Translations under genes and position numbers: made by a program | Notes under the pieces: model-generated | Database searches by the model: none | The model's input: only the letters and a program-made list of their open reading frames with translations | Told to the model about the DNA's origin: nothing | Shown here: positions 1 through 32,402 of the stretch, piece by piece | Numbering within the stretch: position 1 is the stretch's first letter | How the letters are laid out: the number at the start of each line of letters is the position of its first letter | Assembly: GCF_002257665.1 (NCBI RefSeq) | Contig: NZ_MQWB01000001.1 | Span: 249,482 to 281,883, forward strand | Origin: Rubricoccus marinus | Lineage (GTDB): Bacteria > Bacteroidota > Rhodothermia > Rhodothermales > Rubricoccaceae | Length of the DNA: 32,402 bases | Direction: 5' to 3'

Positions 1-1
1 C

Positions 2-1504
2 GCGATGCGGCAGGCGGGCGTCCGCTCGGTCCGCACGGGCCTGTTGCCGGACGCCGTGATCGCCGCCGCCGATCGGCTTGGCATCGCCGTCGCGCAGGAA
101 CTCCCATTTGCTGACCTCCCGGCCGAGCGGCTGCTCGCGGCGTTGCCCGAGGCGGAGCGGCTTCTGGCAGAGGCGCTGGCCCTCGCCGGACGCCACCCCT
201 CGGCCCGCCTCTTCATCCTCGCCAGAGGCGTCGACACCAGCGACCCGCGCGCGCGGCCGTACTTCGAGCGGCTGACCGCGCTCGCGCGCGAGCGCGGCCC
301 CGAGGGCACCCGCACGGCCTACCTCACCCGCTTCGTCGACGACGACCGCGCGGCCCAAACCGTGGACCTCGTTCTGCTCGACGCCAGAGGCATGGACCCC
401 CTGGCGCTGATGCGCCGCTGGCGCGCGCGCCACGAGACGCCCGTCGGGCTGGGCGCATGGGGCATGGGCGTCGTGCCCGGGCGCGAGGGCGGCTGGCGCC
501 GCGCCGGGACCGAGGCGCACCAGGGCCGAACGGCCGAGCGCACGCTGGACGCGTTCCTGAACATGGACGCGCCGCCAGAGGTCGCCTTCCTCTCACGCTG
601 GCGCGACCGCGAGGAGCGCGGCGCCCGCGCCGAGGTCGCCGGCCTCCGCTACGGCCTCCAGGACGCCGAGGGCCTCCGCCGCCCCGCAATGGAGGTCGCC
701 TCTGGCGTGTTCACCGGCCGCCAGCGCGTGTTCGCGTTCGACGCCGGCGCGCCCGCGCGCGCCAGAGGCTCGGGGCTTCTCGTGCTGTTGGGCTGGACGC
801 TCGCGCTCGGCCTGGGCACGCTGCTCGCGGTCTCGCCGCGGCTGGGCGGCTTGGTGCCGCAGTACTTTGGGCGGCGGGACCTCTACCGCGAGGCGATCCA
901 GAAGGGCTACGGGCTTTCCGGCGCCGTCACGGTCGGGCTCGCGACGTTCCTCGCGCTCGCCGTCGGCCTCGTTCTCGCGACGGTTCTCCGCGCCTTTGGC
1001 GCGACCGACGCGCTGGCCGTCGCCACCTCGGGCTGGGAGGCCGACGCGCAAAGCCGGCTGGTGAGCCTGGTCGGATCGCCGGCGTTGCTGGGCGCCCTGC
1101 TGGCGGTCCTGTACAGCGCGTGGCTGCTGTTCAACGTGGTCTGGGTGGGCACGCTCGCGGGGCGCCGCCGCCGGATGCGGACCGTGCAGGCGCTCTCGCT
1201 CGTCGTCTGGACGCGGTGGCCGTGGCTGCTCCTGCTCATCGGCGCGATGGCCGTGGCGTCGCTGCCCGGCGCCGCCTCTGGCCCCTGGGCGGCAACGCTT
1301 CTCGTGCTCGCGCTCGTCGTGGAGACCATCGCGGCCTACCGCACGATGGTGGACCTCACGTACGTCGGCGCGGTCTCGGCCGCGCGCGCGCTGGGCCTCG
1401 GCTTCGCGGTGCCGTTCCTGCTGATCCTGGCCGGCTCCGTCGTGTTCCTCGTCAGCGCAGGCGCCGAGATCGGCTTTCTCTGGCACCTCGCGGTGCGCTC
1501 CTAG
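2..1504 (+). CDS. Degenerate GH2-like TIM-barrel protein with six C-terminal membrane helices (5' partial)
   Basis: The reading frame is open to the left edge, so the N-terminus lies outside the window; the first in-frame ATG (base 5) is probably internal. The first ~45 visible residues (AGVRSVRTG...AADRLGIAVAQELPF) match the pattern of glycoside hydrolase family 2 barrels, where a strand with N-x-V-R is followed by 'DELGilvweE.P'. Where GH2 enzymes carry the acid/base 'NE' after 'hPSv', this protein has HPSARLFILARGVD. Where the nucleophile Glu is expected it has GLGAWGMG. Both catalytic glutamates therefore appear to be lost. Residues ~255-499 hold about six hydrophobic helices (for example GLLVLLGWTLALGLGTLL and FAVPFLLILAGSVVFLV) with a basic RRRRMR loop, reminiscent of Yip1-like membrane domains. 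I infer a membrane-anchored pseudo-glycosidase or sugar-binding protein; the substrate is unknown. Five or more copies of the 9-bp repeat lie inside. Confidence 0.7.
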   Translation, partial: AMRQAGVRSVRTGLLPDAVIAAADRLGIAVAQELPFADLPAERLLAALPEAERLLAEALALAGRHPSARLFILARGVDTSDPRARPYFERLTALARERGPEGTRTAYLTRFVDDDRAAQTVDLVLLDARGMDPLALMRRWRARHETPVGLGAWGMGVVPGREGGWRRAGTEAHQGRTAERTLDAFLNMDAPPEVAFLSRWRDREERGARAEVAGLRYGLQDAEGLRRPAMEVASGVFTGRQRVFAFDAGAPARARGSGLLVLLGWTLALGLGTLLAVSPRLGGLVPQYFGRRDLYREAIQKGYGLSGAVTVGLATFLALAVGLVLATVLRAFGATDALAVATSGWEADAQSRLVSLVGSPALLGALLAVLYSAWLLFNVVWVGTLAGRRRRMRTVQALSLVVWTRWPWLLLLIGAMAVASLPGAASGPWAATLLVLALVVETIAAYRTMVDLTYVGAVSAARALGLGFAVPFLLILAGSVVFLVSAGAEIGFLWHLAVRS

Positions 1505-1510
1505 GCTCGG

Positions 1511-1530
1511 GCGCCAGAGGCCTCTGGCGC
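1511..1530. repeat. Palindromic pair of the 9-bp iterated word
   Basis: GCGCCAGAGG-CCTCTGGCGC is a perfect 20-bp palindrome starting 7 bp after the stop of the preceding gene. It could fold as a transcript hairpin, but no T-tract follows. Confidence 0.8.
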
Positions 1531-1601
1531 GGCGCCCGGCGAAGCCTGTGTTCGGTCTCCAGTCGCGCGGGCACATGGCGAGCCGTGCGGGGTACGTACC
1601 G

Positions 1602-1609
1602 TACTTTCG
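1602..1609 (+). promoter_or_regulatory. Possible Bacteroidota-type -7 element (TACTTTCG)
   Basis: TACTTTCG differs by one base from the Bacteroidota -7 consensus TAnnTTTG and lies 22 bp before the GTG start of the DUF721 gene. No clear -33 TTG is present, so this is weak. Confidence 0.25.
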
Positions 1610-1630
1610 GCCCCCTTCCCACCCGCTCCC

Positions 1631-1924
1631 GTGTCCGCCTCCCACAAACCCCAGCCCATCGGCAACGTGCTGGGCGCGCTGTTCCAGGACCGCGGGTACC
1701 GCCAGAAGATCGACGAGTCCCGCGCCGTGGACGCGTGGCCGCGCGTGGCCGTGGCCGGCGCCGTCCGGGCGACCGAGAGCGCGTGGATGCGCGAGGGCGT
1801 GCTGACGGTCAAGCTCCGCAGCTCGGCGTGGCGCCATACGCTTCACCTCCAGCGCGAGCAGTGGCGGCAGAAGATCAACGAGCACCTCGGCCGCGAGGTC
1901 GTGCGCGAGATCGTCTTCCGGTAG
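1631..1924 (+). CDS. DUF721 / DciA-like protein
   Basis: This 97-residue protein has the layout of the short Bacteroidota DUF721 proteins: a PIGNVLGALF N-terminus, a central W-x-x-V (DAWPRVAVAGAVRAT), then REGVLTVKLRSSAWRHTLHLQREQWRQKINEHLG and a terminal VVREIVFR. DUF721 covers DciA, which in bacteria lacking DnaC/DnaI helps load the replicative helicase DnaB. The short form consists essentially of the conserved core, so a replication or nucleic-acid role is inferred from family only. The start is GTG, chosen because the conserved region begins within ten residues and no in-frame ATG lies upstream. No 9-bp repeat occurs inside; copies flank it at 1926-1960. Confidence 0.8.
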   Translation: MSASHKPQPIGNVLGALFQDRGYRQKIDESRAVDAWPRVAVAGAVRATESAWMREGVLTVKLRSSAWRHTLHLQREQWRQKINEHLGREVVREIVFR

Positions 1925-1967
1925 CGCCAGAGGCCCTTCCGCCGCTCGCCTCTGGCGAGAGCCGCCC

Positions 1968-2291
1968 ATGACGCCGATCCGTCTCCGCCAACTCGGCCAG
2001 TACGACGCCAGCTTCGAGGCCTCGGTCGACGCCGATGGCATCTGGCGCGTCGACGGCGGCAGCTACGTCACGCGCGGCGTGCGCGAGGGGCGTCTCTCCA
2101 GCGCAGAGCACGCCGCGATCGGGGCGCTCGCCGCGGCGGTCGCGATGCGCGAGACGCACGCCATCCCCGAGGACGCCAGAGGCTTTACGTCCACGCTGGA
2201 CGTGGGCGGCGACACGCTGGAGTGGTGGGGGCCGCCGCCGACGCCCGCGCTCCGTGCGCTCGCCAACGCGCTGGCCGGTCTCGGCGCCTGA
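1968..2291 (+). CDS. Hypothetical protein, 107 residues
   Basis: I do not recognise a named family. The protein starts MTPIRLRQLGQYDASFEASVDADG. It has an alternating strand-like N-terminal half, an alanine-rich helix (EHAAIGALAAAVAMRE), then TSTLDVGGDTLEWWGPPPTP and a closing helix ALRALANALAGL. There is no signal peptide, membrane segment or cysteine, so a small cytosolic alpha/beta protein is likely. The start ATG is 43 bp downstream of the DUF721 stop, and the same strand and short gap suggest co-transcription. The 9-bp repeat lies at 2176-2184, encoding Asp-Ala-Arg-Gly. Confidence 0.6.
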   Translation: MTPIRLRQLGQYDASFEASVDADGIWRVDGGSYVTRGVREGRLSSAEHAAIGALAAAVAMRETHAIPEDARGFTSTLDVGGDTLEWWGPPPTPALRALANALAGLGA

Positions 2292-2362
2292 GCGTCCGGC
2301 GGCTCCACCGAGCCCGGCGTCTATTCGGGTGCGCCTCTGGCGCCAGAAGCTTGGGACGGCGA

Positions 2363-2370
2363 TACTTGGG
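2363..2370 (+). promoter_or_regulatory. Possible -7 element (TACTTGGG)
   Basis: One mismatch to TAnnTTTG, 18 bp before the kinase ATG. The position resembles the candidates at 1602 and 5710. There is no -33 partner at normal spacing, so confidence is low. Confidence 0.2.
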
Positions 2371-2388
2371 CACCCCACCCCGCCGCCC

Positions 2389-5007
2389 ATGTCCGCCGAC
2401 CTCTCCACGACGTTGCTCCGCCAGAGGCGCTCGCTGGAGATCGTCTCCGAGGCGTACGACGTGCCTCTGGCGGAGCGCGAGGCGTTCCTCCGCGAGGCCT
2501 GCGGCGAGGACGCCGCGTTGCGCCGCGCCGTGGACGCGCTCCTGGCCGTGGACGAGCAGTCCGACGCCTTTCTCGACGGCGGGATGCTCGGCGTGCTGGA
2601 CGCCAACCCGCCGCCCGCCGAGGACGTGGGCGGCTACCGCGTGATCGGCGAGCTCGGCCGCGGCGGCATGGGCGTGGTCTACGCCGCCGAGCGCGCCGAC
2701 GGCACCTTCGAGAAAACCGTCGCGCTCAAGCTCGTGCAGGCCGCCAAAGCCTCGCCCGAGACCGTCCGCCGCTTTGAGCGCGAGCGCCGCGTGCTCGCGC
2801 GGCTGGACCACCCCGGCATCGCGCGGCTGCTCGACGGCGGCCTCACGCCCGACGGCCGCCCGTACTTCATCATGGAGCGCGTGGACGGCCAGCCGCTCAC
2901 CACCTACGCCGACGCCAGAGGCCTGGACCTCACCGCCCGCCTCCGCCTCTTCCTCGACGTGTGCGACGCCGTCGCGAGCGCGCACCGCCTCCTCATCGTC
3001 CACCGGGACCTCAAGCCGAGCAACATCCTCGTGGCCTCTGGCGAGAGCCAGGACGGGAGAGACGAAGAGAACGGTCCGGCCTCTGGCGCCAGAGGCGGGG
3101 CAGGCGCGCCCAGCCCTCAGAACCCGGCGGCCCCTGCTTCCGGCGCCGACGGCGCCCCTCGCGTCAAACTCCTCGACTTCGGCATCGCGAAGGCGTTGGA
3201 CGAGGACGACGAGGACGTGCTGACCCGCACCGGCGGCGCGCTCACGCCGGCCTACGCCGCGCCGGAACAGGTGGGCGGCGAGCCCATCACGGCCTCGACG
3301 GATGTGTACGCGCTGGGCGTGATCCTCTACGAGTTGCTGGTCGGGCGGCGGCCGTACTCGTTCCCCAACGCGGCCCCTGCTGAGGTGGCGCGCATCGTGC
3401 GCGAGGCCGAGCCGACGCGCCCGAGCGACGCCGCTTCGGAGCGCGGCGCGGACCGCGCGCCAGAGGCCTCTGGCGTGCATGCGGGGGCGACGCCCGCCCG
3501 CCTCCGCGGCGACCTCGACGCTATCGTCCTGACCGCGCTCCGCAAGGAGCCCGAGCGCCGCTACGCGTCGGCCGCGGCACTCGCCGACGACCTCCGCCGC
3601 TATCTGGACGGCCGGCCGGTAACGGCCCGTGGGGACGCGCTGAGCTACCGCGCCTCGCGGTTCGTGCGGCGGCACCGGCTCGCCGTGGGAGCCGGGGGCG
3701 CGCTCGTGCTCGCGCTCCTCGTGGGCGTGGGCGCAGTCCTCTGGCAGGCGCGCGAGACGGCGCGGGAGGCCACGCGCGCGAACGTGACGCTGGAGTACGT
3801 GCTGGGCATGTTCGAGGCCGTGGACCCGGTCGCGCTGGAGGGCGGGGACCTCACGCCAGAGGCCCTCCTCGCTCCAGGGCTCCGCCGCGCGGCCGCGCTC
3901 GACGGCCAGCCGCTCGTCCAGGCGTCGCTGCTCGAAGGGCTCGGACGCCTCGGCGTCAGCCTGGGCCTGTTCACCACCGCCGATTCCGTGCTCCAGCGCG
4001 CCGTCGCGCTCCGCCGCGCCGAGCAGGGCCGCGCGCACCCGGACATCGGGCTGCCGCTTACGCTCCTCACGCGCTCGCGCACCGCCGAAGGCCGCTACGA
4101 GGAGGCCCGCGCCGCGGGCGAAGAAGCCGTCCGGCTCCTGGCCTCTGGCGGGCGCCCGGGTGCACTCGCCGAGGCGCAGGTGTACCTCGCCGAGGTGCTC
4201 TACCGCGAGCGCGAGGACGACGCCGCGAAGGCGCTCTACCGCGCCGCCGCGGGCGCTGGCGCACCTCCCGCTACGACCGTGCAGGCGCTGCTCGGCTTGG
4301 CCGTTTTGCTCGACGAAGCCGACAGCCTGGACGCCGCGCTCCCGCTGTTCCGCCGCGCCACCGCGCTCGCGCAAGAGGCCTTCGGCCCCACCGATCCCCG
4401 CACCGCCGACGCGTTCTACGCCCACGCCGAAACCGTCGCCCGGACCGAGAACGCCGAGCAGGCGCGCACCCTCCACGAGCGGGCGCTGGCCATCTACGAG
4501 CGGGCCTACGGACGCGGCGACTACCGCACGGCGCAAAGCCTGTACACCCTCGCCGTTTTCCACGACTCGCGCGATCCGCAAGAGGCCGAGCGCTACTACC
4601 GCGCCGCGCTCCGCGCCTACGAGGCCTCCACGCTGGACGAGGACCACCTCTGGCGCGAGTACGCCCGCGTCGGGCTGGGAGGCCTGCTCCTGCGGACCGA
4701 CCGCCCGGCGGAGGCGCTGCCGCTGGTCAGCGCCGGCGCCGAGGCGTTCGCCACCGATCTCGGCGCAGACGACCCCCGCACGCTCTCGGCCCGCGCGCAA
4801 CGCGCCGCGGCGCTGATCGCGACGGGCCGGGAAGGTGAGGGCATCCGCCTCTTGCGCGAGGTCGACGCCGTGCTCGCGGCGTCGGAGCCCGCAGGAGCGT
4901 TCCGCCTCCGCGTGCTGGAGCGCCTCGAAGCCGCCCTCGCCGCGACGGGCCGCACGCCAGAGGCCCGCGCCGTGGCCACCCGCCGCGCGTCGCTGGGCGG
5001 AGCGTAG
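2389..5007 (+). CDS. Serine/threonine protein kinase with TM segment and C-terminal TPRs
   Basis: This 872-residue protein is a Pkn/Hanks-type kinase. Residues 1-80 form the helical N-terminal segment usual in TPR-kinases (AEREAFLREACGEDAALRRAVDALLAVDE). The kinase domain runs from about 82 to 405: glycine loop GELGRGGMGVV, catalytic Lys114 (VALKLVQ), HRDLKPSN at 205-212, DFGIAK from 263, then APEQ and the DVYALGVILYELL helix. One membrane helix lies near 431-453 (GALVLALLVGVGAVLW), putting the TPR-rich ~400-residue tail (many YRRAA / ALPLFRRATALAQEAFG units) outside the cytoplasm. Between the catalytic loop and DFG there is an extra ~38-residue Gly/Ala/Pro/Ser-rich loop built from the 9-bp repeat (3034-3159). 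ATG 2389 was chosen because the in-frame extension upstream overlaps the previous gene and looks non-coding. The signal it senses is unknown. Confidence 0.93.
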   Translation: MSADLSTTLLRQRRSLEIVSEAYDVPLAEREAFLREACGEDAALRRAVDALLAVDEQSDAFLDGGMLGVLDANPPPAEDVGGYRVIGELGRGGMGVVYAAERADGTFEKTVALKLVQAAKASPETVRRFERERRVLARLDHPGIARLLDGGLTPDGRPYFIMERVDGQPLTTYADARGLDLTARLRLFLDVCDAVASAHRLLIVHRDLKPSNILVASGESQDGRDEENGPASGARGGAGAPSPQNPAAPASGADGAPRVKLLDFGIAKALDEDDEDVLTRTGGALTPAYAAPEQVGGEPITASTDVYALGVILYELLVGRRPYSFPNAAPAEVARIVREAEPTRPSDAASERGADRAPEASGVHAGATPARLRGDLDAIVLTALRKEPERRYASAAALADDLRRYLDGRPVTARGDALSYRASRFVRRHRLAVGAGGALVLALLVGVGAVLWQARETAREATRANVTLEYVLGMFEAVDPVALEGGDLTPEALLAPGLRRAAALDGQPLVQASLLEGLGRLGVSLGLFTTADSVLQRAVALRRAEQGRAHPDIGLPLTLLTRSRTAEGRYEEARAAGEEAVRLLASGGRPGALAEAQVYLAEVLYREREDDAAKALYRAAAGAGAPPATTVQALLGLAVLLDEADSLDAALPLFRRATALAQEAFGPTDPRTADAFYAHAETVARTENAEQARTLHERALAIYERAYGRGDYRTAQSLYTLAVFHDSRDPQEAERYYRAALRAYEASTLDEDHLWREYARVGLGGLLLRTDRPAEALPLVSAGAEAFATDLGADDPRTLSARAQRAAALIATGREGEGIRLLREVDAVLAASEPAGAFRLRVLERLEAALAATGRTPEARAVATRRASLGGA

Positions 5008-5036
5008 GGGCGCCCGGGCCTCTCGCGGGCCGCGCA

Positions 5037-5071
5037 TAAAAACGGGCCGCCCCACAACGGTGGAGCGGCCC
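5037..5071 (-). terminator. Rho-independent terminator for the lipoprotein gene
   Basis: Read on the minus strand: GGGCCGC-t-CCAC, loop CGTT, GTGG-g-GCGGCCC, then a run of five T. It sits 25 bp past the minus-strand stop at 5096 and lies in the gap between two convergent genes. Confidence 0.8.
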
Positions 5072-5095
5072 GGCGCCAGAGGCGGGTTGGGGGCC

Positions 5096-5605
5096 TTAGA
5101 ACTCGGAGACGAGGCCGCCGGGGATCCGCTCCCACTGAGCGTCTTCGGGCGCTTCCACGATCTTCGTGGACGTGCCGATCAGCCGCTCCAGCAAGCCGAT
5201 CTCCATGAACGGCGGCGGCGGGGGCGGTGGGCACCGCTTGAACATGCGTCCCGCGATGGCCGTCACGCCGCTGCCTGGAGGCGGCTCGCTGCAGCGGGGC
5301 CCGCCGGTGGGCGCCAGGGCCTCTTGCGTTTTGAGGTCCATCGCGTCGTAGCCGACGCGCGTGAGCGCCTCGCCGATGAGGTACGCCTCGCCCACGCTGA
5401 GCTCTACGGTTTCGCCGTTGATGCGGAGCAACACGGCTTCGCCAGCGGCGCGCACCGCCGCGTTTTCGGTCACGAGGAACGCGTCGTCGCCGCCTTTCTG
5501 GGAGACGAGGGTGATCGGCGCGTCGGCGCCGGCGGAGGGCTGGGGCGCTCCGGCGTCGCACGCGGCGAGCGAGAGGGAGAGGAGGAAAACAGAGAGTCGG
5601 ATCAT
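5096..5605 (-). CDS. Small lipoprotein, proline-rich near the C-terminus
   Basis: This 169-residue protein begins MIRLSVFLLSLSLAACDAG, a type II signal peptide with lipobox LAAC, so the mature protein would be lipid-anchored at Cys17. The mature part has a strand-rich middle (AVLLRINGETVELSVGEAYLIGEAL), two cysteines (PRCSEP and KRCPPPP), a run of seven prolines (RCPPPPPPPF) and a C-terminus naming no known family. I do not recognise it. A long in-frame extension upstream exists, but the lipobox fixes the start at 5605. The gene has its own terminator downstream and is divergent from the zinc-ribbon gene, sharing a 132-bp upstream region. It contains no 9-bp repeat. Confidence 0.75.
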   Translation of the reverse strand: MIRLSVFLLSLSLAACDAGAPQPSAGADAPITLVSQKGGDDAFLVTENAAVRAAGEAVLLRINGETVELSVGEAYLIGEALTRVGYDAMDLKTQEALAPTGGPRCSEPPPGSGVTAIAGRMFKRCPPPPPPPFMEIGLLERLIGTSTKIVEAPEDAQWERIPGGLVSEF

Positions 5606-5709
5606 GTGTGGGATGCAAAGGGGCTCACCCTCCATACCGGAGGCGGTCGCGAAAGGCGTCACGGCGCCGCGGACTTTTTTCGGCCTCTGGCGCCCGAGTC
5701 CCGCAGCGG

Positions 5710-5717
5710 TAGGTTCG
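5710..5717 (+). promoter_or_regulatory. Possible -7 element (TAGGTTCG)
   Basis: One mismatch to TAnnTTTG, 20 bp before the ATG of the zinc-ribbon gene. A T6 run at 5675-5680 lies about 30 bp upstream of it. Confidence 0.3.
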
Positions 5718-5737
5718 GGCGCCTTCCCCTGCGCCAC

Positions 5738-6301
5738 ATGACCTGCCCCCTCTGCACCGCGGCCCTGGACCGCACCACGCTTCTCGCCTCCGGCGACGCC
5801 CCCGAGCTTCGCGGCTTCGCCTGCCCCGACGGCCACGGCACGTTCCTGCCCTCCGACCTCTACTTCGCGTGGCGCGAGGGGCGCGAGCCCTCCGACGCCA
5901 GCGGCGCGCTCCCCGCCTCGGAGGCTGTGGGCGACGTCAAGCAGGCCAAGCTGTGCCCGCAAGACGGGCGCATCATGCGCCGCTACCGGACGGACGCCGA
6001 GGGCTTCTGGCTGGACCGCTGCAGCACCTGCGGTGGCGTGTGGTTCGACGGCGACGAGTGGGACGCGACCGTCGAGGCCGGGCTCGTCGAACGCCTCGGC
6101 GCCATCTTCAGCGACGCGTGGCAGCGCAACGTGGAGGAGGCCCTCACGGCCCAACGATGGGACGACAAGCTGGAGGCCGAGATCGGCGCTGACGACCTCG
6201 CGCGCATCGACGCCTTCCGCGCGTGGGCGTGGGAGCACCCGCAGCGGCACCTCGTGTTCGCGCGCATGCAGGAACGCCCGGCCTCTGGCGCCGAGGAGTA
6301 A
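5738..6301 (+). CDS. Zinc-ribbon protein (TFIIB-type zinc finger)
   Basis: This 187-residue protein carries two zinc-binding pairs of motifs. The N-terminal one is CPLC (residues 3-6) with CPDGHG at 29-34. The second is CPQDGR at 73 with CSTCGGVWFDGDEW at 95-108. The latter matches the TFIIB-type zinc-finger domain seen in many bacterial proteins of unknown role (pattern 'l.rC..CgGvWfdagEl'). The C-terminal ~70 residues are helical (AWQRNVEEALTAQRWDDKLEAEIGADDLARIDAFRAWAWEHP) with no signal peptide or membrane segment, so the protein is likely cytosolic. ATG 5738 gives a start directly before the first CxxC; the long in-frame upstream extension crosses the lipoprotein gene and is rejected. 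Function beyond zinc binding is unknown. Confidence 0.82.
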   Translation: MTCPLCTAALDRTTLLASGDAPELRGFACPDGHGTFLPSDLYFAWREGREPSDASGALPASEAVGDVKQAKLCPQDGRIMRRYRTDAEGFWLDRCSTCGGVWFDGDEWDATVEAGLVERLGAIFSDAWQRNVEEALTAQRWDDKLEAEIGADDLARIDAFRAWAWEHPQRHLVFARMQERPASGAEE

Positions 6302-6319
6302 GCCTCTCGCGCCAGAGGC
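6302..6319. terminator. Short hairpin between convergent genes
   Basis: GCCTCT-cgcgcc-AGAGGC directly follows the stop of the zinc-ribbon gene and lies 13 bp from the stop of the convergent TonB-receptor gene. It is a variant of the 9-bp palindrome. There is no T-tract, so any terminator role is inferred. Confidence 0.4.
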
Positions 6320-6331
6320 CGGGCCCCGCGC

Positions 6332-8647
6332 TTAGAACCGCAACACCGCCGTCAGGCGGGCCGTGCGCGGCAGAACGGGGTGGACGTGCACGTCCTCCAC
6401 GCCAGCGGCCGCCTCGCCGGGCAGGCGCGAGGCGTAGAAGTAGCTCACGTCGGCGTCCTCGGAATCGAGCACGTTGAGCACGTCCAGCGAGACCGCGAGG
6501 CGGCGGGTCCGGTAGCCCAGCTTGGCGTTCACGAGCGTCGTCGCGTCGGAGACGATGCTCCCGTCGCCGGTGAGCGGGCGCGGGCCGAAGTGCCGCACCT
6601 GCACGCTCGCCAGAGGCCCCGTCTCGCGCCCGGCGTAGACGCCGCCGCTGACGATGCGGCCGATGGAGTTCTCGATGCGGTCCGCGCCGGGGTCGCCCTC
6701 GGTAAAGCGCGACCGCGTAAACGCGAGGTCCAGCGAGAGGTCCAGCCAGTCCGCGGCCTCGTAGAAGTTGTTGACCTCCACGCCGTAGTGCAGGCTCGCG
6801 TCGCTGGCCTCGGTCCCGCCCGCATCGCCCACGAAGACCAGCTCGGATTCCAGCGCGATGGTCCAGAGCGCGAGCGTGGACTGCAAGCCTCTGGCGACCG
6901 CCGTCCGCGCGCCGACCTCGGCGCCGCGCGTCCGCACGAGCGGGTCCACGCGGTCCACCGCCTCGCCAGAGGCCGGGTCCACGGTGATGACGGTGCCTCT
7001 GGCGTCGTTGCTGTGGAAGCCCAGCCCGGCGTTGGCGTAGAACTCGGTCCCGCGCCAGGGGCCCACTGCGAGGCCAGCCTTGGGGCTCGCGATAAACGCC
7101 GTCTCCGTTCCGGAGTTGGCCGCGAGGTCGCTGTCCACGCGGAAGCGGAAGGCGTCACCGCGGAGGCCGAGCGTGGTGCGCACCTTGTCCGTCCACCGCG
7201 TCTCGTTCTGGACGTACGCGCCCAGCGTCGTCTCGCCCACGGTGTCATCGCGGACCGTCCCGAGCCTCTGGCGGTCGCGGGTGTTGAACAGGCCTACCTG
7301 GAAGATCTCGTCGTGCCGGAGCGCCGCGCCGATGGTGTGGACGCTGCTGCGGCCGAAGAGCCGGGTGAACCACTCCTGCGTGACGCTCGCGCCGCCGTAC
7401 GCGCGCCGGTCCACCTGCTCGAACTGGTCGCCGTCGGTGGGGTTGTCCAGGAAGTAGGTGAAGTTGGAAAACAAGTTGAGGTGGTAGTACGCGCCGTAGG
7501 CACGTACGCGCGTCCGCGCCGCGCCAGAGGCCCCGCGCTGCCACTCGCCGACGAGCGTGTAGCGGCCGGTCTCGCCGCCGTTGCTCGGGTCCAGCGCGCC
7601 CAGGCGGGAGACCTGCCCGTTCTCCACCGCGCGGAGCGCGATCTGGTCCGTGGCGTCCCAGTCGCTGCGGTAGCCCAGCGCGGTCAGCGAGAAGCCTCTG
7701 GCGGCCGTCCCGGCCGTGTACTTCGCGACGGCGCTGACGAGAGCGCTGTTCTCGGGGTTCACCCAGGGGCCATCGTAGTAGCGCGCGCGGACGCCGTAAA
7801 GCACGCTCCCGGCGCCCACGTCCGAGGAGTTGGCGACGAGCGCCTCGTAGTGGTTGTCCGCGCCCGCCTCGCCCTTGGCGATGCCGCGGTCCAGCCGGTC
7901 CACGAGCCGGATCTGCGCGCGGCCCGCCGTCGCGAAGTCGCCCGCGGCGGCGTTCTGCGGCCCTTTCTCGAACTCGACGGACTCGATGAGTTCGGGGATG
8001 AGCGAGTTGAGGTCGAGGTAGCCTTGCCCGTGCCCGTGCGTCGGCAGGTTCATCGGCACGCCTTCAAGCGACGCCGCGAAGTCCGTCCCGTGGTCCAGGT
8101 TGAAGCCGCGCAGGAAGAACTGGTTGGCCTTGCCCGAGCCGCTGTGCTGCGTCACGATGGTGCCCGGGATCGTCTCCAGCACCTCGCCCACGCGGAGAAG
8201 GGGCCGCGCCGTGAGTTGCGCCTGCCCCACGTACCCCTGCGACGCCGCGCTGGCGATCCCGACGAGGTTCGCCGAGCGGCCTTCAACGGTGATCGCCTCC
8301 AGGTCCGTGGCCTCTGGCGCGAGCGCGAGGTCCACGCGCAGCGTCTCGCCCGCTTCGAGCGTGAAGGCGCGGGAGGCCGCCGCGTAGCCGACCGACGTGG
8401 CGCGAAGGGTGTACGCGCCTGCGTCGAGGCGGGAGAGAGAGAACCGCCCGTCGAGGTCGGTCACGGCGCCGCGCTCAGAGGCCGCGCCTGCGCGTACGAG
8501 CGCGACCGTCGCGCCCGCCAGAGGCTGGCCGCTGGCGGCGTCGGTCAGGGTCCCGGCGATGCGGGCGGACGGGGGAGACTGTGCGGCCGTCGCCAGAGGC
8601 GCGGCCAGGAGAAAGAGCCACACAAGGCGGCGGTAGAGAGAGAGCAT
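6332..8647 (-). CDS. TonB-dependent outer-membrane receptor with CarboxypepD_reg-like domain
   Basis: This 771-residue protein begins with a signal peptide (MLSLYRRLVWLFLLAAPLATAAQ). A carboxypeptidase-like regulatory domain follows at ~25-110 (GTLTDAASGQPLAGATVALVRAG...GRFSLSRLDAGAYTLRATSVGY). The plug domain is at ~115-230 (GEVLETIPGTIVTQHSGSGKANQFFLRGFNLDHGTDFA...EGVPMNLPTHGHGQGYLDLNSLIPELIESVEFEKGP). The rest is an aromatic-rich beta-barrel ending in Phe (RLTAVLRF), as outer-membrane proteins do. The His-containing HGHGQGYLDLN plug loop and the C-terminal VEDVHVHP suggest, but do not prove, a metal or metal-complex ligand. ATG 8647 was chosen; the frame extends to a TTG at 8662. It is the last gene of a minus-strand set behind a His-rich protein (123-bp gap). 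Several 9-bp repeats occur inside the barrel region. Confidence 0.92.
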   Translation of the reverse strand: MLSLYRRLVWLFLLAAPLATAAQSPPSARIAGTLTDAASGQPLAGATVALVRAGAASERGAVTDLDGRFSLSRLDAGAYTLRATSVGYAAASRAFTLEAGETLRVDLALAPEATDLEAITVEGRSANLVGIASAASQGYVGQAQLTARPLLRVGEVLETIPGTIVTQHSGSGKANQFFLRGFNLDHGTDFAASLEGVPMNLPTHGHGQGYLDLNSLIPELIESVEFEKGPQNAAAGDFATAGRAQIRLVDRLDRGIAKGEAGADNHYEALVANSSDVGAGSVLYGVRARYYDGPWVNPENSALVSAVAKYTAGTAARGFSLTALGYRSDWDATDQIALRAVENGQVSRLGALDPSNGGETGRYTLVGEWQRGASGAARTRVRAYGAYYHLNLFSNFTYFLDNPTDGDQFEQVDRRAYGGASVTQEWFTRLFGRSSVHTIGAALRHDEIFQVGLFNTRDRQRLGTVRDDTVGETTLGAYVQNETRWTDKVRTTLGLRGDAFRFRVDSDLAANSGTETAFIASPKAGLAVGPWRGTEFYANAGLGFHSNDARGTVITVDPASGEAVDRVDPLVRTRGAEVGARTAVARGLQSTLALWTIALESELVFVGDAGGTEASDASLHYGVEVNNFYEAADWLDLSLDLAFTRSRFTEGDPGADRIENSIGRIVSGGVYAGRETGPLASVQVRHFGPRPLTGDGSIVSDATTLVNAKLGYRTRRLAVSLDVLNVLDSEDADVSYFYASRLPGEAAAGVEDVHVHPVLPRTARLTAVLRF

Positions 8648-8770
8648 CGGAAGGGCAAGCAAGAGGGGAGGGCCGCGCCAGAGGCGCGCACCGGGGGAGG
8701 GCGCCGCGCACCTCGCGCGGCGGAGCGGGCCTCTGGCGGCCCGCGGAACCAGAGCGCGCCGTGGCGCGCG

Positions 8771-9364
8771 TTATCCCCTCTCTCGCGGCGGAGGCGTCTC
8801 CACCCGCGTCTCTGCCGAGGCGTGCCCGTCGCCTCTGGCGGCCCAGGCCGTCGCCTGCGCTGGCGGCGGCGTCAGGGTGGACGCCAGAGGCAGCCGGTGC
8901 TTGTCGAGCGTGAGCACCACCGGCGCGGGATGGGCCGGGGGCGCGTCGTGGCGGTGGATGTCGTGGCCGTGGGCATGGAAGCCGTCGGGCAGGGCGTGGC
9001 CGTGCGTGTGATCCACGTTGTCGCCAGAGGCCTCGGGCGAGTGGCCGTCTTCCAGCGGGGCCTCTGGCGCGTGAACCCGAACGGTCCGGTGCGCGCCTGG
9101 TCGTGCCGAGTGGGAGTGGCCGTGCTCGCCGTGGTGATGCCGCGCCTCGGGCGCCCGCGACCGTAGCGTCGTGAGCCCCTGGGTTCCGGCGGGGAGCTCC
9201 GGCTGGATGCCGGGGGGCGCCAGAGGCGCGCGGTGCTCCGTCGCGACGTGGCCCAAGAGCGCCCACCCTTGCCCGACCGAGGTGCCAGTCCACGCAAGGA
9301 GGTAGCCCAGCAGGAGAACTCCTGCCAGGCCAGCCTCTCGAACGGGGCGACGGCGTGCGCTCAC
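8771..9364 (-). CDS. Histidine-rich membrane-anchored protein
   Basis: This 197-residue protein has one N-terminal hydrophobic segment (AGLAGVLLLGYLLAW) after a basic start, so it is either anchored or exported. About twenty histidines follow, concentrated in HHHGEHGHSH and DHTHGHALPDGFHAHGHDIHRHD, the composition typical of Zn/Ni/Co/Cu-binding segments. No enzyme domain is visible. The start is GTG at 9364, one base after the TAG of the upstream TPR gene (9366-9368), which is tight translational coupling and the main support for this start. At least five 9-bp repeats lie inside and account for the Ala-Pro-Glu-Ala and Pro-Glu-Ala-Ser-Gly stretches between His clusters. Metal storage or hand-over to the TonB receptor is inference. 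It lies where I would expect a HupE/UreJ-like gene in related loci, but it is not one. Confidence 0.68.
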   Translation of the reverse strand: MSARRRPVREAGLAGVLLLGYLLAWTGTSVGQGWALLGHVATEHRAPLAPPGIQPELPAGTQGLTTLRSRAPEARHHHGEHGHSHSARPGAHRTVRVHAPEAPLEDGHSPEASGDNVDHTHGHALPDGFHAHGHDIHRHDAPPAHPAPVVLTLDKHRLPLASTLTPPPAQATAWAARGDGHASAETRVETPPPRERG

Positions 9365-9365
9365 T

Positions 9366-10718
9366 CTACCGCGTGCTCCGCGTTGCCTGTACGGGCGCGG
9401 CGCTGGTGGCCTGCGCCAGAAGCTGCCGCGCCTCCTTGGCGGCGCTCGGGCTTTCCACGCCGAGGTTGCCGGCCAACGCCGTGCGGAAGTGCTCGGCGGC
9501 CTTGGCCGGCTCGCCAGCGGCCTGGTAGATGCGCGCGGCGCGGAAGTGCACCATCGCGTCGCCCGTGTCCAGGCGCATGGCGCGCTCGATGTACGGGACG
9601 GCCTCCCCAGCACGGCCGTTGTGCATGAGCGCCCACGCGTAGGTCTCGTTGGCGTGGAGGTGGCCGGGGCGGCGTTCCTGCTGCGCCTTCGCCATGGTCA
9701 GCGAGCGCTCCAGGTCTCGGCCCTGGTCCAGCAGGAAGTCCGCCTCCTCCATGTCTACGACCTCGCCCATCTCGCGCGCGGCCAGCAGCGCTTTGTGGAC
9801 GCGGTCGGCGGCCTCGCGGGACTTCGCCTCGTCGCCCGCGGCCGCGTAGGCCTCTACGAGCAGTTCGTCCGTGCTCTCCAGCGGCATCAACCCGCGGGAT
9901 TCCTCCAGCAGGCGAACGGCCTCTTGCGCGTCGCCCTTGACGAGCGCGACGTGGCCGAGGCCGGCGAGCGCGGGTGCGAAGTCCGGCCGCTCCTCCAGGA
10001 TGCCGGTGTAGATGAACGCGGCCGTGTCGGGCTTGGCGTCGCCGAGGTAGAGGTTGGCGAGGTTGTGCAGGGCCCACGCGCGCTCGGAGCGCCCACCAGG
10101 GGCCGCGTCGGCCGCCAGGCGCATCGCCGCGATGGCGCCTTCGGTGTCGCCGTAGAGCTCGCGGATGTAGCTCGCGCGGCTGTACGCCGGCAGGCCCGGC
10201 TTGAGCGCCTGAAGCGCGTCGGAAACGCGGACGGCCTCGTCGTACTCGCCCAACTCGACGAGCGCGTCGATCAGCGTGCCGTGGGCGTACGCGTTCTGGG
10301 GGTACGCCGCGAGGATCTTCCGCGAGACGTCGCGGCCGGCCTCAAATTGGTGCAGCACGTTGAGCAAGGACGCGTGCAGCGAGAGCGCGTGCAGGTCCTC
10401 TGGCTTGCGCTCCAGCGCCTCTTCGAGAAGCGTGCGCGCTTCGGGGATCGTCTCCGTCTGCGTGCCGCGCTCGTTCCCGAGCTGCGTCAGCGCGTGCGCC
10501 AGCCGCACGCGGGCGTCCACGGATTCCGGCTCCCGCCGTAGCAGCGCGCGGTAGTAGTCCACGGCCCCCTCGGCGTCGTCGAAGGTGGCGCCGGGCGCGA
10601 TCTGCGCGTGGTCCCGCGGGAGCTCAGGCTCCTCGCCAGAGGACCGCATGGCAAAGACGACGGCGATGGCGCCGACCACGAGGGCGACGGCGAGGAGAAG
10701 GGCGGTACGAGAAGACAT
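9366..10718 (-). CDS. Membrane-anchored TPR protein
   Basis: This 450-residue protein starts MSSRTALLLAVALVVGAIAVVFAM, a signal anchor, followed by a periplasmic chain of tetratricopeptide repeats from ~50 to the end. Typical units are AVDYYRALLRREPESVDARVRLAHALTQLG, TLLEEALERKPEDLHALSLHASLLNVL, FIYTGILEERPDFAPALAGLGHVALVKGD and PYIERAMRLDTGDAMVHFRAARIYQAAGEPAKAAEHFRTALAGN, broken into pieces here only by my reading. TPRs mediate protein-protein contacts, so a scaffold role beside the DUF4331 and His-rich proteins is plausible. ATG 10718 is preferred to the in-frame extension up to 10802 because it begins exactly at the membrane anchor. The gene is separated from DUF4331 by strong hairpins, so it may have its own promoter. 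It is coupled to the next gene by a one-base gap. Confidence 0.85.
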   Translation of the reverse strand: MSSRTALLLAVALVVGAIAVVFAMRSSGEEPELPRDHAQIAPGATFDDAEGAVDYYRALLRREPESVDARVRLAHALTQLGNERGTQTETIPEARTLLEEALERKPEDLHALSLHASLLNVLHQFEAGRDVSRKILAAYPQNAYAHGTLIDALVELGEYDEAVRVSDALQALKPGLPAYSRASYIRELYGDTEGAIAAMRLAADAAPGGRSERAWALHNLANLYLGDAKPDTAAFIYTGILEERPDFAPALAGLGHVALVKGDAQEAVRLLEESRGLMPLESTDELLVEAYAAAGDEAKSREAADRVHKALLAAREMGEVVDMEEADFLLDQGRDLERSLTMAKAQQERRPGHLHANETYAWALMHNGRAGEAVPYIERAMRLDTGDAMVHFRAARIYQAAGEPAKAAEHFRTALAGNLGVESPSAAKEARQLLAQATSAAPVQATRSTR

Positions 10719-10754
10719 AAACGAGAGGGTCGAGAGTCGAAAAGCGCGTGCCGG

Positions 10755-10772
10755 GCCTCTGGCGCCAGAGGC
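10755..10772. repeat. 9-bp word palindrome GCCTCTGGCGCCAGAGGC
   Basis: Perfect 18-bp palindrome in the leader of the TPR gene, 37 bp upstream of its ATG. Confidence 0.85.
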
Positions 10773-10864
10773 TGTGGGCACAGAGGGGGAGGCGTGCGGC
10801 AAGCGCTGGGGCCAAGCTGCAATAGGGCAGAGCCAGCGGGCGTAGGAGCGACCCGCAAAAGAAT

Positions 10865-10891
10865 GGGGGCGAGGCGCCGTGCCTCGCCCCC
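10865..10891 (-). terminator. Strong intrinsic terminator after the DUF4331 gene
   Basis: An 11-bp perfect GC stem (GGGGGCGAGGC / GCCTCGCCCCC, 5-nt loop) is followed on the minus strand by ATTCTTTTGC. It lies 63 bp past the DUF4331 stop. It would end or attenuate transcription before the TPR gene. Confidence 0.75.
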
Positions 10892-10898
10892 GGGGTTG

Positions 10899-10934
10899 GG
10901 CCTCTGGCGGGTGTGTGTGACCCCGCCAGAGGCC
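10899..10934. repeat. Inverted pair of the 9-bp word forming a hairpin
   Basis: GGCCTCTGGCGGG (10899-10911) and CCCGCCAGAGGCC (10922-10934) form a perfect 13-bp stem around a GT-rich 10-nt loop. It stacks beside the terminator downstream of DUF4331. Confidence 0.7.
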
Positions 10935-10953
10935 TCGTCGTGCGCTTCTGGCG

Positions 10954-13206
10954 TTAGCGGACGATCGACGCGCGCTGCGTGCTGACCACCTTGCCGTCCA
11001 CCATCAGGCGGTAGAGGTAGGTGCCGGCGGCGAGGCTGCCGGTCTTCCACTCCACCTGGTGCTCACCGGCGCGGTACTCCTGCTCGGTCAGCGTCTGGAT
11101 GAGCCGGCCGCGGAGGTCGAACACGTCCAAACGCACCGGGGCGGCCGTCGAGAGCTGGAACTCGACTCGGGCGTCGCCAGAGGTCGGGTTCGGGAAGCTC
11201 TGCTTCAGGATCACGCCCGCCGGAGCGCCGATGCCCATCCCGTTCGAGACGGGCTGGAAGTTGGCGCGCGGCGCGGGGGCCGTGAGCTGCTTCACGTAGT
11301 CGTAGCCGCGGTGCGGGTTGGCGAGGTACGGGAAGTCGCTCAGGAGCGGGAGGTCGTTGCGGGTCGGGCCGGCCACGAAGCGGAGCTCGGAGACGAGCTG
11401 CGGCGAGGCGAGGTCGGAGTAGTCGCCCGCGGTCGCGTCGTCCTCGGGGAGGCCGACGGCTGCGAGGACCAGACCGCCAACGGCCTGAAGCTCGATGCTC
11501 GTCACGTCATCCTCCAGGCGGCGCCCGTTCGGGAAGCCGTCCATGTGCGGGATGAACTCCAGGTCCGTCGTCGCGAAGTCCTCAACGGTGAGGCCGATGG
11601 CCGCCGCGCGGATCAGGCCGAGACGCGCCCAGTTCGTGAACTCGTCCGAATCGCGGTCCGTCGTCGGCGTGGCCATGTTGAGGCGGAGCATGTCGCCGCC
11701 CCAGAGGCCACCGTCCGGCGTCTGCGTGATCGGAAGGAAGTTGTGGATAAAGGGCTTGCCCTCGGTGAACTCCAGGTTTCCGTCTCCGTCCGTGTCCGCT
11801 ACCAAGCCGCCCTTGCCCGTTGCGAGCTGGTACGGTGCGAGGTTGGGGACGCCGAAGTAGAAGATGGGCAGGATGTCCACGCGGCGCGGCTGGCCGGGCG
11901 CCAGAAGCGCGGTCGGGACGCCAGGGGCCGTCGGGCGCGTCGGCACGGCGAAGGCCGTTCCGTCGATGTCCAGGCCGTTGCCGACGAGGGGGAGGACCGC
12001 CGCGGCGCCGTCGGCACCGTTGGTGAAGTCCAGGCCCGAGCCGACGTTGGAGGGGTCTCCGTCACCGTCGAGGTTGAGCGCCGGGTAGGAGTTCTGCTGG
12101 ATCGTGAGGTGGTCGCTGAGCCCGGGGACGGCGTCGCCGAACTGGCCGTTGCCCATGTACAGCCCCAACTCCGGGTTGACGAAGTACTGTGCGAAGTTCT
12201 GCTCCGCGGCGCTGTATGGGGAGACGTAGTTCCACTTGTCCTTCATCCCGATGGGGATGACGGCTTCGTTGGTAAGCGGCATGCCGAGGCGGGACACCTG
12301 CACGAACGGGCCGGAGCCGGTGGGCTTGGAGCCGTCGGTGGAGAGCGTGGTCACCTGGCGGCGCGAGGCCGAGGCCCAAACGCCGATCACGAAGTTGGGA
12401 TCGAGGATGCTGGATGCCTCATCGACGTCCATACCGTCTTTCTGGAGCATCGAGATCGGGATCTGGAGCACCAGCGCGTGGGTGTTGAACCCAGCCACGG
12501 CATCGCGAGCGTTGTCGGGGTTGGACGGGTCCGTTCCGAAGTCGTCGCGGAAGCCGCCGAGGTCGAACACGCCGCCGAGGTCCACGAAGAACGGGTCGTC
12601 GCGCGGGCCTGCGAAGACAGTCTCGCCGGTGTTGGCCGTTTCGACGGCGTCGCTGGTGAGCTGGTCGTACGTCGTGCCGAGGCCGGCACCGGCTTCGATG
12701 GAGCGCGGCCCGATGTTGGCCGGGGGCGTCGCGCCATCGTTGACGATGGTGACGAAGCTGGCGCCGCCATCGGTGCTCTTCTCCAGCTTGTAGGACGTGT
12801 TCAGGTTCTCCGCGCCGAGGCGGATGTTGAAGAACGTCGAGGGGTCCTCGTTCACGCGGGAGAACGTGAACCGGTAGGTGATGTCGTCCGTGGCCGTGCC
12901 GAGGGCGCCCGCCGAGACCTGGTTCTTGATGTGGATCTCGTACCGGATGTCTTCCCCGAAGTGGGTGAAGTTCGGTCCGCCTTCGGGCAGCGAGAGCGGG
13001 ATGTAGTTGGCGACGATGGTGACGGTCTCCGAGTCGTCCGGCGTGCGGAACGCGTAGACGTCGGTGTTGTCCGCCAGCGGGTCGTCCGCGATCAGGGGGG
13101 CCTCGCGGTGACTGGACGCGTCAGAGAAAGGAGGGGCGAGGATGCCGCCTGCGAGGATGAGCCCGGCGGTGGCGGCTCCTGCGAGGAGCGTGCGCAACGG
13201 TTGCAT
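10954..13206 (-). CDS. DUF4331 protein with T9SS type A sorting domain
   Basis: This 750-residue protein has a signal peptide (MQPLRTLLAGAATAGLILAGG). The DUF4331 hallmark SSHREAPLIADDPLADNTDVYAF starts near residue 30 (given here in part only), with IRYEIHIKNQ and later FVIGVWASASRRQVTT and LGMPLTNEAVIP blocks characteristic of the family. The last ~80 residues (LKQSFPNPTSGDARVEF...RLDVFDLRGRLI...GTYLYRLMVDGKVV) are a Por/T9SS C-terminal sorting domain, so the protein should be delivered to the cell surface or medium by type IX secretion. The molecular role of DUF4331 is not known to me. ATG 13206 was chosen because it starts at the signal peptide; the frame is open upstream. Only about two 9-bp repeats occur, far fewer than in neighbours of this size. 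Confidence 0.9.
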   Translation of the reverse strand: MQPLRTLLAGAATAGLILAGGILAPPFSDASSHREAPLIADDPLADNTDVYAFRTPDDSETVTIVANYIPLSLPEGGPNFTHFGEDIRYEIHIKNQVSAGALGTATDDITYRFTFSRVNEDPSTFFNIRLGAENLNTSYKLEKSTDGGASFVTIVNDGATPPANIGPRSIEAGAGLGTTYDQLTSDAVETANTGETVFAGPRDDPFFVDLGGVFDLGGFRDDFGTDPSNPDNARDAVAGFNTHALVLQIPISMLQKDGMDVDEASSILDPNFVIGVWASASRRQVTTLSTDGSKPTGSGPFVQVSRLGMPLTNEAVIPIGMKDKWNYVSPYSAAEQNFAQYFVNPELGLYMGNGQFGDAVPGLSDHLTIQQNSYPALNLDGDGDPSNVGSGLDFTNGADGAAAVLPLVGNGLDIDGTAFAVPTRPTAPGVPTALLAPGQPRRVDILPIFYFGVPNLAPYQLATGKGGLVADTDGDGNLEFTEGKPFIHNFLPITQTPDGGLWGGDMLRLNMATPTTDRDSDEFTNWARLGLIRAAAIGLTVEDFATTDLEFIPHMDGFPNGRRLEDDVTSIELQAVGGLVLAAVGLPEDDATAGDYSDLASPQLVSELRFVAGPTRNDLPLLSDFPYLANPHRGYDYVKQLTAPAPRANFQPVSNGMGIGAPAGVILKQSFPNPTSGDARVEFQLSTAAPVRLDVFDLRGRLIQTLTEQEYRAGEHQVEWKTGSLAAGTYLYRLMVDGKVVSTQRASIVR

Positions 13207-13353
13207 ACGAGGGGAGGGGGGAAGTGGAAGGGCAATGTGTGGAAGGGTGCAGACCATCCGATAGCTCGTCTTATGTTCAATCCGTGTCCATACTCGTAGG
13301 AGCAACCCTGACTTCTGCGACATCGGGGGCACCCGCGTCCACGAATTCGACCA

Positions 13354-15474
13354 TTGGAGCGACTCTCCGCCCGCTTGGCCAACGCCCGTCACGCCCGCTT
13401 TGTGGGCCGTGAGGCGGAGCTGTCTCTGTTCGCGGGGGCGTTGGCCTCTGGCGAGGTGGCCGCTCTCGCGGACCCCGACGGTGAGGGCTCTGGCGCGGAG
13501 GGGTTCGTCATCGCGCACGTCTACGGACCCGGGGGGATCGGCAAAACGGCGCTGCTGGACGAGGTCGCGCGGCTGGCGCGGGCGCAGGGGGTGTACGCCG
13601 CCCGGGTGGACGGGCGCGACGTGGAGCCCTCGCCAGAGGCGTTTACCCGCGCCGCGCGCCGCGCGCTGGCTGCGGCCCGCCCGGAGGGCGCCACGCCAGA
13701 GGCCTCTGGCGAAGAGCGGCGGCTGTTGCTCATCGACACGTACGAGGAGATCGAGCGGCTGGACGGGTGGCTCCGCCGCTCGTTCTTGCCCGAGCTGAAC
13801 GCAGGCGACTTGGTGGTCATCGCCGGGCGCCAGAAGCCCTCCTCGGAGTGGCGCGTGGGCTGGGGCGAGGCCGTCGCGATGGTGCCCCTCGGCGGGCTGG
13901 CCAAGCGGGAAGCCGAGGCATACCTCGACGCGGGCGGCGTGCCCGAAGAGGACCGCAGCCGCATCGTGGCCTTTGCGCACGGGCACCCGCTGGCGCTGGC
14001 GCTGGCAGCGGAGCGGCAGCGGCAGCACCCCGAGGAGGGGCCCCTGGCGCTAGAGGCCTTCGACCCCACGGCGTCGCCCGATCTCATGGGCGAGCTCGTC
14101 GCGCGGTTCGTCTCCTCGGTCCCCAGCCGGGCGCACCAGGAAGCGCTGGAGAGCGCGTCCATCGTGCAGACGGTGACCGTCTCGATGCTTTCCGCCTTGC
14201 TCGGTGGCGACGCCTCCGATGCGGCGCCAGAGGCGCTGTTCGCGTGGCTCCGCAGCCTCTCGTTCGTGGAGAGCGACGCGCAGGGGATCCGCCTGCACGA
14301 CGTGGTGAGGGAAACGCTGGAGGCCGACCTCCGCTGGCGCAACGCCGAGCAGCACGAGGCGTTGCTGGCACGCGCGCGGCGCTATTGCGGCCGCGCCCTC
14401 CGCATGGCCTCTGGCGAGGCGGAGCAGCACAAAGCGCTCCGGGACTACCTCCATCTGTACCGGAACAGCGCCGTCGTCAAGCCTTTTTTGAGCCGGCTCA
14501 AGCAGGCATGGAGCGAGGCGGACCTCGCCGGCTCCGGCCCGATGCGGGAGGGCGACGCCGATGCCATCCGCGCGATGGTGGAGGTACATCAGGGGGCGCC
14601 AGAGGCGGAAACCGTCGGCGCGTGGGTGGCCAGCCGGCCGGACGGCGTGGAGGTCTTCCGCCGCAGCGACGGCACCGTCGCGGGGTTCCTGCTAGGGCTC
14701 ACGGTGGACGCGCTGAGCGAGGACGAACGCGCGAGCGATCCGGTCGTGGCGCGGGCGTGGCGCGCGGTGTCCAGTTCGCTGCGGGCGGAGGAGCAGGCGC
14801 TGTTGTTTCGCTCGTGGATGGACGAGGAGGAGGGGCAGGGCGTCTCGGCGGTTCAGAGCCTCGTGTTCGCGCGGACCGTCGCGCGGTACCTCTCCACTCC
14901 CTCGCTCGCGGTCTCCTTCCTCTTCACGACCGCGCCCGACCTGTGGGCGCCGGTCTTCGCCTTTGTCGGCCTGCGCCGCTGGCGCGAGGCGGAGGCGCCC
15001 GGCGGCCCCGCCGCGTTCGGCAAGGACTGGCGCGCGGTCCCGCCAGAGGCCTGGTTGGAGTCGCTGGCCTCTGGCGCCGCAGGCGCCGAGAGTGAGGAGG
15101 CCGCCGAGCCGCTCCTGGTGCTCAACCGCGACGCCTTCGCCGAGGCCGTCCGCGAGGCGCTCAAGGCATACGCGCGCCCGCACGACCTGACGGAGAGCCC
15201 GCTGCTCCGCGCCCGCGTCGTCCGCGAGGCCTCTGGCGACGAGCCGATCGGCGCCCTGCGCGGTCTCCTTCGCGAGGCTGCGGCTCAGCTGGAGAGCGGC
15301 CCGCGCGACAGCCGGTACTTCCGCGCGCTGGACCTCACCTACTTCCGCCCGGCGCCCACGCAGGCTATCGCCGCCGAGCGGCTGGACCTCCCCTTCAGCA
15401 CCTACCGCCGCCACCTCGGCCGCGGCGTGGACCACGTCGTGGAGGACCTCTGGCGCCGCGAGACAGGCGGCTAG
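13354..15474 (+). CDS. STAND-type ATPase with C-terminal helix-turn-helix-like region
   Basis: This 706-residue protein opens with the FVGREAEL motif that starts many STAND/AAA regulators. A Walker A loop GPGGIGKT follows at 58-65, a Walker B LLLIDTYEE near 123-131, a sensor-like VVIAGRQ, and an LPLAL-like block (GHPLALALA) typical of the winged-helix side of STAND ATPases. The middle is helical. The C-terminus (PTQAIAAERLDLPFSTYRRHLGRGVDHVVEDLW) resembles a small DNA-binding helix-turn-helix, so a signal-responsive transcription regulator is the best guess. The start is TTG at 13354, the only start in frame before the FVGRE motif. The gene is divergent from DUF4331 (147-bp gap) and could regulate it, but that is inference. 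A repeat-derived Ala-Thr-Pro-Glu-Ala-Ser-Gly stretch precedes Walker B (13694-13711). Confidence 0.82.
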   Translation: MERLSARLANARHARFVGREAELSLFAGALASGEVAALADPDGEGSGAEGFVIAHVYGPGGIGKTALLDEVARLARAQGVYAARVDGRDVEPSPEAFTRAARRALAAARPEGATPEASGEERRLLLIDTYEEIERLDGWLRRSFLPELNAGDLVVIAGRQKPSSEWRVGWGEAVAMVPLGGLAKREAEAYLDAGGVPEEDRSRIVAFAHGHPLALALAAERQRQHPEEGPLALEAFDPTASPDLMGELVARFVSSVPSRAHQEALESASIVQTVTVSMLSALLGGDASDAAPEALFAWLRSLSFVESDAQGIRLHDVVRETLEADLRWRNAEQHEALLARARRYCGRALRMASGEAEQHKALRDYLHLYRNSAVVKPFLSRLKQAWSEADLAGSGPMREGDADAIRAMVEVHQGAPEAETVGAWVASRPDGVEVFRRSDGTVAGFLLGLTVDALSEDERASDPVVARAWRAVSSSLRAEEQALLFRSWMDEEEGQGVSAVQSLVFARTVARYLSTPSLAVSFLFTTAPDLWAPVFAFVGLRRWREAEAPGGPAAFGKDWRAVPPEAWLESLASGAAGAESEEAAEPLLVLNRDAFAEAVREALKAYARPHDLTESPLLRARVVREASGDEPIGALRGLLREAAAQLESGPRDSRYFRALDLTYFRPAPTQAIAAERLDLPFSTYRRHLGRGVDHVVEDLWRRETGG

Positions 15475-15486
15475 CAGCGCCAGAGG

Positions 15487-15888
15487 CTAGAACGCGCCCA
15501 GGATGGCGCCCGCGATGGTGTAGTACGCGACGTGGTAGCCCGCGTCGATGGCGAACAGCGCGAACGGCTTCTGCGAGAACAGGTACGTCACGCCCATCGC
15601 CGTGGCCACCCACGCGGCGCCGATGCCCAGCCCCGTCAGCGCGCCCGACCCCGTGGTGGTCTCTGGCGGCAGGAACAGCGCCAGGACCACGACGGCAATG
15701 ATCTGGAGCGCCAGCGCGCCGCCGTAGGTCGCGGCCATGTTGGCGCTCTGAATCTTCTCGTCGGTGACGCCGGAGAGCGCCTGCCATCGCTTCCCAAAGA
15801 GGAGCGGGCCGTACCACACGGCGCCGAGCGCGAACGCCGAGGAGGAGGCGACGAAAACGGCGATCCAGTTGACAGAGGAGACGTCCAT
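15487..15888 (-). CDS. DUF1761 membrane protein
   Basis: This 133-residue protein matches DUF1761: VNWIAVFVASSSAFALGAVWYGPLLFGKRW at the N-terminus (given here only as pattern), then GVTDEKI, and about four hydrophobic helices, including LQIIAVVVLALFLPP, GIGAAWVATAMGVTYLF and a final YHVAYYTIAGAILGAF. Function is unknown for the family. The stop is 12 bp from the stop of the convergent STAND gene. The start at 15888 leaves a 150-bp divergent region to the photolyase gene. There is one 9-bp repeat copy near 15660. Confidence 0.85.
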   Translation of the reverse strand: MDVSSVNWIAVFVASSSAFALGAVWYGPLLFGKRWQALSGVTDEKIQSANMAATYGGALALQIIAVVVLALFLPPETTTGSGALTGLGIGAAWVATAMGVTYLFSQKPFALFAIDAGYHVAYYTIAGAILGAF

Positions 15889-16038
15889 GTCCGATCCGGG
15901 AGTGAGCCCTCAGCCTACGAGGCGCGCGCGCCAGAGGCCAGATGTGCGCGCGTGTGTCACCGGGCGATCCCTGCTCCTGCGCCTCTGGCGGAACGCCGCG
16001 CGGGCCGCGCGATCCAACCCGCCCCTCCGCACACGCCC

Positions 16039-17610
16039 ATGTCCGCGCCCGTTCTCTGGTGGCTCAAGAAAGACTTCCGCCTGGCGGACAACCCCGCGCT
16101 GATGGCGGCCTTGGACGCGGGCGAGACCGTGCTCCCCGTCTTCCTCTTCGAGCCCGCGTTGCTGGAGGCCGAGGAGACGAGCGCCTTCCACGTCGCCGCG
16201 TGGTGCGAGGCGCTGACTGACCTGCGCCAGAGGATCCCCGTCCTCTGCCTCCGCGGCGACGCGCCAGAGGCGCTGGAGCGGCTGCGCGACGCCACGGGCT
16301 TCGCCGAGATGCACTCCCACGAGGAGGTCGGGAGCAGCGTCACGTTCGAGCGCGACAAGGCCGTCGCAGCCTGGGCGCGGGTCTCTGGCGTGGCGTGGCA
16401 CGAGCACCGGCAGACGGCGGTTTTCCGCGGCGGGCTGGACCGCAACAAGCGCTCGGCGCTCTGGAACGGGTTCATGAAGGAGACGCCTCTGGCGGCGCCC
16501 GGAGATGCCGACCTCGCGCGGATCGTCGTCTCGCCCCAGGCCGAGGCGTTGCAGATGGCCGAGCCTTTGGCGCCCGAAGCCTTCGGGCACCCGCTGGCCG
16601 ACGCGCAGGCCGAACTCCGCCAGCCCGTGAGCGAGACGGCGGCGCACGACACGCTCACCGATTTTCTCACCGCCAGAGGCAAGTGCTACTCGGGCGGCAT
16701 CTCGTCGCCCAACCTCGCCTTTGTGTGCGGCTCGCGGCTCTCGGTCCACCTCGCGTGGGGCACGCTGACGGGCCGCCAGGCCTACGCCGCGACGCTTGCG
16801 CGCATCGCGGAGGTCAAAGGCATCGAGTCGCCAGAGGCGAAGCAGTGGAGCAAGTCGCTGCGCAGCTTCAAAAGCCGTCTGCACTGGCGCGACCACTTTA
16901 TCCAGCGCCTCGAATCCGAGCCGCAGATGGAGTTCACGCCGCTCAACCCGGCCTACGAGGACCTCCCGGCGCCTGGCGACGAGCACCTCGACGCATGGCT
17001 CGAAGGCCGGACCGGCTGGCCGCTCGTGGACGCGTGCATGCGCTGCGCCGCCCAGACCGGCTTCCTCAACTTCCGCATGCGCGCGATGGTGACCAGCGCG
17101 GCCGTCCACAGCCTCCGCATCGACTGGCGCAAAACGCTCTACCCGACCGCCCGCCTCTGGGCCGACTACGAGCCCGGCATCCACATCGCGCAAACGCAGA
17201 TGCAGGCGGGCGTCGTCGGCATCAACCAACTCCGCGTCTACTCCCCCAACAAACAGCTCTCCGACCACGACCCGGAGGCCGAGTTCGTGCAGCGCTGGGT
17301 ACCAGAGCTCGCGGACACCCCGCCCGAGGCCATCCTCAAGCACCACGAGCGGCCTCTGGCGGACTACCCGGCGCCCCTCGTGGACTGGTGGGCGAACTCG
17401 AAGGAGATGAAGGCGGACTACTACGCCATCAAGGGCACGCCAGAGGCCAAGGCCCACGCCGAGCGCGTCTACGAGCGCCACGGCTCGCGCCGCCACGCCT
17501 CCAGCCGGACGTGGAAGAGCAACGTCGGCCGCGTCTCGAAAAAGACGGGCCCGGCGAAGACGAAGAAGGCCACGCTGCCCCACTCGCTCCCGCTCTTTCC
17601 CGACGAGTGA
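16039..17610 (+). CDS. Cryptochrome/photolyase family flavoprotein
   Basis: This 523-residue protein has an N-terminal photolyase alpha/beta domain (LWWLKKDFRLADNPALMAAL, LPVFLFEPALL) at ~1-130. The C-terminal FAD-binding domain (~240-480) shows HWRDHFIQRLE, GRTGWPLVDACMRCAAQTGFLNFRMRAM, a pattern close to the canonical 'TG-PLVDA-MR-L--TG-N-R-R', and YSPNKQLSDHDPEAEFVQRW. The usual GNWQW flavin-site motif is replaced by HIAQTQMQAGVVG. This points to a cryptochrome-like branch rather than classic class I photolyase. Either blue-light DNA repair or light sensing is possible. The C-terminus is basic (KKTGPAKTKKA). ATG 16039 begins directly at the first beta-strand. The second photolyase gene lies 383 bp downstream. 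Several 9-bp repeats fall in the linker between domains. Confidence 0.9.
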   Translation: MSAPVLWWLKKDFRLADNPALMAALDAGETVLPVFLFEPALLEAEETSAFHVAAWCEALTDLRQRIPVLCLRGDAPEALERLRDATGFAEMHSHEEVGSSVTFERDKAVAAWARVSGVAWHEHRQTAVFRGGLDRNKRSALWNGFMKETPLAAPGDADLARIVVSPQAEALQMAEPLAPEAFGHPLADAQAELRQPVSETAAHDTLTDFLTARGKCYSGGISSPNLAFVCGSRLSVHLAWGTLTGRQAYAATLARIAEVKGIESPEAKQWSKSLRSFKSRLHWRDHFIQRLESEPQMEFTPLNPAYEDLPAPGDEHLDAWLEGRTGWPLVDACMRCAAQTGFLNFRMRAMVTSAAVHSLRIDWRKTLYPTARLWADYEPGIHIAQTQMQAGVVGINQLRVYSPNKQLSDHDPEAEFVQRWVPELADTPPEAILKHHERPLADYPAPLVDWWANSKEMKADYYAIKGTPEAKAHAERVYERHGSRRHASSRTWKSNVGRVSKKTGPAKTKKATLPHSLPLFPDE

Positions 17611-17611
17611 G

Positions 17612-17628
17612 GCCTCTGGCGCCAGAGG
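17612..17628. repeat. 9-bp word palindrome after the first photolyase
   Basis: GCCTCTGGCGCCAGAGG begins 2 bp after the stop codon; the position is typical of a hairpin placed at a transcript end. Confidence 0.75.
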
Positions 17629-17655
17629 GGTGGGGGGCTGCGGTGATGCGAGGCA

Positions 17656-17900
17656 ACCCCCTGAAAAACGCGCCTGCAACGGCGGTTTTTCTGTCCCCCT
17701 CAAGAGAGGGACAGGTGACACCGAGCGGTGGGCAGAACGTTTTGGCACAGCGACTCTTACGATTCAGATCTGAACTGTCCCCGCTTTGAGGGGGACAGAG
17801 AACGCGACGCCGTGCCGCCCACTCAACGCGCCGGCCCCCACCCCTCCCTTGAGGGTGGAGACGGAGCACCGCCCCGAGCGTTCTCAGGGGGTTCTACCCC
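17656..17900. repeat. Inverted pair of bipartite double-hairpin elements
   Basis: The 383-bp gap between the two photolyase genes is mostly this element. The reverse-oriented half (17656-17714) has ACCCCC, then a hairpin GAAAAAC-g-CGCC/GGCG-GTTTTTC (17663-17691) and a palindrome CTGTCCC...GGGACAG (17691-17714). The forward half starts with CTGTCCCC...GGGGACAG at 17775-17798. A degenerate continuation with CACCC...GGGTG (17840-17858) and a CGCC-containing hairpin ends in AGGGGGT near 17891. About 60 bp separate the halves. The same parts recur at 20730-20788 and 31921-32089 with different but self-complementary arms. Confidence 0.7.
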
Positions 17901-17993
17901 GCCGCGCGCCGAGCCCGCCCCTCTGGCGCCCGAGCCTGCCCCGTATCCCTCCGCATCCCGGCGCGCGAACGCGCGCACATCCCTCCTCACCCC

Positions 17994-19460
17994 ATGGACG
18001 CCCTCGACGCCCTCCGCCTCCGCACCCGCCGCCTGACGGAGACCCGCACCGCCGCCGACGGCGACTACGTGCTGTGCTGGCTCATGCAGGCCCTCCGCGC
18101 CGAGGAGAACCCGACGCTCGACGCCGCCATCGCGCTGGGCAACGCCAGAGGTCTGCCGGTTGTCGTCGTGCACACGGTGGAGACGGCATACCCGTACGCG
18201 AGCCACCGCCTGAGCCGGTTTATGCTGGAGGCGAGCCGCGAACTGGAAGCGGGCATCGAGGCCCGTGGCCTCCGGTTCGTGCGCTACGTGCGCCGGGCCT
18301 CTGGCGAGCCGACCGTCGAGGCCGTGGCGCGGCTGGCGGAGCGCGCCGCGACGGTCGTGCTGGACGACATCCCGACGTTCGTGACGCGGACCTACGCCGA
18401 CTACCTCGCCGCGCACATCTCGCGCGAGGTCCTGGCCGTCGACGCCTGCTGCGCCGTGCCGATGAACGCCTTTCCCGAGCCTCTGGCGACGACCAAGGCG
18501 TTCCGCGCCGCGCACACCACACTCCGCGACGACCATCTCGGCCTCGACCTCCGCCAGAGGCCGGACGTGGGCGCCTTCACCGGCGACCTCGACATCGTGC
18601 AGACGCCTCTCGCGGACCTCGACGCCAGCGGCCTGGACGCGCTCTGCGCCGAGCAGGGAATCGACATGACGCTCCCGCCCGTCGAGCGCTGGAGCGGGAG
18701 CCGGGAGGCAGCGCTGGAGCGGCTGCGATTCGCGGTCGAGAACGTGCTCGAACGGTACAAGTGGACGCGCAACAACCCGGCGCTGGAAGACGCGAGCGCC
18801 GAGATCTCGCCGTGGATGCACTTCGGCCAGCTGAGCCCGCGCGAAGTCGCCGAAGCCGTGCTGCACGCCGAGGCCTCTGGCGACGTGCATCCCGCCGCAC
18901 GATGGAAGTTTCTGGACGAGACGCTGACGTGGCGCGAGTACTACCACCACCGCTGCCGCACCGTCCCGGGCTTCTCCAACTGGAGCGGCCTACCCGAGTA
19001 CGCCCGCAAGACGATGCAGGCCCACGCCGACGACCCGCGCCCGCAGATCTACAGCGTGGACGAACTCCTCCACGGCGAAACCGACGACCCGCTCTGGAAC
19101 GCCGCGCAGAAGCAGTTCCTCCTGGACGGCTGGATGAACAACAACCTGCGGATGTACTGGGTCAAGCAGATCCTCAAGTGGCGTCCCACGCCCCAGGACG
19201 CCTGGGCCACGGCCTGCTACCTCAACGACCGCCTGAGCTACGACGGCCGCGACGCCTCCACCTACGGCGGCATCCGCTGGGGCTTCGGCGAGGCCAAGCC
19301 GTACGACGAGCAGCCCATCTACGGCACCGTCTCGCGCAAGACGAGCGCCGCGCTCATGAAGCGTCCCGGCATGCGGGAGTGGATGGAACGCGAGGCCTCT
19401 CGCGGCACCTACCGCGTGGACGTGCCCGAGGAGCCACCGGAGTTCGAGCGATACTTGTAG
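17994..19460 (+). CDS. Class II-like deoxyribodipyrimidine photolyase
   Basis: This 488-residue protein has class II features. The N-terminal domain has DYVLCWLMQALRAEENPTLDAAI and GLPVVVVHTV (class II pattern 'yVlYWmq-a-Ra--N-AL--Ai'). The FAD domain has ISPWMHFGQLSPREVAEAVL, LDETLTWREYYHH, and LWNAAQKQFLLDGWMNNNLRMYW, followed by VKQILKWRPTPQDAW. The C-terminal DGRDASTYGGIRWGFG and IYGTVSRKTS correspond to the class II 'RDPNGY-G--W--G' block. It would use blue light and reduced FAD to split cyclobutane pyrimidine dimers in DNA in the cytoplasm. The start ATG 17994 gives the expected short N-terminal helix. It differs strongly from the preceding cryptochrome-like gene, so the pair is not a recent duplication. 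Five or so 9-bp repeats lie inside. Confidence 0.9.
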   Translation: MDALDALRLRTRRLTETRTAADGDYVLCWLMQALRAEENPTLDAAIALGNARGLPVVVVHTVETAYPYASHRLSRFMLEASRELEAGIEARGLRFVRYVRRASGEPTVEAVARLAERAATVVLDDIPTFVTRTYADYLAAHISREVLAVDACCAVPMNAFPEPLATTKAFRAAHTTLRDDHLGLDLRQRPDVGAFTGDLDIVQTPLADLDASGLDALCAEQGIDMTLPPVERWSGSREAALERLRFAVENVLERYKWTRNNPALEDASAEISPWMHFGQLSPREVAEAVLHAEASGDVHPAARWKFLDETLTWREYYHHRCRTVPGFSNWSGLPEYARKTMQAHADDPRPQIYSVDELLHGETDDPLWNAAQKQFLLDGWMNNNLRMYWVKQILKWRPTPQDAWATACYLNDRLSYDGRDASTYGGIRWGFGEAKPYDEQPIYGTVSRKTSAALMKRPGMREWMEREASRGTYRVDVPEEPPEFERYL

Positions 19461-19486
19461 GGATGCGGTGGGAGGTGGCCGCGCAG

Positions 19487-19504
19487 GCCTCTGGCGCCAG
19501 AGGC
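19487..19504. repeat. 9-bp word palindrome GCCTCTGGCGCCAGAGGC
   Basis: Perfect 18-bp palindrome 26 bp after the photolyase II stop. Confidence 0.85.
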
Positions 19505-19535
19505 GAACCGGTTTGGACCGCCTGCCAACCCCGAG

Positions 19536-19625
19536 GGTGTCATCGCGAGCGAAGCGCGGCGATCTCACGACGCCGAGCGCAGACCCAGCAGATCGCCACG
19601 TCGCTGCGCTCCTCGCGATGACACC
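19536..19625. repeat. 90-bp imperfect inverted repeat (GGTGTCATCGCGAGCG family)
   Basis: Left end GGTGTCATCGCGAGCGAAGC with GCGGCGATCT, right end AGATCGCC with GCGCTCCTCGCGATGACACC. The two ends are complementary over ~30 bp with a few mismatches. Repeats of the type 'GTCATCGCGAGCGAAGC...' are scattered in many bacterial genomes. Only one copy is in this window. Confidence 0.7.
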
Positions 19626-19641
19626 GGATTGGAGCGTCGTC

Positions 19642-19887
19642 CTACTGGCCGGCGGCCTCTGGCGCCCCCCGGTTGTCCACGACGCCGCGCACGTTCGTGA
19701 CCGCGAGGAAGACCTGAAGCGCGACCAGCGCCCAGGCCGCGTCGTGTACGCCCCAGACGACCCAGAGCACATTGGAAACGAGGAAAAGGCCGAAGCCCCA
19801 CAGGCGGCGCCGCTGCGCGTCCGACGCGACGAGCCAGCCGCTGGCGACGGTGACGGCCATGGCAGGCCATTGGAGGAGATCAAGCAT
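19642..19887 (-). CDS. Small three-helix membrane protein
   Basis: This 81-residue protein consists almost entirely of three hydrophobic helices: LLQWPAMAVTVASGWLVA, RRLWGFGLFLVSNVLWVVWGV and AWALVALQVFLAVTNVRGV. A short charged loop, SDAQRRR, sits between the first two, and it ends in a polar tail. The SNxLWVxWG pattern and size recall half-transporters of the SemiSWEET or PnuC type, but I cannot assign it. It probably sits in the inner membrane. ATG 19887 gives a start directly before helix 1; the frame is open far upstream, over the divergent gene, and is rejected there. It is divergent from the ZIP-like gene (57-bp gap). Confidence 0.65.
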   Translation of the reverse strand: MLDLLQWPAMAVTVASGWLVASDAQRRRLWGFGLFLVSNVLWVVWGVHDAAWALVALQVFLAVTNVRGVVDNRGAPEAAGQ

Positions 19888-19944
19888 GAGAGGCGAGAAG
19901 AGAAGGGGCGCATTGGTGCCGCCAGAGGCGAGTAGGTTCCAGCC

Positions 19945-20676
19945 ATGCCCGCCCTCTTGCCGCTCTCGCTCGCGATTGCCCTGGCCGCCATCCACGTGTT
20001 CGGCTGGCGGCTGCGTTTTCTGAGCGTGCTCCCGCGCAGCGCGTGGCTCTCGTTCGCCGGCGGCACGTCGGTCGCGTACGTGTTCGTGCACCTCCTGCCC
20101 GAGATGGCGGCGCTCCAGGAGGCGCTCGCCGAGCGGGTCGCCGGGTTCGAGCTGTTCGAGGCGCGTCACGTGTGGCTTCTGGCGCTGGCGGGGCTCGTCG
20201 CGTTCTATGGGCTGGAGCACCTCGCCTCGCGCTCGCGAGAGGAGGGCCAGGACGAGGCAATGGACCGCACCGGCGCAGGCGTCTTCTGGGTCCACATGGC
20301 GAGCTACGGCGTCTACAACGTGCTCGTGGGCTACCTCCTCGCGTGGGGCGAGAGCCGCACGACGAGCGGCGTGCTCCTGTTCGCCCTCGCGATGGCGTTC
20401 CACTTCGTCGTCAACGACACCGGCCTGCGGCACGACCACAAGGAGCGCTACCTCCACGTCGGGCGGTGGCTCCTGGCGGGTGCCGTCGTCCTGGGCTGCG
20501 GCCTGGGCTTCGTGACTGAGGTGAGCGAAGCGACCATCGCGGCGCTGCTGGGCATCCTCGGGGGCAGCGTGATCCTGAACGTGCTCAAGGAGGAACTCCC
20601 GGAGGAGCGCGAGAGCCGGTTCTGGCCCTTCCTCGCGGGCGCGGTCGCGTACTCCGCGCTGCTGCTGCTGGTCTGA
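19945..20676 (+). CDS. ZIP-like integral membrane protein
   Basis: This 243-residue protein has about eight hydrophobic helices. The second carries SVAYVFVHLLPEM, like the HxxPE segments of ZIP metal transporters. Later come ASYGVYNVLVGYLLAWGE, FHFVVNDTGLRHDHKERY and GGSVILNVLKEELPEERESRFWPF. Histidines and acids within helices (HLLPE, FHFVVND, GLRHDH) fit a metal-transport fold. Classic ZIP paired motifs (HNxxEG) are not all visible, so I call it ZIP-like only. Inner membrane. A cytosolic acidic loop (SRSREEGQDEAMDRTG) separates helices 3 and 4. The start ATG 19945 is close to a TAGGTTCC stretch at 19933. The coding part has no 9-bp repeat, and one starts after the stop (20678). Confidence 0.7.
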   Translation: MPALLPLSLAIALAAIHVFGWRLRFLSVLPRSAWLSFAGGTSVAYVFVHLLPEMAALQEALAERVAGFELFEARHVWLLALAGLVAFYGLEHLASRSREEGQDEAMDRTGAGVFWVHMASYGVYNVLVGYLLAWGESRTTSGVLLFALAMAFHFVVNDTGLRHDHKERYLHVGRWLLAGAVVLGCGLGFVTEVSEATIAALLGILGGSVILNVLKEELPEERESRFWPFLAGAVAYSALLLLV

Positions 20677-20729
20677 GCCTCTGGCGGGGCGCCGCGCCCT
20701 CTCGGTCTGCGCGTCGCCCTCGATCGAAA

Positions 20730-20788
20730 CTGTCCCTCTCTTCGAGGGGGACCGTTCAACCGCCGTTCAGGCGAGTTGAACAGGGGGT
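20730..20788 (+). repeat. Bipartite double-hairpin element, forward half
   Basis: Palindrome CTGTCCCTC...GAGGGGGAC (20730-20752), then hairpin GTTCAAC-CGCC, loop GTTCA, GGCG-a-GTTGAAC (20754-20781) and the tail AGGGGGT (20782-20788). The arms differ from those at 17663 and 32052 yet remain complementary. Confidence 0.75.
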
Positions 20789-20846
20789 GGGTGCGCCTAG
20801 CCGCAGACCCGCCTGAGGCTCTTGGCGCCAGAGGCAAAAAGCATTT

Positions 20847-20881
20847 CCTCCTCCCCAGCCGGGGGAGGCTGGGAGGGGAGG
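20847..20881. repeat. CCTCCCCAGCC / GGCTGGGAGG hairpin
   Basis: CCTCCTCCCCAGCC, GGGGG, then AGGCTGGGAGGGGAGG: a strong imperfect hairpin in the 288-bp gap before pgm. There is one copy here. It could be a terminator for the ZIP-like gene or a further REP-like family. Confidence 0.5.
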
Positions 20882-20891
20882 TTCAGAATCA

Positions 20892-20909
20892 CGCCAGAGG
20901 CCTCTGGCG
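20892..20909. repeat. 9-bp word in tail-to-tail palindrome CGCCAGAGGCCTCTGGCG
   Basis: Perfect 18-bp palindrome 56 bp upstream of the pgm ATG. Confidence 0.85.
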
Positions 20910-20964
20910 GTGGAACCGGGCGTAGAATCTCTCTATCCCTCTGAACCCTGACGCACTCCGACTC

Positions 20965-22647
20965 ATGCCCCTCGATCCCCTCGCCGGACAGCCCGTCCCC
21001 GCCGACCGCCTGCCGGACATCCCGGCGCTCGTCGACGCCTACACCTCTCGCACGCCCGACCCCGAGAATCCGGCCGAGCGGGTGACGTTCGGCACGAGCG
21101 GGCACCGCGGGTCGTCGCTGGATGGGCGGTTCAACGAGGCGCACATCCTGGCGACGAGCCAGGCGCTGGCGGAGTACCGCCGCGAGGCCGGAATCGACGG
21201 GCCGCTGTACATCGGTATCGACACGCACGCGCTCTCGCGGCCCGCGTTCGAGACGGCGATGGAGGTGTTCGCGGCCAACGGCGTGACGGTCGTGATTCAG
21301 GAGGGCGACGGGTTCACGCCCACGCCTGCGGTCTCACACGCCATCCTCGCGCACAACGGGGCCTCTGGCGGAACAGCCTCTGGCGCCAGAGGCGCGGGGT
21401 CAGGACCGGCTGACGGAGTGGTCATCACGCCGAGCCACAACCCGCCCCAGGACGGCGGCTTCAAGTACAACCCGCCGACGGGCGGACCGGCGGGCGGCGA
21501 CATCACGGGCCCGGTGCAGAACCGCGCGAACGAACTCCTGCGCGGCGGGCTACGCGAAGTGAAACGCGTGCCTCTGGCGAAGGCTCTCGGAGCCGACACC
21601 ACGCACACCGCCGACTTCGTGCGGCCCTACGTGGACGGCCTCGCGGACGTGCTGGACATGGACGCGATCCGCGCGAGTGGCCTCAAGATCGGCGTGGACC
21701 CGATGGGCGGCGCGGCGGTGGCCTACTGGGCGCCCATCGCGGAGACGTACGGGCTGAACATCGAGGTGGTCAACGAGGTCGTAGACCCGGCCTTCGGATT
21801 TATGCGGCTGGACCGCGACGGCAAGATCCGGATGGACTGCTCGTCGCCCTACGCGATGGCCGGCCTCGTGGAACTGCGCGACCGCTTCGACATCGCGTTC
21901 GGCAACGACCCGGATGCGGACCGCCACGGCATCGTCGCGCCATCCTCGGGCCTGATGAACCCGAACCACTACCTCGCGGTCGCCATCGAGTACCTGTTCA
22001 CGCACCGACCGGGCTGGTCCGAGGCCGCAGCGGTGGGCAAGACGCTCGTCTCGTCCAGCATGATCGACCGCGTCGTCGCGAGCCTGGGGCGGCCTCTGGC
22101 GGAGGTGCCGGTCGGCTTCAAGTGGTTCGTGGACGGGTTGCTCTCGGGCAGCTACGGCTTCGGCGGGGAGGAGAGCGCGGGCGCCTCGTTCCTGCGCAAA
22201 GACGGCACGGTCTGGACGACCGACAAGGACGGCCTGCTCCTCGGGCTTCTCGGTGCCGAGATCACCGCCGTCACGGGCCGCGATCCGGGCGAGCGCTACG
22301 CCTCGCTCGAAGAACGCTTCGGCTCCCCCGTCTACGCCCGCATCGACGCGCCCGCCTCGCGCGAGCAGAAGGCGGTTCTCGCGGACCTCTCGCCAGAGGC
22401 CGTCGACGCTGAAACGCTCGCGGGCGACGCGGTCACGGCGAAGCTCACGCGCGCGCCGGGCAACAGCGCGCCCATCGGCGGCCTCAAGGTCACGACCGCG
22501 AACGGGTGGTTCGCCGCGCGCCCGTCCGGGACGGAGGACGTGTACAAGATCTACGCGGAGAGCTTCCGCGGGGCCGACCACCTCGCGCGGCTCCAGGCGG
22601 AGGCGCAAGAGGTGGTGCAGGGCGCGTTCGCGAAGGCGGGGGTGTAG
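20965..22647 (+). CDS. pgm: Alpha-D-phosphoglucomutase
   Basis: This 560-residue cytosolic enzyme interconverts glucose-1-phosphate and glucose-6-phosphate. It aligns along its whole length with my recollection of E. coli Pgm (546 residues): [19 protein letters not shown] near 38, catalytic loop TPSHNPP with phospho-Ser157, Mg-binding DPDADRHG, sugar-binding [12 protein letters not shown] and phosphate-binding [12 protein letters not shown] near the C-terminus. Compared with E. coli there is one clear extra piece of about 11 residues just before the catalytic loop (residues ~133-147, bases 21361-21405). It reads Gly/Ala/Ser/Arg-rich and is encoded by three copies of the 9-bp repeat. Catalytic Ser is 157 here versus 146 in E. 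coli, which matches the insertion size. ATG 20965 gives the expected N-terminus ([11 protein letters not shown]). Confidence 0.96.
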
Positions 22648-22658
22648 GTCGGCGCCTG

Positions 22659-22678
22659 CCCCGGACCCCGATCCGGGG
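22659..22678 (+). terminator. Hairpin after pgm
   Basis: CCCCGGA-ccccga-TCCGGGG, 12 bp after the pgm stop. It has a 7-bp GC stem without a T-tract; the terminator role is inferred from position. Confidence 0.4.
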
Positions 22679-22706
22679 GCGCCAGAGGCGGCCTCCGACG
22701 TTCCCC

Positions 22707-22896
22707 GTAGGGGCGTATCGCATACGCCCTCCAGGATGCCACGGCCTCTGGCGACACCGCCCATGCGTTCGGCCCTGACGCCAGAGGCTTGGTACGGGAT
22801 ACGTTCCCGAGTGCCGCGGCCTCTGGCGGCTCGGTGTCGCACCAGAGGCCCCTGGACGGGGCGCCGGGGTGGGGGGCGTATGCGATACGCCCCTAC
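22707..22896 (+). repeat. Left ~190-bp inverted repeat with REP ends, flanking the RAYT
   Basis: Both ends are REP palindromes: GGGCGTATCGCATACGCCC (22710-22728) and its reverse form at 22874-22892. Between them lie landmarks CAGGATGCC, four copies of the 9-bp word, GGCTCGGTGTCGC and GGGGCGCCGGGGTGGGG. The same landmarks occur in the same order on the other strand at 23442-23633. It ends 3 bp before the RAYT stop codon. Confidence 0.85.
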
Positions 22897-22898
22897 GG

Positions 22899-23423
22899 TT
22901 ACATGCGGTGTCCGTCGCGGCGCGTGGCGTCGAGGCCGTGCCACCGCGAAGGGTTCTCGGCGATGTACTGGCGGACGTGGTCGGCCTCGCGCTCCGTGCG
23001 GACGACGCGGTCGAAGAACCCCCGTTGCCAGACCGGCCCGACCTCGCGGCCTTCGCGATCCCAGACGGCGCGCGTGACGGCGCCCTTGTAGCCTCGCACG
23101 ATCGACGCCGCATTCGCCGACGGCGACCGGAATCTCCGCTCGGACCCTTGCTCGCCAGAGGCCTCTGGCGGGAGGAGGGCGAACAACAGGTGGACGTGGT
23201 CAGGCATCACCACGAAGGCGTCCAGGATGCACGTCGGCCGAACGTCCTCGGTGCGGATCCATTCCGCGTGCGCGATGTCGCCGAGTGGTGAGCGGAGCAT
23301 TTCACCCTCCTCCACATCCCCGAACAGCCTCTGGCGCCGGTGCGTGCAGATCGTGATGAAGTAGAGGCCGTCTGCATAATCGTGCGTTCGAAGGCGGACA
23401 GATCGGCGGTCTCGAAACGGCAT
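22899..23423 (-). CDS. REP-associated tyrosine transposase (RAYT, Y1_Tnp)
   Basis: This 174-residue protein belongs to the Y1/HUH transposases. The N-terminus RRSVRLRTHDYADGLYFITICTHRRQRLFG is the RAYT signature (shown in part). The HUH motif is MPDHVHLLF with His76 and His78. The catalytic tyrosine is Tyr153 in DHVRQYIAENPSRW, after WQRGFFDRVVR. Such enzymes nick and rejoin single-stranded DNA at REP sequences and are thought to spread or maintain them. Here REP palindromes flank the gene within 3 bp (stop side) and 19 bp (start side). A Pro-Pro-Glu-Ala-Ser-Gly stretch (85-90) comes from the 9-bp repeat, so that repeat has also entered this gene. ATG 23423 is chosen because it begins just before the conserved RRS. 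All catalytic residues are intact, so it could be active. Confidence 0.92.
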   Translation of the reverse strand: MPFRDRRSVRLRTHDYADGLYFITICTHRRQRLFGDVEEGEMLRSPLGDIAHAEWIRTEDVRPTCILDAFVVMPDHVHLLFALLPPEASGEQGSERRFRSPSANAASIVRGYKGAVTRAVWDREGREVGPVWQRGFFDRVVRTEREADHVRQYIAENPSRWHGLDATRRDGHRM

Positions 23424-23441
23424 GCCGTAGGGTACAAACCC

Positions 23442-23633
23442 GTAGGGGCGTATCGCATACGCCCCCCACCTCGGCGCCCCGCCCAGGGGCCTCTGGCGCA
23501 ACACCGAGCCGCCAGAGGCCGCGCATGCGGAAACGCATTACATACGGGCCTCTGGCGCTGGACCGGACGGCGCGGTTGGAGTCGCCAGAGGCTGCGGCAT
23601 CCTGAGGGAGGGGCGTATGCGATACGCCCCTAC
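23442..23633 (-). repeat. Right ~190-bp inverted repeat with REP ends
   Basis: Inverted copy of 22707-22896. The REP palindromes are at 23445-23463 and 23611-23629, with CAGGATGCC, GGCTCGGTGTTGC and GGGGCGCCGAGGTGGGG landmarks on the minus strand. The ends are nearly identical; the middle has diverged. This and the following 105 bp account for the 315-bp gene-free stretch before the M28 peptidase. Confidence 0.85.
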
Positions 23634-23678
23634 GGTTACATGTGTCCGTCGCGGAGTGTGGCGTCGAGATGGTGCAAC
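23634..23678 (-). pseudogene. Remnant of a RAYT 3' end
   Basis: Right after the right-hand REP the sequence GGTTACATG-TGTCCGTCGCGG...TGGCGTCGAG repeats the last ~43 bp of the RAYT gene with a 3-bp deletion and a few substitutions. On the minus strand it reads HHLDATLRDGHM-stop, against WHGLDATRRDGHRM-stop in the intact gene. It marks a second, lost RAYT copy or an incomplete transposition product. Confidence 0.7.
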
Positions 23679-23686
23679 CAGCCCGC

Positions 23687-23704
23687 GCCTCTGGCGCCAG
23701 AGGC
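23687..23704. repeat. 9-bp word palindrome GCCTCTGGCGCCAGAGGC
   Basis: Perfect 18-bp palindrome 34 bp upstream of the M28 peptidase ATG, just before a possible -7 element. Confidence 0.85.
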
Positions 23705-23708
23705 CCAC

Positions 23709-23717
23709 TACATTTCG
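23709..23717 (+). promoter_or_regulatory. Possible -7 element (TACATTTCG)
   Basis: TACATTTCG resembles TAnnTTTG (last base off by one) and is 21 bp before the peptidase ATG. The spacing is like that of the candidates at 1602 and 5710. Confidence 0.3.
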
Positions 23718-23738
23718 GCGGTCCCACCTCACACCGTC

Positions 23739-25151
23739 ATGATCCGCGCCCTCCTCTTCTCCCTTCTGCTCGCCTCTGGCGCAGCGCCCGCCCTCGCCCA
23801 GTCGTCCGCATGGCCAGACTCGCTCGTGGGCGGCTCCGTCCCGCCAGAGGCCGTGCCGCTGCTGCACGAGATCGCTGGGGGTGTAAGCGCCGACCGCATC
23901 GAGGCCGACATCCGCACGCTCGCGGGCTTCGGCACGCGGCACACGCTGAGCGACACGGTCAGCGCGACGCGCGGCATCGGCGCGGCGCGGCGGTGGTACC
24001 GGGCGCAGCTGGAGCAGATCTCCACCGACTGCGGCGGGTGCCTGGAGATTATCGAGGTGCGCGAGACGGTCAGCGGCGAGCGGCGCATCCCGGAGCCGGT
24101 CGAGGTGGTGAGCATCCTCGCGATCCAGCGCGGCACGAGTGACCCCAATCGGATGGTGATGATGTCCGGCGACATCGACTCCCGCGCCTCCGACGCGCTG
24201 GACGGAATCAGCGACGCGCCAGGGGCCAACGACAACGCCAGCGGCCTCGCGGGCACGCTCGAAGCGGCGCGCATCCTCACGCAGTACACCTTCCCCGGCA
24301 GCATCGTCTACGCCGGGCTGAGCGGCGAGGAGCAAGGCCTCTTCGGCGGCAAGCACGTCGCGGACATGGCGCGCGCCCGCAACTGGAACATCCAAGCCGT
24401 GCTCAACAACGACATGATCGGCAACTCGTGCGGCATCGACGGGGTGTGCGACAACACGAGCGCCCGCGTCTTCTCCGAGGGCACGCGCGCCGTCGAGACC
24501 GAGCGCGAGGGCACGATGCGGCGCTATACCGGCGGTGAGGTGGACAGCCCGTCGCGCAACGTGGCCCGCTACGTGGACACGATGGCCGACGAGTACATCC
24601 GCAACCTGGACATCATGATGATCTACCGCAACGACCGCTTCGGCCGCGGCGGCCACCACACGCCGTTCGCCGAGGCGGGCTTCCCCGGCGTGCGCATCAT
24701 GGAGACCCACGAGCACTACGACCGCCAGCACCAGGACCTCCGCAACGAAGACGGCCGCCACTACGGCGACACAGTCGAATACGTCGACTACGACTACGCC
24801 GCCAAGCTGACCGCGCTCAACGCCGTGAGCCTCGCCGGCATGGCGGGCGCGCCCCGTCCGCCTCTGGCGGTGAGCGTGAGCGGCGCCGTGCAGCCCAGCA
24901 CGACACTCGCCTGGGACCGGCCTCTGGCGGAGACCAACCCGCAGCACGCGGGCGTCCGGATCTGGTGGCGCCTGACCACAGATTCGCAGTGGGAGAAGAG
25001 CGTCTTCGTGCCCGACAACGGCGAGGCGCGTCAGAGCTACACGCTGGAGAACATCGTGATCGACAACTACTTCTTCGGCGTCTCCAGCGTCGCGCGCGAT
25101 GGCAGCGAGAGCCCGGTCGTCTTCCCCGGCCCGGCAGGCGCGTTCGAGTAG
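23739..25151 (+). CDS. Secreted M28-family metallopeptidase
   Basis: This 470-residue protein has a signal peptide (MIRALLFSLLLASGAAPALAQ). The M28 core spans ~50-375, with di-zinc site landmarks DAPGANDNASGLAGTLEAARIL, the catalytic SGEEQGLFGGKHVA, LNNDMIGN and a C-terminal METHEHYDRQHQD. In most M28 enzymes the first zinc ligand is the His of a GHxDS motif. Here the motif reads SGDIDSR, so that His is Asp; I believe a related subgroup shares this but cannot check. Residues ~380-470 form a fibronectin-like or other beta domain (LAWDRPLAETNPQHAGVRIWW...YFFGVSSVARDG). It is likely an exported aminopeptidase-like enzyme. ATG 23739 starts exactly at the signal peptide. 9-bp repeats fall in the signal-peptide region and in the linker before the C-terminal domain. 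Confidence 0.9.
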   Translation: MIRALLFSLLLASGAAPALAQSSAWPDSLVGGSVPPEAVPLLHEIAGGVSADRIEADIRTLAGFGTRHTLSDTVSATRGIGAARRWYRAQLEQISTDCGGCLEIIEVRETVSGERRIPEPVEVVSILAIQRGTSDPNRMVMMSGDIDSRASDALDGISDAPGANDNASGLAGTLEAARILTQYTFPGSIVYAGLSGEEQGLFGGKHVADMARARNWNIQAVLNNDMIGNSCGIDGVCDNTSARVFSEGTRAVETEREGTMRRYTGGEVDSPSRNVARYVDTMADEYIRNLDIMMIYRNDRFGRGGHHTPFAEAGFPGVRIMETHEHYDRQHQDLRNEDGRHYGDTVEYVDYDYAAKLTALNAVSLAGMAGAPRPPLAVSVSGAVQPSTTLAWDRPLAETNPQHAGVRIWWRLTTDSQWEKSVFVPDNGEARQSYTLENIVIDNYFFGVSSVARDGSESPVVFPGPAGAFE

Positions 25152-25168
25152 CCTCTGGCGCCAGAGGC
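25151..25168. repeat. 9-bp word palindrome overlapping a stop codon
   Basis: GCCTCTGGCGCCAGAGGC starts on the last base of the TAG of the peptidase gene. Confidence 0.85.
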
Positions 25169-25186
25169 CGAGCGCGGAGCAGCTTC

Positions 25187-25207
25187 ACTCGGAACTCGGA
25201 ACTCGGG
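25187..25207. repeat. Heptanucleotide tandem repeat, ACTCGGA x3
   Basis: ACTCGGA, ACTCGGA, ACTCGGG in direct tandem. Confidence 0.8.
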
Positions 25208-25241
25208 CCCTGGCGCCAGAGGCGCAGACCGGCTTGCTTCC

Positions 25242-25290
25242 CGTACCTCGTACCTCGTACCTCGTACCTCGTACCTCGTACCTCGTACCC
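25242..25290. repeat. Heptanucleotide tandem repeat, CGTACCT x7
   Basis: Six perfect copies and a seventh with a final C (49 bp), in the gap between the peptidase and the Tat-exported protein. The unit is not a multiple of three, and perfect copies suggest recent slippage. Confidence 0.95.
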
Positions 25291-25362
25291 CAAAACGCCA
25301 GAGGCGTGGTCTCCAATCAGGCGGAATCCCGTATGTCGAGGTACACCAGCCGCGTACCGCGC

Positions 25363-25713
25363 ATGAGCACCCCAGAGAAACAACCTGCCTCCATCTCGCG
25401 ACGTGAAAGCCTCAAACGCGCTGCTGGCGCTCTCGCCGTAGGAATTGGAGCCCCGTTGTCCGCATTCTCAGCGCCGGCCGATGGCCCGTCTGGAAAGACG
25501 ATGCTCTCCTTCTACAAGGGATCAGAGAGGATCACTGTCCCCGGCTGTTGCAAGCGGTCCGATCTACTGCACACGATGGAGATCCCCGAAGAGCTAGCGG
25601 AGATGCTGATGGAGCCAGGAGCGCTGAGATTCCTAAAGCTTGGCGACATCTCGGGCGAGAAAAACGTGGTATACACCACTCTGATGGAGGGCGAACGGGA
25701 GGAGCGCCGCTGA
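25363..25713 (+). CDS. Small Tat-exported protein of unknown function
   Basis: This 116-residue protein has a twin-arginine signal (SISRRESLKRAAGALAVGIG, Arg13-Arg14), followed by SAFSAPADGP as the likely cleavage area. The mature part is only ~75 residues, with a Cys-Cys pair (TVPGCCKRSD) and a helix-rich, Met/Leu-rich tail (PEELAEMLMEPGALRFLKLGDI). I do not recognise a family. Tat export implies folding or cofactor loading in the cytoplasm, and the paired Cys may bind metal. An alternative in-frame ATG at 25333 would add ten residues before the Tat motif. The next gene, a YkgJ-type Cys-cluster protein, starts 3-18 bp after the stop, so the two are probably co-translated. Base composition is less GC-biased and the gene lacks the 9-bp repeat. 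Confidence 0.68.
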   Translation: MSTPEKQPASISRRESLKRAAGALAVGIGAPLSAFSAPADGPSGKTMLSFYKGSERITVPGCCKRSDLLHTMEIPEELAEMLMEPGALRFLKLGDISGEKNVVYTTLMEGEREERR

Positions 25714-25731
25714 TCCGTGGAAGCTCATGAG

Positions 25732-26382
25732 ATGACACTGCTTCCAGTTGCGCGCACGCGAGACACCGCCTTTTCGTACGCGTGCAACGGGTGCGGTCAG
25801 TGCTGCCAGGGCAAGACCATCGCCGTCAGCCCGTACGAAGCCGCCCGCATCGCTGAGGTCCTCGGCCTGAGCACGACAGACGTCTACTCTCGCTACCTCG
25901 ACCCTGAGACGAGATCGATCAAAACCGAGGGCGGTGCTTGCGCCTTTTTCGGCGCGTCCGGTTGTTCGGTGCACGCCGGGAGGCCGATCGCGTGTCGCCT
26001 GTATCCGCTCGCCTGGTTTGGCGTGGGGACGCCTCGCGAGGCGTTCGGCGAACTGAGCCCACACCCTCAGACTCACGGCGAGTACGGGGCAGACGGGACC
26101 GTTGCGGACTATCTCCGCGATCAAGGCACGGCGCCGTATGAGAGCGCTATAGAGCGCTACGCGCAGGTCCTCTGGCGTCTGCAACAGGCTCTGGACGACG
26201 AAGGCGGAACGCACCCTGGCGATCCTCCTCACATGACCGACGTGGACGCCGCCGTCCGCGCCGACTGCGACGCCAGAGGCGTGCCCGTGCCGGATGACGT
26301 GGAAGCCCGCGTCGATCTACACCTCGCCATCCTCCACCGCTGGCTCGATGCCGCAGCTGCTCCGGCCTCTGGCGACGCCTGA
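25732..26382 (+). CDS. YkgJ-family cysteine-cluster protein
   Basis: This 216-residue protein carries the YkgJ (CxxCxxCC) motif: YACNGCGQCCQG with Cys18, 21, 24 and 25, then GGACAFFGASGCSVHAGRPIACRLYPL (a pattern of further cysteines ending in the RPxxCRxYP block). The family is thought to bind Zn or an Fe-S-type cluster; the biochemical role is mostly unknown. The tail is helical (ESAIERYAQVLWRLQQAL, VDLHLAILHRWLDAAAA). An alternative GTG start at 25717, five codons upstream and closer to a GGAGG at 25699-25703, is possible. It follows the small Tat protein without a gap, suggesting a functional pair. The 9-bp repeat appears only near the 3' end. Confidence 0.85.
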   Translation: MTLLPVARTRDTAFSYACNGCGQCCQGKTIAVSPYEAARIAEVLGLSTTDVYSRYLDPETRSIKTEGGACAFFGASGCSVHAGRPIACRLYPLAWFGVGTPREAFGELSPHPQTHGEYGADGTVADYLRDQGTAPYESAIERYAQVLWRLQQALDDEGGTHPGDPPHMTDVDAAVRADCDARGVPVPDDVEARVDLHLAILHRWLDAAAAPASGDA

Positions 26383-26386
26383 CCGG

Positions 26387-26406
26387 GCGCCAGAGGCCTC
26401 TGGCGC
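26387..26406. repeat. Palindromic pair of the 9-bp word between convergent genes
   Basis: GCGCCAGAGG-CCTCTGGCGC fills the 23-bp gap between the YkgJ stop and the pyrophosphatase stop. It is probably the shared transcript-end hairpin. Confidence 0.8.
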
Positions 26407-27023
26407 TAGCTGCCGTATGTCTCGTCGTAATCCGCCATGGAGGCGCGGACGACGTCTTGCGCGTGGTCGTGGTCGTACGTCTTGGTGATGGTGGCTTTGG
26501 ACTCGCGGCCCGGCACCATCTTGTACGTCAGGAAGTAGTGCGTGAGGCGCTCGATGAGCTTTTCCGGCAGGTCCGAGAGCTCGCGCGCGTGGCCCCAGAA
26601 GAGGTCATTGCGGAGGACGGCCACGATCTTGTCGTCGGCCTCGCCGCCGTCGATCATCTGCAAGCCACCCACGACGCGGGCCTTGAGCGTAATGTCGGCG
26701 CGGTTGATGGGCCGCTCGCTGACCACGCAGATGTCGAGCGGGTCGCCGTCGCCGCGCTCGGCCTCGGGGCCGGAGAGCGCCTTGACGCGCGTGCCGCAGT
26801 AGGTCCGCGGGATGAACCCGTAGAGCGTCGGCGGCTGCGCTGAGGAGCGCTGCGGCCGGTCCACGTGCGTGTAGCCGGTCTGCTTGTCGATCTCGTACTT
26901 CACCGAATCGAACGGCGTGATCTCGATGTACGCCGTGACCACTGCGGGGGCCTCGGAGCCCGCGTTGAGGCCGTGCCAGGGGTGCGGGCGCCAGCGGTAG
27001 AAGGGGGGAGGAAACGTGCTCAT
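26406..27023 (-). CDS. ppa: Inorganic pyrophosphatase (family I)
   Basis: This 205-residue soluble enzyme hydrolyses pyrophosphate to two phosphates, driving biosynthetic reactions. Landmarks are an [13 protein letters not shown] strand pair, [10 protein letters not shown], the metal-binding [10 protein letters not shown] (Asp92, 94, 97), [19 protein letters not shown] with the further acidic ligands, and the closing HYFLTYKM. It is longer than the 176-residue E. coli enzyme through extra N-terminal residues ([15 protein letters not shown]) and a C-terminal helix ([17 protein letters not shown]), as is usual in Bacteroidota-type enzymes. The ATG at 27023 is the only good start. There is no 9-bp repeat in the coding part, though the last base of a palindrome touches the stop. 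Confidence 0.95.
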
Positions 27024-27073
27024 AGAATCGGATGGAAAGGAGGTCGGGACGCCGACGCTCTACGCGCGGTTGC

Positions 27074-27091
27074 GCCTCTGGCGCCAGAGGC
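27074..27091. repeat. 9-bp word palindrome GCCTCTGGCGCCAGAGGC
   Basis: Perfect 18-bp palindrome in the 123-bp gap between the glycosylase stop and the ppa start. Confidence 0.85.
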
Positions 27092-27146
27092 CGGACCTGT
27101 CGCGATAGAGGCCGGGCGTCAGGGGGTGATCGCCGGGCGCCAGAGG

Positions 27147-27956
27147 CTAGCTCTGGCAGTGGGGGCAGAGGTACGTCGCGCGCTCCCACGGCGGGAGCCG
27201 AATCAGTTCGACGGGCGTGGCGCACACGTGGCACGGCTTGTTCTTCCGCTGGTAGACCCAGCGGAGGTGCCCCTCGGCTTGCATGGCGGGGGGCGTCGTC
27301 TTGGTGCGGCCCCACGTTTTGGTGCCCTCCCACATGAGCGGGATCGTCGCGTCCCACAGCCGCTCCAAATCCTCGCGCGAGAGGCTCTCGGCGGGGCGCC
27401 GTGGATCGATGCCGGCCAGGAACAGCCCCTCGCTGGCGAAGATGTTGCCGACGCCCGCCACGACGCGCTGGTCGAGCAGGACGGGCTTGATGGGGTCCGC
27501 GCCTCTGGCGGCGATGCGGCGTGCGGCCTCGTCGCGGTCGAAGCCGGGCGAGCCAGGGCCGCCGGCCATCACATCAGGGCCGAGGCTGCTCAGGCGCTCG
27601 TGCGCTTCCACCTCCTCTGGCGTGAGAAGCTCGACGGTGGGGCCGTGGAAGAAGACGGCCTCGTAGTCCTCGGTCCCGAGGTACAGTCGGACGTGCTTGG
27701 GCTCTTTGCGGAGCGCCAGAGGCCGCTCGCCGACCTGCCAAGAGCCGTACTGCGCGCCGTGGCAGTGCAGCGTCTCGCCGCCGGAGAGCGGCAGGAGCAG
27801 GTGTTTGCCGTGCGTCTCGGGCTCCAGCAGGTGCTGCCCGACCAGCGTCTGCGGCCGCTCGCCCCATCGTTTGGGCATCCGCACCTCCGCCAGAGGCTTG
27901 CCCACGAGCGGGGCCAGCCTCCGCGCCCACCGGACCACGGCGTGTCCCTCGGCCAT
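27147..27956 (-). CDS. Fpg/Nei-family DNA glycosylase
   Basis: This 269-residue DNA-repair enzyme has N-terminus MAEGHAVVRWARRL, so the catalytic Glu3 is kept but the usual Pro2 is Ala. Lys51 in THGKHLLL matches the conserved beta-strand lysine. The helix-two-turn-helix is LLDQRVVAGVGNIFASEGLFLAGIDP, in pieces. The C-terminal zinc finger is Cys242/Cys245 and Cys264/Cys267 (CHVC...ERATYLCPHCQ) with the conserved Arg before the last pair. The overall pattern (EGH start, CPHCQ end) is closest to the Nei/Nei2 side, which removes oxidised bases and cuts the strand. The start overlaps the TGA of the DUF421 gene by one base (TGATG), tying the two in translation. 9-bp repeats occur in several loops. 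Confidence 0.88.
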   Translation of the reverse strand: MAEGHAVVRWARRLAPLVGKPLAEVRMPKRWGERPQTLVGQHLLEPETHGKHLLLPLSGGETLHCHGAQYGSWQVGERPLALRKEPKHVRLYLGTEDYEAVFFHGPTVELLTPEEVEAHERLSSLGPDVMAGGPGSPGFDRDEAARRIAARGADPIKPVLLDQRVVAGVGNIFASEGLFLAGIDPRRPAESLSREDLERLWDATIPLMWEGTKTWGRTKTTPPAMQAEGHLRWVYQRKNKPCHVCATPVELIRLPPWERATYLCPHCQS

Positions 27957-28516
27957 CAGACCGTCGCGACGCGGTCCGCGTCGCGCACGTCGGTGAGGAG
28001 GCAGGCTTCGAGGCCGGGCCCGTCGGGATCGCCGTGGAGGACAGAGATGTCGCCGGTGGTCTCCATGACCACGGCGCGGACCTGCGCGATCTGCGTCACG
28101 TTGGCCTCGCGGAGCTTGGCCCACACGTCGGCCTCGGTCACGTGGGTGCGGCGGAGGTTTTCGGAGATCATGCCCTCGCGCGTCATCAGCACGATGGGCT
28201 CGTTGTCCATCAGGTTCTCCATCCAGTTCAGCCTCTGGCGCAGTGCTGCCACGGCCATCTGGATCACGAAAACGGCCGTCAGCGCCGCGACGGCGCGGAG
28301 CAGCGAGGGCCCGTCAAAGAGGATGCTGCCCGCCACGATGGAGCCGATGGCGACGGTCATCGCGAAGTCGAAGCCGGACATCTTCGAGAACGTCCGCAGC
28401 CCCGACACGCGGGTGTAGAGCACCAGGACGGCGTAGACGCCCAGCGCCGTCAGCGCCACGTCGCCGACGGAGTCCCAGGTGGTGAAAAACCAGTCGTCCA
28501 GGTCGAAATCGCTCAT
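27956..28516 (-). CDS. DUF421 membrane protein (copy 2)
   Basis: This 186-residue YetF-like protein has an N-terminal region with two or three helices (VGDVALTALGVYAVLVLY, FAMTVAIGSIVAGSILF, LLRAVAALTAVFVIQMAVAAL) and the family mark GLRTFSKMSGFDFAMTVAIG. A soluble DUF421 domain (ENLRRTHVTEADVWAKLREANV...VRAVVMETTGDISVLHG) follows. Function is unknown. It lies three bases after the stop of a close paralogue and overlaps the glycosylase start by one base. The N-terminus before the helices is acidic (SDFDLDDWFFTTWD). Confidence 0.9.
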   Translation of the reverse strand: MSDFDLDDWFFTTWDSVGDVALTALGVYAVLVLYTRVSGLRTFSKMSGFDFAMTVAIGSIVAGSILFDGPSLLRAVAALTAVFVIQMAVAALRQRLNWMENLMDNEPIVLMTREGMISENLRRTHVTEADVWAKLREANVTQIAQVRAVVMETTGDISVLHGDPDGPGLEACLLTDVRDADRVATV

Positions 28517-28519
28517 GGG

Positions 28520-29083
28520 TTATCCGTCGTAGTCGTCCCTGCCGAGGCCGACGCGCTCTGCCTCCCGCACGCCGCGGAGGATGCAGGGGTGGAGGGCCTT
28601 CCCGCTGGGGTCGCCGTGGAGGACCGAGATGTCGCCGGTGGTTTCGAGCACGACGGCGCGGACCTCGTTGGGGTCCAGCACGTTGGCCTCGCGGAGCTTG
28701 GCCCAGAGGTCATTCTCGGTCACGCGCGTTTTTTCGAGGTTGTCGCGGAGGATGCGTTCCCCGGCCATGAGCACGATGGGCTCGTTGTCGGCCACGTCCT
28801 CCATCCAGTCCGTGTCCTTGCGGAGCCGCGAGACCACCCACTGGATGCCGAACAGGCTCGCCATCGCGACGGCCGCTTGCGGGATGGACGGCGCCGCCGA
28901 GAGGATGGTGGAGGCGAGGACGGAGCCCATCGCGACGGTCATCGCGAAGTCCACGCTCGTCATCTTGGAAAAGCTCCGCAGGCCCACGAGCCGCACGAGG
29001 AGGATCAGGACGGCGTAGATGAACAGCGCCGAGAGGACTGTCGCGAGGATGTTGGTCGGGTCGACCGCGAACCATTCGGCCAT
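28520..29083 (-). CDS. DUF421 membrane protein (copy 1)
   Basis: This 187-residue paralogue of the next gene has the same order: MAEWFAVDPTNILATVLSALF and IYAVLILLVRLVGLR helices, FSKMTSVDFAMTVAMGSVLAS, then the soluble RVTENDLWAKLREANVLDPNEV...ETTGDISVLHGD domain. The shared blocks (FSKM-DFAMTVA-GS, WAKLREANV, ETTGDISVLHGDP) point to tandem duplication, while the N-termini have diverged. It is the first gene of the overlapping DUF421-DUF421-glycosylase set. One degenerate 9-bp copy (CCCAGAGGT) lies near 28702. Confidence 0.9.
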   Translation of the reverse strand: MAEWFAVDPTNILATVLSALFIYAVLILLVRLVGLRSFSKMTSVDFAMTVAMGSVLASTILSAAPSIPQAAVAMASLFGIQWVVSRLRKDTDWMEDVADNEPIVLMAGERILRDNLEKTRVTENDLWAKLREANVLDPNEVRAVVLETTGDISVLHGDPSGKALHPCILRGVREAERVGLGRDDYDG

Positions 29084-29118
29084 GTCTCAGAGGGGAGGGG
29101 TGAGAGGAAAGGCGCCGG

Positions 29119-29136
29119 GCCTCTGGCGCCAGAGGC
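29119..29136. repeat. 9-bp word palindrome GCCTCTGGCGCCAGAGGC
   Basis: Perfect 18-bp palindrome between the DHH phosphoesterase stop and the DUF421 start. Confidence 0.85.
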
Positions 29137-29184
29137 TACGCCCGGCGCGCGGGCGCCCTCGCGGATTCCCGGTGCGTCCGGGGC

Positions 29185-30282
29185 TTACGCGTCTGGGGAG
29201 ACGTGGGCCTCTGGCGCGAAGCCGAGCGCGTCGAGAACGTCGTTGAAGACCTCGGGCGGGAGGTGGCCGCCAGAGGCCTGGTCGTGCCCGTGGCCCCACT
29301 TCCCGTTCCAGCCGGGCGTGTCGATGGCCTGGTAGATCTGGGGGAGCGGGAGGTCTTTGCGCGAGGTCCGGGTCGAGAACGCGACGGTGCCGTCCAGGTA
29401 GCCGGTGTTGGCGCAGATCACGGCGTATTTCTTGAGCCGCGTGCGCCAGCGCTGCGCGATCAGCGGGTGCACCTGGCAGCGCGAGTCCACGCGGACAAGC
29501 GCGAACGGCTCGGTCTCGGAAAACGTCGGCGCGGCCTGCCCGGCGACGTCCATCGCGGCCTTGACCTCGGCGCGGGCGTCGTGGAGCGGCTGCGCCTCGG
29601 GCGATTCCGCCAGAGGCTTCGGGCCGTCTTCGGTCATGAGCAGGTCGAGGGCCTCTTGCGCGCGGAACGTGCTCGCGCGGCGCGCGGCGTTGACGAGGAC
29701 GGTCGCCTCTTTGAGCCACTTCGCGGTGTGGCGCCGCTTGGCGTCGGCCATGAGCGGCCACGGCGCCTTTTCGCCCAGGTCCGAGATGATGCCGACGGCG
29801 GCGATCCAGTCCAACTCGCGCAGCTCGTCCACATCGGGCGCCGCGGCTTCGAGGAGGCCGTAGGCCAGCCACGCGCTACACGGGATGGGCTCCCAGTCGT
29901 AGGCGCTGACCACAAACCCGGCCTCTGGCGCACCGCTCGGGCGGTGGTGGTCCACGTAGAGGACTGGGACGCCAGAGGCTTCGAGCGTGCCCGTCTCGTT
30001 CACGCCGAGGTCGGTCACGACCAGGCTCGCGGGGTCCATCTCACCGAGCCTCTGGCGAGCGCTGTCGGAGAACGCGGACTCGTCGCGGCCGGAGGGGACG
30101 ACAACGACATCGGTAAAGCCGAGAAGGGGGAGCGCGCGGCCGAAGAGGGCGCCAGCGGCCAGGCCGTCGGCGTCGAAGTGGCAGAACACGACGCAACGGC
30201 CCTCGCGCGGGGCGGCGCCGAGCCACTGCTTAAACGTGTGGACGGCCTCGGGGAAGGCGTCCGCGAGCGGGAGGGCGTCCAT
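29185..30282 (-). CDS. DHH-family phosphoesterase
   Basis: This 365-residue cytosolic protein has the DHH superfamily motifs: CHFDADGLAAGA (35-43), VVTDLGVNE with Asp91, YVDHHRP with Asp111-His112-His113, and the C-terminal DHHA1-like GHGHDQASGGHLPPEVFNDV. These metal-dependent enzymes include RecJ-type nucleases and nanoRNA or cyclic dinucleotide phosphodiesterases. The single-domain layout without an OB fold fits the smaller RecJ-like/archaeal relatives, so the substrate cannot be fixed. The ATG at 30282 overlaps the stop of the small basic ORF (TGATG). It is downstream of the ATP-dependent ligase on the same strand, consistent with a DNA-processing role. A repeat-derived Gly-Ala-Pro-Glu-Ala stretch follows the DHH motif. 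Confidence 0.9.
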   Translation of the reverse strand: MDALPLADAFPEAVHTFKQWLGAAPREGRCVVFCHFDADGLAAGALFGRALPLLGFTDVVVVPSGRDESAFSDSARQRLGEMDPASLVVTDLGVNETGTLEASGVPVLYVDHHRPSGAPEAGFVVSAYDWEPIPCSAWLAYGLLEAAAPDVDELRELDWIAAVGIISDLGEKAPWPLMADAKRRHTAKWLKEATVLVNAARRASTFRAQEALDLLMTEDGPKPLAESPEAQPLHDARAEVKAAMDVAGQAAPTFSETEPFALVRVDSRCQVHPLIAQRWRTRLKKYAVICANTGYLDGTVAFSTRTSRKDLPLPQIYQAIDTPGWNGKWGHGHDQASGGHLPPEVFNDVLDALGFAPEAHVSPDA

Positions 30283-30416
30283 CAGGAGAGGGGGTGGTGG
30301 GACCAGCGACGCCGATGCGAGCGCTTGTAGCGCCGCCGGGTGGCGGTCGCGCGGATGGCGGAGCGGCGCCTCTGGCGCAAGAAGCGAGTGAGCGAGGAGA
30401 ACGGGAGGACGATCAT
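30282..30416 (-). CDS. Possible 44-residue basic protein between ligase and DHH gene
   Basis: ATG 30414-30416 overlaps the ligase TGA as ATGA, and the ORF stop overlaps the DHH start as TGATG. The ORF therefore fills the gap exactly with two coupling overlaps. The product is strongly basic (RFLRQRRRSAIRATATRRRYKRS, shown in part) after a hydrophobic start MIVLPFSSLT, and it includes a 9-bp repeat copy reading Leu-Arg-Gln-Arg. It has no family that I know. The overlaps could be chance in such GC-rich DNA, or could be a re-initiation bridge rather than a functional peptide. Confidence 0.35.
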   Translation of the reverse strand: MIVLPFSSLTRFLRQRRRSAIRATATRRRYKRSHRRRWSHHPLS

Positions 30417-32401
30417 GGGCTCTCGCCAGAGGCGTGTTGGGAGGTGTAGATGGCGCGGACGGTCTCGACGGTGTCGACCTCGGAGGCGGGCTTGTCCGGC
30501 CGGAGGCGCACGATGCGCGGGAAGCGGAGCGCGAAGCCGCTTTTGTGACGCTTGGACTCCTGGACGGCGTCGAACGTGACCTCGATCACGATCTCGGGCT
30601 CGACGACGCGCACGCGGCCGTGGGCGAACTGCTGCCGCGTGTGCGCCTTGAACCACTCGGTCAGCTCTTCCAATTCGGCGTCTTTGAGCCCGCTGTACGC
30701 CTTGCCGACGTTGACGAGTTCGGGGTCGCTTTCGGACCGGCGCACGGCAAACGTGAAGTCGCTCAGGTACTTCCGCCGCCCCCCGCTGCCGACCTCGACG
30801 CTGGTCACGACGACATCCAACGTGGCGAGGGCGCGCTTGATCTTGAGCCACTCGCGCCCGCGGCGCCCGGGGCGGTAGGTGGAGTCCAGCCGCTTCACCA
30901 TGAGCCCCTCGTTGCCTCTGGCGCGGGCGTCCTCGAACGCGGCGTCGAGCGCGGCCACGTCGTCCATGACCGTCACGCGCGAGGCGTGGAGCGGCGCCGC
31001 CAGAGGCAGGGCGTCCAGGCGCCTCTGGCGCTCCGAAAGCGGCTCGTCGAGGTGGAGGTCGCCGTCGGCGTAGAGCACGTCGTAGGCGACAAAGGCGACG
31101 GGAAACTCGTCGAGGACGGCCTGGGGGGGCTTTTTGCGGCCGAGCCGTTTCTGGAGGCTCGCGAACGGCGCCACGCGCAGGGCGTCCTCGCCGGGCCAGA
31201 CGGGAACGATCTCGCCGTCGAGCACCAGTCCGCGCGGGCTCGCTGCCGCCAACGCCGCCAGAGGCTCTACCAGGTCGGGGAACTGCCCGGTGTTCTCGTC
31301 CAACGTGCGCGAGAAGAGGGCGACGCGCGTCGGCCCGGCGGGGCCTTCGACGATCTGGCCGTGCAGCGTCTCGCCATCGGGGTCGCCAGAGGCCTCTGGC
31401 GTGCGCGCAGCCTCGGGCGCCAGAGGCGCGATGTGTGCCTGGGCGCGGATGCCGTCGTACTTGTCCTCCACGGCGAACGTCTCGGGCATGAGCCGCGCGA
31501 CCTCGGGCGCCGGGTCTTCGCCGGGAGCGGACTCGGCGGGCGTGGCGAGCATAAACGTGATGGGGTGGAACAGCGCGAACGTGGCCTCGCCCAGCCGGTC
31601 CTGCCGCGCGAGGACGGCGGTTTCGCCCAGGTCGCCCGTCAGCATGTGCGCGCGGCGGACGGCGCCGGCCTCGCGCTCGAACGTCCGCGCAAGCGCGGCC
31701 TCCACGCCGCCCTGGAGCAGCCCGATCCGCGTCTCGCCCGCGAGCAGCTTGACGAGAAAGCGGGCCTCTGGCGGGGAGAGCGTGCCGAGCATCGCGCCGG
31801 TTTTCTCGGTCCGCGCTTTCGACCCGCGCGTGGCGGCGAGGTCGGCGAAAAAGGAGGCCGCATCCGCGAGGCTGAAGCCGCTGGCGCCAGAGGCTCCGGG
31901 CGCCGAGGCGTCCTGAGCGTACCCCCCGCGTTGCTCCCCTTCGGTCGCAACGCTGTCCCCCTTGACAAGGGGGACGGTCACATCTCGCTCGTCTGCACTC
32001 GCGGAGTCGCCAGAGGCTGAATCTGAACTGTCCCCCTCGGGGAGGGGGACAGATCCAACCGCCGTTTCAGGCGCGTTGGATCGGGGGGTAGGCCCGTCGC
32101 CAGAGCTCATCGCCCCGCCAGAGGCCAGCGCGTCGTGCGCGAGGTCGCCGGGGTCGCCTAGCTGGACGAGCCTCTGGCGGAGCGCGTCGGGCTCGGCGCC
32201 AGAGGCGGCGGCGATGGCGTTCAGGAGGGCGCTGTGGCCGACGCCCACGGTCCGCTGGTCCGCGAGGGGAAACACGCGGCCGGCGGCCCACCGCGCGGCG
32301 CGGCGGAGGTCGGCGTCGCCTAGCTCGCGCAAGAGGCCGCCGAGCAGGTCGGCTTTGGCGTTGCGGCCGCTCTCGTCCGCGATGGCGGCGAGCGTGTCGG
32401 C
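30413..32401 (-). CDS. ATP-dependent DNA ligase (5' partial)
   Basis: The frame is open to the right edge (residues ADTLAAIADESGRNAKADLLGG precede the visible TTG at 32332, given in part), so the N-terminus is missing. The enzyme seals nicks in DNA with ATP. The N-terminal helical domain has LAGxVFP-like AAGRVFPLADQRTVGVG. The catalytic motif I is EDKYDGIR (Lys codon 31460-31462). Later motifs are LDGEIVPVW, FPVAFVAYDVLY, EGLMVKRLDSTYRPGRRGREWLKIKR (in pieces) and a C-terminal OB domain. Two repeat-built inserts are visible. One is a ~100-residue low-complexity stretch in the N-terminal domain, which carries a complete bipartite hairpin pair (31921-32089). The other is a ~22-residue stretch just after motif I (31370-31437). 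Neither breaks the frame. The stop is coupled to the 44-residue ORF by ATGA. Confidence 0.92.
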   Translation of the reverse strand, partial: ADTLAAIADESGRNAKADLLGGLLRELGDADLRRAARWAAGRVFPLADQRTVGVGHSALLNAIAAASGAEPDALRQRLVQLGDPGDLAHDALASGGAMSSGDGPTPRSNAPETAVGSVPLPEGDSSDSASGDSASADERDVTVPLVKGDSVATEGEQRGGYAQDASAPGASGASGFSLADAASFFADLAATRGSKARTEKTGAMLGTLSPPEARFLVKLLAGETRIGLLQGGVEAALARTFEREAGAVRRAHMLTGDLGETAVLARQDRLGEATFALFHPITFMLATPAESAPGEDPAPEVARLMPETFAVEDKYDGIRAQAHIAPLAPEAARTPEASGDPDGETLHGQIVEGPAGPTRVALFSRTLDENTGQFPDLVEPLAALAAASPRGLVLDGEIVPVWPGEDALRVAPFASLQKRLGRKKPPQAVLDEFPVAFVAYDVLYADGDLHLDEPLSERQRRLDALPLAAPLHASRVTVMDDVAALDAAFEDARARGNEGLMVKRLDSTYRPGRRGREWLKIKRALATLDVVVTSVEVGSGGRRKYLSDFTFAVRRSESDPELVNVGKAYSGLKDAELEELTEWFKAHTRQQFAHGRVRVVEPEIVIEVTFDAVQESKRHKSGFALRFPRIVRLRPDKPASEVDTVETVRAIYTSQHASGESP
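31921..32089. repeat. Inverted pair of bipartite double-hairpin elements inside the ligase gene
   Basis: The reverse half has ACCCCCC, hairpin GCGTTGC (31928-31934) / GCAACGC (31947-31953) and palindrome arms GTCCCCCTTG / CAAGGGGGAC (31955-31975). The forward half has CTGTCCCCCTC / GAGGGGGACAG (32028-32052), hairpin GATCCAAC-CGCC / GGCG-c-GTTGGATC (32052-32082) and GGGGGGT. The 52-bp spacer contains a 9-bp repeat and TCTGAA just before the forward half, as at 17768-17774. Confidence 0.8.
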
Positions 32402-32402
32402 A

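Follow-up and report, generated by a model that had tools for sequence, protein, structure and literature searches.

The window analysed here, a stretch of 32.4 kb (32,402 nucleotides; G000:C1:249482-281883) from the 4.43 Mb, 15-contig genome of Rubricoccus marinus, raises the question of what maintains a palindromic repeat whose copies have unrelated arms and a single shape. Inspection of the sequence found five CTGTCCC…GGGACAG palindromes at three sites, designated element A, half-element B and element C, and the arms of each half are variable yet complementary. A sequence-only reading of the same DNA had proposed a unit of palindrome, second hairpin and RGGGGGT. The arms and palindromes it quoted are present as stated, and 17656-17900 holds one whole element (17656-17892), but the unit is larger, being an inverted pair that runs from ACCCCC to GGGGGT.

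Architecture and distribution of the family

From the core outward, each half consists of AGGGGGACA, a hairpin and RGGGGGT. The full sites A and C are inverted pairs, with the architecture ACCCCC – hairpin – core – spacer – core – hairpin – GGGGGT. The features of the window are as follows, read from the sequence unless another basis is given.

17656-17892, unstranded: element A, complete, with two cores; ACCCCC at 17656-17661, AGGGGGT at 17886-17892
17663-17691, minus strand: left hairpin of A, CGCC/GGCG class, arms GAAAAAC/GTTTTTC
17691-17714, unstranded: core palindrome 1 of A (exact core pattern)
17715-17774, unstranded: spacer of A, 60 nt, with TCTGAA at its 3' end
17775-17798, unstranded: core palindrome 2 of A (exact core pattern)
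17798-17885, plus strand: right hairpin of A, 8-bp arms GAGAACGC/GCGTTCTC and a long loop (sequence and DNA fold)
20730-20788, plus strand: half-element B, comprising core, CGCC/GGCG hairpin (arms GTTCAAC/GTTGAAC) and AGGGGGT
30413-32332, minus strand: ATP-dependent DNA ligase, the host ORF of C (reading frame uninterrupted across the element)
31921-32089, unstranded: element C, complete, with two cores; ACCCCCC at 31921-31927, GGGGGGT at 32083-32089
31928-31953, minus strand: left hairpin of C, GACCG..GGGGA class, with a GA/GA mismatch, arms GCGTTGC/GCAACGC
31954-31976, unstranded: core palindrome 1 of C
32028-32052, unstranded: core palindrome 2 of C, with TCTGAA just before it (sequence and exact core pattern)
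32052-32082, plus strand: right hairpin of C, CGCC/GGCG class, arms GATCCAAC/GTTGGATC

No left half was recognised at the site of B (20730-20788), and C lies in frame within the ligase ORF. The CGCC/GGCG hairpin core that had been described as common to the copies is found at 17663, 20754 and 32052 but not in the other two of the five halves, the hairpin at 31928 being of the GACCG..GGGGA type and the right hairpin of A having 8-bp arms around a long loop. Likewise, TCTGAA does precede the second core of both inverted pairs, but their spacers measure 60 and 51 nt rather than roughly 52-60. The elements are bipartite and around 100-240 nt in size. Element A is situated between two neighbouring genes of the photolyase/cryptochrome family (15532-17610 and 17994-19460). 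The window also contains 139 occurrences of GCCTCTGGCG/CGCCAGAGGC, in both genic and intergenic positions (e.g. 17612-17628 and 21361-21392); there are 182 in 49 kb elsewhere in the same genome, two in 26 kb of G001, and none in the stretches taken from G004, G006, G007, G008, G017 and G029. This is a species-specific highly iterated palindrome, like HIP1 of cyanobacteria.

Further copies, as that reading requires, were found both in G000 and in other genomes. In G000 there are eight occurrences of the exact core pattern, against none for the reversed control, and a covariance model trained on seven halves gave 46 matches at E <= 1, representing roughly 15 sites, since many overlap or hit one core in reverse. 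At E <= 0.01 the model matched eight of 60 genomes, G000 included, and none of the other 52; in two of the eight (G024 and G030) the matches resemble other palindromes. Sites with the exact-pattern core number 20 in G029 (plus one chance match), 13 in G017 and 14 in G005. The strict exact pattern was confined to G000 among the 296 genomes searched across the phylum; hence the strict form is rare. An exact-core scan of 84,980 species genomes returned 82 stretches, and of the 80 cores read from them 35 are bounded on both sides by RGGGGGT and 17 on a single side, the 28 lacking such an end within 75 nt not being counted as members. Those with core and RGGGGGT come from Rhodothermales, Prolixibacteraceae (e.g. 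Draconibacterium), other Bacteroidota, Zixibacteria and metagenome-assembled genomes (MAGs). The sister species G001 and G039 are without the family, and the element was not found in the viral contigs, plasmids and phages searched. A literature search by core sequence brought up no title on bacterial repeats, and one by topic, with most subscription papers outside its reach, returned nothing on the family.

Two forms of the element exist. In G000 most have two cores, the inner flanks of which are often TTCAGAT and ATCTGAA, with single-core copies also present (e.g. at 634870), while G029, G017 and most of the copies examined from distant lineages have a single core common to both hairpins. In Draconibacterium and its relatives (L102-L181), a few modules, CTTCGAAGAAG, CCGTCAAYTGACGG and CCGATTTATCGG, recur in the apical stem-loops of different copies, as though they had been shuffled. 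Another palindrome, CCTCCCCCTGTCCCCCTC..GAGGGGGACAGGGGGAGG, without GGGGGT ends, is common to Deltaproteobacteria, Planctomycetes and Brocadiaceae MAGs (L103, L108, L113, L115, L119, L124, L126, L138, L140, L141, L152 and L166), and repeated CTCCCCCTTGCCAAGGGGGAG...GGAGGGGGT units in G030 (L030, L038) may be distantly related, with a core of another kind.

Arm covariation and the folded molecule

The claim that the arms covary was upheld in four genomes. When the 7 nt after the core were compared with the 7 nt before the end motif, with identical arm pairs counted once and partners shuffled within one genome, a procedure that removes kinship among copies only in part, complementarity out of seven was 6.00 observed against 3.46 shuffled in G000, 5.90 against 3.41 in G029, 5.08 against 2.96 in G017 and 3.94 against 2.53 in G005 (0/10,000 shuffles in each case). 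The signal was weaker in Prolixibacteraceae (3.89 against 3.54; 106/10,000), where the outer stem is just ~3 bp. Arm pairing fell from 0.82 to 0.24-0.33 when the partner was shifted by 1-3 nt, and one copy (1171567-1171621) represents a point intermediate, its arms GCGTTGC/GCAAAGC having a single mismatch. A constraint on shape is shown. We rejected the idea of one arm sequence common to both ends: the left and right arms resemble each other no more than shuffled pairs do and, if anything, less, so the two hairpins of an element are distinct.

Whole elements fold well as single-stranded DNA, with z values of -6.4 for C, -6.1 for A, whose two cores pair together, and -6.4 for a G029 copy that gives a clean cloverleaf; none of 200 shuffles was equally good in any of the three. 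The predicted fold is multi-armed and closed by pairing between ACCCCC and GGGGGT. An Rfam search of the window gave no matches at the gathering score.

The mismatches that remain in the stems are strand-specific. On the strand running from core to end, G·T outnumbers A·C by 19:3 in G029 (0/2000 shuffles) and by 15:4 in G017 (likewise 0/2000), a bias absent in G000 (3:2) and G005 (11:11). A GA/GA mismatch just inside the arms is present in 47 of 123 stems, with no instance of TC/TC; it is found in six of the seven groups and recurs across phyla. The two halves lie on opposite strands, such that a single transcript could not favour both, and among halves between co-directional genes those in sense and antisense orientation are alike, both in the ratio of G·T to A·C (12:2 and 11:1) and in the frequency of GA..GA (12/20 and 11/18). 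Transcripts are therefore unlikely to be the folded molecule, although RNA from both strands may be. The best reading of these sequence patterns is that single-stranded DNA folds and would be selected at the level of the element.

Insertion sites, retention and candidate enzymes

When the context of 44 elements was determined with a rough gene caller that relies on GC at third positions, 24 were found between co-directional genes, nine between convergent and two between divergent genes, six were intragenic and three, at edges, were undecided. Empty sites, which the sequence-only reading had proposed to look for, were found in relatives for all three positions in the window: A is absent from the matching interval of G006 and G007, B from the matching site of G001, and C from the ligase of G001, G004 and G007. 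These comparisons are at the distance of genus or family only, and the boundaries are inexact because the aligned gaps exceed the elements in size. No direct repeats of 4-8 nt, indicative of target duplication, were present at any of the 66 elements checked. Both ends have the same base after GGGGGT, and which base it is depends on the lineage: G005 has G (21/21), Prolixibacteraceae A (30/31), AUK196 T (12/12) and G029 C (32/37).

At three orthologous sites, both of the species compared carry an element. G029 and G017 share one ahead of the same gene, probably purF to judge by its start, MSVRDHCGIFGI, and G003 and G017 share another between the same two genes; in both cases the hairpins differ almost entirely. 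At the third, in D. sediminis and D. mangrovi (Draconibacterium), the flanks are nearly identical and one apical stem-loop has been replaced as a unit. Two of these sites have thus been kept in place across genera or families, which long retention fits as well as mobility does. The sequence-only reading had held structure to be 'selected or copied'; given a strand-specific, transcription-independent fold and the replacement of a whole hairpin at one site, it is probably both.

That reading had also seen no transposase tied to the family, and this is borne out. The window does contain a RAYT gene (22899-23504, minus strand; NCBIfam NF047646, E 3.7e-21, 75.6 bits against a cut-off of 80), but its flanks carry other repeats. 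An inverted repeat (84 nt, 95%) with the GTAG repeat GTAGGGGCGTATcgcATACGCCCC encloses the gene (22815-23523), and the G001 interval matching this locus is about 1 kb shorter. None of 53 fetched loci encoding Y1 transposases was flanked by the element, within a set defined by the Pfam model, beyond which further genes are possible. Y1 transposases are present in genomes with and without the element, and weaker Y1 genes occur elsewhere in the G000 genome. The Pfam search for Y1 found none in G017 and G003, but, run genome-wide, the same search missed the RAYT of the window, so these absences are not proof. RAYT homologues are present in G001 and G006, both of which lack element matches, and this speaks against a simple dependence on RAYTs. 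IS110 transposases are absent from G003, G005, G017 and G029. At one locus in Zixibacteria, a related core lies near a RAYT that has its own GTAG repeats, and in the Prolixibacteraceae genomes G063, G065, G067 and G069 there are open frames of approximately 1,170-1,330 aa with a partial Y1 match, possibly fusion proteins.

Interpretation and comparison with known systems

On balance we lean towards a REPIN/BIME-like, non-autonomous repeat with two inverted ends, recognised by shape as folded single-stranded DNA through a putative trans-acting factor. Folded as a single strand in the model, the element has end runs that can pair and close a cloverleaf. Each end may then be recognised as a folded single DNA strand by the trans-acting factor, most likely a nuclease or transposase; the arms would be free to change if shape, and not arm sequence, is what is read, and whole hairpins would occasionally be exchanged between copies. 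Here the factor, the movement and the mechanism of exchange are what we infer. It is conceivable, though doubtful, that the elements constitute a new class of mobile repeats defined by shape, in which some enzyme besides RAYTs recognises the ends, on opposite strands, in the form of folded single-stranded DNA, while copies stay in place and renew their hairpins by whole-unit exchange.

The largely intergenic, rarely divergent positions and the survival of two sites, fold intact, across genera or families would also suit an extragenic palindrome used by the host, whether as a 3'-end stabiliser of RNA, a bidirectional terminator or a protein-binding chromosomal site, kept by selection and immobile today. 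We consider this unlikely: the folding bias is equal in sense and antisense halves, albeit a transcription-independent site would still fit, there is no T run, a terminator scan of 17600-21000 found two weak sites against a shuffle mean of 1.0, one copy lies within a DNA ligase ORF, and sister species do without the family. It seems rather improbable that the element is a second class of REP that the genome's own RAYT mobilises in trans, although the element does not flank the RAYT gene. The RAYT in the window, the weaker Y1 genes elsewhere and the similar geometry of inverted pairs are in its favour, as is the precedent that RAYTs may act on more than one family of repeats and that those of Bacteroidetes can have atypical repeats (PMC6006769); however, the RAYT in the window has GTAG repeats on its flanks, no fetched Y1 locus is flanked by the element, and G001 and G006, which have RAYT homologues, are devoid of element matches.

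The complementarity itself might be a mutational by-product, if template switching at hairpins, a process known for quasi-palindromes generally, had perfected the arms independently of selection. The stem-loop replaced in one step at one site is what such events would leave, and they may act alongside selection; neither the excess of G·T over A·C nor the conserved GA/GA mismatch is predicted by them, making this very improbable as the full account. Least credible of all is a classical MITE, derived by deletion from a DDE transposon whose terminal inverted repeats would be ACCCCC/GGGGGT. The inverted ends and the lineage-specific next base common to both are as expected, but there is no target duplication of at least 4 nt in 66 elements, the arms differ widely among copies, and no longer, ORF-bearing copy was met. 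Hence the proposed label of a BIME/MITE-type family is apt for a dispersed, BIME/MITE-like repeat, but does not extend to the classical MITE, with its target-site duplication and near-identical copies.

The family has a wider use, as a set of natural replicates, with unrelated arms and one shape, for studying what maintains palindromic repeats in bacteria. Strand-specific mismatches point to folded single-stranded DNA, and orthologous sites show the replacement of hairpins. The enzyme, if found, would reveal a second route, in addition to that of RAYTs, by which REPIN-like DNA spreads.

Among known systems, MITEs of DDE transposons share the terminal inverted repeats (ACCCCC...GGGGGT) but not the lack of target-site duplication, and intrinsic terminators differ in that the hairpins here are followed by G runs and not by a T run. 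Integron attC sites are single-stranded hairpins with conserved structure and variable arms, as are these when compared by eye, but the elements form no cassette arrays and consensus boxes were not noted. Rickettsia palindromic elements are palindromes found inside genes with the frame kept, as C is; the present family is mostly intergenic, bipartite and unrelated in sequence. The cyanobacterial SDR4-SDR6 repeats of Elhai et al. 2008, reportedly 21-27 nt long with a common secondary structure and compensatory changes, are similar in the latter two respects and in that the host genome is rich in a HIP-like iterated palindrome, although elements of ~100-240 nt in two parts are quite unlike them in size.

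The REP, BIME and REPIN sequences associated with RAYT (TnpA-REP) transposases are short, mostly extragenic imperfect palindromes, dispersed, non-autonomous and arranged as inverted pairs (PMC2817692, PMC3116915, PMC6006769). Our tests found the same dispersed, mostly extragenic short imperfect palindromes in inverted pairs; occasional in-frame intragenic copies, non-autonomy and the lack of a visible target duplication are further likenesses. By contrast, there is no GTAG-type tetranucleotide 5' of the hairpin, the conserved ends being ACCCCC/GGGGGT and AGGGGGACA; the G-run ends (GGGGGT) are 3' on the folded strand, whereas the REP tag is 5'; a separate core palindrome is present; the arms are hypervariable between copies; and no RAYT is flanked by the element (0/53 Y1 loci). 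As the family lacks two defining features of a RAYT system, the tag and the linked gene, we do not file it as a REPIN/BIME member. Nevertheless, REPIN/BIME is what it appears to behave most like, and a RAYT/HUH-type enzyme, though none was found linked to the element, is the nearest analogue in geometry.

Follow-up and report, generated by a model that had tools for sequence, protein, structure and literature searches.

A RAYT gene between two mutually inverted pairs of its cognate GTAG-tagged REP hairpins in Rubricoccus marinus

The window analysed here is a 32,402-nt stretch of the Rubricoccus marinus genome (contig NZ_MQWB01000001.1, positions 249,482 to 281,883), in which a RAYT gene (TnpAREP) lies between inverted pairs of its cognate GTAG-REPs. 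It is very probable that this locus is a REPtron, whose protein, by putative cutting at REPs, scatters REPs and not its own gene, and whose REP pairs were duplicated locally. We observed the gene and its motifs, the tagged hairpins, the pairing of the RAYT with a cognate REP, its single copy, the dispersal of REPs in the genome and an empty site in a congener.

The gene and its hairpins

The coordinates of the features are summarized in Table 1. The four REPs that the initial annotation had placed at 22710, 22874, 23445 and 23611 were all found, each start being at most one base off. Two copies of GGGCGTATCGCATACGCCC lie on the + strand, and two are its reverse complement GGGCGTATGCGATACGCCC. 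When up to 3 mismatches were allowed, 8 matches were obtained, both strands of 4 places being counted, whereas dinucleotide shuffles give an expectation of 0.01 and a maximum of 1. Each hairpin carries at its foot an unpaired GTAG tag, facing outward from the pair, and this tag, unremarked in the initial annotation, is the diagnostic feature. With its tag, the REP of the window RAYT reads GTAGGGGCGTATCGCATACGCCC; it folds as GTAG plus GGGCGTAT-CGC-ATACGCCC, i.e. an 8-bp stem closed by a 3-nt loop. The two pairs do form units of ~190 bp in opposite orientation, as had been described: their interiors score 163 when aligned inverted, versus 49 in direct orientation, with a maximum of 45 in 300 shuffles. 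The unit halves adjoining the gene are 95% complementary over 84 nt, and the outer halves are clearly weaker. The association of the RAYT with its own REPs was correctly recognized, with an inverted GTAG-REP pair on either side of the intact gene.

Table 1. Features of the RAYT locus, in window coordinates.
Feature	Position	Strand	Remarks
Downstream REP pair (BIME)	22705..22898		two opposed GTAG-REPs, tags outward, ~140-nt spacer
REP 1, distal	22707..22729	+	GTAG 22707-22710 (+), hairpin 22711-22729; then CAGGATGC extension common to dispersed REPs
REP 2, gene-proximal	22874..22896	-	hairpin 22874-22892, GTAG 22893-22896 (-); tag 2 nt past the RAYT stop codon
RAYT / TnpAREP gene	22899..23423	-	intact ORF, 174 aa; HuH H76-V-H78, Y153, N157 (Y+4), W132-Q133, R142
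Word palindrome CGCCAGAGGCCTCTGGCG	23153..23170		in the HuH-to-Y loop of the RAYT; related RAYTs have an in-frame REP at this place
Upstream REP pair (BIME)	23440..23635		inverted copy of 22705-22898
REP 3, gene-proximal	23442..23464	+	GTAG 23442-23445 (+), hairpin 23446-23464; separated by 18 nt from the RAYT start codon, on its upstream side
REP 4, distal	23611..23633	-	hairpin 23611-23629, GTAG 23630-23633 (-); then CAGGATGC extension common to dispersed REPs
Degenerate duplicate of RAYT 3' end	23636..23680	-	matches 22899-22945; joins REP 4 as the true 3' end joins REP 2

The open reading frame between the units is complete, in agreement with the first description. Its product matches the Pfam domain Y1_Tnp, and scores just under the cutoff of the NCBIfam model REP_Tyr_transpos (E-value 2e-21, 76.4 bits for a cutoff of 80). 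In an alignment of 41 homologues from many phyla, H76/H78, Y153 and N157 (Y+4) are invariant, and W132, Q133 and R142 are invariant or nearly so. The HuH, catalytic tyrosine, metal-ligand and GTAG-recognition (W94, Q95, R104) positions of TnpAREP have been published (PMC6006769); by position, W132, Q133 and R142 would correspond to the last three. The AlphaFold model (pLDDT 85) has as its best PDB match 4er8 (E-value 7.6e-8), ahead of IS200/IS605 transposases. This entry, a complex of E. coli TnpAREP with a REP hairpin (22% identity in the structure alignment), was also the sole hit of a sequence-profile search against the PDB.

Between the HuH strand and helix 105-124, the model contains a low-confidence loop (90-104), and the alignment columns there are variable. 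A REP was sought inside the window gene (RAYT-1), and the best match, 13/23, was no better than in codon shuffles. The paralogue RAYT-3 contains a degenerate in-gene REP matching at 21/25, a score reached by 0/200 codon shuffles. The palindrome of the GCCTCTGGCG word (see below) in the loop of the window gene was considered as a stand-in for an in-gene REP and dropped, since the word occurs every ~312 bp and is also present elsewhere in all three RAYTs of the genome.

Repeats across the genome and in relatives

Compared with its own genome, the 196-nt unit matched itself and its inverted partner, and all other matches were single REPs or partial matches of at most ~60 nt. RAYT-free copies of the 190-bp unit, which the initial annotation had suggested looking for, did not turn up: searches of this genome with the unit and with the RAYT revealed none, and brought up the element itself only once. 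There are 13 exact GTAG-REPs genome-wide, four at the locus and 9 elsewhere; with ~6 further sites carrying one or two mismatches, ~15 REPs are dispersed, for a total of about 19. A CAGGATG extension, 2-7 nt past the hairpin, is found at several dispersed copies and at the two distal REPs, and is absent from the two gene-proximal ones. Because this extension is common to dispersed and distal REPs, the dispersed element looks like a distal REP with a short tail. What is dispersed is a single REP, at most with an extension of ~25-50 nt. At ~19 copies in this genome, REPs are few, and their ongoing spread is no more than a possibility. At two REP loci (L182, C1:232519, and L192, C1:2373107), similarity of the flanks extends over more than 100 nt (GGGATGAGG runs, GGCGCCGGCCGTTTTGTTCCGCCAGAGGCC), so that some REPs are part of larger intergenic modules that have been duplicated.

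The window RAYT itself is single copy. Two paralogues, at C1:3848423 and C1:889425, are 55 and 58% identical to it at the protein level, and each has one REP type of its own, GTAGGGGCGAGGCTCGCCTCGCCC or GTAGGGACACACCGCTGGTGTGTCC, with about 10 and 22 copies genome-wide. Both show the same layout, an inverted pair of their own GTAG-REP upstream and one copy downstream. The genome therefore holds three RAYTs and three different REPs, one RAYT per REP type, and the three genes form a single clade with a broken RAYT of the congener (support 99). RAYT-free inverted REP pairs, with spacers of 24-138 nt, lie near the second paralogue. The upstream REP pair of RAYT-2 (L029:1268-1411) encloses an 18-bp tandem array, GGAACGGGCGGTGGACCC, in ~6 copies. 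With three sister RAYTs, each matched to a different GTAG hairpin, this genome is a clean case, and offers good material for tests of the joint evolution of RAYT and REP specificity.

In the congener (G001), the phosphoglucomutase and M28 peptidase genes are 119 nt apart, versus 1091 nt here, the flanking phosphoglucomutases sharing 88% amino acid identity. This gap, contained in one contig, has neither RAYT nor REP, and the window REP was not found anywhere in the G001 genome (300 contigs, 91% complete). The G001 region orthologous to the dispersed REP C1:2415936 has no REP (best match 15/23); for another dispersed REP, C1:3468575, synteny with the congener is one-sided only. Because G001 lacks both at orthologous sites, members of the genus differ in this REPtron and in its REPs. 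Far from being fixed, the REPtron was recently gained or lost at this spot. Gain in the window lineage appears likelier than loss of every copy, even if, with one fragmented congener, loss could explain the absence. Occupied versus empty sites between congeners date this gain or loss to within a genus. The initial annotation had seen in the locus a mobile unit, an idea that inverted units both unique in the genome and fixed in all relatives would contradict. The units are unique, but not fixed, the congener site being empty. The mobile-unit reading is only partly supported: single REPs are dispersed, and the locus is variable, but a RAYT moving whole with its inverted pairs finds no second copy in this genome to speak for it.

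Among the homologous RAYT loci with enough flanking sequence, GTAG-type hairpins were present within 700 nt in 48/68, and a copy of the cognate REP inside the gene in 23/68, mostly at nt 250-380. Such in-gene REPs were set aside as a new discovery, as they are already described for TnpAREP subclass 2.4. Some RAYT loci sit among many REP hairpins, such as L092 and L108 (Kapabacteria) and L073 and L121 (Chloroflexi), with arrays of ~10 or more copies at L092, L073 and L121, which at the two Chloroflexi loci flank the gene on either side. In another relative, G007, a RAYT (C4:155406-155957) has lost the catalytic tyrosine (RSVAENP), and has an internal stop and a REP-like peptide (RGVLQYAPT) in the loop; this gene is decaying. 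A literature search for palindromic repeats in Rubrivirga returned nothing.

A second repeat, the word GCCTCTGGCG, is present 139 times in the window, versus 0.47 expected, and the 4.43-Mb genome as a whole contains 14,176 copies, one every 312 bp, versus 61 of the mirror-image control. The congener has 99 copies (control 101), and in the other relatives searched the frequency of the word is background or close to it. This HIP1-like word has exploded in a single species, and is more striking than the RAYT. A variant word, CCCGCTGGCG, is in excess in G001 (1,291, control 118) and G007 (1,377, control 151), and at background in the genome of the window; close relatives seem to favour different words, built around a common CTGGCG core. 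Relative to congener orthologues (21361-22400 and 23772-23851), words were gained by small insertions (e.g. at 21361, 21376 and 23772), and also by substitution in a similar existing word (21570, 22092 and 22391). The spacers of the two units contain 3 and 4 exact copies, as announced by the initial annotation, which is only a mild local excess, because ~8% of 195-nt windows hold at least 3 words (1.6% hold at least 4). Word sites mostly correspond between the two units, and therefore predate the duplication. Of the two layered repeat systems inferred earlier, what stands is the presence of the word in the spacers; the layering itself reflects a word that saturates the whole genome, and the spacer words carry no information on a link between the word and REP systems.

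History of the locus and alternative readings

A remnant of 43 nt, matching the RAYT 3' end (score 54, versus at most 29 in shuffles), follows REP 4 on the side away from the gene, with its register to the REP preserved, and no other REP locus inspected carries a RAYT 3' tail. Sequence comparison suggests that this remnant is the mark of a local duplication. Since it lies beyond REP 4 and is unique among the inspected loci, the right-hand unit would be a copied RAYT 3' end plus REP pair, with the spacer reversed. The 3' end of the gene would have been duplicated locally together with its REP pair, after which the spacer between the 25-nt inverted REPs may have been flipped, or gene-converted. 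A local origin of the 190-nt inverted pairs and of the 43-nt remnant is most likely, the inversion after duplication being read from one locus.

As for the action of the protein, we relied on the E. coli and Stenotrophomonas enzymes. Those of E. coli and S. maltophilia bind single-stranded GTAG-hairpins and cut them at CT, and the resulting 5' tyrosine link can then be joined anew to other ends (PMC8266576). By analogy, in a single-stranded state such as the lagging-strand template, the window protein would bind a GTAG-tagged hairpin, Y153 would cut near it to form a 5'-phosphotyrosine link, and the ends would be rejoined. Single REPs or short REP-plus-extension pieces would spread in this way, and not the whole gene unit. 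The window protein may therefore spread REPs as its E. coli and S. maltophilia counterparts do.

An intact transposase bracketed by long inverted repeats also evokes an autonomous transposon, with the ~190-nt units as TIRs and the RAYT moving the whole ~930-nt element; the empty congener site would fit, one occupied locus possibly equalling one recent insertion. We hold this to be very unlikely, as the genome has neither another copy of the element nor a pair of its ends without RAYT, the outer unit halves are less conserved, the RAYT 3' remnant falls outside the right unit, the paralogous RAYTs lack such long ends, and published REPtrons apparently do not move as units. About as slim are the chances of unit-wise movement via the inverted double-REP arms, in contrast to known REPtrons, with a spacer able to flip, i.e. 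of a RAYT transposon caught soon after its arrival. A classical IS200/IS605 insertion sequence is extremely unlikely: the Y1_Tnp domain and the presence of IS200/IS605 folds among the structural matches point that way, but the gene is single copy with GTAG-REPs in inverted pairs on both sides, the best structural match is TnpAREP and not IS608 or ISDra2, and the NCBIfam IS200 model gives 29.3 bits for a cutoff of 55.

The REP hairpins might instead act mainly as RNA elements (terminators, mRNA stability or attenuation), shielding the RAYT from read-through or damping it, with a RAYT otherwise idle. Di Nocera et al. proposed RNA roles for such repeats (PMC3733652), and the position of REP 2, starting 2 nt past the stop codon, as well as the stop codon of the paralogue at L029, which overlaps a REP tag, would suit such roles. 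However, an RNA terminator gives no reason for conserved GTAG tags, and these tags, together with the pairing of each of the three paralogous RAYTs with a REP sequence of its own, indicate DNA recognition. As a main function, we find the RNA role unlikely, and it is compatible with the REPtron explanation, the two not being exclusive.

Relation to known systems

TnpAREP subclass 2.4 is marked by REPs carried in frame within the gene, between HuH and Y, a trait that is common there and not obligatory (Quentin et al. 2018, PMC6006769). Given the 23/68 loci with an in-gene REP and the degenerate copy in RAYT-3, subclass 2.4 is the closest kind, and the locus is most like it by features rather than by tree placement. 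Shared are the HuH-Y protein with its variable segment from HuH to Y (beta3 to alphaC), REPs flanking the gene, long canonical GTAG-REPs whose stem base consists of three G-C pairs, and relatives of the window RAYT with in-frame in-gene REPs at the same place. Unlike subclass 2.4, the window copy has no in-gene REP and has the GCCTCTGGCG palindrome in that loop, and its dimers are inverted copies of each other, one of them bordering a RAYT 3' remnant. The spacers of ~140 nt are also longer than the usual 20-100 bp of REP dimers (PMC3733652).

With E. coli TnpAREP (4er8) and its BIMEs, the locus has in common the fold, the HuH, Y and N residues, the GTAG tag and inverted REP pairs, but its REP has a perfect 8-bp stem, free of the bulge that the E. 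coli enzyme needs, REP copies per genome are few, and identity in the structure alignment is 22%. The S. maltophilia REPtron Sm (group 3; PMC8266576) has the same REP geometry, 23 nt comprising GTAG, an 8-bp perfect palindrome and a 3-nt loop, and an S. maltophilia REP of like geometry was cleaved experimentally (PMC8266576). It differs in RAYT subclass, as named in the papers, and in the dynamic proliferation of Sm REPs. TIRtrons, with their TIRYT (PMC3733652), also place a tyrosine transposase between long inverted repeats; their TIRs, however, are mostly unrelated to GTAG repeats, whereas each arm here is a GTAG-REP dimer. The nearest TIRtron-like case is given by the ppf607-type double repeats of P. 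putida, built on degenerate GTAG units (PMC3733652). A REPIN population was discarded, as there is no many-copy REP-spacer-REP unit, the full unit being found at the locus only. REP dimers, REPtrons and REPtron-like long inverted repeats have all been described already (PMC3733652). The locus is an ordinary, well-formed REPtron, which by itself leaves the known picture of REPs unchanged.

Follow-up and report, generated by a model that had tools for sequence, protein, structure and literature searches.

Rickettsia palindromic elements (RPEs) are palindromes of ~150 bp, divided into several families, that lie in frame inside genes; as summarized in later accounts of the original reports, nearly half of the RPEs first described were located in genes (PMC3733652, PMC10969869 citing Ogata et al. 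2000, 2002). GTAG/CGTC-tagged REPs, which consist of a tetranucleotide at the foot of a 20–40 bp stem-loop and are associated with RAYT, also occur within genes, with an excess of inserts in DNA-repair genes, including a DNA ligase of Opitutus terrae (PMC3733652). REPINs, as described by Bertels and Rainey 2011 (PMC3116915), comprise inverted halves around a copy-variable spacer and are associated with single-strand folding.

The window analyzed here is a stretch of 32,402 nucleotides (bases 249482–281883 of contig 1) from the 4.43 Mb Rubricoccus marinus genome, and it carries a palindromic element within an ATP-dependent DNA ligase gene. The parallel with RPEs drawn in the initial annotation is borne out by in-frame insertion into the ligase and, in relatives, into an oxidoreductase (L122/L173) and a beta-propeller protein (L138). 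Relative to the RPEs as summarized in the accounts above, the element belongs to another host group and about 1 in 14 of its copies is in a gene, versus nearly half; an Rfam search gave no match of any kind, in keeping with the different sequence that had been proposed. Like GTAG/CGTC REPs, the family consists of dispersed palindromes, mostly intergenic and some in genes, with compensatory stem changes; in contrast to them, the element is larger, with three hairpins inside a C6/G6 stem, its ends are TACCCCCC/GGGGGGTA, no GTAG or CGTC tag was seen at a hairpin foot, and no RAYT gene lies near it. The inverted halves around a copy-variable spacer and the single-strand folding recall REPINs, a comparison made by description only, and each half matches the model of the other half, weakly; however, the short form of the element has one shared centre, a common central hairpin, and no RAYT association was found. 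Literature searches returned no description of the element, which does not itself show that none exists; the repeat family appears undescribed, and in-frame palindromic inserts as a phenomenon are already known.

The insert in the ligase gene

The ligase gene and the parts of its insert are as follows.

30413..32401, minus strand: ATP-dependent DNA ligase; the window holds 662 codons and lacks the 5' end
31877..32122, minus strand: ligase residues 94–175, between ALA and FSL, replacing 7 congener residues (net +75 aa; alignments with five relatives)
31920..32090, plus strand, antisense to the ligase: complete long-form palindromic element, TACCCCCC...GGGGGGTA (sequence, other copies, folds)
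31920..31976, plus strand: left half, with C run, hairpin 1 (GCGTTGC..GCAACGC) and first central hairpin (model R1, 80.1 bits; pair counts)
31977..32028, plus strand: variable spacer between the central hairpins, with one CGCCAGAGGC (sequence; spacers differ in other copies)
32029..32090, plus strand: right half, with second central hairpin, hairpin 2 (ATCCAAC..GTTGGAT) and G run (model R2, 72.5 bits; pair counts)

The element, first reported as 169 bp at 31921–32089, proved real, and its limits lie one base further out on each side, from 31920 (TACCCCCCG) to 32090 (CGGGGGGTA), which gives 171 nt or 57 codons. The order hairpin 1 to hairpin 2 reads on the plus strand, and the terminal inverted repeats, TACCCCCC/GGGGGGTA, are of the kind that defines MITEs. 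The ligase copy has TA at either end; against the relatives' empty site, which has diverged, no target duplication could be delimited.

The initial annotation was also correct that the insert is free of stops and frameshifts: the ligase frame is open across the whole element, and the product matches all three Pfam ligase domains (DNA_ligase_A_N, DNA_ligase_A_M and DNA_ligase_A_C). Motif I (EDKYDGIR) and the remaining catalytic motifs that were checked are present, and the readable part of the gene has no signs of a pseudogene; the start codon lies beyond the window end, in a masked stretch. A rough dN/dS of 0.24 against the congener G001 suggests purifying selection on the gene. A ligase match was found in 10 of 40 relatives, and judged across these genomes the gene is accessory in the group.

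For the empty site, the ligase was aligned with those of the congener, of three genomes from another genus of the same family (G004, G007, G008) and of one from another family (G029). The inserted segment is missing from all five, which represent three genera, the same genus included; the spacing from LGDPGD to the FFADLA-type landmark is 101 residues here versus 26–28 in the relatives. The net insertion amounts to 75 aa (225 nt) relative to the congener and 73–74 aa relative to the others, which exceeds the 171-nt element, since the flanking sequence that carries CGCCAGAGGC-type motifs is new as well.

The insertion site falls within the DNA-binding domain; the stretches on either side of it can be aligned to archaeal ligases. 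In the AlphaFold2 model, residues 96–174 lie between helices 84–95 and 178–190 and have no secondary structure and a pLDDT below 50, a low confidence that is partly expected, as the underlying alignment had six rows and no homologue of the insert. The insert, whose peptide includes VPLPEGDSSDSASG, is thus predicted to be a disordered loop segment. The proposal of a new protein segment holds as far as an in-frame addition with predicted disorder is concerned, and a functional role is not supported; the insert can be explained with no benefit to the ligase.

A dispersed family and its fold

DNA, pattern and covariance-model searches put the copy number of the genome at about 14, with three copies in the window; the two besides the ligase copy are listed below.

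20700..20789, plus strand: another copy, intergenic (R2 72.8 bits at 20731–20789; no gene over it)
17655..17899, minus strand: intergenic copy whose far end is enlarged (R2 76.7 bits at 17655–17713; sequence; no gene over it)

The ligase copy is 96% identical over 57 nt to the intergenic copy C1:1171565. A typical long copy opens with a C run and hairpin 1; two central hairpins follow, the first being TGTCCCCC..GGGGGACA, with a variable spacer between them, and hairpin 2 and a G run close the copy. The short form, with one central hairpin, is present twice in the same genome and in five other genera of the order (G003, G005, G007, G017, G029); at C1:3090106 the central hairpin alone was seen. 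The congener has no match to the family. A pattern scan of genome contigs with the left half gave three matches in distant organisms, none of them a recognisable full element, in a collection that may not include the records of this genome itself.

Covariation reached 0.233 in the left half (shuffled mean 0.119) and 0.397 in the right half (shuffled mean 0.182), values never attained in 500 shuffles, and 94.7% and 94.9% of the respective cells are paired; the structures used for these counts were drawn from the same sequences, which favours them somewhat. The arms of outer hairpin 2 differ wholesale between copies with complementarity kept, and the ligase copy has a compensatory stem change of its own. 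The RNA fold of the ligase copy (-107 kcal/mol, z = -8.7) and its DNA fold (z = -6.4) are each more stable than any shuffle; together with the further copies, these folds uphold the description of a complete dispersed palindromic element.

The unit was originally described as a bipartite inverted pair, a reading that is probably wrong. The RNA folds into one cloverleaf with a central arm pairing the two halves, whereas the minimum-energy DNA fold keeps the closing stem and outer hairpins and leaves two separate central hairpins. Among 40 short copies, a strict cloverleaf is the minimum-energy fold in 22, compared with 24% when the arms are shuffled. Because the short form has a single central hairpin and the long form can fold in the same way, the more fitting reading of the pair is a single cloverleaf: a C6/G6 stem closes it, two hairpins form the outer arms and the central arm is split. 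These data support the model but do not prove it. A tRNA-like cloverleaf was rejected, as ARAGORN found no tRNA at five loci.

A link of the element to Y1/RAYT transposases was likewise rejected: no element lies within ~1.5 kb of the Y1/RAYT genes examined, and a search with model R1 of nine such loci from the family genomes gave no copy. The window does contain a RAYT-like transposase at 22705–23640 (NF047646, 76.4 bits; cut-off 80), flanked by GTAGGGGCGTATCGCATACGCC inverted repeats of the GTAG REP type, which are a different repeat from the element. An GTCATCGCGAGCGAAGCGCGGCGATCTC-type repeat at 19535–19640 resembles CGTC REPs; a further one (L009), next to masked bases, sits immediately upstream of the ligase, a little beyond the window end. 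The motif CAGGATGCC(GC) is found ~5–10 nt outside the G-run end of many element copies (e.g. L005, L008, L027) and also beside the RAYT-linked repeats (window 22730 and 23600). In L057 (~1460–1620, G003:C180), an EngB-like reading frame follows immediately on the GGGGGTTG end of a copy, and this end may supply the frame's TTG start codon.

Origin and persistence of in-gene copies

The element, its other copies, the empty sites and the intact frame are directly established. Most probably, the ligase insert arose when a small, dispersed, non-autonomous palindromic element was copied, flanks included, into an interhelix loop of the DNA-binding domain, where it survives. The element would be copied by an enzyme as folded single-stranded DNA (C6/G6 stem, two outer hairpins and central arm), as proposed for REPs and REPINs. 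Survival in the ligase would then be owed to a total insertion that is a multiple of three in a frame without a stop, and to a hydrophilic Ser/Gly/Asp/Ala-rich chain that would stay disordered outside the fold; in-gene copies would be rare survivors, with mostly the intergenic ones persisting.

To separate coding from intergenic copies, a codon-usage score trained on the window genes was used. By this score, the genome has one clear in-gene copy, that in the ligase (1 of ~14), and nearly all others are intergenic; one at C1:2044506, beside masked bases, was left unassigned. In the related genomes G029 and G017, 2 of 32 screened copies lie in convincing genes, both in frame. One of these genes (L138) encodes the beta-propeller protein; the other (L122) encodes a FAD/FeS oxidoreductase with the copy between its Fer4 and CCG domains, where matches in most relatives break. 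In its G017 orthologue (L173, 79% identical), the same position holds a decayed copy that has stayed in frame; as the site is common to two genera, in-gene inserts, although rare, can by this comparison be kept over long times. L127 was rejected as an in-gene copy, with no Pfam match in that frame, and open frames over copies in L054, L057, L060, L067 and L082, judged from translations alone, were left uncounted.

Across 13 copies, 33 of 78 frames are free of stops; an open frame is therefore a common property of such a GC-rich palindrome and no sign of selection. Coding copies have VPL..GDS or a similar peptide in common, in too few cases to be read as a frame preference. The search for the element in other genes, suggested at the outset, thus yielded two in-frame cases in relatives and no readable preference, and of the earlier view that the element "tolerates or selects" coding insertion, tolerance stands and selection does not (1 of ~14 here, ~2 of 32 in the two related genomes).

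Selection on the insert itself, as a disordered arm or a very stable mRNA fold that tunes ligase level or activity, is accordingly weighed as unlikely: the ligase is kept intact, the fold is strong (-107 kcal/mol), the oxidoreductase insertion is kept in two genera and an excess of REPs in repair genes is published (PMC3733652), but in-gene copies are rare, open frames are common in the repeat and the insert is not conserved within the genus.

The flanks of the element bear on a second alternative. CGCCAGAGGC occurs 139 times in the window versus 2.8 expected under a third-order Markov model; its density is 13.2 per kb in intergenic DNA and 3.3 per kb inside genes. The 18-nt palindrome GCCTCTGGCGCCAGAGGC has 873 exact copies in the genome, none in the congener and 4 in one other of nine family genomes; on sequence evidence, CGCCAGAGGC/GCCTCTGGCGCCAGAGGC is a species-specific HIP1-like motif. 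Small in-frame insertions of it were observed in conserved genes, at 31376–31426, where the ligase has 17 more residues than its relatives, and at 21340–21410, where a phosphoglucomutase has a 10-residue insertion relative to PDB 9v68. Element ends lie at most 55 nt from CGCCAGAGGC in 23 of 26 cases (0.48 for random intergenic points of the window) and 18–30 nt from it in 14 of 26 (0.11). The null for these figures was drawn from a single window in which gene limits were judged by eye, and the distance bands were picked after the data were seen. In the ligase copy, the motif is 25 nt away on either side. The motif could belong to the mobile unit, mark its target or have been added later.

The alternative that the segment grew in situ, through accretion of motifs and template switching driven by hairpins and with no mobile copy, draws on this genome-wide iteration of CGCCAGAGGC around the element, on outer arms that vary as matching pairs and on the smaller motif-rich insertions in the ligase and the phosphoglucomutase; it is about as improbable as selection, since the ligase copy matches intergenic copies over the whole architecture, up to the 96% identity with C1:1171565. 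An ancestral segment lost in relatives is very unlikely: few relatives have the ligase and the sample is small, yet the segment is absent from five ligases in three genera, another family included, and its sequence is that of a dispersed repeat. An assembly artefact or pseudogene, conceivable given that strong hairpins can mislead assembly and that the masked 5' end is unreadable, is just as remote, with at least 662 open codons, the catalytic motifs that were checked, a rough dN/dS of ~0.24 and the copy's own compensatory stem change, unexpected for a misjoined copy.

Beyond insertion into the ligase, we tentatively consider, at less than even probability, a broader reading in which the repeats form an undescribed cloverleaf family with a conserved C6/G6 stem and TGTCCCCC/GGGGGACA centre and with outer arms rewritten as matching pairs, moved by a putative single-strand enzyme and occasionally leaving a lasting, vertically inherited disordered protein segment.

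The ligase case echoes the published excess of inserts in DNA-repair genes, a ligase included (PMC3733652), and adds a further repeat family, apparently unrelated and from outside Rickettsia, to the cases in which palindromic DNA has become protein. As relatives have the site empty and one insertion is common to two genera, the fate of such inserts can be followed.
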